Shown here: positions 1 to 64,000 of the stretch, piece after piece
How positions within the stretch are numbered: the stretch's first letter is position 1
Layout of the letters: every line of letters begins with the position of its first letter
Notes under the pieces: model-generated
Databases searched by the model: none
Told to the model about the DNA's origin: nothing
Seen by the model: the letters and a program-made list of their open reading frames with translations, nothing else
Assembly (NCBI RefSeq): GCF_004959925.1
Contig: NZ_SPUW01000003.1
Coordinates: 310,001-374,000 of the forward strand
Length of the DNA stretch: 64,000 bases
Reading direction: 5' to 3'
From: Pseudooceanicola onchidii
GTDB taxonomy: Bacteria > Pseudomonadota > Alphaproteobacteria > Rhodobacterales > Rhodobacteraceae
Translations under genes and position numbers: made by a program

Positions 1-1
1 A

Positions 2-934
2 CATAGCGAAAAGCTTGTCTACCAGTATCTGCCGTCCCGCTACGGCATGAACCCGCGCGATCTGCGTCGCGCCGACGCGATCGAGATCGTCGTGGGGCAG
101 GGCGCGAAGCCCGGTGGCGGCGGCATGCTGCTGGGGCAGAAGATCACCGACCGGGTCGCGGGAATGCGTGACCTGCCCGTGGGCATCGACCAGCGCTCGG
201 CCTGCCGTCACCCGGACTGGACCGGCCCCGACGACATGGAGATCAAGATCCTCGAGTTGCGTGAAATCACCGGCTGGCAGGTCCCGATCTACGTCAAGGT
301 CGGCGGCGCGCGTCCCTACTACGACACGGCGCTGGCGGTGAAGGCCGGGGCAGATGTCGTGGTGCTGGACGGAATGCAGGGCGGCACGGCGGCGACGCAG
401 GATGTCTTCATCGAACACGTCGGCCAGCCGACGCTGGCCTGTATCCGCCCCGCCGTGCAGGCGCTGCAGGACCTGGGCCTGCACCGCGAGGTGCAGCTGG
501 TCGTCTCGGGTGGCATCCGCACGGGCGCGGATGTGGCCAAGGCGCTGGCGCTTGGGGCCGATGCAGTGTCCATCGGCACCGCCGCCCTGATCGCGCTTGG
601 TGACAACGACCCGAAGTGGGAGGCCGAGTACAACGCCCTCGGGACGACCCATGGGGCCTATGACGACTGGCACGAAGGCCGCGACCCGGCCGGCATCACC
701 ACGCAGGATCCCGAACTGGCCAAGCGCCTCGATCCCGAGGCCGCGGGGCGGCGGCTGCGCAACTACCTCAACGTGATGACGCTGGAATGCCAGACCATCG
801 CGCGCGCCTGCGGCAAGAGCCATGTGCACAATTTGGAACCAGAAGACCTCTGCGCGCTGACGATGGAGGCCGCCGCCATGGCCAAGGTGCCCCTGGCCGG
901 AACAGACTGGTGGCCGGGAAAACCGCAGATCTGA
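2..934 (+). CDS. glxD: FMN-binding glutamate synthase-like subunit (GlxD/MgsC type), 5' truncated
   Basis: The reading frame is open from the first bases of the window, so the gene begins upstream; about 310 C-terminal residues are visible. The sequence is the FMN/Fe-S barrel of glutamate synthase: a GQGAKPGGGGMLLG stretch, a TGWQVPIYVKVGG strand, ADVVVLDGMQGGTAA, and the phosphate-binding VSGGIRTGADVAKALALGADAVSIGTA. It ends about 100 bases before a type III glutamine synthetase, the arrangement of rhizobial glxBCD-glnT and of methylotrophic mgsABC-gmaS clusters. It is therefore either an orphan glutamate synthase-like subunit or the large subunit of N-methylglutamate synthase. The genes upstream of the window would decide. 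The family is certain, the exact substrate is not. Confidence 0.85.
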   Translation, partial: HSEKLVYQYLPSRYGMNPRDLRRADAIEIVVGQGAKPGGGGMLLGQKITDRVAGMRDLPVGIDQRSACRHPDWTGPDDMEIKILELREITGWQVPIYVKVGGARPYYDTALAVKAGADVVVLDGMQGGTAATQDVFIEHVGQPTLACIRPAVQALQDLGLHREVQLVVSGGIRTGADVAKALALGADAVSIGTAALIALGDNDPKWEAEYNALGTTHGAYDDWHEGRDPAGITTQDPELAKRLDPEAAGRRLRNYLNVMTLECQTIARACGKSHVHNLEPEDLCALTMEAAAMAKVPLAGTDWWPGKPQI

Positions 935-952
935 GACAAACGCCGCCCCCCG

Positions 953-1007
953 GCTTCTTCTGGTCGGAAATACCTCGGGGGGCGCCGAAGGCGCGGGGCA
1001 GAGCCCC
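953..1007 (-). repeat. Dispersed intergenic element, copy 1
   Basis: This element starts 18 bases after the glutamate synthase-like stop codon. Read on the minus strand it has a self-complementary GGGGCTCTGCCCC, then CCCCGAGGTATTT, then GACCAGAAGAAGC. The same modules recur at 28466 and 39189, and partly at 38151. It lies between two genes that look co-transcribed, so it may act as a processing or attenuation element rather than a full stop. Confidence 0.75.
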
Positions 1008-1036
1008 ACTGCACGGATAGGACAGGACGAGGACAG

Positions 1037-2341
1037 ATGAGCAAGCTTGCCAAATTTGCCGAGAAGAACGGCGTGAAGTACTTCATGGTTTCCTACACCG
1101 ATCTTTTCGGGGCGCAGCGGGCCAAGCTGGTGCCGGCGCAGGCCATCGCGGGGATGGAGGCCGACGGCGCGGGCTTTGCGGGCTTTGCCTCCTGGCTCGA
1201 CATGTCGCCGGCCAATGCCGATCTGCTGGCGGTCCCCGATCCGGATGCGGTGATCCAGCTGCCCTGGAAGCCGGACGTTGCCTGGGTGCCGACCGTGGGC
1301 GTCATGGACGGCCAGCCGGTCGACCAGATGCCGCGCGGCGTGCTCAAGGCGCTGGTCGCCAGGGCCGCCGAACAGGGGCTGCGCGTCAAGACCGGCATCG
1401 AGGCCGAGTTCTTTCTGCTGACGCCCGAAGGTGACGCGATCTCCGACCCGGCCGATACGGCCGAGAAACCCTGTTACGACCAGCAGGCCGTGATGCGCCG
1501 CTATGACGTGATCGCCGAGATCTGCGATTACATGCTGCAGCTGGGCTGGGGCCCCTATCAGAACGACCACGAAGACGCGAACGGCCAGTTCGAGATGAAC
1601 TGGGATTTCGACGACGCCCTGGTCACGGCCGACCGGCATTCGTTCTTCAAGTTCATGGTGAAATCCGTCGCCGAAAAGCACGGGCTGCGGGCGACCTTCA
1701 TGCCCAAGCCGATCGAGGGGCTGACGGGCAATGGCTGCCACGCCCATATCTCGGTCTGGGACCTGAAGGGCAAGACCAACGTCTTTGCCGACGCCAGCGA
1801 TCCGAACGGGTTGTCGAAGAAGGGCATGCAGTTTCTGGGCGGCATCATGGCGCACGCCAAGGCGATGACGGTCATCACCAATCCGGTCGTCAACAGCTAC
1901 AAGCGGATCAACGCGCCGGTCACGGCCTCGGGCGCGACCTGGGCGCCGAACACGGTCACCTGGTCGGGCAACAACCGCACCCACATGGTGCGCGTTCCGG
2001 GACCGGGGCGGTTCGAACTGCGCCTGCCGGACGGGGCCACCAACCCCTACCTGTTGCAGGCGGCGATCATCGCGGCGGGGCTGGCGGGGATCGAGGCCAA
2101 GGCCGATCCCGGCGCACGGCTCGACATCAACATGTACACCGACGGGCACAGCGTCACCGATGCGCCGCGCCTGCCGCTGAACCTGTTGGACGCGGTGCGC
2201 GAATTCGACGGCGACGCGGTGTTGAAGGCGATGATGGGCGAGGCATTCTCGGCCGCCTACATCAAGCTCAAGCTTCAGGAATGGCAAAGCTTCCTCGGGC
2301 ATTTCTCGGAATGGGAACGGCGCACGACGCTTGATGTCTGA
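1037..2341 (+). CDS. glnT: Type III glutamine synthetase / gamma-glutamylmethylamide synthetase
   Basis: A 434-residue glutamine synthetase-fold ligase. Visible motifs are the N-terminal KYFMVSYTDLFGAQRAKLV, the metal-binding GIEAEFFLL, the ATP/glutamate loop EGLTGNGCHAHIS, and RVPGPGRFELRLPDGATNPYL. Length and N-terminus match the GlnT/GmaS branch rather than GlnA (about 470 residues). ATG at 1037 follows an AGGACGAGGACAG purine-rich stretch. It makes glutamine from glutamate and ammonia or, if GmaS, gamma-glutamylmethylamide from methylamine. The upstream GlxD/MgsC gene fits both. No mgdABCD genes follow downstream, so methylamine use is not demonstrated. The symbol glnT is a conservative choice. 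Confidence 0.8.
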   Translation: MSKLAKFAEKNGVKYFMVSYTDLFGAQRAKLVPAQAIAGMEADGAGFAGFASWLDMSPANADLLAVPDPDAVIQLPWKPDVAWVPTVGVMDGQPVDQMPRGVLKALVARAAEQGLRVKTGIEAEFFLLTPEGDAISDPADTAEKPCYDQQAVMRRYDVIAEICDYMLQLGWGPYQNDHEDANGQFEMNWDFDDALVTADRHSFFKFMVKSVAEKHGLRATFMPKPIEGLTGNGCHAHISVWDLKGKTNVFADASDPNGLSKKGMQFLGGIMAHAKAMTVITNPVVNSYKRINAPVTASGATWAPNTVTWSGNNRTHMVRVPGPGRFELRLPDGATNPYLLQAAIIAAGLAGIEAKADPGARLDINMYTDGHSVTDAPRLPLNLLDAVREFDGDAVLKAMMGEAFSAAYIKLKLQEWQSFLGHFSEWERRTTLDV

Positions 2342-2442
2342 TCCGGTGCGGTTTTGATGGAACCGGCGCGCCCTGTCGCGCGCTGATCCATGCACCCAGG
2401 CGCGGCATCATCCTTCGCCAGTGCCGCGAGGAGGACACCCGC

Positions 2443-2859
2443 ATGAGCCAGCAGACCATCACCATCGACACCATCGTCGACGTCCCGTCGGAAATCGCCT
2501 GGGACCGCTTTACCGAGCCGGGGCATATCACGCAGTGGAACTTCGCCTCGGATGACTGGCAGTGCCCGCGCGCCGAGAATGACCTGCGCGTCGGTGGCAC
2601 CTACACTGCGCGGATGGAGGCGAAGGACGGCAGCTTCGGCTTCGATTTCACGGCGGTCTACGACGACGTGCAACCGCTGCGCAGGCTGTCCTACGTGATG
2701 GAGGACGGCCGCCGCGTCGTGACCACCTTCACGCCCGAAGGCCTTGCCACGCGGGTCACGACGACGTTCGACGCCGAAAGCGAGAATGATGTCGAGATGC
2801 AGAGGGCGGGCTGGCAGGCGATCCTGGACAGCTACCGCCGCCATGTCGAAGGCGGTTGA
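2443..2859 (+). CDS. SRPBCC (START/AHSA1-like) domain protein
   Basis: A 138-residue single-domain protein of the SRPBCC superfamily, in the activator-of-Hsp90-ATPase-like branch. The start (TITIDTIVDVPSEIAWDRFTEP) and the pattern of a WNFASDDWQCP helix followed by strands ending in TRVTTTFDAESENDVEMQRAGWQAIL are characteristic. Such proteins form a hydrophobic ligand cavity; no substrate can be predicted. ATG at 2443 follows a GAGGAGGACACCCGC ribosome binding site. It is transcribed away from glnT with a 100-base gap and is convergent with the cytochrome c gene. Confidence 0.8.
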   Translation: MSQQTITIDTIVDVPSEIAWDRFTEPGHITQWNFASDDWQCPRAENDLRVGGTYTARMEAKDGSFGFDFTAVYDDVQPLRRLSYVMEDGRRVVTTFTPEGLATRVTTTFDAESENDVEMQRAGWQAILDSYRRHVEGG

Positions 2860-2885
2860 CCCACCACTTTGAACCAAACTGCGTC

Positions 2886-2911
2886 GGCCGGGTGCAAGCA
2901 CCCGCCCGGCG
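2886..2911. terminator. GC-rich hairpin between convergent genes
   Basis: A near-perfect palindrome, GGGTGCAAGCACCC at 2890-2903, is flanked by GC-rich sequence that can lengthen the stem. It sits between the SRPBCC gene and the convergent cytochrome gene. It has no clear U tract, so it is only a probable shared terminator. Confidence 0.35.
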
Positions 2912-2942
2912 CGGCGACATGGTCACGGCGTGAAGGCCGCCG

Positions 2943-3353
2943 TTATTCGCTGAAGGTGGCCAGATAGGCCGCCACGTCGGCGGTGTTCTTCTTGAGCTTG
3001 AAGGTCATCTTCGACTTCGCGCCCTTGTCGTCCAGCGTGTCCTGCAGGAAGGCCTTGGGGTCTTCGATGTAGGTCGCCAGGCTGGCTTCGTCCCAGACCA
3101 CGCCCGCATCGCCCGCCGCGACCAGATCGGCGCCATAGCTGAACCCTTCGGCGGTGCCTGCGGTGCGGCCGATCACGCCATAAAGGTTCGGGCCGGTCTT
3201 GCCGCCTTTGACGATGGTTTCATCCGCCGACTCGATGGCGTGGCAGGATTTGCATTTGCGAAACTCTTTCTCGCCGGTCGCGACGTCCCCTTCGGCGTAG
3301 GCCGGGGCGGCGATGGCAGAGATGGTGGCGATGATCGACAGGGTCCGGATCAT
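2943..3353 (-). CDS. Small periplasmic c-type cytochrome
   Basis: A 136-residue class I cytochrome c. A signal peptide (residues 1-20, hydrophobic, ending APAYA) precedes the haem site CKSCH at about residue 34. A GPNLYGVIGR segment follows, and a late KSKMTF gives the likely axial methionine. The size fits cytochrome c2/c551-like carriers moving electrons between periplasmic complexes. The ATG at 3353 places the signal peptide exactly at the N-terminus. The longer upstream open frame runs into the lipB gene and is rejected. Partner enzymes are not evident nearby. Confidence 0.88.
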   Translation of the reverse strand: MIRTLSIIATISAIAAPAYAEGDVATGEKEFRKCKSCHAIESADETIVKGGKTGPNLYGVIGRTAGTAEGFSYGADLVAAGDAGVVWDEASLATYIEDPKAFLQDTLDDKGAKSKMTFKLKKNTADVAAYLATFSE

Positions 3354-3447
3354 GGGGCTTCCTCTTTGGCTGCGCGTTCCGCCCATAAATAGGGCAAGGT
3401 GGGGGTCTTCGACAGGGTGAACGTGCCGCCGTTTTGTCGCAGGGGCG

Positions 3448-4113
3448 TCAGGCGCCGCTGTCGGGATCGGGGAAGGCGCGCGGAAACTGCCGGGCAAGTG
3501 CCACGTCCAGATCGTCCATCGTGACCGGCAGTCCAAGATCGACAAGGCTGGTCACGCCGTGTCCGGTAATGCCGCAGGGCACAATGCCGTTGAAATGGTC
3601 CAGCTCGGGATCGACATTGATCGATATGCCATGAAAGCTCACCCATTTACGCAGGCGAATTCCAATGGCCGCAATCTTGTCTTCTCGCGGCGATCCATCT
3701 GGAAGGGCAGGCTTTTCCGGGCGCGCCACCCAGACCCCGACTCGGCCGTCGCGAATTTCGCCGCGAATGTTGAAGTCGTCCAGCGTGGCGATCACCCAGT
3801 GTTCCAACTGCTGAACGAACTTGCGCACATCGCGGCCGCGTCGATTGAGATCAAGCATGACATAGACGACGCGCTGGCCGGGACCATGATAGGTGTACTG
3901 CCCGCCGCGCCGGGTGTCGTGCACCGGGAAGCGGTCGGGGTCGGTCAGATCCTCGGGCCGGGCCGAGGTGCCTGCGGTGTAAAGGGGAGGGTGCTCGACC
4001 AGCCAGACAAGCTCTTCGGCCTCGCCGGCGGCGATCCGGTTGGCACGATCTTCCATCAGGGCGACGGCGTCGTCATAGGCGGTCAGGCCGGACGAGATGA
4101 TCCATTCGGGCAT
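3448..4113 (-). CDS. lipB: Lipoyl(octanoyl) transferase LipB
   Basis: A 221-residue octanoyl-ACP:protein transferase, the first step of protein lipoylation, cytoplasmic. The [20 protein letters not shown] signature, the conserved lysine in [15 protein letters not shown], and the catalytic cysteine in [15 protein letters not shown] are all present. The start chosen, MPEWIISSG at 4113, matches the usual N-terminus; the 20 extra residues upstream do not look conserved. No lipA lies next to it, as is common in this group. Confidence 0.93.
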
Positions 4114-4282
4114 GGCGTTGAAACCCTTCGAAAATCCTTCCGCGTCTTTAGGACGGGGCGCGACCGGGCGCAACAGGTCAGGAAAACCAGACCCTGTTCA
4201 TTGCAAAAACCATTTCGTGAATCGCAATGGCCGGGTCTAATCTGGCGTCAGTAATTATTTTTTGGATCCGAGGAGATTTAAG

Positions 4283-5929
4283 ATGAAGGCCAGACGTGTT
4301 TCCACCCTGCTTGCGGCAACGATGCTGGTGACCACTCCGGTCGCTGCCATGGCAGATAACCTGGGCGCCGCAATTGTCGGCGGTATCATTGGCGGCGCGA
4401 TCATGAATTCGCAAAAGCCGCGCCAGAAGGTCTATGTGCAGCGCAAGTCCTCGGGTGTCAGCAGCGCGACGCGGGCGCAGAACCGCGAAGTGCAGACCTC
4501 GCTGAATTATTTCGGCTTCAATGCCGGTGGCGCCGATGGCGTGCTGGGCGGTCGGTCGCGGGCCGCGATTTCGCAGTACCAGGCGTTCCTGGGCTATCCG
4601 GCCACCGGGCACCTGACCGAATACGAACGCACCTTCCTTGTCAGCTCGTACAACCGTGCGCAGCTGGGCGGGCCTGACGTCATCAAGGCCATGCAGCGCA
4701 ATCCGCAGGGCGTGAAGGGCTTGCTGGCGGTGTGGCAGAAGGAACAGATGGGCGGCGCGGGCCGTCAGTATGCGGGCCACGGCGGCATGGGCTATGCCGG
4801 CCTGCCGATGGAGGTCTCGGACGCGGTGGACGAGATCGCCGAAAGCTCTGAACCCTCGCCGGAACAGCTGCTGCAGCGCGCTGGCTTCATCCAGACGGCC
4901 GACCTGAACCAGGACGGCAAGAACGACTATGTCATCGACACATCCGTCACGGGCTCGTCCTTCTGGTGTGGCCAGACGCAGTGCACCACGTTGCTGTTCG
5001 CCTCGACCGCCGATGGCTATCAGCGCAAGCAGTTCATGTACCAGCTGAACGACACCCGGTCGAACCACATCACCACGGCCGCTTTTGAATGCGACTACAC
5101 GGGCTGCAAGATGAACGACCCGATGATGGCCGCAGCACAGGCCCCGGTGACGGCTCCCGCCACCGCTCCGGCCGCTGCGGCGGATGCGCCTGTCATGGCC
5201 TCGGCCGGGGCGGCCCCGGGCCTGTCGGCGATCCCGATGTTCGGCGCGGCCCCCAAGGCGCAGACCTCGCTGGCCAGCTACTGCAGCAAGGTCAACGTGC
5301 TGACCAACTCCAACGGCGGCTATGTCACCGTCTCGACGATGAGCGATCCTGGCATGGCGCTGAACGAACAGCTGTGCCTGACCCGGACCTACGCCATCGC
5401 GCGTGGCGAAGAGATGATGAAGCAGGTTGCCGGCATGACGGTCGAACAGGTGGATGCCCAGTGCGACGCCTTCGGTCCGGCCCTGGCACCCTATGTCGCC
5501 GCGCTTGAAACCGGGTCCCCGGCCGAGGTCGCGCCGATGGTCCAGAAGTTCGCCCTGTCGGCCAACATGTCGATCGAACAGCTGCAGTCGACCGGCGCGA
5601 TCTGCCTCTATTCCGGCTACCGTCGTGACAAGCAGGACGTGGCGCTTGGCTCGGCCCTGCTGCTGGTGGGCGCAGGCCAGACGCCCTATGCGGAAACCGT
5701 CGGTCACCATATGACCCAGGGCTTCGGCACGACGGCGAACGCGGACAAGGCCAAGGGCTGGTACGACATGGCGATCTCGGCGCTCGACAATGGCGCGGCG
5801 CCGGTCTTCGCCCCGGGCCAGGCCGACCGCGTCGATGTGCTGAAGGCGGCCCTGTCGGGTGGATCTGAGGCCCAGCCGATGGCCAGCCCGCAGCCGGCGG
5901 CCCTGCCGACGTTCCAACTGAAGCAGTAA
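4283..5929 (+). CDS. Secreted peptidoglycan-binding-domain protein of unknown role
   Basis: A 548-residue exported protein. Residues 1-25 form a signal peptide ending near AAMA. A Gly/Ile-rich hydrophobic stretch (AAIVGGIIGGAIM) follows, then a PG_binding_1-like three-helix unit at about residues 65-110 (VQTSLNYFGFNAGGADGVLGGRSRAAISQYQ cut in two: VQTSLNYFGF and DGVLGGRSRAAISQYQ). At about residue 212 a DLNQDGKND motif resembles an EF-hand or FG-GAP calcium loop. An Ala/Pro-rich linker leads to a helical C-terminal region with four or so cysteines. ATG at 4283 is preceded by GAGGAGATTTAAG. It ends in a strong terminator, so it is monocistronic. The function is unknown; cell-wall or surface association is inferred. 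Confidence 0.75.
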   Translation: MKARRVSTLLAATMLVTTPVAAMADNLGAAIVGGIIGGAIMNSQKPRQKVYVQRKSSGVSSATRAQNREVQTSLNYFGFNAGGADGVLGGRSRAAISQYQAFLGYPATGHLTEYERTFLVSSYNRAQLGGPDVIKAMQRNPQGVKGLLAVWQKEQMGGAGRQYAGHGGMGYAGLPMEVSDAVDEIAESSEPSPEQLLQRAGFIQTADLNQDGKNDYVIDTSVTGSSFWCGQTQCTTLLFASTADGYQRKQFMYQLNDTRSNHITTAAFECDYTGCKMNDPMMAAAQAPVTAPATAPAAAADAPVMASAGAAPGLSAIPMFGAAPKAQTSLASYCSKVNVLTNSNGGYVTVSTMSDPGMALNEQLCLTRTYAIARGEEMMKQVAGMTVEQVDAQCDAFGPALAPYVAALETGSPAEVAPMVQKFALSANMSIEQLQSTGAICLYSGYRRDKQDVALGSALLLVGAGQTPYAETVGHHMTQGFGTTANADKAKGWYDMAISALDNGAAPVFAPGQADRVDVLKAALSGGSEAQPMASPQPAALPTFQLKQ

Positions 5930-5952
5930 GCCTGATCCCCTGATCAGGTCGA

Positions 5953-5984
5953 CCCGTGGCGCAGCCTCTGCGCCACGGGTTTTT
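5953..5984 (+). terminator. Rho-independent terminator
   Basis: A perfect 12-bp stem, CCCGTGGCGCAG with its complement, has a 3-base loop and is followed by five T residues. It lies 23 bases after the stop of the peptidoglycan-binding protein gene. Confidence 0.92.
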
Positions 5985-6136
5985 CGTTGCCGTGGTCCGG
6001 TCAGGATGCCGGTGTCGGGGCGTCGTCTTCGTTTGGTCTTCGTGCGGCCTTCGGCCTTGCGACATCGGGCAGGGGGGCGGTCGATCCGCCCGCCAATCGG
6101 GGTCGGAAACTTTTACGGAAAAACGCAATTTCCCCC

Positions 6137-6165
6137 TTCACATCCCATTTGAACCGGGCTATTCC
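6137..6165 (+). promoter_or_regulatory. Sigma70-type promoter for tRNA-Leu
   Basis: TTCACA at 6137, a 17-base spacer and TATTCC at 6160 would start transcription about 17 bases before the mature tRNA 5' end. The spacing is ideal. The same -35 hexamer appears upstream of the arginine leader. Confidence 0.6.
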
Positions 6166-6188
6166 CCGCGCCACCAAGTCAAGACAGT

Positions 6189-6275
6189 GCGGTCGTGGCG
6201 GAATTGGTAGACGCGCAGCGTTGAGGTCGCTGTTCCTTAACCGGAGTGGAAGTTCGAGTCTTCTCGACCGCACCA
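6189..6275 (+). tRNA. tRNA-Leu (anticodon GAG)
   Basis: The 87-base cloverleaf has a 7-bp acceptor stem GCGGTCG/CGACCGC, the discriminator A and an encoded CCA. The anticodon stem CAGCG/CGCTG encloses the loop TTGAGGT, giving anticodon GAG, which reads CUC and CUU. A long class II variable arm and a GTTCGAGTC T-loop are present, as expected for leucine tRNA. Confidence 0.97.
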
Positions 6276-6278
6276 TCA

Positions 6279-6304
6279 CACTTTCCAAGGAAAGTGACTT
6301 TTCC
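6279..6304 (+). terminator. Terminator of tRNA-Leu
   Basis: A short stem, CACTTTCC pairing with GGAAAGTG, starts 4 bases after the CCA end and is followed by ACTTTT. It also faces the convergent protease gene. Confidence 0.65.
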
Positions 6305-6353
6305 CGACATTCGGACGCTGATCACCTGGGCATCCTGCCGTTCGGGCTGTGAA

Positions 6354-7787
6354 TCACCGACACTCGATGAAGACCGTATAGGCCTTGGCCTGCTCTGCCA
6401 GATCTTCGGGCGCGATCCCCGGTCCGGCGTCAGCCAAGGTTGGGTCAATGCCGTTCTGGGACATGAACAGTTTCGCCAATTCGCCCCGCACGGCGTAGTT
6501 GACGTTCTGTGGCAGGTCGCCAAGAGCCGCCGCGACTTTCACCGCGTCCAGCTTGGCCACCACGACACCCACGACAGTCCCGTCCGACGACAGGAGGGGG
6601 CCACCGGAATTGCCGCTCTGAACCGGCGCGGAAATCTGCATCCGTACTGAATTGTTGTCGAAGCCTTTCATGGCCGACACGGCGCCGCGTGTGACGTTTA
6701 GGCCGCCCAGCACGCCGCCATAGGGGAAGCCGACCGCGGTGACATCGCTGTTGAGGCGCGCAGGACGCGCCGCAAAACTGGCATGAGGCTGAGCACCGGT
6801 TCCGGGGCGATGCAGGATCGCCAAGTCAAAGATGTCCGAGGTATCGACCAGACTTGCCGGTTCTCCGTCGACGGTGATGTTGGTGCACCCGTCTATGACA
6901 TGGGCGTTGGTCATGACGTGCCCGCGCGCAGAAACGAAAAATCCCGACCCCGTACTGCCCTCGCCATCCTTGTCGGGCGGCGGGGCGGCGACGGTTTGAC
7001 CCTCGGACGGACCGGCATCGGGTGCGTTTGCAATGGCCAGTGCCTCGCGGATGATCAGGTCGAGCCGACCGCCCTGCGTGATGGTCATGCGCGCGCTGCG
7101 TCCGGTTGCGATGCTGGCCACCACGGCGTTCAGGATGTTCTTGTCCTTGCGCGAAGCCGACACCATGATCGTCGACCAAAGACCGTCAACGCGGTTCGTG
7201 CGGGTGTATAGCGTGGTGCCATCCGGTTTCGTGACCGAAGACACGGCCAGATGTGATTTGCGAACGACGTAAGGTTTTGTCCCGGAGGCGCGCTGCTTCA
7301 GGGTGAAGTCATGAATATTGTTTGCGGTCGCCGTGGCGTGGCGCCCGTAGGACACGGAAAGCGAGCTTCCGCGATGCCGGAAGTTGACGAAATTGTCGCT
7401 TGGCGGATCCACAACCAGGGCCTTTTCCGGCACCAGGATCGACATTCCGAGGCCAGAGAGAAACCGTATGTCCCAGCCGTCATTGGAATGGCGGTCAATA
7501 TAGCGGAATGCCAGCAACGCCATATGCCAGTCCTCGGATCGTGTTCCGAACTCTCGCATGGCATAGGAGTCCATGGCACGTTGGCTCATGCCGCCCCAGG
7601 CTCCGTCGATGAGACCGTTGTAGACACCTTCGAACGCCAGGGCGAGTTGCAGCAGACGTTTGTCGTCATGCGTCAGATATCGTGCGTCGAATTCCCGGAA
7701 CAGGTGGTCGTAGGATTGCGCCGATGACGGAACGGGCTGAATTGCCGTGAAAATTGCGCAAATGAATGCGGCGATGAAACGTTTCAT
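6354..7787 (-). CDS. Secreted trypsin-like serine protease (S1/DegP type, no PDZ seen)
   Basis: A 477-residue exported protein. Residues 1-23 form a signal peptide ending SSAQ. An N-terminal LQLALAFEGVYNGLIDGAWG segment resembles a peptidoglycan-binding repeat. The C-terminal third is a trypsin fold with the triad in TNAHVIDGC (His), DIFDLAIL (Asp) and QSGNSGGPLL (Ser). No PDZ domain follows; the protein ends soon after the catalytic domain. The start at 7787 (MKRFIAAF) is chosen for the signal peptide. It is transcribed alone toward the tRNA. Similar two-part proteins are common in Rhodobacteraceae; the substrate is unknown. Confidence 0.82.
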   Translation of the reverse strand: MKRFIAAFICAIFTAIQPVPSSAQSYDHLFREFDARYLTHDDKRLLQLALAFEGVYNGLIDGAWGGMSQRAMDSYAMREFGTRSEDWHMALLAFRYIDRHSNDGWDIRFLSGLGMSILVPEKALVVDPPSDNFVNFRHRGSSLSVSYGRHATATANNIHDFTLKQRASGTKPYVVRKSHLAVSSVTKPDGTTLYTRTNRVDGLWSTIMVSASRKDKNILNAVVASIATGRSARMTITQGGRLDLIIREALAIANAPDAGPSEGQTVAAPPPDKDGEGSTGSGFFVSARGHVMTNAHVIDGCTNITVDGEPASLVDTSDIFDLAILHRPGTGAQPHASFAARPARLNSDVTAVGFPYGGVLGGLNVTRGAVSAMKGFDNNSVRMQISAPVQSGNSGGPLLSSDGTVVGVVVAKLDAVKVAAALGDLPQNVNYAVRGELAKLFMSQNGIDPTLADAGPGIAPEDLAEQAKAYTVFIECR

Positions 7788-7887
7788 GGTGACCTCGTCC
7801 AATACGGCCATTTTGACACGGCCGATTTATTGAACAAGGAAAAGGTGCTGAATTGATGTCGGTCCGGCGTCAGCCACGTGTCACGGT

Positions 7888-9249
7888 CTAGCCGATCGCG
7901 GGCTGGCCTAGGGCGGGCATGATCGTGTCCGACTGGCGTGCGGGAACCATGTCCTCTCGGCGGGTCGCGCAGGGCAGGTACAGGCGTACGCGGGTGCCTG
8001 CGGGCGAGGTTTCGATCATCATGCCGCCGCCCGACTGGCGCGCGAAGCCTTCGACCATCGACAGGCCCAGGCCCGATCCTTCGCCGATGGCCTTGGTCGT
8101 GAAGAAGGGTTCGGTCACGCGGCGCAGCACGTCCCTAGGGATGCCGGGGCCGTTGTCCTGGATGGTGATGCAGACGTAGCGGCCCGGTGCGATCGTGGCG
8201 CCGTCGAGCATCGGGGTCGGTTCGGGCAACTCGCAGGGGGTTGCGCGGACCTCGAGCAGGCCGGAGCCGCCAAGCGCGTCGCGGGCGTTGACGATCAGGT
8301 TGATCATGGCGGTGATCAACTGGTTCTGGTCGACTCGGACGCGCATGCGGTCACAGGGTTCGGTGAAGACAAGGTTGATGGAACTGGGCAGCAGGCGCCG
8401 CGACAGGGTCGTGACCTGGTCAAAGATCAGCTGCACCGAATGTTCGGCGACGGTCAGCGTGGACTTGCGGGAATAGGCCAGCAGCTGCCGGACAAGGGTC
8501 GCGGCGCGTTCGGCGGCGTTGTGGGCGTCGCGGACGAATTGTTCACGCTCGTCCGGATCGTCGACCACCTGGTAGAGCTCGAGGTTGCCGGTCACGGCGG
8601 TCAGGATGTTGTTGAAATCATGGGCCACGCCCCCGGCAAGCTGCCCGACGGCCTCCATCTTCTGGGCCTGGATGGACCGGATCGATGCGGCCTCGGCCTC
8701 GATCCGCTGCTTGCGGTGATCGAGGATGGTGCGGCTGAAATAGGCGATCAGTGCGAAGCCGGCAAAGCCCATGACCATTTGGGCCCCGGCGCTGGCGACA
8801 TCGTGCAGGTTGGTCAGCACCACATAGCTGACGGCAAGGGCGACCATCACGATCTCTCCGATCACCATCCATTTCATGCGGTCGGATCGATGGATCAGGA
8901 AGACCAGAAGCGCGCCGGTCGCGGCGGTTCCGGAAATACGCAGCGCCACGTCTTCCTGCGCGATCAGCCAGGCGGGCAGCCAGATGAACGATGACAGCAT
9001 CACAAGACCCATGGCCCCGGCCTGTCGCGTGTCATGGGCCGTGCAATCCTGCGGGCGGGTGCGCAGGGTGATGAAGAAGGCGGCGTGAGCGACCAGGAAA
9101 CACAGGCACCACACCAGGGCGACGATCGTGCCGGTGTAGTTGAAGTGGATCACGGCGCCGGTCGCGACCAGAAGCATCCGGCAGGCGAATTCGAACTTGT
9201 CGCCATATTCCAGCGCGTAAAGGCGGTCGATCTCTTTCCTGTGATCCAC
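7888..9249 (-). CDS. Membrane sensor histidine kinase (orphan)
   Basis: A 453-residue kinase. The N-terminal 175 residues hold about six membrane segments (for example [19 protein letters not shown] and [15 protein letters not shown]) and no recognisable periplasmic sensor domain. After a coiled linker, the dimerisation box [10 protein letters not shown] places the phospho-acceptor at His210. The ATPase has the N box ([10 protein letters not shown]), DNGPGIP and [14 protein letters not shown]. The HDFNNIL type often works in phosphorelays. No response regulator gene is adjacent; the nearest is at 30397. The ligand is unknown. Confidence 0.87.
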
Positions 9250-9359
9250 GGGCGGCCCTTTCCCAACAGTCGTCCCTGCCCACAGTTCTTGCGGTATACA
9301 GGTCAGGTGGCGTCGGGTTTACGAAAGGAATCGGGCCAAAATGTGAAGGGTTGGCAGAC

Positions 9360-10112
9360 CTATCCTTCCGAAGAGGGCGCGGTCGGCATCTGGAACACGG
9401 GCAGGCTTTGCAGGGCCGACTTCAGGGCATCGCCCCAGCCCTGCGACACGGTCGCGAAATAGTCGTCGTCCTTTTCGATCCGACCTTCGGCGCCAAGGGT
9501 CAGGCTGTCGGATTCATACAGGTGGTAATCAAAGGGCAGGCCGACGGTCAGGTTGGCCTTGAGCGTGCTGTCGAAGCTGACCAGAAGCAGCCGCATGGCC
9601 TCTTCGAAGGTCATGTCGGGTTCGTAGGCGCGGACAAGGATCGGGCGGCCGTATTTCATTTCGCCGATCTGGAAGAAGGGGGTGTCGTCGCCGGCCTCGA
9701 TGAAGTTGCCTTCGGGATAGATCAGGAACAGCCGCGTCGGGCCGCCCTGGATCTGGCCGCCCAGGATGATCGTCGCATTGAAGGCCGAGGCCTGCTGGCC
9801 CGCCTGGTTGTGCTTGGAAATCACGTCGCGCAGCGTGTCGGCGACGATCCGGGCGCACTGGAACATCGACGGCGCCTTGAGCAGCGAGGGTTCGCGGTCG
9901 TCGGGGGCCTTGTTGCGTTCGTCCAGGATCGACACCACGGCCTGAGTGGTGGCCAGGTTGCCGGCGGTCATCAGGGTGAGGACGCGGTCGCCCGGCACCT
10001 CCCAATGGGTCATCTTCCGGAAGGTCGAGATATTGTCCAGCCCCGCATTGGTGCGGGTGTCGGACATGAAAACCAGGCCCCGGTCCAGGACCATGCCCAC
10101 GCAGTACGTCAT
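9360..10112 (-). CDS. Anbu, proteasome-type bacterial protease subunit
   Basis: A 250-residue Ntn-hydrolase of the Anbu (ancestral beta subunit) family. It begins MTYCVGM, so removal of Met would expose Thr2 as the nucleophile. GLVFMSDTRTNAGLDNISTFRKM is split here as GLVFMSDTRTNAG and DNISTFRKM; this is the family's hallmark N-terminus, related to 20S beta subunits and HslV. It is the last gene of a four-gene minus-strand operon, 13 bases after the transglutaminase stop. Anbu particles are structurally known, but their physiological substrate is not. The neighbours suggest turnover of a ligase product or tagged protein. Confidence 0.92.
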   Translation of the reverse strand: MTYCVGMVLDRGLVFMSDTRTNAGLDNISTFRKMTHWEVPGDRVLTLMTAGNLATTQAVVSILDERNKAPDDREPSLLKAPSMFQCARIVADTLRDVISKHNQAGQQASAFNATIILGGQIQGGPTRLFLIYPEGNFIEAGDDTPFFQIGEMKYGRPILVRAYEPDMTFEEAMRLLLVSFDSTLKANLTVGLPFDYHLYESDSLTLGAEGRIEKDDDYFATVSQGWGDALKSALQSLPVFQMPTAPSSEG

Positions 10113-10125
10113 TTCGTGACCACGC

Positions 10126-10926
10126 CTACTGTTGTTGCGCCACCTCGATCTCGACGCTCAGGGCTTCGCCCGTGCCGCCGACTCTGGTGCCAATTACAGG
10201 CGCGGCATCGGAATAGTCCAGCCCCGTCGCAACGCGGACATAGCGCGTGTCGGGGGACATGCGGTTGGAGGCATCGAAACCGACCCAACCGAGGTCGGGA
10301 AGACACACTTCCGCCCAGGCATGCATGGCGTCCTGGTCCGTCCGGTCGTCCATCATCAGGTACCCGGAGACGTACCGGGCGGGCAGGCCAAGCACGCGGG
10401 CGCAGGCGATGAAGACATGGGCGTGATCCTGGCAGACACCGTGCCCTTCGATCACGGCGTCCTCGGCGGTCCAGTCGGGTTCCGACGCGCCGGTCTTGTA
10501 GGCCACCGCATCGGCGGTAAGCTCTTTCAGCATGTGCATCCGGTCCAGATCGCTGTCGCCTTCGACCTGTCGCGCCAGACGCCGGACATTGACCCCGGCC
10601 TTGGTGCGGTCGGTCTGGCGCTTGTACAGCCACAGCGGCGTCGGGCCCCAGTGCCGCCCGAGGACACCATGGTTTTCCACCAGCTCGACCTCGCCGCCGC
10701 AGGTGATCGTGACCTCCTGCGTGTCGGTGTCCAGAGCGATCAGATCGACGTGGTTGCCGAAATGATCCTGGAATTCCAGCTGTTTGGTGCCCTGGTCGAT
10801 CTCGACCGACCAGCCCGTCACGGACTGGTTGCCCCCGGCAAGCGGGGTGACACGCAGTTGTTGCAGGCCGCGATGAACCGGGGCCTCGAACTGATAGCGG
10901 GTGGTATGTCTGATCTTCAAACGCAT
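10126..10926 (-). CDS. Transglutaminase-like cysteine peptidase of the Anbu cluster
   Basis: A 266-residue two-domain protein: an N-terminal beta domain (RLKIRHTTRYQFEAPVHRG) and a transglutaminase-core domain. The catalytic triad is readable as Cys165 (GHGVCQDHAH), His202 (QDAMHAWAEV) and Asp218 (GWVGFDASN). Bacterial members usually hydrolyse or transfer amide/isopeptide bonds rather than crosslink proteins. The gene starts 2 bases after the alpha-E stop codon, so translation is probably coupled. It is a fixed member of the ATP-grasp/alpha-E/Anbu neighbourhood. Confidence 0.9.
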   Translation of the reverse strand: MRLKIRHTTRYQFEAPVHRGLQQLRVTPLAGGNQSVTGWSVEIDQGTKQLEFQDHFGNHVDLIALDTDTQEVTITCGGEVELVENHGVLGRHWGPTPLWLYKRQTDRTKAGVNVRRLARQVEGDSDLDRMHMLKELTADAVAYKTGASEPDWTAEDAVIEGHGVCQDHAHVFIACARVLGLPARYVSGYLMMDDRTDQDAMHAWAEVCLPDLGWVGFDASNRMSPDTRYVRVATGLDYSDAAPVIGTRVGGTGEALSVEIEVAQQQ

Positions 10927-10928
10927 GG

Positions 10929-11870
10929 CTATTCGTAGAACCGATAGTCTTTTTCGATCTGGGCGCCGATATCGCTCATCCGCGACAGGACGGCTTGCAG
11001 GTAGTCGTGAAGACCCTGATCGAAAACAGCCGAGATGTCACGCGAGAGGTACTGTTCCTCAAGATCCGCGATCTTGCGCGAACTTTCGGGCACCTCGCCG
11101 TAGGTGGCGTTCAGATAGCTGAGGTTGTCGCGCATCTTGCGGATGCAGAAGGCCAACGACCGGGGCATCCGCCCGTCGAGGATCAGGAAATGCGCGATGT
11201 CGATCGGGTCGTACTGGTTGCCATAGGTCATGCGGAACCCGCCCCGGGCCGAGACCGAGCGCAGGATGGTTTCCCACTGCACGTTGTCGATCGACGATCC
11301 CACGGACATGACCGAGGGCAGCAGCACGTAGTATTTCACGTCCAGGATCCGGGCCGTGTTGTCGGCGCGTTCCAAGAAGGTGCCGATGCGCGCAAAGTTG
11401 TAGATGTCGTTGCGCATCATCGTGCCGTGGGTCGCCCCCCGCACCAGCGCGGTGCGCTGGCGGATCACGCCCATGGTGGCGGGCAGGTCGCGTTCGCTGA
11501 CCTTGCGGGCCAGCAGTTCCTTCGCCTTCATGTAGCAGGCGTTCGTTGCCTCCCACGTCTCAAGAGTCAGGGCCGTCCGCACGAGTCGGGCGTTCTGGCG
11601 CGCGCCTTCGATCGACATCAGCACCGAGGACGGGTTCTGCTTGGACCGCAGAAGCCAGTCGATGGCGGATTCCTTGGTCAGTTCCTCTCCGGTCGCCTCG
11701 AACCCGTGCCAGACGCCCGCGGTCTGAAGGATGGATTTCCATTCCGCCTCGGACGATCCCAGCCGGGTCAGCGCCATGCGCTGGCCGGTTTCGATCAGGC
11801 GTGAAGTGTTCTCGGCCCGCTCGAGATAGCGGTACATCCAGAAGAGGCCGTTTGCCGTCTTGCCTAGCAT
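10929..11870 (-). CDS. Alpha-E domain protein (DUF403)
   Basis: A 313-residue, almost entirely helical protein with the alpha-E family signature: MLGKTANGLFWMYRYLERAE at the N-terminus, ERADNTARILDVKYYVLLPS near the middle, then FLILDGRMPRSLAFCIRKM. The family has no proven activity and is known mainly as the obligate partner of circularly permuted ATP-grasp proteins, with which it is sometimes fused. The start overlaps the ATP-grasp stop by one base, so the two subunits are probably made in equal amounts. Confidence 0.92.
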   Translation of the reverse strand: MLGKTANGLFWMYRYLERAENTSRLIETGQRMALTRLGSSEAEWKSILQTAGVWHGFEATGEELTKESAIDWLLRSKQNPSSVLMSIEGARQNARLVRTALTLETWEATNACYMKAKELLARKVSERDLPATMGVIRQRTALVRGATHGTMMRNDIYNFARIGTFLERADNTARILDVKYYVLLPSVMSVGSSIDNVQWETILRSVSARGGFRMTYGNQYDPIDIAHFLILDGRMPRSLAFCIRKMRDNLSYLNATYGEVPESSRKIADLEEQYLSRDISAVFDQGLHDYLQAVLSRMSDIGAQIEKDYRFYE

Positions 11871-13294
11871 CAGTCCTCCAGTACCCAGGTGTCCTTGGTG
11901 CCGCCGCCCTGGGAAGAGTTCACGACAAGCGATCCCTTCTGCAGGGCCACGCGGGTCAGGCCGCCGGGGGTGATGTTGATCTTGTTGGGGCTTACCAGCA
12001 CGAAGGGCCGCAGATCGACGTGGCGCGGAGACAGGCCCGCGCGGGTGAAGACCGGCACGGTCGACAGCGCCAGCGTGGGCTGCGCGATGTAGTTTCCGGG
12101 CTTGGCCTCAAGCTTCTTGCGGAACTCGGCGATGTCCTTCTTGGTGGCGGTCGGGCCGATCAGCATGCCGTAACCGCCCGATCCGTGCACTTCCTTCACC
12201 ACCAGGTCGGACAGGTTATCAAGGACATAAGCCAGGCTGTCGGGTTCGGAACAGCGCCAGGTCGGCACGTTTTCCAGCAGGGCCTTTTCGCCGGTGTAGA
12301 ATTCGACGATGTCGGGCATGTAGCTGTAGATCGCCTTGTCGTCGGCGATGCCGGTGCCGGGCGCATTGGCGATGGTGATCCCGCCCGCGCGGTAGACATC
12401 CATGATCCCGGGCACGCCCAGGGCGCTGTCGGGGTTGAAGTTCAGCGGGTCGAGGAATTCGTCATCCACCCGGCGGTACAGCACGTCGATCGGCTTGTAC
12501 CCCTGGGTCGTGCGCATGGCGACCCGTCCGTCGATCACCCGCAGGTCATGCCCTTCGACCAGTTCGACACCCATCTGGTCGGCCAGGAAGGCATGTTCGA
12601 AATAGGCTGAATTGTAGATCCCCGGCGTCAGCACCGCGACCGTGGGGCTGCTGCCCGCGACCGACGGCGCGCAGGCGGCCAGCGATGACCGCAAATCCGA
12701 CGGATAGTTCTCGACCCGCTGCACCCGGTTGCGGGCGAAAAGTTCGGGGAACATCTGCAGCATCGTCTCGCGGTTTTCCAGCATGTAGCTGACACCCGAG
12801 GGCGTTCTGGCGTTGTCTTCCAGCACGTAGAACTGGTTGTCGTCGGTGCGCACCAGATCGATGCCGACGATATGGGTATAGACCCCGCCCGGCGGCTGCA
12901 CGCCGATCATGTGCGGCAGGAAGGCGTCGTTGTCGGTGATCATCCGTTCCGGCAGGCGGCCCGCCTTGATGATCTCCTGACCGTGGTAGATGTCGTAGAG
13001 GAAGGCGTTGATCGCGCGCACGCGCTGTTCGATCCCCTTGCTCAGCCTCTGCCATTCCAGGCCCGAGATGATGCGCGGAACGATGTCGAAGGGGATGAGC
13101 CGCTCTTCCGCGGCCGCTTGGCCGTAGACGTTGAAGGTGATCCCCGTCAGACGGAAAAGCTCTTCGGCTTCACGCTGTTTTGCCCGTAATCGCTTGGGTT
13201 CTTCGCCGTCGAACCAGGATTTGAAAAGGCCATAGGGTGCCCGGAGATTTTCCTCCCGCCCCCACATTTCGTCGAACACTTGATTCTGATCCAT
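11870..13294 (-). CDS. Circularly permuted ATP-grasp type 2 protein (DUF404/DUF407)
   Basis: A 474-residue predicted amide ligase and the first gene of the Anbu operon. Characteristic segments are FNVYG near residue 55, LPRIIS-like FDIVPRIISGLEW, DLVRTDDNQFYVLEDNARTP, PGIYNSAYFEHAFLA, VVKEVHGSGGYGMLIGP, and the terminal NSSQGGGTKDTWVLED. The permuted ATP-grasp fold suggests ATP-dependent peptide bond formation, by analogy with amidoligases. The amino acid substrate is unknown. The intergenic space upstream (342 bases) separates it from the divergent selD. Confidence 0.92.
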   Translation of the reverse strand: MDQNQVFDEMWGREENLRAPYGLFKSWFDGEEPKRLRAKQREAEELFRLTGITFNVYGQAAAEERLIPFDIVPRIISGLEWQRLSKGIEQRVRAINAFLYDIYHGQEIIKAGRLPERMITDNDAFLPHMIGVQPPGGVYTHIVGIDLVRTDDNQFYVLEDNARTPSGVSYMLENRETMLQMFPELFARNRVQRVENYPSDLRSSLAACAPSVAGSSPTVAVLTPGIYNSAYFEHAFLADQMGVELVEGHDLRVIDGRVAMRTTQGYKPIDVLYRRVDDEFLDPLNFNPDSALGVPGIMDVYRAGGITIANAPGTGIADDKAIYSYMPDIVEFYTGEKALLENVPTWRCSEPDSLAYVLDNLSDLVVKEVHGSGGYGMLIGPTATKKDIAEFRKKLEAKPGNYIAQPTLALSTVPVFTRAGLSPRHVDLRPFVLVSPNKINITPGGLTRVALQKGSLVVNSSQGGGTKDTWVLED

Positions 13295-13636
13295 GCCCCC
13301 AGCCTAGCCCGCCCTTCGTGTTTCGCAAAATCCCGGTTTATCGGTTATGCCAAAAAGGGTAGCATGCAACGCCATGAAATCCATTGGTTTTGTTTTCGGC
13401 GCTTAAATCTTCGGCATTTTGCTGTCGGGCCGTGGGCATTGGTCCGTGCCCTGTCGGGCATTCCGGGTATACAGGCGCAACAATTTTTGCGGGGTGTCGA
13501 TCCGATCCGCCCGAAGGGATTATCCAATTGGAACATGCGCCTCCGTCCGGTTGCGCGGCGCGGCGTGGGGATCCTCCCGATGGACGACGCCGTCCCGACG
13601 CGGTAGCACCGGGGCAGGCTGCGATCAGAGGTGCGC
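13295..13636. other. Divergent intergenic region between the Anbu cluster and selD
   Basis: These 342 bases should hold the promoters of both divergent units. The part nearest the ATP-grasp gene (about 13318-13440) is richer in A and T than its surroundings. I saw no clear operator, riboswitch or convincing small gene here, and no selenocysteine tRNA. Confidence 0.4.
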
Positions 13637-15787
13637 ATGATCTCTCAGGTTCCGATCACCACAGACCTCGTGCTGGTCGGGGGCGGGCATGCCCATGCGC
13701 TGGTGCTGCGCATGTGGGGGATGGATCCCGTGCCGGGCGTGCGCCTGACCCTGATCGACCCGCGCCCCGTAGCACCCTATACGGGCATGCTTCCGGGCCA
13801 TGTCGCGGGGCATTATTCGGCTGACGACATCGGCATCGATCTGGTGCGGCTGACCCGGTTCGCGGGCGCCCGGCTGATCCTTGGTGCGGCTTCGGCACTG
13901 GATCCCGTCGCCAAAACGATCACGGTCGGTGATCGCGTGATCGGCTATGACGTCGCCTCGATCGACATCGGGATCACCGGGCATCTGCCGCAGGTTGCGG
14001 GATTTGCCGATCACGGTGTGCCGGTCAAACCCTTCGCCGACTTCTCGGCCGCGTGGGAGAGGTACCTGGCGGGGCCTCGTGGCCCGGTCACCGTCATCGG
14101 CGGCGGATTGGGCGGCGTCGAACTGGCCCTTGCCATGCGCCACCGCCTGGGGCCGGGGGCCGAGGTGCGCATCATCGGGCGATCGGGTCTTGCCGGGGCG
14201 GGCGCGGCCCTGGGCGCCCGCCTGCAGGCCGAGCTGGACCGCGCAGGGATCGACCTGATCACGGGCAGCGCGCGGGCCGTCACCGCCGATCATGTGACGC
14301 TTGGGGATGGACAGCAGCTGCCGTCCGCCCTGACCGTAGGTGCGGGCGGCGCGACGCCGCAGGCCTGGCTCGGCAGCACCTCGCTGCCCTTGCAGGACGG
14401 CTTCATCAAGGTGAAGGACACGCTGCAGGTCATTGGACACGATGACCTTTTCGCTGCCGGGGACTGCGCGCACCTGACCCATGATCCGCGTCCCAAGGCC
14501 GGGGTCTATGCCGTGCGGGCGGCCAAGGTGCTGCGCCACAACCTGCGCGCCCGGGCGACCGGCGGCGCGCTGAAACGCTTCCATCCGCAAAGACACTTTC
14601 TGCGGCTCGTCTCGCTCGGGGACCGCCGCGCGGTTGCCGAGAAATGGCCCGCGCTGCCCGTCGCCCCGGCGGGCGGGCTTATCTGGCGCTGGAAGGACCA
14701 GATCGACCGGCGCTTCATGCGCCGCCTGACCGATCTGCCGGTCATGGCTGCGCCGACGGTGCCACGGGGCGCTGCCGTCGGGGTCCGGGATATCCTGTCT
14801 GCCGCTCCGCTTTGCGCAGGCTGCGGATCGAAGGTCGGGGCGGGGGTGCTGGGCGATATCCTGTCGACGCTGCCGCAACCCGACCGGCCGGATGTCGAAA
14901 CCGGGCCGGGCGACGATGCGGGCGTGCTGCGCATCGGCGGTCAGCGGCAGGTGCTGACCACGGATCACCTGCGCGCCTTCACCGACGATCCTGGCCTTAT
15001 GGCCCGCATCGCCGCGCAGCATGCGCTCGGCGATGTCCGGGCCATGGGCGCCCAGCCGCAGTCGGCCCTGGCGCAGATTATCCTGCCGCGCGGCACCGAT
15101 GCGATCCAGCGCCGCATGATGGCCGAGATCATGCAGGCCGCGTCGGATGTCTTTGCCGCCGAGGGCGCGGTGATCCTGGGTGGCCATTCGACCATGGGGG
15201 CCGAGCTGACGATCGGCTTCACGGTGACGGGGCTTTGCGATGCCGACCCGATCACCGTAGGCGGCGCGCGGGCGGGCGACGCCGTGATCCTGACCGGCCG
15301 GATCGGGGCGGGGGTCCTTCTGGCGGCCGAGATGCAGGGCAAGGCGCGGGGCGTCGACGTGGCGCAGCTTTGGTCCGCGATGGCGGCTGGTCCCGGACAG
15401 GCGGCGCGGATCCTGCGGGGCGCCCATGCGATGACGGATGTGACGGGCTTTGGCCTGGCCGGGCACCTGATGGCGATCTGCCGGGCCTCTGGGTTGGGGG
15501 CAGAGGTCGCGATGCAGGCCGTGCCGATCTATCCCGGCGCGTTGGAGGCCTCGGAACAGGGTGTCAGATCAACGCTTTACGACGCGAACCGCGCCAACGC
15601 CCCGGTCTTTGGCCCCGATACGGCCCTGACCGCGCTTTTGCATGATCCGCAGACGGCGGGCGGGTTCCTCGCCACGGTGGCCGAGGCCGAGGCGGCAGGG
15701 CTGATCGCGGCGCTGACCGAGGCGGGCCTTCCCGCCGCCCGGATCGGTCGCATGACCGACGGGCCAACGGGCATCACGCTGGTCTAA
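13637..15787 (+). CDS. selD: Fused pyridine nucleotide oxidoreductase and selenide, water dikinase
   Basis: A 716-residue fusion. Residues 1-370 form an FAD/NAD(P) oxidoreductase of the NDH-2-like type (VLVGGGHAHALVLR, a second Rossmann motif VTVIGGGLGGVELALAM, and FAAGDCAHL). Residues from about 385 form SelD, which makes selenophosphate from selenide and ATP. The SelD nucleophile loop reads CAGCGSK: the essential Cys and Lys (E. coli C17, K20) are kept, while the second, dispensable cysteine is Ser. Asp-rich GDDAGV and GGHSTMGAELTIGF loops follow. ATG at 13637 is favoured by AGAGG upstream; a GTG two codons earlier is possible. The oxidoreductase half may reduce a selenium species for the kinase half. 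The gene is convergent with mnmH. Confidence 0.93.
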   Translation: MISQVPITTDLVLVGGGHAHALVLRMWGMDPVPGVRLTLIDPRPVAPYTGMLPGHVAGHYSADDIGIDLVRLTRFAGARLILGAASALDPVAKTITVGDRVIGYDVASIDIGITGHLPQVAGFADHGVPVKPFADFSAAWERYLAGPRGPVTVIGGGLGGVELALAMRHRLGPGAEVRIIGRSGLAGAGAALGARLQAELDRAGIDLITGSARAVTADHVTLGDGQQLPSALTVGAGGATPQAWLGSTSLPLQDGFIKVKDTLQVIGHDDLFAAGDCAHLTHDPRPKAGVYAVRAAKVLRHNLRARATGGALKRFHPQRHFLRLVSLGDRRAVAEKWPALPVAPAGGLIWRWKDQIDRRFMRRLTDLPVMAAPTVPRGAAVGVRDILSAAPLCAGCGSKVGAGVLGDILSTLPQPDRPDVETGPGDDAGVLRIGGQRQVLTTDHLRAFTDDPGLMARIAAQHALGDVRAMGAQPQSALAQIILPRGTDAIQRRMMAEIMQAASDVFAAEGAVILGGHSTMGAELTIGFTVTGLCDADPITVGGARAGDAVILTGRIGAGVLLAAEMQGKARGVDVAQLWSAMAAGPGQAARILRGAHAMTDVTGFGLAGHLMAICRASGLGAEVAMQAVPIYPGALEASEQGVRSTLYDANRANAPVFGPDTALTALLHDPQTAGGFLATVAEAEAAGLIAALTEAGLPAARIGRMTDGPTGITLV

Positions 15788-16830
15788 AGCCCCGTCTCGT
15801 CCGCGATCCGTTCGGCTGCCCTGCGCAGCGTGGTTTCCGACAGGTCCGGCAGGTCGTGGCGCCCCTGTGCGGCGGCCTTGCGCGTCGCGCTTTTGGCATA
15901 GCGCGGATCGTAATGCGCCTGCATCAGGTCGGCGCAAAGCGCGTGGAAATCGCGTGATGTGGCAAGGGTTTGCCAGCGCTCGATCCGTTCGGCCGCGTGG
16001 TAGGGCCGCAGCTTGTCGATGATCGTCATAAGCGCGCCGGGGTCCGACGTCAGTTCGGCGTAGGTGTCGATCAGGTGCGCGGCGCGGGCGGCAAGGGGCG
16101 CAGAGAGCGTAATCCGAGGCGCGTCCAGCATCGCCTTCCAGACCGACCCGGGGATCAGGATGTCGCCGACCTTGTTGCTTTCGGCTTCGATATAGACCGG
16201 GCGGGCGGGATCCAGCGGCACAAGCGCCCCGGCCAGACGGCTTTCGAACATCTTCTGCGCAGGCTGCGGCCCGGCCAGACCGCCGAACAGCGATCCGCGA
16301 TGCTCGGCCAGCCCTTCAAGGTCGACAACCTGCGCGCCGATGTCGCGAAGATGGCGCAGCAGCTGCGTCTTGGCGGTGCCGGTGTTGCCGTCGATCAGCA
16401 CGGGCCGCCAGGGCAGGGGATCGTCGTGCAGCATCCGGGCGACCATCCGGCGATAGGCGCGATAGCCGCCGTCGACGGTATCGGACCGCCAGCCGATCTG
16501 CTTGAGGATCACCGCGAAGGATCCCGATCGCTGCCCGCCGCGCCAGCAATAGACCAGTGGTCGCCACCCCCCCTCACGATCCGCCAGCGGCCCTTCCAGG
16601 TGCCGCGCGGCGTTGCGTGCAACGATGGCCGCGCCGATCTTGCGGGCCTGAAACGGATCGACCTGGGTGTAGATGGTGCCGACCCGGGCGCGTTCATCAT
16701 TGCTCATCACCGGCAGGGAAATCGCACCGGGCATGTGATCTTCGGCATACTCGGCCGGGCTGCGGACATCGATGATCTCGTCGAAGGGCAGGGCGGCGAG
16801 GTCGAGAAGGCTGTTGATCGTGACGGGCAT
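15784..16830 (-). CDS. mnmH: tRNA 2-selenouridine synthase
   Basis: A 348-residue enzyme (also SelU/YbbB) that replaces sulfur by selenium in 2-thiouridine at the wobble position of tRNAs for Lys, Glu and Gln, using selenophosphate. The N-terminal rhodanese domain (residues 1-135) keeps its cysteine in VYCWRGGQRSGS. The C-terminal P-loop domain has IDGNTGTAKTQLL. Its stop codon overlaps that of the fused selD on the opposite strand by four bases. Together they make a self-contained tRNA selenation pair. It says nothing about whether the cell makes selenoproteins. Confidence 0.95.
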   Translation of the reverse strand: MPVTINSLLDLAALPFDEIIDVRSPAEYAEDHMPGAISLPVMSNDERARVGTIYTQVDPFQARKIGAAIVARNAARHLEGPLADREGGWRPLVYCWRGGQRSGSFAVILKQIGWRSDTVDGGYRAYRRMVARMLHDDPLPWRPVLIDGNTGTAKTQLLRHLRDIGAQVVDLEGLAEHRGSLFGGLAGPQPAQKMFESRLAGALVPLDPARPVYIEAESNKVGDILIPGSVWKAMLDAPRITLSAPLAARAAHLIDTYAELTSDPGALMTIIDKLRPYHAAERIERWQTLATSRDFHALCADLMQAHYDPRYAKSATRKAAAQGRHDLPDLSETTLRRAAERIADETGL

Positions 16831-16958
16831 GGGGTCTGGTCCGGCTGTGACGTCCGGGTATGCACGGGCCGCCGGGCTGACGCAAGCGCCGGGGTGGACA
16901 TGGCCAATGGTACAGGGGCCCCGCTTTGCGCTTGAAATCGCGGCGGGGACCGGATCAG

Positions 16959-17723
16959 ATGCGCCCGATGATAAGAATACTTGCCGTTTTTCTGACCCTT
17001 ATGGCGCTCTCCCTGCCGGCGCAGGCCGAGAGGATCCTGGTCTTTGCCGCCGCCAGCCTGGCCGGTCCCCTGGATGCCGCCGCCGCCGCCTTCGAAGATG
17101 AGACGGGCCACGACATCGTGATCTCCTACGCGGGCAGTTCCGCCCTGGCCCGGCAGATCGAAGCCGGGGCCCCCGCGGATGTCTTCCTGTCGGCCAACCA
17201 GGGCTGGATGGACCATCTGGCGGCGCTTGGGCATATCCGCAACGACACGCGGCGCGACCTGTGGTCCAACAGCCTCGTGCTGGTGTCCCACGGTGCCGGA
17301 GAGGACATCGCCCTGACGCCCGAGCTGGACCTGCCGGGGCTTCTGGCAGGCGGGCGGCTGGCCGTCGCGTTGACCGAAGCGGTTCCGGCCGGCGTCTATG
17401 CCCGCGAAGCGCTCGCCTCGCTCGGGCAATGGGACGCAGTGCGCGACAGCCTGGCCGAGGCCGACAATGTCCGCGCGGCGCTGGCGCTGGTGGCCACAGG
17501 CGCGGCGCAATGGGGCATCGTCTATGCCACGGACGCGGCCGCCGAGCCGCAGGTGCACCTGCGCGGGACCTTTCCCGAAGGCAGCCACAGCCCGATCACC
17601 TATCCCGGCGCGCTGATCGCCTTTGCCCGCCCCGAGGCACAGGATTTCCTGACCTTCCTTGCAACGCCCCCGGCGCAAGAGATCTTCGCGGCGGCCGGGT
17701 TCGGCGCCGTGCCGACCCCGTGA
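16959..17723 (+). CDS. modA: Molybdate ABC transporter substrate-binding protein
   Basis: About 254 residues with a signal peptide ending near LPAQA. The mature protein starts ERILVFAAASLAGPLDAAAAAF, followed by SYAGSSALARQIEAGAPADVF and an LVLVSHGAG hinge, typical ModA contacts for the oxyanion. It captures molybdate or tungstate in the periplasm for ModBC. ATG at 16959 is chosen; another at 16968 gives an equally good signal peptide. The stop overlaps the GTG start of modB, so the genes form one operon. No ModE gene or obvious molybdenum riboswitch is seen upstream. Confidence 0.93.
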   Translation: MRPMIRILAVFLTLMALSLPAQAERILVFAAASLAGPLDAAAAAFEDETGHDIVISYAGSSALARQIEAGAPADVFLSANQGWMDHLAALGHIRNDTRRDLWSNSLVLVSHGAGEDIALTPELDLPGLLAGGRLAVALTEAVPAGVYAREALASLGQWDAVRDSLAEADNVRAALALVATGAAQWGIVYATDAAAEPQVHLRGTFPEGSHSPITYPGALIAFARPEAQDFLTFLATPPAQEIFAAAGFGAVPTP

Positions 17724-18412
17724 CGGGCTGGCTGGGACCGCAGGAATGGGCGGCCGTGGCGCTGTCGCTGAAGGTCGCGGTCTGGGCCACCCTCTTGTCG
17801 CTGCCCCCCGGCATCCTCGTGGCCATGGCGCTGGCCCGCGGGCGGTTCTGGGGGCGGGGCGTGTTGAACGTGCTGGTCCACCTGCCGCTGGTGATGCCGC
17901 CGGTGGTCGTGGGCTACCTTCTGTTGCTGACCTTATCACCGGTCGCGCCGCTAGGGCAGGCGCTGGCCTCGCTCGGGGTGGTCTTTGCCTTCCGCTGGAC
18001 CGGGGCGGCGCTTGCGGCGGCGGTCATGGGCTTTCCGCTGATGGTCCGGGCGATCCGGCTCGCGATCGACGCGGTCGATCCGAGGCTCGAGGACGCGGCC
18101 GCCACGCTTGGGGCGTCGCGCCTGCGGGTCTTCCTGACCGTGACCCTGCCGCTGATCCTGCCGGGCGTACTGGCGGGGGCGGTGCTGGCCTTCGCCAAGG
18201 CCATGGGCGAATTTGGCGCCACGATCACCTTCGTGTCGAATATCCCGGGTGAAACCCGCACTCTGCCCTCGGCGATCTATGCCTTTCTGCAGCAGCCGGG
18301 CGGGGATGGTGCGGCGCTGCGGCTTGTCATCGTGTCGATCGTGGTGGCCACGGTGGCGCTGGTCGCGTCCGAGGCGCTGGCGCGACGGATGGCACGGCGG
18401 GTGGGCTCATGA
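17720..18412 (+). CDS. modB: Molybdate ABC transporter permease
   Basis: A 230-residue inner-membrane permease with about five membrane segments. The EAA loop is readable as LEDAAATLGASRLRVFLTVTLP, shown in parts: LEDAAATLGAS and RVFLTVTLPLILPG. The start is GTG at 17720, overlapping the modA stop in GTGA. The longer frame upstream only overlaps modA and is not used. It ends in an ATGA overlap with modC. It forms the channel through which ModA delivers molybdate. Confidence 0.94.
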   Translation: MTGWLGPQEWAAVALSLKVAVWATLLSLPPGILVAMALARGRFWGRGVLNVLVHLPLVMPPVVVGYLLLLTLSPVAPLGQALASLGVVFAFRWTGAALAAAVMGFPLMVRAIRLAIDAVDPRLEDAAATLGASRLRVFLTVTLPLILPGVLAGAVLAFAKAMGEFGATITFVSNIPGETRTLPSAIYAFLQQPGGDGAALRLVIVSIVVATVALVASEALARRMARRVGS

Positions 18413-19476
18413 GCCTGTCGGTCACCCTTCGCCACCGGCTGGGCACGCTGGATCTTGACGTCGCCTTCGAGGCTCCGGGCGGGGTCACGGCCCTGTTCGG
18501 GCGGTCGGGCGCGGGCAAGACAAGCGTGGTGAACGCCGTCGCGGGGCTGCTGCAGCCGGATAGCGGAAGCATCGTTCTGAACGGAAAAAGCCTGCTATCC
18601 CAAGGCGGAACATCCGTTCCGAAACATCGGCGCAGGATCGGCTATGTCTTTCAGGATGCGCGCCTTTTTCCGCATCTCTCGGTGCGCGGCAATCTTCTAT
18701 ATGGCGCGCGAAACGACCATGGGTTGCAACGGGTCACCGACCTTCTCGGAATAGGTGATCTGCTTCGCCGCCGCCCCCGCGCGCTGTCGGGGGGTGAGGC
18801 ACAGCGCGTCGCGATCGGCCGCGCGCTTCTGTCGGAGCCCGAGCTTCTGATCATGGACGAACCGCTGGCCGCGCTGGATGCGGCGCGCAAGGCCGAGATC
18901 CTGCCCTACCTCGAACGGCTCCGCGATGAGGCCGGTCTGCCGATCCTCTTTGTCTCGCACTCGGTCGAGGAGGTCGCCCGCCTCGCCACGACGCTCGTCC
19001 TGATGGACCGGGGCCGGGTGGTCCGCACAGGTCCCGCCGCCGATCTCCTGGCCGATCCCACCCTGGCCCCGATCTTCGGCCCCCGCATGGCCGGGGCTGT
19101 GCTGCCCGGGCGGATCGCGGCACAGCATGACGACGGGCTGACGGAAATCGCGGTCTCGGGCGGGCGGCTCTTCCTTCCCGCGACGGCGGGCGCACCGGGC
19201 GATCCGCTGCGCGTCCGCATCGCGGCGCAGGACGTGATGCTGGCGCTCGACCGGCCTGAGAATGTCTCGGCGCTCAATATCCTGTCCGCCACGGTGACCG
19301 AGGTGCAGCCGGGCCAGGGCCCCGGCGTCATGGTCCAGCTGCGCGCGGGCGATGACCTTCTGCTGGCCCGGATCACGCGCCGGTCCGCCGATGCCCTTGG
19401 CCTGCGACCCGGAACGCCCTGCTTTGCCGTTCTGAAATCCGTCGCGGTCGCGCAGGGCGCGGTCGGGCGCGGCTGA
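18409..19476 (+). CDS. modC: Molybdate ABC transporter ATPase
   Basis: A 355-residue ATPase. It has Walker A GRSGAGKTS, the Q-loop in IGYVFQDARLF, the signature LSGGEAQRVAIGRALL, Walker B LLIMDEPLAALD and the switch histidine in LFVSHSVEEVARL. A C-terminal TOBE/Mop domain (about residues 285-350; NILSATVTEVQPG) probably binds molybdate and limits uptake. It starts inside the modB stop codon. A dispersed intergenic element begins 3 bases after its stop. Confidence 0.96.
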   Translation: MSLSVTLRHRLGTLDLDVAFEAPGGVTALFGRSGAGKTSVVNAVAGLLQPDSGSIVLNGKSLLSQGGTSVPKHRRRIGYVFQDARLFPHLSVRGNLLYGARNDHGLQRVTDLLGIGDLLRRRPRALSGGEAQRVAIGRALLSEPELLIMDEPLAALDAARKAEILPYLERLRDEAGLPILFVSHSVEEVARLATTLVLMDRGRVVRTGPAADLLADPTLAPIFGPRMAGAVLPGRIAAQHDDGLTEIAVSGGRLFLPATAGAPGDPLRVRIAAQDVMLALDRPENVSALNILSATVTEVQPGQGPGVMVQLRAGDDLLLARITRRSADALGLRPGTPCFAVLKSVAVAQGAVGRG

Positions 19477-19478
19477 TC

Positions 19479-19514
19479 CTTCATCTTGCCCGAAATACTC
19501 CCGCCGGAGGCATC
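19479..19514 (-). repeat. Dispersed intergenic element, copy 2 (second subtype)
   Basis: On the minus strand it reads GATGCCTCCGGCGGGAGTATTT, given in parts as GATGCCTCCGGCGG and GAGTATTTCGGG, then AAGATGAAG. It matches the element at 43091 nearly base for base and starts 3 bases after the modC stop. Confidence 0.7.
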
Positions 19515-19577
19515 CCCGCGGGGCCGCCTTGCCATCCGGGGCGAAACCCGTACCTTGCCGCGCAAGGAGGATCCCCC

Positions 19578-20330
19578 ATGAGCGTCATTCTGGAAACCCA
19601 GGCCCTGCCGTACCCCGGCGTCCACAACATCCGCTGTCTCGGTGGATACGAGACCGAGACCGGCAGCCGGACCCGCGAAGGCGCGGTCTGGCGGGGCTGT
19701 GCGCTGACCGGAATAGACAGCGAACACCACGAGGATCTGCTGTCGCGGGGACTAGCCACCGTGATCGACCTGCGTCGCGCAGATGAGATCGCCAATGATC
19801 CCAATCCTCTGGCCGACGATCCTCGGGTGATCTACGTCAATATCCCGCTGTTTGACGGGCTGGCGCCGCTGGACCGGATGGCCGAAGAGGCCGAAGGCGG
19901 GTTCAACATGGGGATCCGCTATGTCCGGGCGCTGGATGAATGCCAGGGCAATTTCTTCAAGGTGTTTCGCACCGTGGCGGCGGCGGGGCCGGGCGGGGTC
20001 TATTTCCACTGCACCGCCGGGAAGGACCGCACCGGTCTGATCGCCGCGCTGCTTCTGTCGAACGCCGGCGTGCCGCGCGACGTGGTCGTGGCCGAATACG
20101 CTTTGACCGCGCGGCTGGGATCGGCGCTGATGGACCGCCTGCGGGTGGCGATCCAGGCGCGGGGCCAGACGCCGGAACGCACCGACCAGATCCTCGCCAG
20201 TGCGCCGGAAACCATGCGGGCCGTGCTGGAATACCTCGACACGTCCTATGGTGGCCCGGTGGCCTATCTGGATCGGATCGGCATCGACGCGGGGATGCGG
20301 GCGCAGCTTGCGGCGCGGATGACCGGCTAG
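19578..20330 (+). CDS. Tyrosine/dual-specificity protein phosphatase family
   Basis: A 250-residue cysteine-based phosphatase of the bacterial Y_phosphatase3 type. The P-loop HCTAGKDRTG at about residues 145-154 holds the catalytic Cys and Arg. VIDLRRADEIANDP, just upstream, is the usual substrate-entry strand. The start ATG at 19578 follows AAGGAGGATCCCCC, a strong ribosome binding site. The physiological substrate could be a phosphoprotein or phosphoinositide-like compound. Its stop overlaps that of the convergent AsmA gene by four bases. Confidence 0.85.
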   Translation: MSVILETQALPYPGVHNIRCLGGYETETGSRTREGAVWRGCALTGIDSEHHEDLLSRGLATVIDLRRADEIANDPNPLADDPRVIYVNIPLFDGLAPLDRMAEEAEGGFNMGIRYVRALDECQGNFFKVFRTVAAAGPGGVYFHCTAGKDRTGLIAALLLSNAGVPRDVVVAEYALTARLGSALMDRLRVAIQARGQTPERTDQILASAPETMRAVLEYLDTSYGGPVAYLDRIGIDAGMRAQLAARMTG

Positions 20331-22282
20331 CGGCTCAGCAGCTTCAGAAGGCCCTTCTTGGCCTCTTCCTCAAGCGTGCGTTTCAGCGCGTCTTCGGTGC
20401 TTTCGCCGTCCTGCTGTTCGATGCCAAGCTTGCGGGCGACCTCGTCCCGGACCTTCTGTTCGACCTTCGACTTTTCCTCCTGAGCATTGAGCTGGATGGC
20501 TTTTTCAACGTCGACGGTGATCTTCGGGTTGGCCCAGGCGCCCCGGATGCGGACCGGGATCGCCAGGCCGCGCCCGTCGCGGGCCTGCAGGCTGACCGGC
20601 GTGAAAAGATAGTCGATCTGCTGCTGGCCCAGCCCGACGGTGCCGGTGCCGCGCGCCTCGATCCCGGCCAGCCGCATCAGCAGGTCGTCATTGCGCAGCA
20701 CGCCCTTGTCCATCGTGAAGGTGGCATTGGTCGCGTCGAAGATCGTGGTGCCGCCGGTCGGATCGCCGCCCCGGAACAGCCGGTCCAGGTCGATCCCTTC
20801 GATCGTGCCGCGCCCGGTGTCGACGCCGCCCGACCCGGACAGCGAATTCATGATCGCCGCCACGCTTTGCCCGACGCCCAGGAACTTCACCCTGGCCGAG
20901 GCCGCGCCGGTGAAGCGGGTGATCCCGGCAAGATCGCTCAGCAGGCTCTGCAGGGCGATGTCGCTGGCCTGCAGGTCGCCGCCGACGGACAGGCCGTTGC
21001 GGTTGTTGGCGACGAATTCGCCGGTCAGGTTGCCGCCGAAGGCGCGCACTTCGCGCAGGGTCGCGACGGCGCGGGAATTGTCGATGGTGACGACCGCGCG
21101 GGTGGCCCCAAGGTCGATCGCCCCCAGGTCGACCGACGCCGCCGTCACCGAGATCTCTCCGTCCAGCCGCCCGAGGGCAGAGGCGTCGATCGGTGCAGTC
21201 GACCAGCCGGTTTCCGGCGTGCCGCCCGCAGGCGCTTCGCCTGTGCCGCCGGTCAGCCCGGTCAGATCCAGCGCCTCGGCCAGGATCTGGGCCCTGATTT
21301 TGGGACGTGCGCCGCGCAGGGTGACATCGGCCTCAAGCGCGGCGCGGTTGGTGCCGGACCGCAGGCCCGCCTTGCGCAGCGACAGCAGCGTACCCTCGCG
21401 GGTCATGGTCAGCTCGCCCTGGGCCTCAAGATCGCGGCCCAGACCCTTGGGCAGATCCAGGCGTGACAGGCCAAGCGCCTCGGTCAGGGTGGCGGTGTCG
21501 GCGACATCCAGCGTCAGCTGTCCCTGCGCCTCGGGCGCGACCGAGGCGCGGCCGACGAACCGCGCCTCGCCGCCCGGCGCACTCAGGCTGAGGTCGAGGT
21601 CCGTGATCTTCGCCCCGGCAAGTGCCTGCGGATCGGCGACGGTGCCAGACAGGCGGACCGGGTCACCGTTCGGCCGCAGGGTCAGATCGACGCGCGCGGG
21701 GCCGCCCGCATCGGGCCAGGCCAGGGTCAGGTCGATGCCGCGCTGGCTGATCTCGGTGCCGGTGCTGCGGTCGGTGAAATAGATCGAGGCATTCGTGATC
21801 TCCGCCAGATCCAGCGTGAAGGCGGGCAGGGGTTTGGCGGGTGCGGTGGTCTGCACCGGAGCGTCGGCGACAGCAGGCGCGGGGGGGGCGGGCTTGGCCG
21901 CGGCCAGTTCCCAGTTTCCAAGCCCCTCGGCATTGCGTTCCAGCAGGATCTCGGGGTTTGCGGCCCGCAGCGCGCGGATCTTGATCTGGCGGTCGATCAG
22001 GGCGGCGGCATCGACGCCGATCGTCACCTCTTCGGCCTGGAACATCGGCCCGTTCTGCGACCAGGGCGCATTGGCGATCTTCAACGCCCCCACGGTCACG
22101 CCCAGTTCAGGCCAAAGCGTCACCTTGGCGCCCCCGGCGATCTGCACGTCGCGGCCGGTGCGGCGGGTCAGTTCATCTGCGGCGATCCGGGCAATCTGGT
22201 CTCCGGGCACGAAGAACAGGCCGACGCCGACAAGCAGGACAAAGACGATGACCGCACCGATCAGAAGCCGAATAAGCCGCAT
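20327..22282 (-). CDS. AsmA family protein
   Basis: A 651-residue protein with one N-terminal membrane anchor (residues 2-24, [19 protein letters not shown]) and a long periplasmic beta-rich body. The AsmA N-terminal motif [20 protein letters not shown] is present (shown to 20 residues), as is the C-terminal [19 protein letters not shown]. The Ala/Pro-rich stretch at about residues 135-165 is a linker. The extreme C-terminus is charged ([18 protein letters not shown]). AsmA-like proteins belong to the bridge-like lipid transport superfamily and affect outer membrane lipid homeostasis. The start at 22282 puts the anchor at the N-terminus. Confidence 0.88.
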
Positions 22283-22330
22283 GTGGTTTCCCCGTATCAA
22301 GCCGCTGGCACAGTATCACGCACCCCCCCG

Positions 22331-22365
22331 GTCACAAGTCCAGTCGCGGGCCTCGTCACAAGTCC
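22331..22365. repeat. Two 11-bp direct repeats upstream of rimO
   Basis: GTCACAAGTCC occurs at 22331-22341 and 22355-22365, a 24-base period, in the divergent asmA/rimO intergenic region. This could be a binding site for a regulator or a small chance duplication. Confidence 0.4.
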
Positions 22366-22417
22366 GGGACGCGGCAGGACAGTTGCAAAACGCGGCCAAG
22401 GGCGTATAGGCGGCTCT

Positions 22418-23803
22418 ATGTCCCAGAATCCACCAAACCTCCGCCCCGACCTTGCGCCCGCGCCCCGCTTTGACGAGGCACGAAGGGAAGGTCAGCCGTC
22501 GATCGGCATGGTGTCTCTCGGGTGTCCGAAGGCGCTTGTCGACAGCGAACGCATCCTGACGCGGCTGCGGGCCGAAGGCTATGCGATTTCGCCCGATTAT
22601 GCGGGGGCGGACGCGGTGATCGTGAACACCTGTGGCTTCCTGGACAGCGCCAAGGCCGAAAGCCTGGGCGCGATCGGCGAGGCGCTGAAGGAAAACGGCA
22701 AGGTCATCGTGACCGGCTGTCTCGGGGCCGAGCCCGAATACATCACCGGCGTGCACCCCAAGGTGCTGGCCGTGACCGGGCCGCATCAGTACGAACAGGT
22801 GCTGGACGCGGTGCATGGGGCCGTGCCGCCCGCGCCCGATCCGTTCATCGACCTGCTGCCCGCCAGCGCCGTCAGCCTGACGCCGCGCCACTTCAGCTAT
22901 CTGAAGATCTCCGAGGGCTGCAATCACAAGTGCAAGTTCTGCATCATCCCCGACATGCGCGGGCGCCTGTCCTCGCGCCCCGTGCACGCCGTGCTGCGCG
23001 AGGCCGAGAAACTGGTCGAGGCCGGGGTGCGCGAACTGCTGGTGATCTCACAGGATACCTCGGCCTACGGGGTGGACCGCAAGCACGACACCAGCCCCTG
23101 GAAGGACCGCGAGGTGCGGGCCCATGTGACCGACCTTGCGCGCGAGTTGGGGCAGCTGGGTGCCTGGGTGCGGTTGCACTATGTCTATCCATATCCGCAC
23201 GTAAAAGACCTGATCCCCCTCATGAATGACGGGGGTATTTTACCATATCTCGACATTCCGTTCCAACACGCCCATCCCGACACCCTGCGCCGGATGGCCC
23301 GTCCGGCGGCGGCGGAAAAGACGCTGGACCGGATCGCCGAATGGCGTGACATCTGCCCCGACATCACCCTGCGCTCGACCTTCATCGTCGGCTACCCCGG
23401 CGAGACGGAGGCGGAATTCCAGACGCTTCTGGATTGGCTGGACGAAGCGCAGCTGGATCGCGTCGGCTGCTTCCAGTACGAAAACGTCGCCGGGGCCCGG
23501 TCGAACGATCTGCCCGATCACGTGGATCCCGAGGTCAAGCAGGACCGTTGGGACCGCTTCATGGAAAAGGCGCAGGCCATTTCCGAGGCCAAGCTGGCCG
23601 CCAAGGTGGGCACCCTTCAGCAGGTCATCGTGGACGAGATCGACGAAGACGGCATCGCCACATGCCGGACCAAGGCCGATGCGCCCGAGATCGACGGAAA
23701 TCTCTTCATCGACGAAGTCACCGAAGGCCTTGCGCCCGGGGATTTCGTGACGGTCGAGGTGGACGAGGCCAGCGAATACGATCTCTGGGGGCGTCGAGTC
23801 TGA
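22418..23803 (+). CDS. rimO: Ribosomal protein S12 methylthiotransferase RimO
   Basis: A 461-residue radical SAM enzyme that methylthiolates Asp (about residue 88) of ribosomal protein S12. The N-terminal MTTase domain begins [16 protein letters not shown], carrying one of the three cysteines of the auxiliary cluster. The radical SAM cluster motif is [10 protein letters not shown]-terminal TRAM domain ends [20 protein letters not shown]. The start at 22418 gives a short Pro-rich N-terminal extension; the longer upstream frame lacks conservation. It is expressed alone and divergently from asmA. Confidence 0.96.
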
Positions 23804-23931
23804 CACCCGCTGATGTTTGACGCCGGTACATCGTCCCCTCGGCGATGCACCGGCGTCGGACCGGTCCCGGATCTGACCCTGCAGCGGCATTCCCCCGAAC
23901 GGCTGCGGGTCTCCGGGCCGGTATCCCGGGT

Positions 23932-24186
23932 TCAGGCGTCCCGCAGGGTGGCCAGCAGGTGCCGGTTGCGGCAGAAGGCGGGGGCATCTGCGGCTGTGGC
24001 GTGATCGGCCTGCCAGCCTCGGCAGGCGTCCCCGGCCTTGCACCCGGCACAGGTCAGCACGGCGGTCCGGTAATCGCCCGCCCGCTGCGGATCGCGACCG
24101 ATCCAGTCGGCAAAATCCACGCCCATCCGTTGGGCCATGCCCTGCATCAGCGGTTCCTGACTGGCGAGTCGGTCGAAAAATCCCAT
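23932..24186 (-). CDS. DUF6455-type four-cysteine small protein
   Basis: An 84-residue cytosolic protein, MGFFDRLASQEPLMQGMAQR at the start, with cysteines in LTCAGCKAGDACRGW and a last one in APAFCRNRHLL. The helix-CxxC-Cx5C-helix-C plan is that of the DUF6455 family of Rhodobacteraceae. The spaced cysteines suggest a bound metal or redox centre, which is untested. It follows a paralogue by 17 bases in the same operon. The role is unknown. Confidence 0.72.
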   Translation of the reverse strand: MGFFDRLASQEPLMQGMAQRMGVDFADWIGRDPQRAGDYRTAVLTCAGCKAGDACRGWQADHATAADAPAFCRNRHLLATLRDA

Positions 24187-24203
24187 GGTTCTGTCCTTCG
24201 TGA

Positions 24204-24473
24204 TCAGGCGCCCTGACGGCCAAGCCGGTCAAAGGTCGCGCGGTTGCGGCAATAATCGGGGGCAGGGGCCACGCCGTCGGCCAGCTCAAGCGTCGACAGA
24301 CGCGCGCTGCAGGCGCCGGGGCCGGCGCAGCCGCGACAGTTGGTGACCATCGTGGCCCAGCTATCGCTGGTCAGCGTGCCATCCTGCATCGCGGCGCCAA
24401 GATCGGTCTTTGTCGCGCGGGCCATGCGCCGCACGAGGTCCAGGTGGTCAGTGATGGGGCCCAGGGGGGACAT
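24204..24473 (-). CDS. DUF6455-type four-cysteine small protein, paralogue
   Basis: An 89-residue paralogue of the next gene downstream on this strand. It shares the order of a helical N-terminus with an acidic or polar first half, then NCRGCAGPGACSARL and DYCRNRATFDRLGRQ. The invariant YCRNR/FCRNR end and the cysteine spacing show common descent, although the rest has diverged. The pair is probably co-transcribed and may form a heterodimer sharing one cofactor. No experimentally known function. Confidence 0.72.
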   Translation of the reverse strand: MSPLGPITDHLDLVRRMARATKTDLGAAMQDGTLTSDSWATMVTNCRGCAGPGACSARLSTLELADGVAPAPDYCRNRATFDRLGRQGA

Positions 24474-24546
24474 GGTGGCTCCTGCGGTTGTTCACCAGCA
24501 GGTCTAGCGGGCGACAGGCCCGGCCACCTTGATCCGGATCAAATGG

Positions 24547-25260
24547 TCAGCGCAGCGCGGCGCGGACGGCCTCGACCCGGTTGGAGTTCGGCGGATGGGT
24601 GCCGAGGAACCGGTTGCCCGGATCGGGCGAGCGTTCGAAATAGCGCGCGCCGTTGATGGCATCGAAACCGGCGGCGCGGGCGATCCGGGCACCTCGGGCA
24701 TCGGCCTCAAGCTCGTAATCCTTGGCATAGGCGCGCGACCCCAGGACCGCGCCGAAGCGGGCGGCGGATTCGACGGCAGACCCGGACACGCCGGTTCTGG
24801 CGGCAGCCGTGGCGAAGATCAGGGCGCTGGCCCGGGTGGCTTCCTGCCGTCGATCAAGGTGGCGCGCGATGTGGTGCGCGGCCTCATGGGCCAGCACAAA
24901 GGCCATTTCGTCATCGTTGCGCACGTAGGTGATCATCGGGACGGTGACGATCAACAGCGGGCGGCCACTGTCATCGCGCATCTGGAAGGCGTTGATCGGT
25001 GCATCCGGGCTGTCGTCGACGAGGATCAGGAAATCGCAGTTCAGATCCCCGGCCTCGCGGCGACAGGCGGCTTCGGCGGCGGGTTCGATGCGTTCGGCGA
25101 CGCGGACGAACCGGTCGGCGGCAGCGGCAGCGGTCGGGGGCACCTGTGCCGCGCTGCTTTGCGTGGTCGGGGCGATGGTGGTGGGCATCGGCACGTCGCA
25201 GGCCGCAAGGGCCAGCAGGGCAGGCAGAAGGATGGTCCGAAGTGTCGTGGTCATGCGCAT
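24547..25260 (-). CDS. M48 family zinc metalloprotease lipoprotein
   Basis: A 237-residue exported peptidase. A lipobox, LLALAAC, ends the signal peptide at about residue 20, so the mature protein is lipid-anchored. The zinc site HEAAHH and the downstream glutamate in YELEADARGARIARAAGFDA are both present, as in BepA/LoiP-type M48 enzymes but without a TPR tail. A THPPNSNRVEAVRAAL end is typical. The start at 25260 follows an AAGGGGGCAG site. It probably takes part in outer-membrane protein quality control. Confidence 0.88.
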   Translation of the reverse strand: MRMTTTLRTILLPALLALAACDVPMPTTIAPTTQSSAAQVPPTAAAAADRFVRVAERIEPAAEAACRREAGDLNCDFLILVDDSPDAPINAFQMRDDSGRPLLIVTVPMITYVRNDDEMAFVLAHEAAHHIARHLDRRQEATRASALIFATAAARTGVSGSAVESAARFGAVLGSRAYAKDYELEADARGARIARAAGFDAINGARYFERSPDPGNRFLGTHPPNSNRVEAVRAALR

Positions 25261-25405
25261 GATCTGCCCCCTTGTCCCTGACCTAGCGGCTTTTTCGCCC
25301 CCTGCGCAAGCAGGCATGGCGGTCATGCCGCGAAGTTCAGCAAGAGTTCATCGCCCGGCCCCCGATCGCTTGCGCCGCCCGGCCTTCGCGCTCTAGGCTC
25401 GGCCC

Positions 25406-25648
25406 ATGTTCACCATCGAGCACGAATTTGATTCCACCCTCATCACCCTTGTCGACGACGGGGGCGCACCGCTTCAGGAAGACGTTGTCATCAACGCCTT
25501 CGAAGAATGCGTCACGGTCGAACAATACGACGCGCGGCTGGATGTGACGCAGAAGATCACCCTGTCGATGGCGCAGCTGCGCGACCTGGCGGCGGCGATG
25601 AACCTGCCCGAGGGCAGCTATACGCTGGTCCCATCCAAGACCGACTAA
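25406..25648 (+). CDS. Conserved acidic small protein of unknown function
   Basis: An 80-residue acidic, soluble protein (IEHEFDSTLITLVDDGGAPLQ at the start, trimmed: IEHEFDSTLITLVDD). It has no cysteines except one in EECVTVEQYD, no signal peptide and no known motif. The codon usage matches its neighbours and the composition is protein-like throughout, so it is probably real. Its stop overlaps that of the convergent DUF167 gene by four bases. Confidence 0.65.
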   Translation: MFTIEHEFDSTLITLVDDGGAPLQEDVVINAFEECVTVEQYDARLDVTQKITLSMAQLRDLAAAMNLPEGSYTLVPSKTD

Positions 25649-25920
25649 TCCGCGATCCGAAAAGTCTTGTCACGGCTGGTCTGGCCCCGGATCAGGGTGA
25701 GGCTGGTCTTTGGCACGCCCAGGGCCTTGGCCAGCATCCGCGCCACCGCCGCATTGGCGCGCCCATCCTCGGGCGGGGTGGTGGTGTAGACGCGGATCTC
25801 GTCGCCCTCCCGGGTGATGCGGTTGCGGGCCGCGCGGGGCGTGACCCGCAGCGTGATCTCGGCACCCGGACGGGCCAGGTCGCCAAGATCGGGCAGGTCG
25901 CGGGACGGATCGCGGGGCAT
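25645..25920 (-). CDS. DUF167 (YggU) family protein
   Basis: A 91-residue member of the YggU/DUF167 family: ITLRVTPRAARNRI, then PPEDGRANAAVARMLAKALG and TLIRGQTSRDKTFRI. The motif order is diagnostic. The structure is known for homologues but no biochemical role is agreed. The start at 25920 is used; the longer frame runs into the promoter and start of the HDAC-like gene. Confidence 0.88.
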   Translation of the reverse strand: MPRDPSRDLPDLGDLARPGAEITLRVTPRAARNRITREGDEIRVYTTTPPEDGRANAAVARMLAKALGVPKTSLTLIRGQTSRDKTFRIAD

Positions 25921-25997
25921 GACGGTCTTTCGCGGGTGGCTTGCAGTGCGGGGCGGGGCGGGCCAAAGTCCGGCAAGGGAACGAAGGAGGATCGCCC

Positions 25998-27104
25998 ATG
26001 TCAACCGGCTTCTACTGGGACGAACGCTGCTTTTGGCACGCGGGCGGGAACTATGCGCTGACCATGCCGCTTGGCGGTCTGGTGCAGCCGCTGGCCGCGG
26101 GCGGATTGCCGGAAAGTCCTGAAACGAAGCGCCGGTTGCGCAACCTGATGGAGGTCACCGGGATCACCAAAGACCTGGTCATGACCTCGGCCAAACCGGC
26201 CAGCCGGGACGATCTGTTGCGGGTGCACCCGGCCTCGTATCTCGATGAATTCAAGGCGCTGTCGGATGCGGGTGGCGGGGAACTTGGCCTGCGCACCCCT
26301 TTTGCCAAGGACGGGTACGAGATCGCCGCGCTGTCGGCGGGGCTGGCCACGCAGGCCCTGCTGGACGTCATGGCGGGCAATGTCGACAACGCCTATGCCC
26401 TGTCGCGTCCGCCGGGGCACCATTGCCTGCCCGACTGGCCCAACGGCTTCTGCCTGCTGGCCAATATCGCCATCGCCATCGAATCCGCGAAGGCCAAGGG
26501 GCTGGCGGGCCGGGTCGCGGTGGTCGACTGGGACGTGCACCACGGCAATGGCACGGAACACATCTACTATGACCGCGACGATGTGCTGACGATCTCGATC
26601 CACCAGGAACACAACTATCCGCTGGACACCGGTAGCGCCACGGCCCGCGGCAAGGGCAAGGGCGACGGCTACAACATGAACATCCCGCTGCCGCCGGGCG
26701 TCGGCCATGTCGGCTATCTCGAGGCGATGGACCGGATCGTGCTGCCCGCGCTCGACCGGTACGAGCCCGACGTGATCATCGTCGCCTGCGGTTTCGATGC
26801 GGGCATTTTCGACCCGATCGCCCGGATGCTCTGCACCGCCGAGACGTTCGGAGAGATGACCGCCCGGGTCAAACGTGCGGCCGAACGGCTGTGCGACGGT
26901 CGGCTTCTCCTGGTGCACGAGGGCGGCTATTCCGAGGCCTACGTGCCCTTCTGCGGTCACCGCGTGCTTGAGGTGCTGTCGGGCTCGGACTGCATTGCCG
27001 AGGACCCGATGGCGGCCACGGTCGCGGCCCGCCAGCCCAATCCGCAGGTCGATGCCTTCTACAGCGGGCTGATCGGAGGGATGGCGGAATATTTCGCGAA
27101 GTGA
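25998..27104 (+). CDS. Class II histone deacetylase-like amidohydrolase
   Basis: A 368-residue zinc deacetylase of the arginase/HDAC fold. The catalytic pair of histidines is in RPPGHHCLPDWPNGFC, the zinc ligands are in VVDWDVHHGNGTEHIYY and the third ligand is in ACGFDAGIFDP. Bacteria use such enzymes on acetylated small molecules (polyamines, acetoin-type or aminolactone substrates), and the natural one cannot be inferred. ATG at 25998 follows GAAGGAGGATCGCCC. It is followed 90 bases later by a nitroreductase. Confidence 0.9.
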   Translation: MSTGFYWDERCFWHAGGNYALTMPLGGLVQPLAAGGLPESPETKRRLRNLMEVTGITKDLVMTSAKPASRDDLLRVHPASYLDEFKALSDAGGGELGLRTPFAKDGYEIAALSAGLATQALLDVMAGNVDNAYALSRPPGHHCLPDWPNGFCLLANIAIAIESAKAKGLAGRVAVVDWDVHHGNGTEHIYYDRDDVLTISIHQEHNYPLDTGSATARGKGKGDGYNMNIPLPPGVGHVGYLEAMDRIVLPALDRYEPDVIIVACGFDAGIFDPIARMLCTAETFGEMTARVKRAAERLCDGRLLLVHEGGYSEAYVPFCGHRVLEVLSGSDCIAEDPMAATVAARQPNPQVDAFYSGLIGGMAEYFAK

Positions 27105-27194
27105 GGCGGTTGAACGGGCTGCACAGGCGGGTTTGGCAGGCCTTGACCCGGGGGGTGTCAGGGCCGACATAAGCCAAAGCAAACCGGAGATCCC

Positions 27195-27773
27195 ATGCCC
27201 GAAAAGAACCAGGCCGCCCTCGACTTTCTTGCCACCCGCCGGTCGCATTCGCCCAAGGTCCTGACCGCCCCCGTGCCCGACCGGGCCGAGGTCGAGGAGC
27301 TTCTGACCTATGCTGCACGCTCGCCCGATCATGGCGCGCTGACGCCCTGGCGGTTCATCGTCGTGGAAAAGCCCGCGATGGCGCGGCTGGCCGATCTGGC
27401 CGAGGCCCGGGCGCGGGCGCTTGGCAAGGACGACGAGGGCATCGCCAAGGGGCGCGGCCAGTTCGATCGCGGCAACCTGGCCGTGGTGATCGTCGAACGC
27501 CCCGTCGCGGCGGAAAAGGTGCCCTACCGGGAACAGACGCTGTCGGCGGGGGCGGTCTGCCTCGGCCTCGTCAATGCCGCGCTGGCCTCGGGCTGGGGGG
27601 CGGGCTGGGTGTCCGGCTGGATTTCCTTTGATCGTGGATTTGTCGAGGACGGGCTGGGCCTTGGTGCCGATGAAACCGTTGCGGGCATCGTCCACATCGG
27701 ATCCTTCGCCACCGCGCCCACGGAACGCCCCCGGCCCCAGGTGACGGAGCTGACGACGTGGCTCTCGGCGTAA
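27195..27773 (+). CDS. Nitroreductase family flavoprotein (YdjA-like)
   Basis: A 192-residue FMN-dependent oxidoreductase. Signature pieces are LATRRSHSPKVL near the N-terminus, YAARSPDHGALTPWRFIVV (FMN phosphate loop) and GWGAGWVSGWISFD near the C-terminus. The short YdjA-like form usually uses NADPH and acts on nitro or quinone compounds in vitro; physiological substrates are rarely known. The end overlaps the next gene by 16 bases, so the two are translated together. Confidence 0.88.
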   Translation: MPEKNQAALDFLATRRSHSPKVLTAPVPDRAEVEELLTYAARSPDHGALTPWRFIVVEKPAMARLADLAEARARALGKDDEGIAKGRGQFDRGNLAVVIVERPVAAEKVPYREQTLSAGAVCLGLVNAALASGWGAGWVSGWISFDRGFVEDGLGLGADETVAGIVHIGSFATAPTERPRPQVTELTTWLSA

Positions 27774-28459
27774 TCCTGTCGTCGTTCTTCGCGGCGCTCG
27801 GCCAGCTGGGCGATCCCCGGTTCCGCCGGGTGCTGTTGCTGGGGCTTGTGCTGACGGTGGCGCTGCTGGTCGCGGTCACCGCCGCCTTCCTTGGCTTTCT
27901 GCAATGGAGCGTCGGCGAAGAGGCGACCCTGCCGCTGATCGGTCAGGTGACCTGGCTGAAGGACCTGCTGACCTGGTCCTCGGTCGGGGTGATGCTGATC
28001 CTGTCGGTCTTCCTGATGGTTCCTGTCGCCTCGGCGATCACCTCGATGTTCCTTGAAGACGTGGCCGACGCGGTCGAGGCGGTGCATTATCCAGCCCTGC
28101 CGCCGGCCCCGAAAACACCGTTTCTGGAAGCCGTGGTCGACACCATCAGCTTTCTGGGGGTGATCATCGTTGCCAACCTTCTGGCGCTGATCCTCTATGC
28201 CTTCTTCGCGCCGCTGGCGCTGTTCATCTTCTGGGGGATGAACGGGTTTCTGCTGGGGCGTGAGTACTTTACCCTGGCGGCGATGCGCCGCGTGGGGCGC
28301 GAAAAGGCGAAAGAGCTGCGGCAGCGGCACATGCTGACCATCTGGATCGCGGGCGTTCTGATGGCGATGCCGCTGTCGGTGCCTCTGGTCAACCTGCTGA
28401 TCCCGATCATCGGCGCGGCGACCTTTACCCACATCTTCCACCGGCTGGAGCGACGGTAG
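27758..28459 (+). CDS. EI24/CysZ-like membrane protein
   Basis: A 233-residue integral membrane protein with four to six hydrophobic helices (VLLLGLVLTVALLVAVTAAF, VGVMLILSVFLMVPVASAIT, LGVIIVANLLALILYAFF). It has the family motif FLLGREYFTLAAMRR. The start is a GTG at 27758 inside the nitroreductase gene. CysZ homologues import sulfate, but the EI24 family is broader, so sulfate transport is only a possibility. A dispersed intergenic element starts 7 bases after the stop. Confidence 0.83.
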   Translation: MALGVILSSFFAALGQLGDPRFRRVLLLGLVLTVALLVAVTAAFLGFLQWSVGEEATLPLIGQVTWLKDLLTWSSVGVMLILSVFLMVPVASAITSMFLEDVADAVEAVHYPALPPAPKTPFLEAVVDTISFLGVIIVANLLALILYAFFAPLALFIFWGMNGFLLGREYFTLAAMRRVGREKAKELRQRHMLTIWIAGVLMAMPLSVPLVNLLIPIIGAATFTHIFHRLERR

Positions 28460-28465
28460 GCAGAC

Positions 28466-28531
28466 GGGGGGGGCTCTGCCCCCCTCGGCGCTGACGCGCC
28501 GCCCCCCGAGGTATTTGGGACCAGAAGAAGC
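28466..28531 (+). repeat. Dispersed intergenic element, copy 3
   Basis: The order is a GGGGGGGCTCTGCCCCCC palindrome, a CGGCGCTGACGCGCCG hairpin, then CCCCCCGAGGTATTTGGGA and CCAGAAGAAGC. It lies directly downstream of the EI24 gene. The rest of the 313-base gap to 28773 contains the direct repeats at 28610 and presumably the next promoter. Confidence 0.78.
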
Positions 28532-28609
28532 TCGGGGATTCAGGCGGGTGGTGCCGGATTCGGCTGGCCCCCGCGCGGTCCGGCCGGGCGGACCGGATCC
28601 CGGCGGATT

Positions 28610-28660
28610 GGAAACAATGGCCGGGCGTCCGGTCCAATTCTGGTCGGGCAGGAAACAATG
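28610..28660. repeat. Two GGAAACAATG direct repeats
   Basis: GGAAACAATG occurs at 28610-28619 and 28651-28660, 41 bases apart (close to four helical turns), upstream of the VPLPA-CTERM gene. This may be a regulator site; no family can be named. Confidence 0.35.
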
Positions 28661-28772
28661 TGCCCGAAATGCCGTCAAAATCCTTCCGTTACGTCAACCT
28701 CTCACTTGCCCCACTGGATGTTTCGGGTGACATTCTGCCGATGTATCGCGCCAATTTCGAAGGAATGTACTG

Positions 28773-29522
28773 ATGACTTTCCTCTGCCGCACGGCCTCGG
28801 CCGCAGCCATTCTGATCGCCGCAGCCACGTCGGCATACGCGGGGACCATCAACCGGACGGGAACTGGCCTCCTGACGGAAACCGGAGTGTCCTTCCCCAA
28901 CCAGGCGCCGACCAGCGTCGGCTCATCGCTCTTCTTCGACACCGGGACGGTCGTGAATCCGATCCTGATACGTTGGGACCTGCTGGACGCCGGTTCAATT
29001 GCCGTCGGCGACGCGACCCAGACGGTCAGCGCGACGCTGAACGTCACGCGCACGAGCGACGACTTCGATTTCTCCATCGGCCTGTGGGACGGTCTGAACT
29101 ACGTCTCGATCCTACCCCATGTCGACGGCTTTGCGACCTTTTCCAACTATGATGCCACCTCGGACGGGTCGGTCCAGATGCAGACCTTGGTCAATCTTGG
29201 CAACAATCCTCAGACTTCCATCGGCGGGTCCTTCGACTTTACCGTCAACTGGACGCTGGCCGACGGAGCGACGGAGATCGCGCTCGACATTCTCGGTAAC
29301 AGCTATTCCGGGTCGACCACGAACCCGTTTGACCGGACCAATGCGCTGTCGCTGCTGATCGCCAAGCAGACCTTGGGTGAGACGTTCCAGGTCAACGCGA
29401 TCTCGGTCACCGCTCCGGACTTTGGGTCAGAGACGACCGTGGTGCCGCTGCCGGCGACCCTTCCGCTGATTCTTGCGGCTCTTGGCGGGCTTGGCTTCGT
29501 TGCGCGGCGTCGTCGCGCCTGA
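28773..29522 (+). CDS. VPLPA-CTERM sorting-signal protein
   Basis: A 249-residue exported protein. Its signal peptide ends near SAYA at residue 22. The Thr/Asn/Asp-rich middle region is typical of secreted beta proteins. The C-terminus is a tripartite sorting signal: VVPLPATLPL, a hydrophobic helix, then ARRRRA. This is the VPLPA-CTERM variant of PEP-CTERM, recognised in the family by a dedicated exosortase (XrtD type). No exosortase gene is in the window. ATG at 28773 is preceded by GAAGGAATGTACTG. The protein is probably surface-bound or part of extracellular matrix. The function is otherwise unknown. Confidence 0.8.
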   Translation: MTFLCRTASAAAILIAAATSAYAGTINRTGTGLLTETGVSFPNQAPTSVGSSLFFDTGTVVNPILIRWDLLDAGSIAVGDATQTVSATLNVTRTSDDFDFSIGLWDGLNYVSILPHVDGFATFSNYDATSDGSVQMQTLVNLGNNPQTSIGGSFDFTVNWTLADGATEIALDILGNSYSGSTTNPFDRTNALSLLIAKQTLGETFQVNAISVTAPDFGSETTVVPLPATLPLILAALGGLGFVARRRRA

Positions 29523-29561
29523 CGCAGCATCCGGCTCCGTCGGTTCGGGGCCGGAGCGAGT

Positions 29562-29846
29562 TCAGTTGTCGGGATAGGCGTCTTCCATGCGGTTGAACCA
29601 GTCCAGATCCTGGACCGTGATCCAGCCCGACAGGATGATGCCTGCGATGATGACGAAAAGCACGACCGAGATCCCGGTCGTGATCCAGAGCTTTGCTTTC
29701 AGGTGATGGACCTCGGGCGCGCCGGACTGGGTGCCGGGGGTGACCTTGCCCAGGTCCTGCTGCGTCTTGAGCCGGATCGGCGCGATCACGAGCAGGGTCA
29801 TGAACCAGATCACTGCGAAGAGGACGAGGGCGGAGGTCGGTCCCAT
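29562..29846 (-). CDS. DUF1467 family small membrane protein
   Basis: A 94-residue protein with two membrane helices (VLFAVIWFMTLLVIAPIRL and ISVVLFVIIAGIILSG) linked by a polar loop GTQSGAPEVHHLKAKLW. The motif FMTLLVIAPIRLKTQ is characteristic of DUF1467. It overlaps the start of the epimerase gene by one base, the usual alphaproteobacterial synteny, in which proS often follows. Here proS is absent and a VPLPA-CTERM gene faces it. The function is unknown. Confidence 0.88.
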   Translation of the reverse strand: MGPTSALVLFAVIWFMTLLVIAPIRLKTQQDLGKVTPGTQSGAPEVHHLKAKLWITTGISVVLFVIIAGIILSGWITVQDLDWFNRMEDAYPDN

Positions 29847-30250
29847 CAGACCTGCTCCAGTTCCACGAGGCAGCCGTTGAAGTCCTTGGGGTGCAGGAAC
29901 AGCACCGGCTTGCCATGAGCGCCGATCTTGGGATTGCCATCGCCCAGCACCCGCGCGCCGGTGGATTTCAGGTGGTCGCGGGCGGCGATGATGTCGTCGA
30001 CCTCGTAGCAGACATGGTGGATGCCGCCCGAGGGGTTCTTGTCGAGAAACCCCTGGATCGGAGAGTTTTCGCCCAAGGGATAGAGCAGTTCGATCTTGGT
30101 GTTGGGCAGTTCGATGAAGATCACGGTGACGCCGTGATCGGGTTCGTCCTGCGGGTCACCGACCTTGGCGCCAAGGGCGTTGCGGTACTGGTCGGCGGCG
30201 GCGGTCAGGTCCGGGACGGCGATGGCGACGTGGTTCAGGCGGCCGATCAT
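29846..30250 (-). CDS. mce: Methylmalonyl-CoA epimerase
   Basis: A 134-residue VOC-fold enzyme that interconverts (2S)- and (2R)-methylmalonyl-CoA in propionyl-CoA assimilation. LNHVAIAVPDLTAAADQYRN supplies the first metal histidine, GVTVIFIELPNTKIELL a glutamate, GGIHHVCYEVDDI the second histidine and LFLHPKDFNGCLVELEQ the last glutamate. Related genes in this window are prpE (propionyl-CoA synthesis) and meaB (mutase chaperone). It is the first gene of a two-gene operon with DUF1467. Confidence 0.94.
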   Translation of the reverse strand: MIGRLNHVAIAVPDLTAAADQYRNALGAKVGDPQDEPDHGVTVIFIELPNTKIELLYPLGENSPIQGFLDKNPSGGIHHVCYEVDDIIAARDHLKSTGARVLGDGNPKIGAHGKPVLFLHPKDFNGCLVELEQV

Positions 30251-30396
30251 GGCAGGTCTCCTTCAGGTTTTGGCGATTTATGCGTCGCGGGGGCGGATCG
30301 CGCAAGCGTGGCAGGGCGACGCGGTCCGTTAACGACCTTTTGAGATTCGCGGCGGTAGAGTTGGTCGCAAGGGCTCATTCCAGAAAGGAGACCGGG

Positions 30397-31113
30397 ATGG
30401 ACGACAAGGATTATCTGCCACGCGATCACGTACCCACGGCCACGCGGCCGCTTCTTGGGATGACGATCCTGGTGGTCGAAGACAGCCGATACGCCAGCGA
30501 AGCGGTGCGCCTGATGTGCATCCGGTCCGGCGCGCGGATCCGGCGCGCGGATTGCCTGGCCTCGGCGCGGCGCCATCTGCAGGTCTATCGCCCGACGGTC
30601 CTGATCGTCGACGTCGGCCTGCCGGACGGATCCGGGCTGGATCTTATCCGTGAGATGGACGGGGCAACGCCGCGGGTCGATGTGCTGATCGCAACCTCGG
30701 GCGACGAGGATTGGGAAGCGGCTGCGATTGATGCCGGGGCCGACGGGTTCCTGGCGAAACCGGTGCGCAAGATGGCCGCCTTCCAGGCCGAAATCCTGCG
30801 CCATGTCCCCGAAGAGAGGCGCCCGTCCGGGCCACGCGTGGTCGATCCCGACGAGGTGTCGCCGGATGCCGTGGCCTATCGCGATGACATGGCGGCGGTG
30901 GCCGATACGCTTGGCAAGCCTGCCGACAGCGCAACCGTCGGCTACGTCACCCAGTTCCTGAGCGGGGTCGCCCGCGCGGCCCGGGACGATGTGCTGCTGG
31001 ATGCCGTGGATGCGCTGCGGGCCGATCAGGCGCAGGGGGCATCGGTCGATGCGGGCATCCAGCGGGTCGCCGGGCTGGTGCAGGACCGGATCGGGATGCG
31101 CGTGTCGATCTGA
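30397..31113 (+). CDS. Response regulator with uncharacterised C-terminal domain
   Basis: A 238-residue protein. The receiver domain occupies residues 20-140: MTILVVEDSRYASEAV, phospho-acceptor Asp72 in LIVDVGLPDGSG, and Lys121 in LAKPVRK. The remaining 100 residues are helical and have no DNA-binding helix-turn-helix or enzymatic output motif, so it may act as a phosphate sink, scaffold or protein-binding regulator. The start ATG at 30397 follows AAAGGAGACCGGG. No histidine kinase is adjacent; the orphan kinase at 7888 is a candidate partner only by default. Confidence 0.85.
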   Translation: MDDKDYLPRDHVPTATRPLLGMTILVVEDSRYASEAVRLMCIRSGARIRRADCLASARRHLQVYRPTVLIVDVGLPDGSGLDLIREMDGATPRVDVLIATSGDEDWEAAAIDAGADGFLAKPVRKMAAFQAEILRHVPEERRPSGPRVVDPDEVSPDAVAYRDDMAAVADTLGKPADSATVGYVTQFLSGVARAARDDVLLDAVDALRADQAQGASVDAGIQRVAGLVQDRIGMRVSI

Positions 31114-31169
31114 CATCCGCCACAGGTACGGGGCTTGCCGGGACAGGTCGGCAAGTCCATATCCGGCGG

Positions 31170-31559
31170 ATGACCGATCCGACGCTAAACGATTTTGCCC
31201 GCGTGGCGCGACAGGCGATCACGCAGCTGCCCGAGGCGTTTCGCGCCCATGCCGAGGCCGTCCGGCTGTGCGTGGCCGAACTGCCCGAGACCGAGATGCT
31301 GGATGGGCTGGGGATCGGTGACCCGCTTGACCTGACCGGACTGTACGAGGGGGTGCCGCTTACCGAAAAGCACCTGTGGGACGCGGGCGGAGAGCCGGAC
31401 ACCGTCTGGATTTTCCGCGCCCCCATTCTGGCCGAATGGCGCGACCGTGGCGATGTGGAGCTGGACGACCTGATCGCCCATGTCGTGGTCCACGAGTTCG
31501 CGCACCATTTCGGATGGTCGGACGAGGATATCGCCCGGATCGATCGGTGGTGGGAATAA
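31170..31559 (+). CDS. Zincin-like metallopeptidase family protein
   Basis: A 129-residue predicted minimal metallopeptidase (Zincin_1 family). The HExxH site sits near the C-terminus as VVVHEFAHHFGWSDEDI, whose following Asp/Glu could complete the zinc site. No signal peptide, so it is cytoplasmic. Proteins of this family are widespread and structurally known but lack assigned substrates. It is 56 bases downstream of the response regulator and may be co-transcribed. A tandem repeat region begins 115 bases after it. Confidence 0.85.
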   Translation: MTDPTLNDFARVARQAITQLPEAFRAHAEAVRLCVAELPETEMLDGLGIGDPLDLTGLYEGVPLTEKHLWDAGGEPDTVWIFRAPILAEWRDRGDVELDDLIAHVVVHEFAHHFGWSDEDIARIDRWWE

Positions 31560-31674
31560 CCCCATAGGCCCGGTCGGGGTGGAGGCGGTTCGATGTGAGA
31601 GTGCCGCTGGATATTCCTGATGGCTTACGGCGTATGTTTTAGCTGGATCGGCCGCATATCAACGGTCTGACGGT

Positions 31675-31890
31675 CTGACGGTCGTGTCGGGCCTGACGGT
31701 CGAGCCGGGCCTGACGGTCGTGCCCAATGTGACGGTTGTACCCAGTCTGACAGTTGTGTTCGCCCTGACGGTTGTGTCCGGTCTGGCGGTTGTGTTCGCT
31801 CTAACGGATGTGCCCGCTATGACGATTTTGCCCGATCTGACGGTCGAACCCGGTCTGATGGTCGTATCCGGTCTGGCGGTCGTACCCGTC
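31675..31890 (+). repeat. Tandem array of twelve 18-bp units (open reading frame)
   Basis: Twelve diverged units of CTGACGGTCGTGCCCGGT type run without a break from 31675 to 31890, preceded by a few 9-base partial copies. The array is open in one plus-strand frame and encodes a hexapeptide repeat of the form L-T-V-V-P-G (variants VTVVPS, LTVVFA, LAVVSG). It ends at TAA at 31891-31893. A GTG at 31684 could start a 69-residue peptide, but there is no ribosome binding site. It is therefore recorded as a repeat. It fills the 346-base gap between convergent genes. Confidence 0.85.
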
Positions 31891-31905
31891 TAACGCCGTG
31901 CCCGG

Positions 31906-32391
31906 TCAGAACGCGCCCATGGCCAGACCCGCGCCAAGCGCGGCTCCCAGCTCCCTGCATCGTTCAAGATCGGCGTCGGGGATCACCTTTTCCGCCAAAA
32001 TCGCCTCGGGCGTCTGGGCGTGGGTGCAGATGATCAGCGGCGGCTGGACCTCGCGCAGGCGCCATCCCTTGGCGATGCGGGCAGTCTGGCGGGCGGCGTT
32101 GTCGCCATCCGACCCGGCACAGACCATCTGGGCATAGGGTCGGCCCTCGATCCGGCCCAGCACCGGGTAATAGCTGCGGTCGTAGAAATCCTTCATGACG
32201 CCTGCGATCGCGGCCAGGTTTTCCGGCGCGGCAAAGAGGTACCCGTCATGCGCCAGAAGGTCGTCCGGCCCGGCCTCGGCGGCGGTCAGCAAGGTCGTCT
32301 CGACCTCGGCGCGCGCGGCGTGACAGGCGGCCTCGGCCATCTGGCGGGTGCCCTGGGTGCGGGAATGATAGACGATCAGCAGGCGCGGCAT
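31906..32391 (-). CDS. Flavodoxin-fold / NAD(P)H:FMN oxidoreductase family protein
   Basis: A 161-residue flavodoxin-like protein. LLIVYHSRTQGTRQMAEAA is the FMN phosphate loop, GYLFAAPENLAAIAGVMKDF the second flavin loop, and YAQMVCAGSDGDNAARQT the third. It may be an electron carrier or a small quinone/FMN reductase. It is monocistronic, convergent with the tandem repeat and divergent from the RibD-like gene. Confidence 0.82.
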   Translation of the reverse strand: MPRLLIVYHSRTQGTRQMAEAACHAARAEVETTLLTAAEAGPDDLLAHDGYLFAAPENLAAIAGVMKDFYDRSYYPVLGRIEGRPYAQMVCAGSDGDNAARQTARIAKGWRLREVQPPLIICTHAQTPEAILAEKVIPDADLERCRELGAALGAGLAMGAF

Positions 32392-32504
32392 GGGCGGACC
32401 CTAGCCGGTCCTGTTCCCCGTGTCAGCGGGTATCGCTTGGCGAGTCACCCCGGACCCGCCATGATCGTGCCGGGCGCGTATCCGCCCCCAGAACGGAGGC
32501 TTCC

Positions 32505-33044
32505 ATGGCCCGCCTTGTCTTCGCAATGAACCTGTCGCTCGACGGCTACGTCGATCACGAGGAAGCTGCGCCGGACCCGGTGCTGTTCCAGCACTGGATC
32601 GATTACGCAGGCCGCATCTCGGGCAGCCTCTATGGCAGCCGTGTCTACCAGCTGATGCGCTATTGGGAGGTCGACGATCCCGCCTGGTCAGCGGCCGAGC
32701 ATGCCTTTGCCAAGGCCTGGCGCGCGCAGCCCGTCTGGGTCGCGTCGCAATCGCTGAGCTCGGTCGGGCCGGGCGCGGAACTGATCTCAGGTGATCTGGA
32801 ACCCTTCGTGCGCGATCTGAAGGGCCGGGTGGAGGGCGAGATCGACGTGTCCGGACCGACCCTGGCCCACAGCCTGGGCCAGATGGGGCTGATCGACGAA
32901 TACCGGCTGTATTTCCATCCCGGTGTGCTTGGGCAGGGGCAACCGTTCTTTCGCGGCCCGCTGCCCCGGCTGCGTTTCAACGGCATGAAGCAGGTCAGCG
33001 ACAGCGTCGTCTGCCTCAGCTATCTGCCGGGACAGGACGCCTAG
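32505..33044 (+). CDS. Dihydrofolate reductase/RibD C-terminal-like protein
   Basis: A 179-residue protein of the RibD C-terminal/DHFR-like superfamily: FAMNLSLDGYVDH at the N-terminus, then GSRVYQLMRYW, and IDEYRLYFHPGVLGQGQPFF near the end. Such stand-alone proteins are probably NADPH-dependent reductases of unknown substrate and are not the true folate enzyme. ATG at 32505 follows GGAGGCTTCC. The stop overlaps that of the convergent nadE gene by four bases. Confidence 0.85.
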   Translation: MARLVFAMNLSLDGYVDHEEAAPDPVLFQHWIDYAGRISGSLYGSRVYQLMRYWEVDDPAWSAAEHAFAKAWRAQPVWVASQSLSSVGPGAELISGDLEPFVRDLKGRVEGEIDVSGPTLAHSLGQMGLIDEYRLYFHPGVLGQGQPFFRGPLPRLRFNGMKQVSDSVVCLSYLPGQDA

Positions 33045-34696
33045 CCGTCGCGCCAGCGATTGACGATCGGATAGCGGCGGTCCAGCCAGAAGGCGCTCTT
33101 GGTCAGGCGTGTGCCGGGTGCGGACTGGAAGCGTTTGTATTCGCTGAGATAAATCAGCCGCTCGACCTTCTTGGCATCGTCGTGGGCATAGCCCGCCGCC
33201 ACGCAATCCGCGATCGAGGCGTCACGGTCGACCAGCAGTTCAAGCAGCCCGTCCAGCACTGGGTAGTCGGGGAGCGAGTCGCTGTCCTTCTGGTCGGGGC
33301 GCAGTTCGGCGGACGGCGGCTTGGTGATGATGCGGTCGGGGATGACCTCGCCCTCGGGGCCCATCATCCAGTCGCGGTGATTGACGTTGCGCCAGCGGCA
33401 CTGTTCGAAGACGCGCGTCTTGTAGAGATCCTTGATCGGGTTGTAGCCGCCCGCCATGTCGCCATAGATCGTGGCATAGCCGACCGCGACCTCGGACTTG
33501 TTGCCGGTGGTCAGCAGCATTTCCCCGAACTTGTTCGACAGCGCCATCAGCAGCAGCCCGCGCAGGCGGGACTGGATGTTTTCTTCCGTAAGGTCGGGCT
33601 CGGTCCCTTCGAAAAGCGGTGCGAGGGTTGCGGTGATCGCCTGCCTTCCGGCGGCGATCGGGACAAAGTCATAGCGGCAGCCAAGTGCCTCGGCGCAGGC
33701 CTTGGCGTCCTCGAGCGAGTGGTCCGAGGTGTATTCCGACGGCAGCATGACGCAGCGCACGTTGTCGGGGCCAAGCGCGTCTGCGGCGATGGTCGCGACG
33801 ATGGCGCTGTCGATCCCGCCCGACAGACCCAGCAGTACCTTCTTGAACCCGGTCTTGCCGCAGTAATCGCGCAGGGATTCGACCATGCAGCGATAGTCCT
33901 GTTCCCATTCGTCGGGCTGGTGCGCCTTTTCGCCCGGCTCGATCCGCCAGCCTTCGGGCCCGCGCGTCAGGTCGATCTGCCGGATCTCTTCGTCGAAGGG
34001 GGGCAGGATGAAGGCCAGCTCACCGCCCGGGTTCAGGCCGAAGGTGGCGCCGTCGAAGACCTGGTCGTCCTGGCCGCCCACCATGTTCAGATAGATCAGT
34101 GGCAGGCCGGTTTCGACCACGCGCGCCACCATCTGGTTCATCCGCATGTCCAGCTTGCCGCGATAGTAGGGCGATCCATTGGGCACCAGCAGGAATTCGG
34201 CCCCGGTCTCGGCCAGGGTTTCCGGCACCTCCGCGTGCCAGGCGTCTTCGCAGATCGGCGATCCGATGCGCGTGTTGCCGACCGAATAGGGCCCGCCGAG
34301 CGGCCCGCTGTCGTAAAGCCGCACCTCGTCAAAGACCGTCTCGTTCGGCAGGTTGTGCTTGAGCACCCGGCTGGTGATCTTGCCCTTCGACAGGATGTAG
34401 TAGGCGTTATAAAGGCCCGCGCCCTCCAGCGCCGGGCCGCCGATCGCCAGCGCGGGGCCGTCGGCACAGTCCGTCGCCAGCGCTTCGATCGCGGCGATGG
34501 CGGCCTGGTGGAACACCGGTTTCTCGATCAGGTCCTGCGTCTGGTAGCCGGTGATGAACATCTCGGGCAGGGCGACCAGGTGGGCGTCGGCGGCCTTGCC
34601 TTGCGCCCAGGCGTCACGCGCCTTGGCGGCATTGCCGGAAAGATCGCCCACGGTCGGGTTCAGCTGGGCCAGGGTGATGCGGAAACGGTCGGTCAT
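33041..34696 (-). CDS. nadE: Glutamine-dependent NAD(+) synthetase
   Basis: A 551-residue two-domain enzyme making NAD from deamido-NAD, ATP and glutamine. The N-terminal nitrilase domain (about 1-265) has the Glu in VALPEMFITGYQ and the nucleophilic Cys in IGSPICEDAWH. The C-terminal synthetase has the PP-loop LGLSGGIDSAIVATIAADAL and SRLRGLLLMALSNKFG. The start MTDRFRITLAQLNPTVGD at 34696 matches homologues; the open frame extends 26 codons further upstream without conservation. With nadK at 53632 and the sirtuin at 44409 it represents NAD metabolism in this region. Confidence 0.95.
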   Translation of the reverse strand: MTDRFRITLAQLNPTVGDLSGNAAKARDAWAQGKAADAHLVALPEMFITGYQTQDLIEKPVFHQAAIAAIEALATDCADGPALAIGGPALEGAGLYNAYYILSKGKITSRVLKHNLPNETVFDEVRLYDSGPLGGPYSVGNTRIGSPICEDAWHAEVPETLAETGAEFLLVPNGSPYYRGKLDMRMNQMVARVVETGLPLIYLNMVGGQDDQVFDGATFGLNPGGELAFILPPFDEEIRQIDLTRGPEGWRIEPGEKAHQPDEWEQDYRCMVESLRDYCGKTGFKKVLLGLSGGIDSAIVATIAADALGPDNVRCVMLPSEYTSDHSLEDAKACAEALGCRYDFVPIAAGRQAITATLAPLFEGTEPDLTEENIQSRLRGLLLMALSNKFGEMLLTTGNKSEVAVGYATIYGDMAGGYNPIKDLYKTRVFEQCRWRNVNHRDWMMGPEGEVIPDRIITKPPSAELRPDQKDSDSLPDYPVLDGLLELLVDRDASIADCVAAGYAHDDAKKVERLIYLSEYKRFQSAPGTRLTKSAFWLDRRYPIVNRWRDG

Positions 34697-34846
34697 GGCG
34701 GGCCTTTTCGTCTGTCCTTGCGCCTGCTTAGCGGCACGTCTGCGTGAGGGAAAGGCGAATTGGGCGAAAGGCATTGCGGCGCGATGTGGTGGCGTCTAGG
34801 TTTTCCGCGGTCCGGTTTGCCCTAACTGCGGACCGTGGGAGAGTTG

Positions 34847-36316
34847 ATGACCATGATGCAAAAGACCCTTGGATCCCTTCTGTCCGGCGCGGCCCTGACG
34901 CTTGTGCTGACCACCGCTGCGCTGGCGCAGCAGGTGCAGACCAAGCAGTACGACGACGGCGGCGTCTATGAAGGCACCTTCAAGGATGGGTTGCAGCACG
35001 GCACCGGCACCTACACCCTGCCCAATGGCTATGAATATTCGGGCGACTGGGTCGAGGGCGAGATCCGCGGCCGCGGCATCGCCAAGTTCCCGAACGGATC
35101 GGTCTACGAGGGCGAATTCTCCAAGGGCAAGCCGCAGGGCGTGGGCAAGATCACCTTCTCCGACGGCGGCACCTACGAAGGTGACTGGGACGAGGGCAAG
35201 ATCAACGGGCGCGGCGTGGCGCATTATGCCAACGACACCACCTACGAAGGCGAGTTCTTCAACGCCATGCACCACGGGCGCGGCGTGATGACCGCGCCGG
35301 GCGGCTATATCTACGATGGCGACTGGGTCAACGGCGTCAAGGAAGGTGAGGGCACGATCACCTATCCTGACGGCGCGATCTATGTCGGCCAGATTGTGCG
35401 CGGCGCGCGCGAGGGGCAGGGCAAGCTGACCATGCCCGACGGGCTGATCTACGAAGGCACCTGGGCGAATGGCCAGATCGACGGCATCGGCACGCTGACG
35501 CAACCCAACGGCGACATCTACGAAGGTGCCCTGGTCGAAGGGCGGCGCGAAGGGCGCGGCAAGGTCACCTATGCCAATGGCGATGTCTACGAGGGCGATT
35601 TTTCGGACGACATGCGCCACGGCAAGGGGCGCTTTACCGGCACCGACGGCTATGTCTATTCGGGCGACTGGGTGAACGGAAAGATCGAAGGCATGGGCCG
35701 GGTCACCTATCCCGACGGGTCGATCTACGAAGGCGCCTTCACCGATGACCTGGCCAATGGTCAGGGCAAGATCACCTATCCCGACGGCGCGACCTATGAC
35801 GGCGGCTGGAGCGATGGGCTGATCGACGGCAAAGGCATCGCCACCTATCCCAACGGCCTGACCTACGAGGGCGATTTTGTCGCGGCGCAGAACGAAGGCT
35901 TCGGCGTGATGACCTACCCCGACGGCTACCGCTACGAGGGCGCGTGGGTCGGCGGCGAACGGCAGGGCAAGGGCCGTGCGACCTATCCCGATGGCACGGT
36001 CTACGAAGGCGATTTCGTGGCTGGCGAACGCGACGGGCAGGGCACCATCACCATGCCCGACGGCTTCACCTACACCGGCGGCTGGAAAGCGGGCGAGATC
36101 ACCGGCGAAGGCGTGGCTACCTACGCCAACGGCGACCGCTACGAAGGCTTCTTCGAAGCCGGACGCCGCCAGGGCCAGGGCGTGATGACCTATGCCTCTG
36201 GGGAAACCGAAAGCGGCGAATGGATCAACGGCGCGCTGCCGGCCGAAGAGGGCGAGGCCGCCGCGACCCCCGGCGACACGACCCCCGGTGACACGGCCCC
36301 TGCGGCCACCGAATAG
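34847..36316 (+). CDS. Secreted MORN-repeat protein (18 repeats)
   Basis: A 489-residue exported protein. The signal peptide (residues 1-27) ends in AALAQ. From about residue 38 it is nothing but 18 complete 23-residue MORN repeats, each of the form Y-E-G-x-W/F-x-x-G-x-x-x-G-x-G-x-x-x-Y-P-x-G, plus one degenerate copy. A Glu/Ala/Thr/Pro-rich tail (TPGDTTPGDTAP) follows. Start ATG at 34847 is preceded by GGGAGAGTTG; a GTG four codons upstream is less likely. MORN repeats usually bind lipids or serve as scaffolds; here the role is probably envelope-related, which is inference. At DNA level the array is a 69-bp repeat. Confidence 0.9.
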   Translation: MTMMQKTLGSLLSGAALTLVLTTAALAQQVQTKQYDDGGVYEGTFKDGLQHGTGTYTLPNGYEYSGDWVEGEIRGRGIAKFPNGSVYEGEFSKGKPQGVGKITFSDGGTYEGDWDEGKINGRGVAHYANDTTYEGEFFNAMHHGRGVMTAPGGYIYDGDWVNGVKEGEGTITYPDGAIYVGQIVRGAREGQGKLTMPDGLIYEGTWANGQIDGIGTLTQPNGDIYEGALVEGRREGRGKVTYANGDVYEGDFSDDMRHGKGRFTGTDGYVYSGDWVNGKIEGMGRVTYPDGSIYEGAFTDDLANGQGKITYPDGATYDGGWSDGLIDGKGIATYPNGLTYEGDFVAAQNEGFGVMTYPDGYRYEGAWVGGERQGKGRATYPDGTVYEGDFVAGERDGQGTITMPDGFTYTGGWKAGEITGEGVATYANGDRYEGFFEAGRRQGQGVMTYASGETESGEWINGALPAEEGEAAATPGDTTPGDTAPAATE

Positions 36317-36454
36317 CGCGCGCCAGCAGGCGGCCACGGCCCCGCCCGGATTGACAGATACGCCGTTTGCATCATCTGATGGGGCACCCGTCGTGCCGGG
36401 CCCGTTCCGCACGACCTGTCGAAACAAGCAAAAGGTGCCGCCATCTCTGCCCAG

Positions 36455-36697
36455 TTGATCGCAGCCGTCATACTGACCCCCTTTGCCCTGGCCTTCGTCT
36501 ATGCCGGGATCCACGAATACCTGCGCTACAAGTCCGACGGGCGGGCGACCTACGGGCTGGTCTACGACGAAGACACCGGGACGACCCATGTCACCGGCAT
36601 CGGTGAGGACGATACCGCCTACGACCCCGATGACTACGACCCCGCCAGTTACAATGATCCCGACATCGCCACCGACCCGGACGCCGACAAGGCGTGA
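36455..36697 (+). CDS. Small membrane-anchored acidic protein (TTG start, uncertain)
   Basis: An 80-residue frame with one N-terminal hydrophobic helix (IAAVILTPFALAFVYAGIHEY), a short basic segment (LRYKSDGRATYG) and a strongly acidic Asp-rich tail (DDTAYDPDDYDPAS). The composition looks like a real anchored cytoplasmic or periplasmic protein. There is no ATG or GTG near the start: TTG at 36455 is the only choice in frame and lacks a clear ribosome binding site. It ends inside a 12-bp tandem repeat. Confidence 0.5.
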   Translation: MIAAVILTPFALAFVYAGIHEYLRYKSDGRATYGLVYDEDTGTTHVTGIGEDDTAYDPDDYDPASYNDPDIATDPDADKA

Positions 36698-36740
36698 CAG
36701 GCATCGGGACAGGCATCGGGACAGGCGTCGGGACGGGCGG
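36696..36740 (+). repeat. 12-bp tandem repeat
   Basis: Three copies of GACAGGCATCGG (the third with one change) and a partial fourth lie between the small acidic protein gene, whose stop codon they include, and the arginine leader region. Confidence 0.8.
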
Positions 36741-36796
36741 CGTGATGCACCCGCGCCACGACCCGCCACCCCACGGGGGCCGATCACGAATTCCGC

Positions 36797-36825
36797 TTCA
36801 CAGCCCGGCGCGCGCAGGCTATGCC
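36797..36825 (+). promoter_or_regulatory. Putative promoter of the arginine leader/argDF unit
   Basis: TTCACA at 36797, a 17-base spacer and TATGCC at 36820. Transcription would begin at about 36832, which is the A of the leader ATG, so the leader peptide would be translated from a leaderless end. The same -35 hexamer and spacing precede tRNA-Leu at 6137. Confidence 0.5.
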
Positions 36826-36831
36826 CTGCGC

Positions 36832-36885
36832 ATGACCAAGCTGGCCCATATCGCACAGATCCGACGCCGACGCCTCCGCGCCTGA
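36832..36885 (+). CDS. Putative arginine-rich leader peptide upstream of argD
   Basis: A 17-codon frame, MTKLAHIAQIRRRRLRA, in which five of the last seven residues are arginine (codons CGA, CGC, CGA, CGC and, after Leu, CGC). It lies 88 bases upstream of argD and begins exactly where the inferred transcript starts. Leader peptides rich in the end product's amino acid are classic attenuation devices. Ribosome stalling at these codons when arginyl-tRNA is scarce could reshape the RNA ahead of argD. Position, composition and promoter are visible in the sequence; the regulation is inference. A short frame like this can also occur by chance in GC-rich DNA. Confidence 0.6.
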   Translation: MTKLAHIAQIRRRRLRA

Positions 36886-36925
36886 CGTCCCGCCCGCCTG
36901 TTCATTTCCCATATTGTTGACTTTT

Positions 36926-36966
36926 CCCCGAGGGCTATGCTTCCTCAGGGCTTCCCAATCAGAGGA
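36926..36966 (+). promoter_or_regulatory. argD: Alternative hairpins covering the argD ribosome binding site
   Basis: CCCCGAGG (36926-36933) can pair with CCTCAGGG (36943-36950), with one mismatch. Alternatively TCCTC (36942-36946) can pair with GAGGA (36962-36966), which is the argD Shine-Dalgarno. A further CCTC lies in the leader's Arg codons at 36873-36876 and can pair with the first GAGG. This gives 1:2, 2:3 and 3:4 pairings. The stems are short, so this is a suggestion. Confidence 0.4.
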
Positions 36967-36973
36967 TAACGCG

Positions 36974-38149
<1,176 letters not shown>

Positions 38150-38150
38150 T

Positions 38151-38220
38151 CTTCACCTTTCCAGAAATACTCCGGGGTTGCCGATCCGTGCCCCGCACGG
38201 ATCGGCAGGGGCAGAGCCCC
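38151..38220 (-). repeat. Dispersed intergenic element, copy 4 (mixed form)
   Basis: On the minus strand it begins GGGGCTCTGCCCC, holds a long hairpin (TGCCGATCCGTGC with its complement), then CCCCGGAGTATTT and an AAAGGTGAAG end. It combines the palindrome of the first subtype with the tail of the second. It lies between argD and argF. Confidence 0.7.
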
Positions 38221-38248
38221 TTTCCCCGCCCGCCGAAGGACCGACGCG

Positions 38249-39175
38249 ATGAACCATTTCCTTGATATCCACACGACCGACAAATCCGACCTGCGCGGCA
38301 TGATTGATCAGGCCCGCACCATGAAGGACGCCCGCGCCGGCCGTCCCAAGGGCGCGCCGGATGACGAACTGCCGCTGGACGGCCGCATGGTCGCGCTGAT
38401 CTTCGAAAAGCCCTCGACCCGGACGCGGGTGTCCTTTGACGTGGGCGTGCGCCAGATGGGTGGCCAGACCATGGTTCTGTCGGGCCAGGACATGCAGCTG
38501 GGCCATGGCGAGACGATCGCCGACACCGCCCGGGTGCTGTCGCGCTATGTCGACATGATCATGATCCGGACCTTCGACGAAGATGTCCTGTACGAGATGT
38601 CCGAATATGCCTCGGTTCCCGTCATCAACGGGCTGACCGACCGCACGCACCCCTGCCAGATCATGGCCGACATCCTGACCTTCGAGGAACACCGCGGGTC
38701 GATCGCAGGCAAGAAGGTGGTCTGGATGGGCGACGGCAACAACGTCTTTGCCTCGTTCCTGCATGCGGCGCAGCAGTTCGATTTCTCGCTGACCTTCTGC
38801 GGCCCGCAACAGCTGGATCCCGACCGCGAATTCGTCGACATGGCGCGCGAGGCGGGGGTCGATTTCACCATCCAGCGCGACCCCTGGAAGGGCGTGGACG
38901 GCGCAGACCTGGTCGTTGCGGATACCTGGGTGTCGATGCACGATGCGCAGTCGTCGCGCGAACGTCGCCACAACCTGCTGCGGGCCTACCAGGTGAATGA
39001 TCGCCTGATGGAGGCCGCGGGCAAGGACGCGCTGTTCATGCATTGCCTGCCCGCGCACCGTGAGGAAGAGGTGACCTCGTCGGTCATGGACGGCCCGCAG
39101 TCGGTGATCTTTGACGAGGCCGAAAACCGGCTGCATGCCCAGAAGGCCGTCATGCGCTGGTGCCTCGGCGCCTGA
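38249..39175 (+). CDS. argF: Ornithine carbamoyltransferase
   Basis: A 308-residue enzyme forming citrulline from ornithine and carbamoyl phosphate. The carbamoyl phosphate loop is [11 protein letters not shown], followed by [16 protein letters not shown], and the ornithine side is DTWVSMHDA (a variant of the DxxxSM motif) and the catalytic HCLPAHR. It has the normal anabolic length. It is 99 bases after argD, with a dispersed element between; the two are probably one transcription unit under the putative arginine leader. Confidence 0.96.
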
Positions 39176-39188
39176 GCATCATGGGGTA

Positions 39189-39256
39189 GGGAGGGCGCTG
39201 CCCTCCCTCGGCGCTCTGCGCCTCACCCTCCCGAGGTATTTTTGACCAGAAGAAGA
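39189..39256 (+). repeat. Dispersed intergenic element, copy 5
   Basis: GGGAGGGCGCTGCCCTCCC palindrome, then GGCGCTCTGCGCC, then CCCTCCCGAGGTATTTTTGA and CCAGAAGAAGACGG. It begins 14 bases after the argF stop, before the convergent hrpB. It could terminate transcription from either side. Confidence 0.78.
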
Positions 39257-39278
39257 CGGGCCGGGCTGTCTGCCCCTG

Positions 39279-41720
39279 TCAGCCCTTGCGGGGTTTGGCG
39301 CGCAGGGTCGGATCGGCCTGGGTCGGATCCTCGGGCCAGGGGTGCTTGGGGTATTGCGCGCGCATGTCCTTGCGCACATCGGCGTAGGAGCCGGACCAGA
39401 AGCCGGGCAGGTCGGCTGTCGTCTGGATCGGGCGGCCTGCGGGGGACAGCAGCGTGACCTTCAGTGGCGTGCGGCCAACCATCGGGTGCACTGTCTGGCC
39501 GAACATTTCCTGCAGGCGCAGCGCGATTTCCGGCGGGTCCGAGGCATAGTCGATCGCGATCTGCCGCCCAAGCGGCGTGGTGAACTGCGCGGGGGCCAGC
39601 CGGTTAAGCGTCTGGCTCTGGCCCCAGTCGAGCCGGGCCTTGAGCGCGGGCAGGATATCGAACTTGCGCCACCCGGCCGCGTCCCTGACGCCCCGCAAGT
39701 GCGGCAGCAGCCAGTCGTCCAGCGTACCCATCAACGTGTCGTCGTCGAAGGCGGGCAGACCTGCGTCCGGGCCGACCAGCTGCGCGCGGGCGAGGAAGAG
39801 GCGGGCCTTGTCACTGATCGTCAGGCCGAGGTCTCGGACACCGTCGAGCATGGCTTTCGCGATCGCTTCCTCCGGGGCGTCCTTCCACAGGCGGTCGTCC
39901 AGCGCGATGGCGCCAAGGCGTTCCTGTTGCCGGGCGATGACGCGTCGGTCGCGTTTCGACCAGTCGCAGGTGTCGATCCATTTGATGCGGTCGGGAAAGG
40001 CGGCGCGGATTTCGGTCGCGCTGATCTGGACGGCCTGCCGGATCTTTGCCTCGCGCGGGTCGCCGTCCAGGTCGGTGGCGACGAGGAAGGGGGCGGCGGC
40101 CAGCGTGTCGCCCTCGGGCAGGATCGCGCCCTTGCCGCCGGACAGCACATAGCGCGGCTGGTCGCCCTTGCGGCGCTGCCCGATGCGGTCAGGATAGGCC
40201 AGCGCGGCCATCTCTGCCAGCGGCATCTCGGGGGCGTCAGGGGCGAGGCGGCTGAGGCGTTTTGCTTCGTCGCGGATCCGGTTCAGCGCGCCGCGGTCTG
40301 GTTGCCATGGGTGGCGGTCGGTGTAGCGGCGCAGGTCGCTCTGCGCCTCGATCCGGAGGGAGAGATCCGTCGGCGCCCCGCGCGGCAGCGGATCGCGGTC
40401 GGCCAGCAGGGCGGCGAGCGTGGCCGCCTGTCTGCCAGCGCGGGCCAGCATGTTGGCCAGGCGCGGATGGGTCGGCAGCCGGGCCAGCGCGCGACCGTGG
40501 TCGGTGATCAATCCACCGTCAAGCGCACCCAGATCGGTCAGCAGCGTGACGGCCTCGGCATAGGTACCGGGGTTCGGTGGCGTCAGCAGCGGCACCGCAT
40601 CGGGCGTGGCGCCCCATTGCGCCAGGTCGAGGGCGAGGGGGGCGAGGTCGGCGGTCTCGATCTCGGGCGGGGCGAAGGCGGGCAGGGCGCCGTCCTCGCC
40701 GCGGGTCCAGAGCCTGTAGCAGGTGCCCTCGGCCACCCGGCCCGCGCGGCCCGCGCGTTGCGTCGCCTCGGCCTTCGAGACCCGTTCGGTGACCAGCCGT
40801 GACATCCCCGACCCGGGGTCGAACCGGGCGCGGCGGGCGCGGCCCGCGTCGATCACCACCCGGACATCTTCGATCGTCAGGGATGTTTGGGCGATGGAGG
40901 TGGCGAGGACGATCTTGCGGCCCGTGTCCGCCGGGCGGATGGCGGCCCGTTGCGCGGGCAGGGGCATGGCCCCGAAGAGCGTGTGCAGGTGGGTGTCCTT
41001 GGGCAGGCGGTCCTTCAGGCGGGCCTCGGTCCGGCGGATCTCGCCCTCGCCGGGCAGGAAGACCAGGACGCCGCCTTGGGTTTCCGGGAGCGCCGCGAGC
41101 ACGGCATCGGCGGTGATCTGGTCGATCCTGGCGTCCCTGGGGGCGGGGCGGTCGGCGTGGCGGATATCGACCGGAAAGGCGCGGCCTTCGGATGTCAGGA
41201 TCGGCGCCGACATCAGCGCCGCCACCGGCGCGGCGTCCAGCGTGGCGGACATGGCCAGCAGGATCAGGTCGTCGCGCAGGGCGCCCGCGATTTCGAGGCA
41301 GAGGGCGAGGCCCAGATCCGCGTTCAGGCTGCGTTCATGGAATTCGTCAAAGATCACCGCGCCGATGCCCGTGAGTTCCGGGTCGGACTGGATCATCCGG
41401 GTCAGGATGCCTTCGGTGACGACCTCGATCCTTGTGGCCTTGGATGTCTTCGCCTCGCCCCGGATGCGGTAGCCGACGGTCTGGCCGGTCTCTTCGCCCA
41501 GGGTGGCGGCCATGCGGTCGGCGGCGGCGCGGGCGGCAAGGCGGCGGGGTTCCAGCATGACGATCTTCTGCCCGGTGAGGTCCGCGTCGAGCATGGCGAG
41601 CGGCACCCGGGTCGTCTTGCCCGCGCCGGGCGGGGCCTGCAGCACGGCGCGACCCATATCGCGCAGGGCGTCGATCAGGGCGGGCAGGGTGTCGTCGATG
41701 GGCAGGGGCGTGCGGGTCAT
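39279..41720 (-). CDS. hrpB: ATP-dependent helicase HrpB
   Basis: An 813-residue DExH-box RNA/DNA helicase. Walker A is APPGAGKTTRVP, motif II is IFDEFHERSL, motif III AMSATLD and motif VI ATQRAGRAGRVAEGTCYRLW (its Gln-x-x-Gly-Arg-x-x-Arg). A helicase-associated domain and the HrpB C-terminal domain (PMVGRTPLKVTLLSPAGRPIQ, shown as PMVGRTPLKVTLLSP) follow. The start at 41720 (MTRTPLPIDDTLPALIDAL) fits homologues. The cellular role of HrpB in most bacteria is unclear. Confidence 0.95.
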   Translation of the reverse strand: MTRTPLPIDDTLPALIDALRDMGRAVLQAPPGAGKTTRVPLAMLDADLTGQKIVMLEPRRLAARAAADRMAATLGEETGQTVGYRIRGEAKTSKATRIEVVTEGILTRMIQSDPELTGIGAVIFDEFHERSLNADLGLALCLEIAGALRDDLILLAMSATLDAAPVAALMSAPILTSEGRAFPVDIRHADRPAPRDARIDQITADAVLAALPETQGGVLVFLPGEGEIRRTEARLKDRLPKDTHLHTLFGAMPLPAQRAAIRPADTGRKIVLATSIAQTSLTIEDVRVVIDAGRARRARFDPGSGMSRLVTERVSKAEATQRAGRAGRVAEGTCYRLWTRGEDGALPAFAPPEIETADLAPLALDLAQWGATPDAVPLLTPPNPGTYAEAVTLLTDLGALDGGLITDHGRALARLPTHPRLANMLARAGRQAATLAALLADRDPLPRGAPTDLSLRIEAQSDLRRYTDRHPWQPDRGALNRIRDEAKRLSRLAPDAPEMPLAEMAALAYPDRIGQRRKGDQPRYVLSGGKGAILPEGDTLAAAPFLVATDLDGDPREAKIRQAVQISATEIRAAFPDRIKWIDTCDWSKRDRRVIARQQERLGAIALDDRLWKDAPEEAIAKAMLDGVRDLGLTISDKARLFLARAQLVGPDAGLPAFDDDTLMGTLDDWLLPHLRGVRDAAGWRKFDILPALKARLDWGQSQTLNRLAPAQFTTPLGRQIAIDYASDPPEIALRLQEMFGQTVHPMVGRTPLKVTLLSPAGRPIQTTADLPGFWSGSYADVRKDMRAQYPKHPWPEDPTQADPTLRAKPRKG

Positions 41721-42081
41721 GGTTGTCTTATCGGGGATTGGACGTGGGGATGCCAGATGGGGTGCCACCGTAAGATGTCGGCTGATCGTATTGACGAGGG
41801 CAGCGACCGGCCCGAGGGTGGCGCGAAAGCGCCGGTCGCCATTCGAGCGCCATTGGTCCGAGTGACAATGGCGACGGGGGCGGGCCCCTCTCGGTGCTTG
41901 CTTGCAAACACCTGCCGGTCAATGCGGCGCAGCCCGCCGTATCCGCCGGGCGGGACACATGACCGGTGTCTAGCATGAGCATGGCGAACCTGATGCCGAG
42001 CGCAGGCCTCGACCCCGCCCAGACGGGTTGCCGCGCCCATGACCCCGGGGCATACAAGACCCCGGTTTGACGGGGGATCGC
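41721..42081. other. Structured intergenic region between hrpB and meaB
   Basis: This 361-base gap has no convincing gene. It contains a GGCGC-GAAA-GCGCC tetraloop hairpin (41820-41833), then GTCGCCATT (41835-41843) and CGCCATTG (41848-41855), both complementary to one CAATGGCGAC (41866-41875). The two left strands therefore compete. GGGGGCGGGCCCC and a CCCGCC/GCGGG stem follow. It could be a structured 5' leader of meaB or a separate RNA. A TTGACG at 41791 lacks a matching -10. Confidence 0.45.
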
Positions 42082-43059
42082 ATGGATATCGCAGCACTGG
42101 CCGACAAGATCGCAGGCGGGGACCGCCGCAGCCTTTCCCGGGCCATCACGCTGGTGGAATCAGGGCGGGCGGATCACCGGGCGCAGGCGATCGAATTGCT
42201 CGAGGCGCTGGCCGGGCGGGACGGGCCGCAGGCGCTTCGGATCGGGCTGTCAGGTACCCCCGGCGTCGGCAAGTCGACCTTCATCGAGTCGTTCGGCATG
42301 ATGCTGACCGGCCTGGGGCTGCGCGTCGCGGTGCTGGCGGTCGATCCGTCCTCGGCGCGGTCGGGCGGGTCGATCCTGGGGGACAAGACGCGGATGGAAC
42401 GGCTGTCGCGCGACCCGAACGCCTTCATCCGGCCCTCGCCCTCGCAGACGCAGCTGGGCGGCGTGGCGCGCCGGTCGCGCGAGGCGGTGGCGCTGTGCGA
42501 GGCGGCGGGGTTTGACGTGGTGCTGGTGGAAACCGTGGGCGTCGGCCAGTCCGAGACGATGGTGTCCGAGATGACGGATCTGTTCCTGCTGCTGCTGGCA
42601 CCTGCGGGGGGTGACGAGCTTCAGGGGGTCAAGCGTGGCATCATGGAGATGGCCGACGTGATCCTTGTGAACAAGGCGGATGGAGAGCTGAAATCCACCG
42701 CGACGCGCACCTGTGCGGACTATGCCGGCGCGCTTCGGCTTCTGCGCAAGCGGCCGCAGGATCCCGAAGGGTTTCCCAAGGCGATGACGGTGTCGGCGGT
42801 CGAGGAGACCGGGTTGGAAAAGGCCTGGGCCGAGATGCAGGCGCTGAGCGACTGGCGGCGCGAGACCGGGCATTTCGACGGGCGACGGGCCGAACAGGCG
42901 CGGTACTGGTTCCGCGAGGATGTGAAGAACGGCTTGCTGGCGCAGCTCAACGCGGCGCAGGCGCGCGACGACATGGCCCGGCTGGCCGAGGCGGTCGCGG
43001 GCGGGCAGAAGACGGCCACGGCGGCGGCGGAAGAGATGCTGGCACGGTTGCGCGGCTGA
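42082..43059 (+). CDS. meaB: Methylmalonyl-CoA mutase-associated GTPase MeaB
   Basis: A 325-residue G3E GTPase (MeaB/ArgK/YgfD) that protects and loads the B12-dependent mutase. The P-loop is GLSGTPGVGKSTFIESFG, followed by AVDPSSARSGGSILGDKTRM (the family's signature), VETVGVGQSETMVSEMTDLF and LVNKADGEL. The start at 42082 gives MDIAALADKIAGGDRRSLSR; five extra upstream codons are possible. Old annotations as a lysine/arginine/ornithine transport ATPase should be ignored. It connects functionally with mce and prpE in this window. The mutase genes are not here. Confidence 0.95.
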   Translation: MDIAALADKIAGGDRRSLSRAITLVESGRADHRAQAIELLEALAGRDGPQALRIGLSGTPGVGKSTFIESFGMMLTGLGLRVAVLAVDPSSARSGGSILGDKTRMERLSRDPNAFIRPSPSQTQLGGVARRSREAVALCEAAGFDVVLVETVGVGQSETMVSEMTDLFLLLLAPAGGDELQGVKRGIMEMADVILVNKADGELKSTATRTCADYAGALRLLRKRPQDPEGFPKAMTVSAVEETGLEKAWAEMQALSDWRRETGHFDGRRAEQARYWFREDVKNGLLAQLNAAQARDDMARLAEAVAGGQKTATAAAEEMLARLRG

Positions 43060-43090
43060 TCCGGGCAGTGGTCTGGGTGGCGGGGTGCGG

Positions 43091-43127
43091 ATGCCTCCGG
43101 CGGGAGTATTTCCGGGAAGGTGAAGGG
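43091..43127 (+). repeat. Dispersed intergenic element, copy 6 (second subtype)
   Basis: ATGCCTCCGGCGGGAGTATTT (in parts ATGCCTCCGGCGG and GAGTATTTCCGG) followed by GAAGGTGAAGGGG. It is the plus-strand counterpart of the copy at 19479 and begins 32 bases after the meaB stop. Confidence 0.7.
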
Positions 43128-43163
43128 GATTTTCCGCCAGTGCGAAAAGCTGAGAGGCGGGTC

Positions 43164-43192
43164 TTGACGAGTCGGGGATAGGGGCGTATCAG
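43164..43192 (+). promoter_or_regulatory. rpmB: Sigma70-type promoter for rpmB
   Basis: TTGACG at 43164, a 17-base spacer and TATCAG at 43187, giving a transcript start near 43199 and a 5' untranslated region of about 93 bases before rpmB. The match and spacing are good. Confidence 0.65.
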
Positions 43193-43291
43193 GCCCGGAC
43201 TGAATTCGGGGCGCGGTCCATGACTGTGCCCATTTGCTTTCCGACCCTGGGCGCGACCATTCGCCCCGACAGATGAGACGAGGAGTGACCC

Positions 43292-43579
43292 ATGTCGCGC
43301 CGTTGCGAACTGACCGGTAAAGGCCCGATGACTGGCAACAATGTCAGCCACGCCAACAACAAGACCCGTCGCCGGTTTCTGCCGAACCTGAATGACGTGT
43401 CCCTGCGCTCTGAAGCGCTTGGCCGCAACATCAAGCTGCGCATTTCCGCCGCAGCCCTGCGGACCGTGGACCACCGCGGTGGCCTGGACAAGTTCCTGGC
43501 CAAGGCGAAGGACGCCGAGCTGTCCGCCGCCGCGCTGAAAGTCAAAAAAGAAATCGCGAAGGTCCAGGCCGAGGCCTGA
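43292..43579 (+). CDS. rpmB: 50S ribosomal protein L28
   Basis: A 95-residue basic protein; [20 protein letters not shown] at the start, [12 protein letters not shown], and [19 protein letters not shown] are the L28 signature. It assembles into the large ribosomal subunit. There is a single Cys5, so it is the zinc-free alphaproteobacterial form. ATG at 43292 follows ACGAGGAGTGACC. A good promoter precedes it and a terminator follows, so it is monocistronic. Confidence 0.98.
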
Positions 43580-43600
43580 TCCTTTCGATCGCGGATTTCG

Positions 43601-43633
43601 CAGCCTCGTCCGGGTGACCGGATGGGGCTGTTT
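43601..43633 (+). terminator. Terminator of rpmB
   Basis: A 13-bp stem with wobble pairs, CAGCCTCGTCCGG and CCGGATGGGGCTG, around a GTGA loop, followed by TTT. It lies 21 bases after the rpmB stop. Confidence 0.7.
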
Positions 43634-43681
43634 CCGTTTGTCACACTTTATTTCCGGCCTTGCCGTGGATAGATCGCAGTC

Positions 43682-43846
43682 ATGTGCGTGATCCGACATC
43701 CTGGCCTGCCGTGGCTGACGATCCTGCGGGTCGTGATGACCGGGCAGGCGGCGGCCCATGCCGCGCCGGAACCCTCGGTGGCCTTGCCCGTCGGGGCGGC
43801 CAGCGTCGGGGTTTGCGCGGCGCGGGGGCTGCCGGGATGGGCGTGA
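43682..43846 (+). CDS. Possible small exported peptide upstream of the copper chaperone
   Basis: A 54-codon frame with a hydrophobic N-terminal half (LPWLTILRVVMTGQAAAHAA), a possible cleavage after AHA, and one cysteine in VGVCAARG. It ends 36 bases before the PCu(A)C gene. No Shine-Dalgarno is seen and other frames are also open here, so reality is doubtful. The position resembles small upstream frames that couple copper response to copper genes in related bacteria, by analogy only. The rest of the 303-base gap holds the rpmB terminator. Confidence 0.25.
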   Translation: MCVIRHPGLPWLTILRVVMTGQAAAHAAPEPSVALPVGAASVGVCAARGLPGWA

Positions 43847-43882
43847 TCCCGATTTTCCGACACAAGATCCAAAGGACTTAGC

Positions 43883-44371
43883 ATGCGTATACGAACCCCG
43901 GCCCTTGCCGCCCTGTCCACCCTGTCGCTTGCGACCGCCGCGCTGGCGGATATCGAGGTCCGCGATGCCTATGCCCGGTCTTCGGGGCCGTCCGCCATGG
44001 CGGGTGCGGCCTTCATGACGCTGGTGAACACCGGCGACGATGATGACCGGCTGATCGACGTGCGTTCGGGCGTGGCCAAGCGGGCCGAGCTGCACACCCA
44101 TATCGCGGGCGATGACGGCGTGATGAAGATGCGTCGGGTCGGGGATGGCTTTGCCGTGCCCGCCGGGGGCGAACATAACCTGGCGCGGGGGGGCGATCAC
44201 GTGATGTTCATGGGGCTGACCACGGCCTTCGAACAGGGCATGACCTTTCCGGTCACGCTGGTGTTCGAGAAGGCGGGCGAAATGACCATCGACGTGCCCG
44301 TGGATCTTGAACGCCAGGATCCCATGGATCACGGAGCGATGGACCATTCGAAGACAGCGCCGTCGCACTGA
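43883..44371 (+). CDS. Periplasmic copper chaperone PCu(A)C
   Basis: A 162-residue exported copper-binding protein. The signal peptide is residues 1-22, ending AALA. The domain begins IEVRDAYARSSGPSAMAGAAF; the copper ligands lie in ELHTHIAGDD, VMKMRRV and GGDHVMFMGL, corresponding to the His/Met motif of the family. The tail MDHGAMDHSKTAPSH adds further His and Met residues. It delivers Cu(I) to the CuA or CuB centre of cytochrome oxidase, often with a Sco protein. ATG at 43883 follows AAAGGACTTAGC. Confidence 0.92.
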   Translation: MRIRTPALAALSTLSLATAALADIEVRDAYARSSGPSAMAGAAFMTLVNTGDDDDRLIDVRSGVAKRAELHTHIAGDDGVMKMRRVGDGFAVPAGGEHNLARGGDHVMFMGLTTAFEQGMTFPVTLVFEKAGEMTIDVPVDLERQDPMDHGAMDHSKTAPSH

Positions 44372-44408
44372 GCCATCGGACCCCGGTGTCGCGCCGGGGG
44401 GTGCGCGG

Positions 44409-45104
44409 TCAGCCGCGCGCCAGGACCTCGTCGACCCAGTCGGGCACAGTCCGGGTCGCCGGACCGAACCGCGTTTCGGCGAAGTCGGACACCACCGCCG
44501 AGGGCTCCAGGTTGATCTCGACCGTATGGGCGCCGGCGCGGTCGGCCTCCTGCACGAAGCCGGCGGCGGGATAGACATTGCCCGAGGTGCCGATGGCGGC
44601 GAACAGCGTGCAGCCTGCCAGGGCCTCGAAGATCTCCTCCATGTGATAGGGCATCTCTCCGAACCAGACGACATCGGGACGGGCGGCGGGGGCGTTGCAG
44701 ACCGGGCAGGCATGGCCGGGATGCATTTCGGCGGGGGCCTCCCACCTGTGGCCGCAGGCGGCACACAGCGCCCCGGCCAGATGCCCGTGCATGTGGATCA
44801 CGCGGTCGGAGCCGCCCTTTTCATGCAGCGCATCGACGTTCTGGGTGATCAGCGTGACCAGCCCGGGATAGTCGCGCTGCAACCGGGCGATCGCCTTGTG
44901 GGCCGCGTTCGGGGCGACCGTGGCGGCCTTCTGGCGGCGGGCGTTGTAGAAGGCGTGGACCAGCGCAGGATCGCGGGCGAATCCTTCGGGGGTGGCGACC
45001 TCTTCGACGCGGCGGTCTTCCCACAGCCCGCCCGCGCCCCGAAAGGTGCCCATGCCGCTTTCGGCGGAGATGCCCGCGCCGGTCAGGATGACGATGTGGT
45101 CCAT
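44409..45104 (-). CDS. cobB: NAD-dependent protein deacylase, class III sirtuin
   Basis: A 231-residue sirtuin. Present are the NAD loop TGAGISAESGMGTFRG, the TQNVDALHEKGG segment, the catalytic His106 in HMHGHL and the zinc cysteines C114, C117, C133 and C136. Tyr53 and Arg56 in AFYNARR form the YxxR motif of SIRT5-like enzymes, so removal of succinyl or malonyl groups is expected as well as acetyl. The start MDHIVILTGAG at 45104 follows a GAAAGGAGCAACC site. Divergent from the LMW phosphatase gene. Confidence 0.94.
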   Translation of the reverse strand: MDHIVILTGAGISAESGMGTFRGAGGLWEDRRVEEVATPEGFARDPALVHAFYNARRQKAATVAPNAAHKAIARLQRDYPGLVTLITQNVDALHEKGGSDRVIHMHGHLAGALCAACGHRWEAPAEMHPGHACPVCNAPAARPDVVWFGEMPYHMEEIFEALAGCTLFAAIGTSGNVYPAAGFVQEADRAGAHTVEINLEPSAVVSDFAETRFGPATRTVPDWVDEVLARG

Positions 45105-45140
45105 GGTTGCTCCTTTCGGTGTACGGGGGCAGGATAGCGC

Positions 45141-45581
45141 ATGGCCCACCCGACCCGCATCCTCTTTGTCTGTCTGGGAAATGTCTGCCGCTCACCGGCG
45201 GCCGAAGGGGTGGTGCGGGCCATGGCGCCCAACCTGACGCTGGACAGCTGTGGCACCGGCGGCTGGCACGTGGGCGATCCGCCCTATGGCCCGATGCAGG
45301 CGGCGGCGAAGGCCCGGGGGTACGATCTGTCGGCGCTCAGGGCACGGCAGTTCGACCGGGCGGACTTTACGCGGTTCGACCTGATCCTTTGCATGGACGG
45401 CGCGAACCTGCGCGGGGTCGAGGCGTTGCGGCCACCGGGCGTCACCACGCCCGTGCGGCTGTTCACGGATTACGCCCCCGAAAGGGGCGTGTCAGACGTG
45501 CCCGACCCCTACTACACGCGCGATTTCGACGGGGCGCTGGACCTGATCGAGGCCTGCGCCCGCGGTCTGACGCGCGCCTAG
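45141..45581 (+). CDS. Low-molecular-weight protein tyrosine phosphatase
   Basis: A 146-residue phosphatase. The P-loop VCLGNVCRSPAAEGV lies at the N-terminus with the nucleophilic Cys and Arg, and the general-acid aspartate is in VPDPYY. Bacterial members act on tyrosine-phosphorylated proteins, frequently those for polysaccharide export, but no such genes are near. The start codon is ATG at 45141. Confidence 0.93.
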   Translation: MAHPTRILFVCLGNVCRSPAAEGVVRAMAPNLTLDSCGTGGWHVGDPPYGPMQAAAKARGYDLSALRARQFDRADFTRFDLILCMDGANLRGVEALRPPGVTTPVRLFTDYAPERGVSDVPDPYYTRDFDGALDLIEACARGLTRA

Positions 45582-45585
45582 GCGA

Positions 45586-45891
45586 TCACGACGCGCAGGT
45601 CTGCGTCGCGTTGGCGCCGAAGGCCTTGTATTTCTGCCAGAACGCCTTCTGCGACGAACTGCCCGACATCTTGATGTCCTGCGCCATCTGCGGCTTGCGG
45701 AAGATCTTGGCGGCCAGGCGTTGGTCGCTGCGGTCCAGCGTCCGGTTGGCGACCTGCTGCAGGCAACCACACAGCGCATAGCTGCGGGCGTTGCGGTCAG
45801 AGGCCATGCAGGCGCGGCTGATCGGCCCTGCTTCGGCTGCGGCGGAGGAAAGGATAAGCGCGGCCGATGCCGCGAGAAGATGAATGCGCAT
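45586..45891 (-). CDS. Small secreted protein, conserved in Rhodobacteraceae
   Basis: A 101-residue exported protein, signal peptide residues 1-21 ending AEAG. The mature part has three or four cysteines (RACMASD, YALCGCLQQVANRTL and a terminal ATQTCAS), enough for two disulfide bonds. The helical SDQRLAAKIFRKPQMAQDIK segment follows. Homologues are sometimes labelled arginine transporter, for which the sequence gives no support. The start at 45891 provides the signal peptide. It converges with the phosphatase gene at a 4-base distance. Confidence 0.75.
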   Translation of the reverse strand: MRIHLLAASAALILSSAAAEAGPISRACMASDRNARSYALCGCLQQVANRTLDRSDQRLAAKIFRKPQMAQDIKMSGSSSQKAFWQKYKAFGANATQTCAS

Positions 45892-45981
45892 TCTACTGCC
45901 TTTGTCCCAGGTCCGGGTTTGCCCCGGGTCGTTCACGGTAACCATCTGCGGTCGACGTTTTGCCGTTTCCGCACAAGCCGC

Positions 45982-46010
45982 AATAAACCAAATTCGTTAA
46001 GATTTATCAA
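45982..46010 (-). promoter_or_regulatory. Promoter of the small secreted protein gene
   Basis: Read on the minus strand, TTGATA (46010-46005), 17 bases, then TTTATT (45987-45982). It would give a leader of about 85 bases before the start at 45891. The region is unusually AT-rich. Confidence 0.5.
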
Positions 46011-46084
46011 GTTTTCCACAGGCGGGCAGCGCATCGGCAAGGGTTCGCCGATCGGCGTATCCTGGACGAGAGATGCGAGCGCAG

Positions 46085-46120
46085 AAAGGCCCGCCGACAG
46101 ATCAGTCGGCGGGCCTTTTT
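46085..46120. terminator. Strong bidirectional terminator
   Basis: A 14-bp perfect stem, AAAGGCCCGCCGAC with its complement, loop AGATCA, and TTTTT on the plus strand. It lies 19 bases after the minus-strand MBL-fold gene, which it can serve. Its better U tract faces the plus strand, where no annotated gene ends. Confidence 0.85.
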
Positions 46121-46138
46121 GCGACGAAGCGTGGGCGA

Positions 46139-46921
46139 TCAGGCGCTCTGGCCGTAGAACGATCCGACGACAACCTCGGTCGTGCTGCCGGCGGCGCTGA
46201 GGCCTGCTTCGAACTTGCCGACGTCACTGCCCTTGTAGTGGTAGGGGTAGACGACCTTGGGGGCGAATTCCGCCACCGCGCTGGCGGCCTGTGCCTCGTC
46301 CATGGTGTAGGGCAGGTTGAAGGGCACGAAGGCGATGTCGATGTCGGTCAGCGCGCGCATCTCGGGGATGTCCTCGGTGTCGCCGGCGATGTAGACGCGC
46401 AGACCGTCGACCGACAGGATATAGCCGTTGTCGCGGCCCTGCGGGTGATACTGCAGCCGGTCCTCGGTCAGGTTGTAGGCGGGGATCGCCTCGATCGGCA
46501 GGCCGCGGGCCTCGCCGGTGTCGCCGTTGGACATCGAGGCCGTCTTGGCCTTCATTTCTTCGGGCAGCTTGTCGAAGACCGTCGGGTTGGCGACCATGGT
46601 CACGTTGTCGTTCCACAGCGCGTCCAGCGTCGGCTGGTCGTAGTGGTCGCCGTGGTGGTGGGTGATCAGGATCAGATCGGGGGCGGGGAAATCCTTGTAG
46701 AGATCCGCGCCGCCGACGGGATCGTTGTAGATCACGCCCGCCGGGGTCTCCATCACGAAAGAGGCATGCGAGACCGGGTGGATCACGATCTCTCCGTTGG
46801 CGGTGGTGTAGGTGTCGCCGGCCATGGCGGCGTGGCTTTCGGCCATCGCGGCATAGGGGCGGATCAGCGTGGTGCCTGCAGCGGCGGCGCCGGTCAGCAG
46901 GATCGTGCGTCGGGTCAGCAT
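46139..46921 (-). CDS. Exported MBL-fold metallo-hydrolase
   Basis: A 260-residue beta-lactamase-fold hydrolase of the UPF0173/UlaG-like type. Metal motif THHHGDHYD, then AGDTEDIPEM and YPYHYKGSD supply further ligands. The N-terminus MLTRRTILLTGAAAAG carries a twin arginine before a hydrophobic stretch, suggesting export, perhaps by Tat, with cleavage near AMA. The start at 46921 is preferred over one 11 codons upstream. The substrate is unknown. Confidence 0.85.
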   Translation of the reverse strand: MLTRRTILLTGAAAAGTTLIRPYAAMAESHAAMAGDTYTTANGEIVIHPVSHASFVMETPAGVIYNDPVGGADLYKDFPAPDLILITHHHGDHYDQPTLDALWNDNVTMVANPTVFDKLPEEMKAKTASMSNGDTGEARGLPIEAIPAYNLTEDRLQYHPQGRDNGYILSVDGLRVYIAGDTEDIPEMRALTDIDIAFVPFNLPYTMDEAQAASAVAEFAPKVVYPYHYKGSDVGKFEAGLSAAGSTTEVVVGSFYGQSA

Positions 46922-47113
46922 GGTCGTCTCTCCCTGGGTTTGGTCTTGGGGCAAGGATAGGACGGGCGGGGGGCTTGACCGATCACGAATGCGTTAGAGA
47001 GCGGGCCGGGCAGGCCTTCTCGCGGCCACGCCGCGACGGGTTCGGACCGCTGCTGTGACCATGCCCGCTCATGCCATCTTCCACGGGCGCGAAACCTCTG
47101 CTATCTGGCGCGA

Positions 47114-48913
47114 ATGACCGATCTCGCACATATCCGCAACTTCTCAATCGTTGCCCATATCGACCACGGTAAATCCACCCTGGCCGACCGTCTGATCCAA
47201 TCGACGAACACCGTCTCGGAACGCGAGATGAAAGAGCAGCTGCTCGACGCGATGGACATCGAGCGCGAACGCGGGATCACCATCAAGGCGAACACCGTCC
47301 GGATCGAATACATCGCGCAGGACGGCGACACCTATGTGCTGAACCTGATCGACACCCCCGGACACGTCGACTTTGCCTACGAGGTCTCGCGGTCCATGCG
47401 CGCGGTCGAAGGATCGCTGCTGGTCGTCGACTCGACCCAGGGGGTCGAGGCGCAGACGCTGGCCAACGTCTATCAGGCGATCGACGCGGATCATGAAATC
47501 GTCCCCGTCCTCAACAAGATCGACCTGCCTGCGTCCGAACCCGAACGGGTGAAGGAACAGATCGAGGACGTGATCGGCATCGACGCCTCCGAAGCCATGC
47601 TGGTTTCGGCCAAGTCGGGCATCGGCATTGCCGAAACGCTCGAGGCGATCATCAAACGGCTGCCCGCGCCCAAGGGCGACCGCAACGCGCCGCTCAAGGC
47701 GATGCTGGTCGACAGCTGGTATGACCCCTATCTCGGCGTGGTCGTTCTGGTGCGGATCATGGATGGCGTCCTGAAAAAGGGCGACCAGATCAAGATGATG
47801 CAGACGGACGCCAAGTACCAGGTCGACCGCATCGGCGTCTTCCGTCCCGCGATGCAGAACGTCACCGAACTGGGCCCGGGCGAGATCGGGTTCCTGACCG
47901 CACAGATCAAGCAGGTGCGCGACACCAAGGTCGGCGACACGATCACCACCGAGAAGAAGGGTTGCGAAAAACCGCTGCCGGGCTTCAAACCGTCGATCCC
48001 GGTCGTCTTCTGTGGCCTTTTCCCCGTGGATTCCGCCGAATTCGAGGATCTGCGCGACGCGATCGAGAAGCTGGCGCTGAACGACGCTTCGTTTTCGTAT
48101 GAAATGGAGACCTCGGCCGCGCTTGGCTTTGGCTTCCGCTGCGGTTTCCTCGGGTTGCTGCACCTCGAGGTCATCCGCGACCGGATCGAGCGTGAATATG
48201 ACATCGAACTGATCACCACCGCGCCCTCGGTGATCTACCACGTCTACATGCGCGACGGGTCGAAGATCGACCTGCACAACCCCGCCGACATGCCCGACAT
48301 GACTCATGTCGATCATATCGAGGAACCGCGGATCAAGGCGACCATCATGGTGCCCGACGAATACCTGGGCGACGTGCTGAAGCTCTGCCAGGACCGGCGG
48401 GGGATCCAGATGGACCTCACCTACGTCGGCGGCCGCGCCATGGCCGTCTATGACCTGCCGCTGAACGAGGTCGTCTTCGACTTCTACGACCGGCTGAAAT
48501 CGGTGACCAAGGGCTATGCGTCCTTCGATTACCAGCTTGAGGGGTACCGCGAGGACAACCTCGTCAAGATGCAGATCCTGGTGAACGACGAACCCGTCGA
48601 CGCGCTGTCGATGATGGTCCACCGCGACCGGGCCGAGATGCGGGGCCGGGCGATGTGCGAGAAGCTCAAGGACCTGATCCCGCGCCACATGTTCAAGATC
48701 CCGATCCAGGCCGCCATCGGCGGCAAGGTCATCGCCCGCGAAACCCTCGCCGCGCTGCGCAAGGACGTGACGGCCAAGTGCTATGGCGGCGACGCCACCC
48801 GGAAGCGCAAGCTGCTGGACAAGCAGAAGGCCGGCAAGAAGAAGATGCGGCAGTTCGGGAAGGTGGATATCCCGCAGGAAGCGTTTATCAGCGCGCTTAA
48901 GATGGATAATTAA
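47114..48913 (+). CDS. lepA: Elongation factor 4
   Basis: A 599-residue translational GTPase (LepA/EF4), full length. G1 [15 protein letters not shown]3 [12 protein letters not shown] and G4 NKIDLP are present. The LepA-specific C-terminal domain includes [20 protein letters not shown] and the basic [20 protein letters not shown]. It binds ribosomes and promotes back-translocation or assembly under stress. The usual lepB neighbour is missing. Its last codons lie inside a 14-bp palindrome. Confidence 0.98.
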
Positions 48914-48926
48914 TCCATCTTAAGCG
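48894..48926. repeat. 14-bp perfect inverted repeat across the lepA stop
   Basis: CGCTTAAGATGGAT (48894-48907) and its exact complement (48913-48926) enclose the 5-base loop AATTA; the lepA stop TAA ends at 48913. No U tract follows, so it is not a standard terminator. A second hairpin, GCGAATTGGCTTTAGCCAAATCGC in parts (TTGGCT/AGCCAA), lies at 48940-48963. Confidence 0.85.
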
Positions 48927-49009
48927 TGAGTGCGCGAAAGCGAATTGGCTTTAGCCAAATCGCGTGCGGCACCCGGTTGGGGTCCTTCCTACACATCGTT
49001 GGCGACGCC

Positions 49010-49077
49010 CGTAGGGTGCGTGCTTGCACGCACCGCCGCCAATGCCTGATATGGTGCGTGCAAGCACGCACCCTACG
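49010..49077. repeat. REP doublet, inverted
   Basis: Two perfect 25-base arms (49010-49034 and 49053-49077) are exact reverse complements. Each arm is itself a palindrome, GGTGCGTGC/GCACGCACC, followed or preceded by CTACG. The 18 bases between arms are unique. The right arm includes the stop codon of the adjacent RAYT gene. A third single copy is at 56936. Confidence 0.88.
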
Positions 49078-49585
49078 CGGCGTTCACAACCTTTTCGACG
49101 GCGCACGGACGCTCCCTTGGACACCGCGCGTCGGAATGGATGGATGACCATTGCCAGTCGTGCGGTGTATCGACGAGGCCATGTTTGACCGGGTTGGCCC
49201 AGCAATATTCCAGCAGTCTGTGAAATTCGCGGTCTGACCGGATGTGATGCTCCCAGTACCGTCTCTGCCAGATCCCCCGTTCCGCGCGCCGGACGTGGCT
49301 TGGTCGCCGCGGGCCCGGGTCCAGCTGTCGGGAAAACCGTGACTTTATCAGGCGCCATCGCGTCGGATAGTCGCTGTCGCCGTCTGGCATCTGCCAGATG
49401 CAGTGCATGTGGTCCGGCAAGACCACCCATGCCTCTATCGCGAAGGGACGTTCGGCGCGGGTCCGGCGCACGGCAGTGCGCAGCAGGTCGACCTGCCTAA
49501 CCAGGAGGTCGCTGTCGCGATCGGCGAGAGTGACGGTGAAAAAGATCCTGGCCCCGGACAAATGGGGGCGGCGGTAGTTGGGCAT
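49073..49585 (-). CDS. REP-associated tyrosine transposase (RAYT)
   Basis: A 170-residue Y1/HUH transposase-like protein. MPNYRRPHLSGARIFFTVTL is the usual N-terminus. The HUH metal motif is in VLPDHMHCIWQMPDGD (His-Met-His) and the probable catalytic Tyr is in LLEYCWANPVKHGLV. ERGIWQRRYWEHHIR is also typical. RAYTs bind and process REP palindromes and are thought to spread them; they normally occur once per genome with no self-mobility. The start is placed at 49585; the frame extends a further 33 codons upstream. It is convergent with lepA. Confidence 0.92.
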   Translation of the reverse strand: MPNYRRPHLSGARIFFTVTLADRDSDLLVRQVDLLRTAVRRTRAERPFAIEAWVVLPDHMHCIWQMPDGDSDYPTRWRLIKSRFSRQLDPGPRRPSHVRRAERGIWQRRYWEHHIRSDREFHRLLEYCWANPVKHGLVDTPHDWQWSSIHSDARCPRERPCAVEKVVNAA

Positions 49586-49717
49586 GCGGCCAAGGTGCCG
49601 CAAACTGGTTAGGAAAGGCTGAACACCCCCCGGCAACATTACCATCTTGCCCGACGCCCCCCCACGTGGAATCATCCCGGCCATTCAAGTCAGTCTTTGT
49701 CTCAGCCGGATTTCCCT

Positions 49718-50587
49718 GTGCCCGTTACGCGTCGTCTCTCCACACCCCGCCTGCGCCTTGCCCTGTCCATTGCCGCCTGGCCGCTTCTTGCGGCCTGCGT
49801 TCCGCCACCCGACAGCGATACGCGCGGGGCGACGTTCTGTACCGGGGCGGCGGGGACCTTCTGTGCCTTCGTGAATGCGCCGCTGCAGCTGGCCTCGGAC
49901 ATCGTGCGGCTGCCGCGCAGGCCCTATCCGTTCCAGCCGCTGGCGCAGGATCTGAACTTCGTCGACGCGCGGCAGCAGACCTGGATCGCGCCCAAGGGGA
50001 TCCTGACGGACGGGGCGTCGATCCCGCCGGTCTTCGTGTCCGTCGTGGGGCGGCCGACCGATCCGGCCTTTGCCAAGGCGGCGGCGATCCACGACAGCTA
50101 TTGCGGTGTCGGGAACGAAGCGACGCCCTATTACCACACGCGCCCCTGGCAGGCGACGCACCGCATGTTCTACGAGGCGCTGCGGGTCGGTGGCGCGTCC
50201 GAGAAGACCGCGAAGACCTTGTACGCCGCCGTCTACATGGGCGGGCCGCGCTGGCTGGTCACGCGGCCGCATCCGGTGGTCTCGACGCAGGGCACGGGGG
50301 ATCCGGGCGCGCCTGCGGGGCAGGGGATCGAGCGGCCCGACCTAGCGCCTATCCCGCAAGGTGCTCTGCAGGATGCCCTGCGCGACATCATCGCCGAGAT
50401 CGAGGCGCGGAATCCCGGGATCGGAGAGATCGAGCGTCTGGTGGATCAATCCGTCGGCGGGCTGCGCAGCGGCTTTGCGCGATCGAACCCGTCGTCGGGG
50501 GACCCGGATCGCGACCCTGACACCGGCTCCGGGATCGGGGACACGCTTGAAGAGGGCTCAACCTCGGACGAGCTGGCCGAGACCTGA
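49718..50587 (+). CDS. DUF1353 domain lipoprotein
   Basis: A 289-residue protein. With GTG at 49718 the signal peptide ends in the lipobox LLAAC. A DUF1353 domain fills about residues 75-180: TWIAPKGILTDGASIPPVF (its signature), AAIHDSYCGVGN, then YYHTRPWQATHRMFYEAL and PRWLV. The C-terminal third is a Pro/Asp/Ser-rich low-complexity tail. DUF1353 occurs in phages and bacteria, with no known activity. A TTG seven codons upstream is an alternative start. Confidence 0.78.
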   Translation: MPVTRRLSTPRLRLALSIAAWPLLAACVPPPDSDTRGATFCTGAAGTFCAFVNAPLQLASDIVRLPRRPYPFQPLAQDLNFVDARQQTWIAPKGILTDGASIPPVFVSVVGRPTDPAFAKAAAIHDSYCGVGNEATPYYHTRPWQATHRMFYEALRVGGASEKTAKTLYAAVYMGGPRWLVTRPHPVVSTQGTGDPGAPAGQGIERPDLAPIPQGALQDALRDIIAEIEARNPGIGEIERLVDQSVGGLRSGFARSNPSSGDPDRDPDTGSGIGDTLEEGSTSDELAET

Positions 50588-50666
50588 CGCGGTCGGGTGA
50601 TCCAGATCAAGGCCGGTCGCGCGACCGTGGCGCACCCTGATCCCGGTATCACGAAAGGGACCGCCC

Positions 50667-50849
50667 ATGCTGCGCCTGGCCTCCATGCTTTATTCGCTGA
50701 TCGGCACGACCCTTGCGGGGTCGGCCGTTGTCGTGGCGCTGGTCACGGGGCAGGACACCCTGCGGCCGATCCTGATGGCCGCGGTGTTCGGGGCCGTCGC
50801 GGCGGTGCCGGTCACCTGGGCCGTGGCGCGTCGCCTTTACGACGCCTGA
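50667..50849 (+). CDS. Small two-helix membrane protein (often mislabelled CTP synthetase)
   Basis: A 60-residue protein with two hydrophobic helices (ASMLYSLIGTTLAGSAVVVA and LMAAVFGAVAAVPVTWAVA) joined by a short TGQDTLRP loop. The start ATG at 50667 follows CGAAAGGGACCGCCC. Homologues throughout Rhodobacterales carry the label CTP synthetase, although they are ten times too small for it. I recognise the family but no function. Its end overlaps the convergent hydrolase by 13 bases. Confidence 0.75.
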   Translation: MLRLASMLYSLIGTTLAGSAVVVALVTGQDTLRPILMAAVFGAVAAVPVTWAVARRLYDA

Positions 50850-51610
50850 CGATCCGGGGCGTCCAGGAAGGTCTGAACGGCGGTCAGGAAGGCCTCGGGG
50901 CGGTCGCCGTGCAGCAGGTGGCCGGCGCGGGGCAGCTTGGCCATATAGGCGTTCGGGAACAGCGTCTTGATGCGATCGCGGTGCTCGGGCAGGACATAAT
51001 CGCTGTCGCCGCCGGACAGGAACAGCGCAGGGCCGTCGAACCGGCCCTCGACCTGCGGAAAGCCGACCAGCTTGTCCATCTCGGCGCGCAGGGTTCTGAG
51101 GTTGAAGCGCCAGCGCTTCTCGGCCAGATCGAAGGACTGGGTGAAGAACCCGGCATAGCCCGCGCTGACCCCCAGCTCCTGCAGGCGCGCGGTGACGTCG
51201 GACCGGCGGGTGACGGCAGACAGGTCGACGGCCTCCATCGCGTCGATCTTGTCGGTCTGGCTGTGGTCATAGGCGACGGGCGCGATATCGGCGATCACCA
51301 GGCGGCGCAGGCCCTCTGGCCGGGTCAGCGCCATCACCATGGACGACTTGCCGCCCATGGAATGGCCCATCAGATCCGCCGTGCCCAGGCTTTGCACGAC
51401 CTCGGCCAGGTCACCCGCAAGGTCGGGATAGCTGTGGGTGTCCGTCCAGGGGCTGTCGCCGTGATTGCGCATGTCGACGCAGACCACGGTGCGGGTTTCG
51501 CTCAGTTTTCTCGCGACCCCGGCAAAGTTCTTGGCCGACCCGAACAGGCCGTGCGCGATGACAAGGGGGGTGGTCCCGGCGGGGCCGTCGTGGCGGATCA
51601 TGTTCAACAT
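50837..51610 (-). CDS. Alpha/beta hydrolase (YbfF-like esterase)
   Basis: A 257-residue alpha/beta hydrolase. An oxyanion region PLVIAHGLFGSAKNFAGVA, the nucleophile elbow MGHSMGGKSSMV, and the late RAGHLLHGDRPEAF histidine complete the triad with an Asp in LSGGDSDYVL. The motif VVCVDMRNHGDSPW is common to the YbfF esterase and related 2-hydroxy acid ester hydrolases. Real substrates are unknown. Confidence 0.88.
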   Translation of the reverse strand: MLNMIRHDGPAGTTPLVIAHGLFGSAKNFAGVARKLSETRTVVCVDMRNHGDSPWTDTHSYPDLAGDLAEVVQSLGTADLMGHSMGGKSSMVMALTRPEGLRRLVIADIAPVAYDHSQTDKIDAMEAVDLSAVTRRSDVTARLQELGVSAGYAGFFTQSFDLAEKRWRFNLRTLRAEMDKLVGFPQVEGRFDGPALFLSGGDSDYVLPEHRDRIKTLFPNAYMAKLPRAGHLLHGDRPEAFLTAVQTFLDAPDRQAS

Positions 51611-51700
51611 GCCGCGACCCTAGGCCCGCGCCGGACGACTTGCCAGAGCGGTTGAGCACGCCGGAGCGGAATTGTAGGATTTGCCCAGAGGTGCTGCCAG

Positions 51701-52075
51701 ATGTACGACGACTCCCGCTTCAATCGGCGCGTGAAAGAGGCCGAGACCGCGCTGAAGAAGGCCTTCGGCGGCAAGCCGGCCGACCTGCGTCAGGCGCTGG
51801 CGCGGGCCGGGCGGCGCCTTCCGATCCGGGCCCGCAAGGCCGGGGCCGAGATCCTGGCGGCGCAGGATCTGGCCGGGCATCCCAAGCTGCAGCAACAACT
51901 GGACGCCAAGAAACTGGACCGGGCCTTTGACCGGCTGATGGAGGGCATCCAGTCCGTCGACGTAAAGGACCTGCGCAGTCGGCGCCTGATCGGCGGGCTG
52001 GCGTCCCTGGCGTTCAACCTGCTGCTTCTGGCAGCGCTTGTCATCGCCTTTGCCAGGTGGCGCGGTTTGATCTGA
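51701..52075 (+). CDS. Conserved tail-anchored protein of unknown function
   Basis: A 124-residue protein, mostly charged helices (DDSRFNRRVKEAETALKKAF, KLQQQLDAKKLDRAFDRLME) with a C-terminal membrane segment GLASLAFNLLLLAALVIAFA just before the end. A coiled-coil, tail-anchored topology is likely. No homology to a characterised family is recognised. It is followed by a terminator shared with glyA. Confidence 0.65.
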   Translation: MYDDSRFNRRVKEAETALKKAFGGKPADLRQALARAGRRLPIRARKAGAEILAAQDLAGHPKLQQQLDAKKLDRAFDRLMEGIQSVDVKDLRSRRLIGGLASLAFNLLLLAALVIAFARWRGLI

Positions 52076-52089
52076 AATGTTGCAAAAGG

Positions 52090-52124
52090 AAAGGGCCCGG
52101 CATCCTTTCGGCGCCGGACCTTTC
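52090..52124. terminator. Terminator shared by convergent genes
   Basis: AAAGG-GC-CCGGC, an 11-base loop, then GCCGG-A-CCTTT, so two stems are separated by a small internal loop. It lies 15 bases after the tail-anchored gene and 41 before the glyA stop on the other strand. Confidence 0.7.
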
Positions 52125-52164
52125 TGAATTGTCGCATATGTGAAGGGGCGCGGGCCCCCGGATA

Positions 52165-53457
52165 TCACATGTTCGGATACAGCGGGAACTTCGCGCAGAG
52201 CGCCGAGACCTCGGCTTTCACCTTTTCCTCGACCTCACCGTTGTCGGCGTCGCCGTTGGCTGCCAGGCCGTCCACGACCTCGACGATCCAGTCGGCGATC
52301 TGGCGGAATTCGGCCTCACCGAAGCCGCGCGTGGTGCCTGCGGGCGCACCCAGGCGGATGCCCGAGGTCACGAAGGGCTTTTCAGGATCGAAGGGCACGC
52401 CGTTCTTGTTGCAGGTGATGTGGGCGCGGCCCAGGGCGGCCTCGGCCGCCTTGCCGGTCACGCCCTTGGGACGCAGGTCGGCGAGGCAGAGGTGGTTGTC
52501 GGTGCCACCCGAGACGATGTTGATCCCACCCTTCATCAGCTGGTCGGCCATGGCCTGGGCGTTCTTCACGACCTGCGCGGCATAATCCTTGAACTCGGGG
52601 CGCAGGGCTTCACCGAAGGCCACGGCCTTGGCGGCGATGACATGCATCAGCGGACCACCCTGAAGGCCGGGGAACACGGCCGAGTTGATCTTCTTGGCGA
52701 TCGCCTCGTCATTGGTCAGCACCATGCCACCGCGCGGACCGCGCAGGGATTTGTGCGTGGTGGTGGTCACGACATCGGCGATACCAATGGGCGAGGGGTG
52801 CACGCCGCCGGCCACGAGGCCCGCGATGTGGGCCATGTCGACCATCAGGTAGGCGCCAACCTCGTCCGCGATATCGCGGAACGCCTGCCAATCCCAGACG
52901 CGGGAATAGGCGGTGCCGCCGGCGACGATCAGCTTGGGCTTGTGTTCCAGCGCCTTGGCGCGGATGTCTTCCATATCAAGCAGTTCGTCCTGCTGGCGCA
53001 CGCCGTAGGAGACGACGTTGAACCACTTGCCCGACATGTTCACCGGCGACCCGTGGGTCAGGTGACCGCCCGAGTTCAGATCGAGGCCCATGAAGGTGTC
53101 GCCCGGCTGCAGCAGCGCCAGAAAGACCGCCTGGTTCATCTGGCTGCCCGAGTTCGGCTGGACGTTCGCGAAGTTGCAGCCGAACAGCTCTTTGGCGCGT
53201 TCGATGGCCAGCTCCTCGGCCACGTCGACGAACTGGCAGCCACCATAGTAGCGCTTGCCCGGATAGCCTTCGGCGTACTTGTTCGTCATCACCGATCCCT
53301 GTGCCTCAAGCACGGCGGCCGAGACGATGTTCTCGGAGGCGATCAGCTCGATCTCGTCGCGCTGGCGGCCAAGTTCGTTGCGGATGGCACCGAAAATTTC
53401 GGGGTCGCGGGATTCAAGCGCTTCGGTGAAGAAGCCTTCGTCCTTGATGTCTTTCAT
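52165..53457 (-). CDS. glyA: Serine hydroxymethyltransferase
   Basis: A 430-residue PLP enzyme converting serine and tetrahydrofolate to glycine and methylenetetrahydrofolate. The lysine that binds PLP is in [17 protein letters not shown]. Conserved stretches [19 protein letters not shown] (shown to 19), [14 protein letters not shown] and [15 protein letters not shown] are intact. It is the main supply of one-carbon units. It is monocistronic, starting at ATG 53457 after a GGAGATCCCGCC site. Confidence 0.98.
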
Positions 53458-53631
53458 GGCGGGATCTCCGATGGCAGGTTTGCGGGTTGCTTACCGGAAT
53501 AGACCATAGGCTGGAAGGGGCGATTGTGACGCTTTCGGTTACGTTTGCGGCAGGGCTGGCAAGGCGCGGAAGTTTATGGTTGTTTCGGAAGGCGATAAGC
53601 GGAACGGAAACTCCGGCAGGGGATCGGCGGC

Positions 53632-54393
53632 ATGGTGAAGAAACTGGCCTTTGTGGCCAGCCGGGGGCCCAAGGCGCGGCAGGCGCGGGACGAACTGGCG
53701 GCGCGATACGGCCATGTGCCCGAGGCCGAGGCCGATGTGATCGTGGCGCTTGGCGGTGATGGCTTCATGCTGTCCACGCTGCACCGGACGCAGCACCTGC
53801 ACGCGCCGGTCTATGGCATGAACCGTGGCACCGTCGGCTTTTTGATGAACGAATTCCACGACATCGACCTGATGGAGCGGGTCGAGGCCGCCGAACTGGC
53901 GCTGATCAATCCGTTGTCGATGCGGGCGACCCGGGCCGACGGCAAGGTCACGCAGGAGCTGGCGATCAACGAGGTGTCGCTGCTGCGCGCGGGTCCACAG
54001 GCGGCCAAGCTGCGGATTTCCGTCGATGGCAAGGTCCGGATGGAGGAGCTTGTCTGCGACGGCGCACTGTTGGCCACCCCGGCCGGATCGACCGCCTACA
54101 ACTATTCCGCCCACGGTCCGATCCTGCCGATCGATGCCGACGTTCTGGCCCTGACCGCCATCGCCCCCTTCCGGCCCCGGCGCTGGCGCGGGGCACTGAT
54201 CCCTGTGGCCTCGCATGTGCGGTTCGACGTGCTCGAGCCCGAGAAACGCCCGGTGATGGCCGACGCCGACAGCCGGTCGGTGCCCAATGTGCTGTCGGTC
54301 GAAATCGTGTCCGAGCCGAAGATCGTGCACCGGCTGCTGTTCGATCCCGGCCATGGGCTTGAGGAGCGGTTGATCCGGGAACAGTTCATGTGA
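53632..54393 (+). CDS. nadK: NAD kinase
   Basis: A 253-residue kinase making NADP from NAD. The GGDG motif is in [16 protein letters not shown], the NE/D motif in NEVSLL, and [17 protein letters not shown] is the conserved ribose loop. Only one NAD kinase is visible here. A stretch of 175 bases separates it from divergent glyA. Confidence 0.95.
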
Positions 54394-54399
54394 CGGATA

Positions 54400-54420
54400 T
54401 GTGTTGACTCGATCAACACA
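54400..54420. promoter_or_regulatory. Palindromic operator upstream of the MarR-GNAT gene
   Basis: TGTGTTGA-CTCGA-TCAACACA, with perfect 8-base arms and a 5-base centre, lies 42 bases before the start of a MarR-type regulator. The arrangement is the usual autoregulatory one. Confidence 0.7.
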
Positions 54421-54461
54421 ATGATCGACATCTGCAACCTGAGTGTTGCGGAGGTCATCAC

Positions 54462-55385
54462 ATGTACGCCAGTCTTGATCAGGTCGAAGCCGTTCGGCAG
54501 TTCAACCGGTTCTACACCGCATTCGTCGGCGCGCTGTCCGACCGCTTCCTCGGCACCGATTACGGGCTGACGCCGATGCGGGTGCTCTACCAGATCGGCA
54601 TCGCCGGAGAGGCGGCGCCGACAGCTGCCGAGATTGCCCGTGCGGTCGGGCTGGACAAGGCGCAGGTCAGCCGGGCCGTCGCGGATCTGGAAAAGGGCGG
54701 CTTGCTGGACCGGCGCCCGGACCCCGACCATGCCAAGCGGTTGCGGCTGTTCCTGACGGGGAAGGGCCATGCGCTCTACCTCGACAACGTGCAGGCGCAG
54801 CAGGACCAGATCGGCGCCTACCTCGACACCCTGCGCGACGGAGAGCGTGAACGGCTGGTCGAGGTCCTGACCGAGGCCGAGCGCCTGCTGAGCGACCGCG
54901 GCGCGCCGGAGATCACCCTGCGCCGCATCCGTCCCGGCGACATGGGCTGGGTCATCGCGCAGCAGACCCGGCTGTATGTCCGCGAATACGGCTGGAACGG
55001 CGACTACGAGACGCTGGTGCTGAAGATCCTGTCCGACTTCGCCGCCCGCCAGCCCGCCCTGCGCGAAACCGGATGGCTGGCCGAGGTCGATGGCCAGCCC
55101 GCCGGTGCGGTCTTCGTGATGGAAAAGACCCCCGAGATCGCCCAATTGCGCCTGCTGCACGTCGAAGCCCATGCGCGCGGCCTGGGGCTGGGCGGTAAAC
55201 TGGTTGATCAATGTCTCACATTCTCGACCGCCGTGGGCTATCGGCGGATCGAGCTTTGGACCAACGATGTGCTGACGGCTGCGCGGAAAATCTATCAATC
55301 CCGGGGGTTTGAGCTGATGGAGGAATCGCACCACATGTCTTTCGGGGCCAATCTGAAGGGGCAGACCTGGGGGCGCGACCTGTAG
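54462..55385 (+). CDS. MarR regulator fused to a GNAT acetyltransferase
   Basis: A 307-residue fusion. Residues 1-150 are a winged helix MarR domain (AVRQFNRFYTAFVGAL, then EIARAVGLDKAQVSRAVADL as recognition helix, and DRRPDPDHAKRLRLFLT as wing). Residues 155-307 are a GNAT domain with the acetyl-CoA loop HVEAHARGLGLGGKLVDQCL. The N-terminal half could bind DNA and the other half acetylate an unknown amine. An 8-base inverted repeat lies 42 bases upstream. ATG at 54462 follows GCGGAGGTCATCAC. Confidence 0.92.
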   Translation: MYASLDQVEAVRQFNRFYTAFVGALSDRFLGTDYGLTPMRVLYQIGIAGEAAPTAAEIARAVGLDKAQVSRAVADLEKGGLLDRRPDPDHAKRLRLFLTGKGHALYLDNVQAQQDQIGAYLDTLRDGERERLVEVLTEAERLLSDRGAPEITLRRIRPGDMGWVIAQQTRLYVREYGWNGDYETLVLKILSDFAARQPALRETGWLAEVDGQPAGAVFVMEKTPEIAQLRLLHVEAHARGLGLGGKLVDQCLTFSTAVGYRRIELWTNDVLTAARKIYQSRGFELMEESHHMSFGANLKGQTWGRDL

Positions 55386-55454
55386 GTCGGCGGGAACCGC
55401 CCACGGGTCGTGTCGGTTGACCCTGCGAATGACATCTCAACGGAGGATACTGTC

Positions 55455-55652
55455 ATGAACTGGGATCAAATCGAAGGCAATTGGAAGCAGATCAAGGGCG
55501 AGGCTCAGGTCCAGTGGGGCAAGCTGACCAACGATGACCTCGACGTTGTTGCGGGCAACCGCGAGAAGCTGGAAGGCAAGCTGCAGGAACGCTACGGCTA
55601 TGCCAAGGACGAGGCCAAGCGCGAAGTCGACGACTTCATGTCTAAGCACTGA
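55455..55652 (+). CDS. CsbD family stress protein
   Basis: A 65-residue hydrophilic protein, MNWDQIEGNWKQIKGEAQVQ at the start and LEGKLQERYGYAKDEAKREV near the end, the CsbD signature. In other bacteria it is induced by general or osmotic stress and its function is unknown. The start at 55455 follows ACGGAGGATACTGTC. A strong terminator lies 22 bases downstream. Confidence 0.92.
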   Translation: MNWDQIEGNWKQIKGEAQVQWGKLTNDDLDVVAGNREKLEGKLQERYGYAKDEAKREVDDFMSKH

Positions 55653-55674
55653 CGGCCGATTTTTCGACCGAGAG

Positions 55675-55701
55675 AGGGCGGGGGAAACCCCGCCCTTTTT
55701 T
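55675..55701 (+). terminator. Terminator of csbD-type gene
   Basis: AGGGCGGGG-GAAA-CCCCGCCCT followed by TTTTTT. It is almost identical to the terminator at 56887. Confidence 0.93.
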
Positions 55702-55886
55702 GTGGTTCTGTCGGGGGGAGCGATCGTCTCGGCGCAACCAAAAGGCGTGCGACGCGCCTTGGCGACACCTTGGGCTTGAATCAGAGTAAACCTGTATTTC
55801 CTTTTGGCAAAAATCCTTTGACCGAATTGTTGCTTCACGGCAACCTCTGCCGACCTAATTTTAGAATCTAGTTCAAGGAAACTACG

Positions 55887-56861
55887 ATGAAATCCATTAA
55901 ATTCATGTGCCTGAATGGCGCATTTGCGCTGGCGGCCACGGGCTTTGTCACCGTGGTTCCGGGGCAGGCCTTTGCAGCGTCGGTGGCTCCCAACGGCTGG
56001 TTCGCTGAAACCATGGTAGCGAGCGAGGCATCCCGCATTGGCTCTGACGGCAAAGTTGCAGAAGAATTAGAAGACACTCAAGACGATGCGGTAAAACGCT
56101 CAACCCTTTCGACCGACTCGTCGCTGGACTTGCCGACCGAGGGGAAAAGCACCGCCACGGCTTCGGCTATTGCGGATCTTGCCGCCGGTACGCTCAAGGC
56201 CGGCGCAACGGCAGAGGTCGGCAATACCGGCGGTCCCAGTGGGTTCTCTGCCCAAAGCAGCGGGGCGGCAACCATGGGGGACACCCTGACGTTCACCGGT
56301 GGGATGGGGACACTGGCCACGGTTAACTTGGGCGTCGACGGAACCATTAACTCAGATGCCTTGGCTGCGGGCGCCTTCATCGGATCGTCGTTCACTATTC
56401 GAGCCGAAGTCGCGATCTATGACGGTTCGTTTGCGGGAGATTCCCAGAGCTGGCAGTGCTTAGGTAAAGACGTCTGCAGCGCCTTGGACTACGACAGCTA
56501 TGAACGCCTTGTAATTTTTGGCAGTAGCGACGACTCTGTGAACGAAATTACCGACATGTTGGACGAAGTTCTGACTGCGTCTACAACACTCACCAGCAAC
56601 AACCAGACGCTCAAGATCTTTGGCCATCTCTTCGTAAGCGCAGTACGTTTCGGGGACAACAATGGCCTGACGGATCTGGACTTCACGCATACCGCGACGT
56701 TCTCGGTTCAGACGGACAGCAGCGTTTCCTACAGCTCTGCCTCTCAGGTCTTCCTGACGGAGGCCGAAACGACGACGCCGGCCGTTCCGCTGCCGGCAGG
56801 TCTGCCGCTGCTGATCGGCGGGCTGGGCGCCTTGGGGCTGGTGCGCCGTCGCCGCAAGTGA
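55887..56861 (+). CDS. VPLPA-CTERM sorting-signal protein (second)
   Basis: A 324-residue exported protein. The signal peptide ends near AFAAS at residue 31. The body is Ser/Thr/Asp-rich with two closely spaced cysteines (WQCLGKDVCSAL). The C-terminus is VPLPAGLPLLIGGLGALGL followed by VRRRRK, a VPLPA-CTERM signal. The third positions look less GC-rich than neighbours, and the 5' region is AT-rich. ATG at 55887 follows CAAGGAAACTACG. It lies between two nearly identical terminators, and a REP copy follows. The role is unknown, probably surface or matrix. Confidence 0.82.
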   Translation: MKSIKFMCLNGAFALAATGFVTVVPGQAFAASVAPNGWFAETMVASEASRIGSDGKVAEELEDTQDDAVKRSTLSTDSSLDLPTEGKSTATASAIADLAAGTLKAGATAEVGNTGGPSGFSAQSSGAATMGDTLTFTGGMGTLATVNLGVDGTINSDALAAGAFIGSSFTIRAEVAIYDGSFAGDSQSWQCLGKDVCSALDYDSYERLVIFGSSDDSVNEITDMLDEVLTASTTLTSNNQTLKIFGHLFVSAVRFGDNNGLTDLDFTHTATFSVQTDSSVSYSSASQVFLTEAETTTPAVPLPAGLPLLIGGLGALGLVRRRRK

Positions 56862-56886
56862 TCTGACGCGATCGCATGACGCGCAA

Positions 56887-56912
56887 AGGGCGGGGGAAAC
56901 CCCGCCCTTTTT
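56887..56912 (+). terminator. Terminator of the second VPLPA-CTERM gene
   Basis: AGGGCGGGG-GAAA-CCCCGCCCT and TTTTT; same sequence as at 55675 apart from the flanks. It is 26 bases after the stop. Confidence 0.93.
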
Positions 56913-56935
56913 CTGTCTGTCCCATGCGTGGTGGC

Positions 56936-56960
56936 GGTGCGTGCATGCACGCACCCTACG
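56936..56960 (+). repeat. REP element, single copy
   Basis: Matches the right arm of the REP doublet at 49053 over 25 bases with one central change (TGCATGCA instead of TGCAAGCA). It lies between the terminator and the end of prpE. Confidence 0.85.
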
Positions 56961-56974
56961 TGTCGCGGGGTGAT

Positions 56975-58864
56975 TTATTTCGCGTAGCCAATGCCTTGGA
57001 GGGCGACCTTGATCTCGTCCAGGATGGCAGGGTCGTCGATCGTGGCGGGCAGCTTGTAGTCTTCGCTGTCGGCGATCTTGACCATCGTGGCGCGCAGGAT
57101 CTTGCCAGACCGGGTCTTGGGCAGGCGGTCCACCACGACCGCCAGCTTGAAGGCGGCGACGGGGCCGATGGCGTCGCGGACCATGGTGACGACCTCTTTG
57201 ACGATCTCGTCGTGGGGGCGGTTGACCCCGGTCGTCAGGCAGAGGAAGCCGACGGGCAGCTGACCCTTGAGGTCGTCCTTCACGCCGATCACGGCGCATT
57301 CGGCGACGTCGGGGTGGTTGGCCAGGACCTCCTCCATCCCGCCGGTCGAGAGGCGGTGGCCCGCGACGTTGATGACGTCATCGGTGCGCGCCATGATCCA
57401 GACATAGCCGTCCTCGTCGACCATGCCGGCATCGCCGGTCTCGTAGTATCCGGGGAAGTGGTCGAGGTAGGACTTGCGGAATCGCGCTTCGGCGTTCCAG
57501 AGCGTCGGGAAGGTGCCGGGTGGCAGGGGCAGGGGCGTGACCAGCGCGCCAAGCTCGCCCGCGGGCAGTTCCTTGCCCTCGTCGTCGAGCACCTTGAAAT
57601 CATAGCCCGGCATCGCGACCGAAGGAGAGCCGACCTTGACCGGCAGAAGCTCGATCCCCATGGGGTTGCCGACCGCCGGATAGCCCAGTTCGGTCTGCCA
57701 CCAGTGGTCGATCACCGGCACGCCAAGGATGTTCTTGGCCCAGTTGATCGTATCGGGGTCGCCGCGTTCGCCCGCAAGGTAGAGCGCGCGCAGGCAGGAC
57801 AGGTCGTATTTCTTGACGTATTCGCCCTTGGGATCCTCGCGCTTGATCGCGCGGAAGGCCGTGGGGGCGGTGAAGAAGCTGCGGACCTTGTGTTCGGAAA
57901 TCACCCGCCAGAAGGTGCCGGCGTCGGGGGTGCCGACGGGCTTGCCCTCGAATACCACGGTGGTGTTGCCGTGGATCAGGGGCCCGTAGCAGATATAGCT
58001 GTGGCCCACGACCCAGCCGACGTCCGACGCCGCCCAGAAGACATCGCCGGGATCGACGTTGTAGTGGTTCTTCATCGTCCAGTTCAGCGCGACGAGGTGG
58101 CCGCCGGTGGCGCGCACGACGCCCTTGGGCTGACCGGTGGTGCCGGAGGTATAGAGGATATAGGCCGGGTGGCTGCCTTCGACGGGCACGCATTCGGCGG
58201 GCTCGACACCGTACTGGAACCCGTGCCAGTTGACGTCGCGGCCGGGGGTAAGTTCGGCAACCTCTTGTTCGCGCTGGAAGATCACGCAGAAGTCGGGCTT
58301 GTGGGTGGCAAGGTCGATGGCCCCGTCGAGAAGCGGCTTGTAATGCACCACGCGGCCCGGCTCCAACCCGCAGGAGGCGGCGATGATCGCCTTGGGGGTG
58401 CAGTCATCGATGCGCACGGCCAGTTCGTTCGAGGCAAAGCCGCCGAAGACCACGGAATGCACGGCGCCGATGCGGGCGCAGGCCAGCATGGCTTCCAGCG
58501 TCTCGGGGATCATCGGCATGTAGATGATGACGCGGTCGCCCTTTTCGACGCCTTTGGCCCGCAGGGCCCCGGCAAGGGTGGCGACGCGGTTGCGGAGTTC
58601 GACGAAGGAAATCTCGCGCTTGGTGTGGGTGATGGGGCTGTCGTAGATGATGGCGGCCTGTTCGCCGCGGCCCTGTTCGACGTGCCGGTCCACGGCGTTC
58701 CAGCAGGTGTTGACCATGCCGTCGGTGAACCATTCGTAGAGGGGGGCGTTGCTGTCATCGAGCGCGCGGGTCGGCTTGCGGTCCCAATCGATCGCTTCGG
58801 CGGCCTGCATCCAGAACGCTTCGGGGTCCTTCTGCCAGCTGGCGTAGACGTCGCTGTATCCCAT
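56975..58864 (-). CDS. prpE: Propionyl-CoA synthetase
   Basis: A 629-residue acyl-CoA ligase with the AMP-binding motif ILYTSGTTGQPKGVVRATGG and the PrpE-type N-terminus YSDVYASWQKDPEAFWMQAA. The acetylatable lysine is in KTRSGKILRATM. It forms propionyl-CoA from propionate, ATP and CoA. The start ATG at 58864 follows GGAGGAGGAGAGCC; the long upstream frame is only the unconserved promoter region. TTTGCAAA-type sites lie upstream, and it connects to mce and meaB. Confidence 0.95.
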   Translation of the reverse strand: MGYSDVYASWQKDPEAFWMQAAEAIDWDRKPTRALDDSNAPLYEWFTDGMVNTCWNAVDRHVEQGRGEQAAIIYDSPITHTKREISFVELRNRVATLAGALRAKGVEKGDRVIIYMPMIPETLEAMLACARIGAVHSVVFGGFASNELAVRIDDCTPKAIIAASCGLEPGRVVHYKPLLDGAIDLATHKPDFCVIFQREQEVAELTPGRDVNWHGFQYGVEPAECVPVEGSHPAYILYTSGTTGQPKGVVRATGGHLVALNWTMKNHYNVDPGDVFWAASDVGWVVGHSYICYGPLIHGNTTVVFEGKPVGTPDAGTFWRVISEHKVRSFFTAPTAFRAIKREDPKGEYVKKYDLSCLRALYLAGERGDPDTINWAKNILGVPVIDHWWQTELGYPAVGNPMGIELLPVKVGSPSVAMPGYDFKVLDDEGKELPAGELGALVTPLPLPPGTFPTLWNAEARFRKSYLDHFPGYYETGDAGMVDEDGYVWIMARTDDVINVAGHRLSTGGMEEVLANHPDVAECAVIGVKDDLKGQLPVGFLCLTTGVNRPHDEIVKEVVTMVRDAIGPVAAFKLAVVVDRLPKTRSGKILRATMVKIADSEDYKLPATIDDPAILDEIKVALQGIGYAK

Positions 58865-58963
58865 GGTGGCTCTCCTCCTCCTCCGAGACTTCGGGTTTGG
58901 TAGGATGAAGGTCTTCTTTCGCGCAAGTTTCAAGCGCCGGGGCGCGGCGCTTTGGCGCAAAAG

Positions 58964-59053
58964 TTTTGCAGAAATGCGGTTTCCGGGCCTGCAAACTTTT
59001 GCAAAGCCATTTTGTTGCAGGGGGCGGGGGCAAAATCTGGCGATGTTTGCAAA
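58964..59053. promoter_or_regulatory. Cluster of TTTGCAAA-type sites upstream of prpE
   Basis: TTTTGCA at 58964, TGCAAA at 58990 followed two bases later by TTTGCAAA at 58998-59005, and another TTTGCAAA at 59046-59053. Similar motifs are bound by short-chain fatty acyl-CoA regulators of the ScfR group (PccR of Rhodobacter, RamB of Corynebacterium). Their place upstream of prpE fits such control. Confidence 0.55.
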
Positions 59054-59200
59054 GTCAGGCGGGCCGACAAGCAAATGTGATCCGGGGATGCGTGTTTGTC
59101 GGGCGATTCCGCTGTGAATCTTCTTGCCGACTCGGGGCTGCGAGGCGTCGAATGGGGGCAGGCACGGCATCGTGCCGTGTCCTCATCAAGGATGACCGCC

Positions 59201-59257
59201 ATGGGCGACAAGAAGCCGAAACCGGCGAAACCCGGCACCAGCACCACCAAGAAGTAA
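59201..59257 (+). CDS. Possible 18-residue Lys/Pro-rich peptide
   Basis: The frame MGDKKPKPAKPGTSTTKK starts 7 bases after CAAGGATGACCGCC and lies in the 443-base gap between maeB and prpE, on the opposite strand. A hairpin GGCACGGCATCGTGCC precedes it (59161) and a 10-bp perfect GC stem follows (59272-59303). One third of residues are Lys. Composition and signals suggest, but do not prove, a real peptide. Confidence 0.35.
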   Translation: MGDKKPKPAKPGTSTTKK

Positions 59258-59271
59258 TCCCGCGATGCGGG

Positions 59272-59303
59272 GCGCGCCGCCCACCTGGCCAGGGGCGGCG
59301 CGC
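59272..59303. terminator. Perfect GC hairpin downstream of maeB
   Basis: GCGCGCCGCC and its complement, ten base pairs, around CACCTGGCCAGG, which is a smaller palindrome itself. There is no U tract. It ends 5 bases from the maeB stop and probably ends or protects its transcript. Confidence 0.5.
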
Positions 59304-59307
59304 TGCG

Positions 59308-61599
59308 TCAGCCGTAATGCGCCACCGGCGTGCCTGCGATGGCGGCCATGTTCAGCAACCCGCGCGAGGTGATCGAGGGCGTCACGATATGGGCGCGGTT
59401 GCCCATGCCCATCAGGATCGGCCCGACCTCGAGCCCGCCGCCGCGCAGCTTGAGGATGTTGCGCACGCCGGATGCGGCGTCGGCGTTGGCGAAGATCAGC
59501 ACGTTGGCCACCCCGTCCATCCGCGACCCGGGGAAGACCCGTTCGCGCAGCTCGGGATCAAGCGCGGTGTCGATGTTCATCTCGCCTTCATAGGCGAAGT
59601 CGCGCGGGGTGCTGTCGAGGATCGCGATGGCGTCGCGCAGGCGCGCGGCGCTTTCGGTCTCCTGGTTGCCGAACTGCGACCGGCCGCAGATGGCCACGCG
59701 GGGTGTCAGGCCGAAGCGCTTGACGTGGCGCGCGGCGCCGATGGTGGCCTTGGCGATCTGTTCGGCCGTGGGGGTCGAATGGATATGGGTGTCGGCCAGG
59801 AACAGCGGCCCGTCCTCGAGGATCATCAGCGACAGGGCGCCATGGGGGCTGAGGTCGGCATTGCCCAGCACCTGGCTGATGTAGTTGAGGTGCCAGTTGT
59901 ATTCGCCGAAGGTGCCGCAGATCAGGCTGTCGGCCTCGTCCCGGTGCACCATCACCGCGCCGATGGCGGTGGTATTGGTGCGCATGATCGCGCGGGCGAG
60001 GTCGGGGGTGACCCCCTTGCGCGCCATCAGGTCGTGATAGGTGCCCCAGTAATCGCGGTAGCGCGGGTCGTTTTCCGGGTTCACCACGGTGAAATCGACG
60101 CCCGGCCGGATCTTGAGGCCCGCGCGGGTGCAGCGGTGTTCAATCACCTCGGGGCGGCCGATGAGGATCGGCTGTTCGGTGGTTTCCTCAAGGATCGCCT
60201 GGGCGGCGCGCAGCACCCGTTCGTCCTCGCCCTCGGCATAGACGATGCGGCGCGAGGCGGTGCGGGCGGCGTCGAAGACGGGCCGCATCAGCAGGGCCGA
60301 GCGCACGACCGACGACCGCAGTTTTTCGCGGTAGGCGTCCAGATCCTCGATCGGGCGGGTGGCGACGCCCGACTCCATCGCGGCGCGGGCCACGGCGGTG
60401 GATACGGTGGCCGACAGGCGCGGATCGAAGGGTTTGGGGATCAGGTAATCGGCCCCGAAGGTCAGCTGTTCGCCCTGGTAGGCGGCGGCGGCTTCGGCGC
60501 TGGTGGTGGCCCGGGCGAGGGCGGCGATGCCTTCGATGCAGGCGATCTTCATCTCGTCGTTGATCTCGGTCGCGCCGACGTCGAGCGCGCCGCGGAAGAT
60601 GAACGGAAAGCACAGCACGTTGTTGACCTGGTTGGGGAAATCCGACCGGCCGGTGGCGATGATGGCATCCGGGGCGACCGCGCGGGCGTCCTCGGGCATG
60701 ATTTCGGGCGTGGGGTTGGCCAGGGCAAAGATGATCGGGCGCGCGCCCATGCGGGCCACCTGTTCAGGCTTCAGCACCCCGGGGCCCGAAAGGCCCAGGA
60801 ACAGGTCCGCGCCGTCGATCACATCGTCCAGCGTGCGCAGGTCGGAAGCTTGGGCAAAGGCGGCCTTCTGCGGGTTCATGTCTTCGGCCCGGCCTTCGTA
60901 GACCAGCCCGTGGATGTCGCAGAGCCAGACGTTTTCGCGTTTGACACCCAGTTTCAGCAGCATGTTGAGGCAGGCGATGCCCGCCGCGCCGCCGCCCGTC
61001 GACACCACCTTGATGTCGGCCCAGTCCTTGCCCGCGACATGCAGGGCATTGGTGGCGGCCGCACCGACCACGATGGCCGTGCCGTGCTGGTCGTCGTGGA
61101 AGACGGGGATGTTCATCCGTTCGCGGCACAGTTTTTCCACCACGAAGCAGTCGGGGGCCTTGATGTCTTCAAGGTTGATCGCGCCGAAGGTCGGTTCCAG
61201 CGCGCAGACGATATCGGCCAGCTTTTCGGGGTCGGGTTCGTTCACCTCGATATCGAAGCAGTCGATGCCCGCGAATTTCTTGAAGAGGACGGCCTTGCCC
61301 TCCATCACCGGTTTCGAGGCCAGCGCGCCGATATTGCCAAGGCCCAGCACGGCGGTGCCGTTCGACACCACCGCGACAAGGTTGCCGCGCCCGGTATAGC
61401 GCGAGGCATTGGTGGCATCATCCTTGATCTCGAGGCAGGCCTCGGCCACGCCGGGAGAATAGGCCAGGCTCAGGTCGCGGCCGTTGGCCAGCGGTTTGGT
61501 CGCGCGGATCTCAAGCTTACCGGGGCGGGGAAGTTCGTGATACGTCAGGGCCGCCTGCCGCAGCGCTTCCCTCTTGCCTGACCCTTGTTCCGTGGACAT
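59308..61599 (-). CDS. maeB: NADP-dependent malic enzyme with phosphotransacetylase-like domain
   Basis: A 763-residue MaeB-type enzyme. Malic domain: [14 protein letters not shown], a Tyr/Lys catalytic area near [20 protein letters not shown] and a Rossmann loop [17 protein letters not shown]. After residue 435 comes a phosphotransacetylase-like domain ([20 protein letters not shown], in part; then [15 protein letters not shown]) that normally gives allosteric control and no acetyltransferase activity. It decarboxylates malate to pyruvate, making NADPH. Start at 61599. Confidence 0.95.
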
Positions 61600-61823
61600 T
61601 CCGACTCCTCCGCTCTGGATGGTTGAGCGTTAAACTATTTCTTGTGCCGGGGGAAGACGGGCTTGCCCCGGCGGTTGCATTTGTCGTCCCGGACAGGCAG
61701 CGGACTGCCGCCTGACGGCAGGTGACGGGGCGGACCCCGCGTCCCCCCTTGCATTGCCGCGCCATGGGGCATTGACTGTGACTCCCGTTCTTATCTCCGG
61801 TTCGGGTCAAGCAGGAGGCTATC

Positions 61824-62240
61824 ATGGATCTGATGCAAGCGGCGCGCGATGTCTGGGGCAACGCTTATGCGCCCTATTCCCGGTTCAAGGTGGGGGCGGC
61901 GATCCGCACGAGGTCGGGCAAGGTCTATGTCGGCGTGAACGTGGAAAACGTGGCCTATCCCGAAGGCACCTGCGCCGAGGCCGGGGCCATCGCCGCCATG
62001 TGCGCCGCCGGAGAGACCGAGATCGCCGAGGTCGCGGTGATCGCGGACAGCCCCGAGCCGGTGCCCTGTTGCGGCGGCTGCCGCCAGAAACTGGTGGAAT
62101 TCGGCGGACCCGAGGTCGTGGTGACCATGGGCACGATCGACGGCAAGTCGCGCCAGATGACCCTGGCCGAGATCCTGCCGGGCCGGTTCGACGCCAGCCA
62201 TATGGACAAGGCCTGGGATAAGGCCGGGGAGGGGGTCTGA
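61824..62240 (+). CDS. cdd: Cytidine deaminase
   Basis: A 138-residue enzyme deaminating cytidine and deoxycytidine. SRFKVGAAIRTRSGKVYVG, the zinc and proton-transfer motif CAEAGAI, and PCCGGCRQKLVEF are intact. It is the first gene of the cdd-deoA-deoB operon; its stop overlaps the deoA start by one base. ATG at 61824 follows GCAGGAGGCTATC. Confidence 0.96.
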   Translation: MDLMQAARDVWGNAYAPYSRFKVGAAIRTRSGKVYVGVNVENVAYPEGTCAEAGAIAAMCAAGETEIAEVAVIADSPEPVPCCGGCRQKLVEFGGPEVVVTMGTIDGKSRQMTLAEILPGRFDASHMDKAWDKAGEGV

Positions 62241-63544
62241 TGGACGCCCGCCGCATCATCGCCACCCTGCGCGACGGCGACACGCCGACGCGGGACGAAT
62301 TGCAGTGGTTCGCCGCCGGACTGGCCGACGGCCATGTGACGGACGCGCAGGCCGGGGCCTTTGCCATGGCCGCGCTGCTCAACGGCATGTCCGACGAGGG
62401 GCGGGTCGCCCTGACGCTCGCGATGCGGGATTCGGGACGCGTTCTGGCCTGGGATCTGCCGGGGCCTGCGCTGGACAAGCATTCGACGGGCGGCGTGGGC
62501 GACTGCGTCAGCCTTGTGCTGGCGCCTGCGCTGGCGGCCTGCGGGGCCTATGTTCCGATGATCTCGGGCCGGGGGCTGGGCCACACGGGCGGCACGCTCG
62601 ACAAGATGGAGGCGATCCCGGGCCTGATCACCACGCTGGACGAGGCGCGGTTCCGCGATGTCGTCGAAAAGACCGGCTGCGCGATCGTCTCGGCCACCGC
62701 AGGCATCGCCCCGGCGGACCGGCGGCTTTATGCGGTGCGCGACGTGACCTCGACCGTGGAAAGCCTTGATCTGATCACCGCCTCGATCCTGTCCAAGAAG
62801 CTGGCGGCGGGGCTTGATGGGCTGGTGCTGGACGTCAAGATCGGCTCGGGCGCCTTCATGAAGAACATGGACGAGGCGAAATCGCTGGCCGAGGCGCTGG
62901 TGACCACCGCGAACGAGGCCGGGTGCCGCACGGCGGCGGTGATTTCCGACATGTCGCAGCCGCTGGCCCCGGCGCTTGGCAATGCGCTTGAGGTCGCGGC
63001 GTCCTGCGATGTGCTGGCAAGCCGGGCCGAGGGGCCGCTTCTGGAGCTGTCGGCGATGCTGGGCGGCGTGGTGCTGTCGGGCGCGGGGCTGGCGGCGGAC
63101 GTGGCCGAGGGCACGGCGAAGGTGCTTGAGGTCATCGCCAACGGCAAGGCGGCCGAGGTCTTTGGCCGCATGGTCGCGGCCATGGGCGGGCCGGTGCATT
63201 TCGTCGAGAACCCGGGCCGGTTCCTGCCCGAGGCGACGGTGATCCGGGAAATCCCCGCCCTGTCCGACGGTTACGTGTCGGAAATGGACGGGCAGGCGCT
63301 TGGCCTGGCCGTCGTCGACCTGGGCGGCGGACGGCATGTCGAGGGGGACGAGATCGACTATGCGGTCGGCCTGTCGGACATGCTGCCCCTGGGCACCAAG
63401 GTCACCAAGGGCCAGGCGCTTGGCCGCGTCCATGCCTCGCGGATGGATCATGCCACGGCCGCGGTTCGGTCGGTGCAGGCGGCGGTGAGACTGTCCGAGA
63501 GCGCGCCCGAGGTGCCACCGCTGATCCGCGAGGGCATCGGCTGA
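62240..63544 (+). CDS. deoA: Thymidine phosphorylase
   Basis: A 434-residue phosphorylase releasing thymine and deoxyribose-1-phosphate. The [17 protein letters not shown] signature, the [20 protein letters not shown] loop and [12 protein letters not shown] are readable. Each end overlaps its neighbour by one base, so cdd, deoA and deoB are translated together. Confidence 0.97.
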
Positions 63545-64000
63545 TGGCGCGGGTCTTTCTGGCGGTGATGGATTCGGTCGGCATCGGCGGCGCGCCGGAT
63601 GCGGATCGGTTCTTCAACGGCGACGTGCCCGACACGGGCGCCAACACGCTGGCCCATATCGCGCAGGCCTGTGCCGAGGGGCGGGCCGAAGACGGCCGGT
63701 CCGGCCCGCTGCGCCTGCCGCATCTGGATGCGCTCGGGCTGGGGGCGGCGGTCCGGCTAGCCTCGGGCATCGACGCGCCGGGTCTCGACGCCATCCCCAC
63801 GGGCACCTGGGGCGCCGCGACCGAGGTCTCGCCGGGCAAGGACACGCCCTCGGGGCACTGGGAACTGGCGGGCGTGCCGGTGCCCTGGGACTGGACCTAT
63901 TTCCCCGACACCACGCCGGCCTTTCCCGACGACCTGGTGGCAAAGGTCTGTCGCGCGGCGGGCACAGACGCGATCCTGGGCAATTGCCATGCCTCGGGCA
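63544..64000 (+). CDS. deoB: Phosphopentomutase, 3' truncated by window
   Basis: The first 152 residues are visible. [20 protein letters not shown] holds the first metal-binding Asp, followed by [10 protein letters not shown] and [11 protein letters not shown] with the catalytic Thr. The enzyme moves phosphate from C1 to C5 of deoxyribose, feeding deoxyribose-5-phosphate aldolase. It continues past the window end. Confidence 0.96.

Follow-up and report, generated by a model that had tools for sequence, protein, structure and literature searches.

Proteobacterial attenuators have reportedly been surveyed by Vitreschak and co-workers. Within the open-licence literature, to which the search was confined, no alphaproteobacterial arginine leader peptide serving arginine biosynthesis was found.

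The trpLE(G) attenuator of Sinorhizobium meliloti contains a leaderless trpL of 14 amino acids (PMC7298713, PMC10117765). The gene described here, for which the name argL is proposed, resembles it in being a short ORF with a run of the pathway amino acid, placed before a biosynthetic gene of an alphaproteobacterium (PMC7298713, PMC10117765), and in its predicted RNA, which, like that of trpL, would start with the ATG. The two differ in the amino acid sensed, tryptophan for trpL and, in our reading, arginine for argL, and in that a terminator/antiterminator switch has been described for trpL (PMC7298713, PMC10117765), whereas none was detected for argL. The 5′ end of argL co-evolves with a segment behind its stop codon.

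Within the Rhodobacterales, uORFC-8-2 before cysS is comparable in its tandem cognate codons, which are located in the first stem (PMC8632094). There, however, the codons are for Cys, the motif ends in a U run in all cases and the gene that follows encodes a synthetase, whereas a U tract is rare at argL and a biosynthetic gene follows (PMC8632094). Consecutive Arg codons are also found in orf34 of the Salmonella speF leader, where they sense arginine and change the fate of the RNA with involvement of Rho; in contrast to argL, that gammaproteobacterial leader controls ornithine decarboxylase and is described with a 34-amino-acid ORF having a Shine-Dalgarno sequence, a start site 516 bases upstream and RNase G (PMC6386406). 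Arg codons in the small leader peptide rbfL of Staphylococcus aureus sense arginine restriction, but there stalling obstructs the ribosome site of rbf and reduces expression, and the gene controlled is a biofilm regulator, not one of arginine synthesis (PMC13009471). The carA leader of Pseudomonas aeruginosa, likened here by its description, combines leader peptide and attenuation upstream of an arginine/pyrimidine pathway gene; in this case, a citing paper ascribes attenuation to pyrimidines and arginine control to transcription (PMC4997734).

With high probability, argL is a conserved arginine-sensing regulatory leader peptide gene for argD(-argF) in the Rhodobacteraceae, and it very probably senses arginine shortage via stalled ribosomes.

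The argL frame and its conservation

The window, i.e. the whole stretch of 64,000 nucleotides of Pseudooceanicola onchidii DNA that was analysed, holds on its forward strand a 17-codon frame (36832-36885) with its ATG at 36832 and a TGA stop at 36883-36885, the translation of which is MTKLAHIAQIRRRRLRA. The candidate sensor codons CGA CGC CGA CGC, at 36862-36873, are followed by a further Arg codon, CGC, at 36877-36879. From the leader stop to the argD ATG (36974) the distance is 88 bases, and the argD Shine-Dalgarno sequence GAGGA is at 36962-36966. Both downstream genes, on the same strand, were matched over the cut-off by NCBIfam models: argD, for acetylornithine transaminase (36974-38149), by NF002325 and TIGR00707, and argF, for ornithine carbamoyltransferase (38249-39175), by NF001986 and TIGR00658. 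Frame, Arg run, spacing and gene identities agree with what an earlier sequence-only reading of this DNA had given. An Rfam search of window positions 36300-37400 returned no match near the gathering score, and the one sub-threshold match was inside argD.

That reading had also linked an arginine leader peptide to argD and proposed conservation in relatives as a check. Upstream regions of argD were assembled from three sources: a DNA search across the family, which supplied 30 loci (window included), named genomes with 80 loci, and 80 further regions. Removal of 3 duplicates left 187 regions, a set that is biased toward genomes with an argD start resembling that of the window (of the 198 genomes covered by the family-wide search, 110 were used); six of its members, L106-L111, come from records that bear names from outside the family. 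The best named relatives of the window argD belong to Primorskyibacter and Pseudooceanicola. To count as a leader, a frame had to begin with ATG, span 6-24 codons, carry RR or more among its nine C-terminal residues and stop 80-180 bases before argD. Frame and Arg run were found to be kept in most regions, 160 of 187, compared with a mean of 7.1 in dinucleotide shuffles (maximum 12, 20 shuffles) and 8 on the reverse complement. For RRR, 126 of the 187 regions were counted (shuffle mean 1.0), and for RRRR 106 (0.0 in shuffles, 2 on the reverse complement). Judged by these sequence counts, the Arg leader frame before argD is not due to chance, while one member of the 160, the leader of L108, probably is.

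A frame test on CGACG-type motifs, independent of the ORF definition, gave the same picture. Of the 94 regions containing CGACGYCGACG, every one has an open ATG in the Arg frame, whereas the two alternative frames have one in 11 and 3; a stop follows within 12 codons in all 94 as well, compared with 8 and 13 for the alternative frames. For CGACGAG, the Arg frame has an open ATG in 25/25 regions, and for CGACGN, the least strict motif, in 149/166 (alternative frames: 13 and 6). Leader lengths among relatives vary by whole codons, with a proposed ORF range of 9-21 codons, and the synonymous codons CGT, CGG, AGG and AGA occur in their Arg runs. Outside the run, the peptide sequence is little conserved, as expected of a sensor peptide. 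This frame conservation points to a translated leader. It could be argued that CGACGCCGACG is conserved as an RNA or DNA element without being translated, given that its nucleotides are also constrained as part of hairpin P1 (see below); yet the complete agreement of ATG and stop with the Arg frame, the whole-codon length differences and the synonymous codons make this reading very improbable. The translated frame, the Arg run and the leaderless promoter geometry treated below are among the parts of the argL proposal that the comparison supports.

In 150 of the 160 leaders, the Arg run begins with CGA, a codon that is thus enriched there: among 1291 Arg codons of 33 long window ORFs (a greedy ORF list that includes some spurious frames), CGA makes up 9.6%. 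A class of shorter leaders of 9-11 amino acids, e.g. ending in RRA or RRDI/RRDF, was observed in L019, L054, L120, L173 and others. In the own genome of the window, CGACGCCGACG has 40 matches and the reversed pattern 23.

Putative leader promoter and the TTGAC element

Directly before the frame, a candidate leader promoter (named P1 promoter; 36797-36825, + strand) consists of a -35 hexamer TTCACA at 36797-36802, a 17-base spacer and a -10 hexamer TATGCC at 36820-36825, the latter separated by six bases from the leader ATG, which is the predicted +1. The hexamers are located where they had been claimed, and the comparative promoter geometry places the start on or next to the ATG. A generic sigma-70 scan did not call the leader promoter (0; a terminator scan likewise gave 0); support for it is comparative. 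When the 160 regions were aligned on the leader ATG, T was found in 81% at -35, T in 47% and A in 42% at -12, A in 58% at -11 and C in 76% at -1, and the logo of these 160 regions contained no Shine-Dalgarno sequence before the ATG. We infer from this pattern a sigma-70 promoter geometry with +1 at the A of the leader ATG; argL is probably leaderless.

A second element, TTGAC (36917-36921, + strand), is revealed by comparison as the probable -35 of a second promoter directly 5′ of argD. Of the 187 regions, 171 have it 50-75 bases upstream of argD, and a [TG]GC[AT] block follows at +21 or +22 of TTGAC in 118/152 regions with a leader and in 12/19 without. TTGAC is also kept in L074, L075, L083, L088, L095, L158 and L159, none of which has a leader. 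We interpret TTGAC as probably belonging, as its -35, to an older argD promoter, even though the compared regions show no recognisable -10 consensus after it. In the window, TTGAC and the [TG]GC[AT] block together span 36917-36942, possibly an unusual promoter, and the AT-rich HTCC2255 record (L102) has TTGAC with GCA at +22. In some regions without a leader, TTGAC seems to be within a few dozen bases of the end of the upstream gene. A comparison of GGCAC...GGGC with the sigma-54 consensus was also made; this reading was discarded, since it leaves TTGAC unexplained and the 5′ UTR would be about 11 bases.

RNA stems and the output step

Folding the window alone gave no structure that clearly beat dinucleotide shuffles (z −0.68, −0.12, −0.47, +1.57 and −0.93), so that the stems described here rest on comparison. 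For this purpose, a partner-swap test was used, in which the duplex energy of two segments from the same genome is compared with that after swapping partners between genomes; a pairing that is invariant in sequence could escape it. A map of 14 segments was calculated for 151 sequences.

In stem P0, the first 14 bases of the leader RNA (5′ arm, 36832-36845) pair with a segment behind the leader stop (3′ arm, 36892-36905), forming 11 pairs with three 1x1 mismatches in the window fold. Its partner-swap z was −13.3 (−10.7 both with one sequence per genus and with GC-binned swapping); in the 14-segment map, leader bases 1-15 gave z −9.2 with stop+1-15 and −8.1 with the stretch before TTGAC. P0 begins at RNA base 1, 2 or 3 in most sequences, and in relatives its 3′ arm can precede, overlap or follow the largest post-leader hairpin. 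Among the 21 leaders of at most 11 residues, the arm is behind (9) or over (12) that hairpin, never before it. Hairpin P1 (36863-36889), which pairs the Arg codons with the stop-codon region, reached z −8.9 in the map and −4.4 to −6.2 in follow-up checks. Hairpin P3 (36926-36950; 36926-36928/36948-36950 and 36930-36934/36942-36946) had z −9.6, and hairpin P2, which lies behind the leader in relatives and is missing in the window, −6.3. Further map signals linked stop+1-15 to the 3′ side of hairpin P1 (−7.4) and to the Arg codons (−5.4); weaker ones were leader 16-30 with the stretch before TTGAC (−4.6, gone when the whole stretch was taken) and TTGAC with the P3 right arm (−3.7). Stems P0, P1 and P3, all on the + strand, hold in the one-per-genus subset (92) and under GC-binned swapping, while two control pairs were without effect; with P0 and P3 again giving the top swap signals in a finer map, we regard P0, P1 and P3 as supported by the comparison. 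Taken as a whole, the 5′ domain did not exceed shuffles in stability (mean z −0.12, in 51 of the 152 sequences). Tested against shuffled partners, the finer map contained extra complementarities without co-evolution, among them one between the C-rich linker and GGGC of P3 and another between the Arg codons and the argD start. The latter pairing was rejected (z −10.2 versus shuffled partners but −0.7 on swapping; −5.34 with and −5.85 without a leader) and was hardly formed in folds (0.06 pairs).

P3 goes together with the leader. Its co-evolution gave z −8.8 in the 152 sequences with a leader and 0.1 in the 19 without. Its folding energy relative to mononucleotide shuffles had a mean z of −1.86 with a leader (121/152 below −1) and of −0.26 without (4/19). 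Subsamples of 19 sequences from the leader group gave z −0.7 to −5.1. This link is not independent of phylogeny, because the leader state changes only 5 times on the argD tree (107 sequences), leaving 1 to 3 independent pairs, with which no significance is possible. A description of P3 as base pairs in a fixed register was not upheld, mutual information at fixed columns revealing no paired covariation; P3 therefore rests on the register-free duplex tests and folding energy.

Since P3 is downstream of TTGAC and co-evolves, transcripts from the leader promoter seem to run at least through P3. This bears on the possibility that argD is driven mainly from TTGAC and that the leader-promoter RNA is a separate attenuator RNA/peptide, perhaps with its main role in trans like rnTrpL/peTrpL. 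The occurrence of TTGAC with its block in regions without a leader as well would fit such an arrangement, and the positions of P0 (5′ end) and P3 (close to the 3′ end) would be appropriate for a stable small RNA. However, the TTGAC element has no recognisable -10 consensus, throughout most of the family the leader accompanies argD, whose pathway it matches, and P3 co-evolves; we consider this alternative unlikely, yet worth keeping in view.

The sequence-only reading had proposed pairings 1:2, 2:3 and 3:4 between CCTC/GAGG segments, the last covering the argD Shine-Dalgarno sequence. The segments are present as claimed (36873-36876, 36930-36933, 36943-36946 and 36962-36965), but among the pairings only 2:3, which is P3, stands out (z −9.6), whereas 1:2 and 3:4 do not; moreover, stem P0, the P2 hairpin of relatives and the TTGAC element had been missed. 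According to that scheme, a ribosome on the Arg codons would mask segment 1, so that 2:3 forms and the Shine-Dalgarno sequence is freed from 3:4. CCTC at 36943-36946 can indeed pair with GAGG at 36962-36965, as seen in a local fold of 36940-36990. Yet P3 outweighs it energetically, both in the window (−12.1 versus −7.9) and in 133/152 regions, anti-Shine-Dalgarno-like tetramers are present at the P3 right arm in 13/152 regions, and tetramers matching the Shine-Dalgarno sequence occur in 23/152, compared with 26.1 after swapping. Complementarity of the P3 right arm was lower with the cognate ribosome site than with the sites of other genomes (z +4.7; +2.8 to +4.4), from which it follows that sequestration is not conserved, and in ribosome-blocked folding the pairing of the argD ribosome site stayed at about 0.50 in every ribosome state. 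Sequestration as the output is thus quite improbable.

With regard to termination, terminator-like sites (at least 5 T in 8) between leader stop and TTGAC were found in 22/151 regions (shuffle mean 5.0, maximum 13) and, at a threshold of at least 4 T, in 48 (shuffle mean 13.7, maximum 17); the excess at 6 T or more was not significant (3 versus 0.8, maximum 3). A P2-like hairpin was counted in 116/151 regions by a simple stem score, a count without shuffle control; the tail behind it is pyrimidine-rich (C 44%, T 29%), the 8 bases before it having C 40% and T 28%. The window has no terminator-like site between leader and argD and, in line with the sequence-only reading, no U tract behind the leader. 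In leader genomes, the 20 bases before TTGAC contain 40% C and 12% G, compared with 30% C and 25% G in the others, and the best 60-base C>G bubble averaged 0.25 versus 0.10-0.12 in controls. Such a C-rich, G-poor stretch fits Rho-dependent termination, although an unstructured linker looks alike; shielding from Rho is not obvious, because this stretch would stay uncovered by a ribosome that has stalled at the Arg codons. An intrinsic terminator at P3 was considered and rejected: the tail is 40% T with a leader but also 43% T without, and sites with at least 5 T at the P3 end occurred in 8/152 regions (shuffles 0 to 2) versus 2/19 without a leader.

As to a switch, no leader segment was found to co-evolve with P3 or with either arm of P2, and no P2 arm has a co-evolving partner outside P2. 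Blocking the RNA with a ribosome on the Arg codons or the stop left the pairing of P3, ribosome site and start codon unchanged on average, and neither partner swapping nor, on average, ribosome-blocked folding revealed mutually exclusive antiterminator/terminator or sequester/anti-sequester structures. In the window alone (fold to argD+15), a ribosome at the stop led to replacement of P3, the left arm of which then paired with upstream RNA. Given the lack of both a conserved Shine-Dalgarno pairing and an antiterminator partner, neither classical output is established. Intrinsic attenuation of the textbook kind in this genome, with 2:3 as antiterminator and a U-tract terminator, could draw on the above-chance terminator-like post-leader hairpins of relatives and on two conserved complementarities there that are beyond the judgement of the swap test, e.g. 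of the C-rich linker with GGGC of P3 (shuffled-partner z −11.1, swap −1.9); as the window has neither such a hairpin nor a U tract and no 2:3 partner co-evolves, we rate it as improbable. Premature transcription termination before argD is our first choice for the output, ahead of decay or another outcome, at somewhat short of an even chance. The output step is the least certain part in the window because the post-leader hairpin is missing there; possibly, the window carries the system in a reduced form.

Proposed mechanism and regulatory context

In the mechanism that we propose, RNA polymerase would start on or next to the leader ATG, and the leader would consequently be translated as a leaderless mRNA during transcription. 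If arginine or charged tRNA-Arg is short, the ribosome would stall on CGA-CGC-CGA-CGC near the end of the ORF. With plentiful arginine, it would finish and leave, whereupon P0 could close around hairpin P1, pairing the 5′ end, start-codon region included, with the segment behind the stop. The folding state of the leader would then set how much leader-promoter transcript reaches argD, termination presumably taking place at the post-leader hairpin in relatives that have one, or with assistance of Rho in the C-rich, G-poor stretch. Stalling, its direction (starvation raising argD) and the output step are what we infer here, and control would not be free of bypass, as the probable second promoter at TTGAC would circumvent the leader.

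The P0 stem raises the question of whether a leaderless leader is meant for a single reading. Arginine may be sensed essentially once per transcript, P0 capturing the start-codon region after the first ribosome, in a family-wide attenuator of unusual construction, without antiterminator, Shine-Dalgarno switch or ArgR and with a second argD promoter; this we regard as a doubtful, though conceivable, extension of the proposal.

A search for ArgR (PF01316) gave no match in 100 family genomes, whereas the same search matched 9 of 14 control genomes. No argD-style leader was found before argG (16 loci) or argJ (16 loci), some loci being from other families of the class, nor before argC (17 loci), for which the test is weak because most argC matches start inside the protein. 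Short frames bearing RR in L227, L233, L234, L255 and L277 of this argG/argJ/argC set were taken as chance.

The Rhodobacteraceae include abundant marine bacteria. For this family, in which 100 genomes gave no ArgR match, argL is a concrete candidate for the regulation of arginine synthesis, and with it arginine would join the amino acids to which biosynthetic leader peptides respond. Screens that look first for intrinsic terminators, e.g. the one in PMC2965389, would overlook leaders whose U tract is weak or absent; in the main text of that paper, neither 'arginine' nor 'argD' occurs.

Further upstream in the window, a tandem repeat of GACAGGCATCGG (3.6 copies, 36696-36738) directly follows a small ORF (36455-36697) and precedes the leader promoter. 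Before these, at 34835-36316, is a 493-amino-acid ORF without NCBIfam match that consists of repeats, which we take to be MORN-like.
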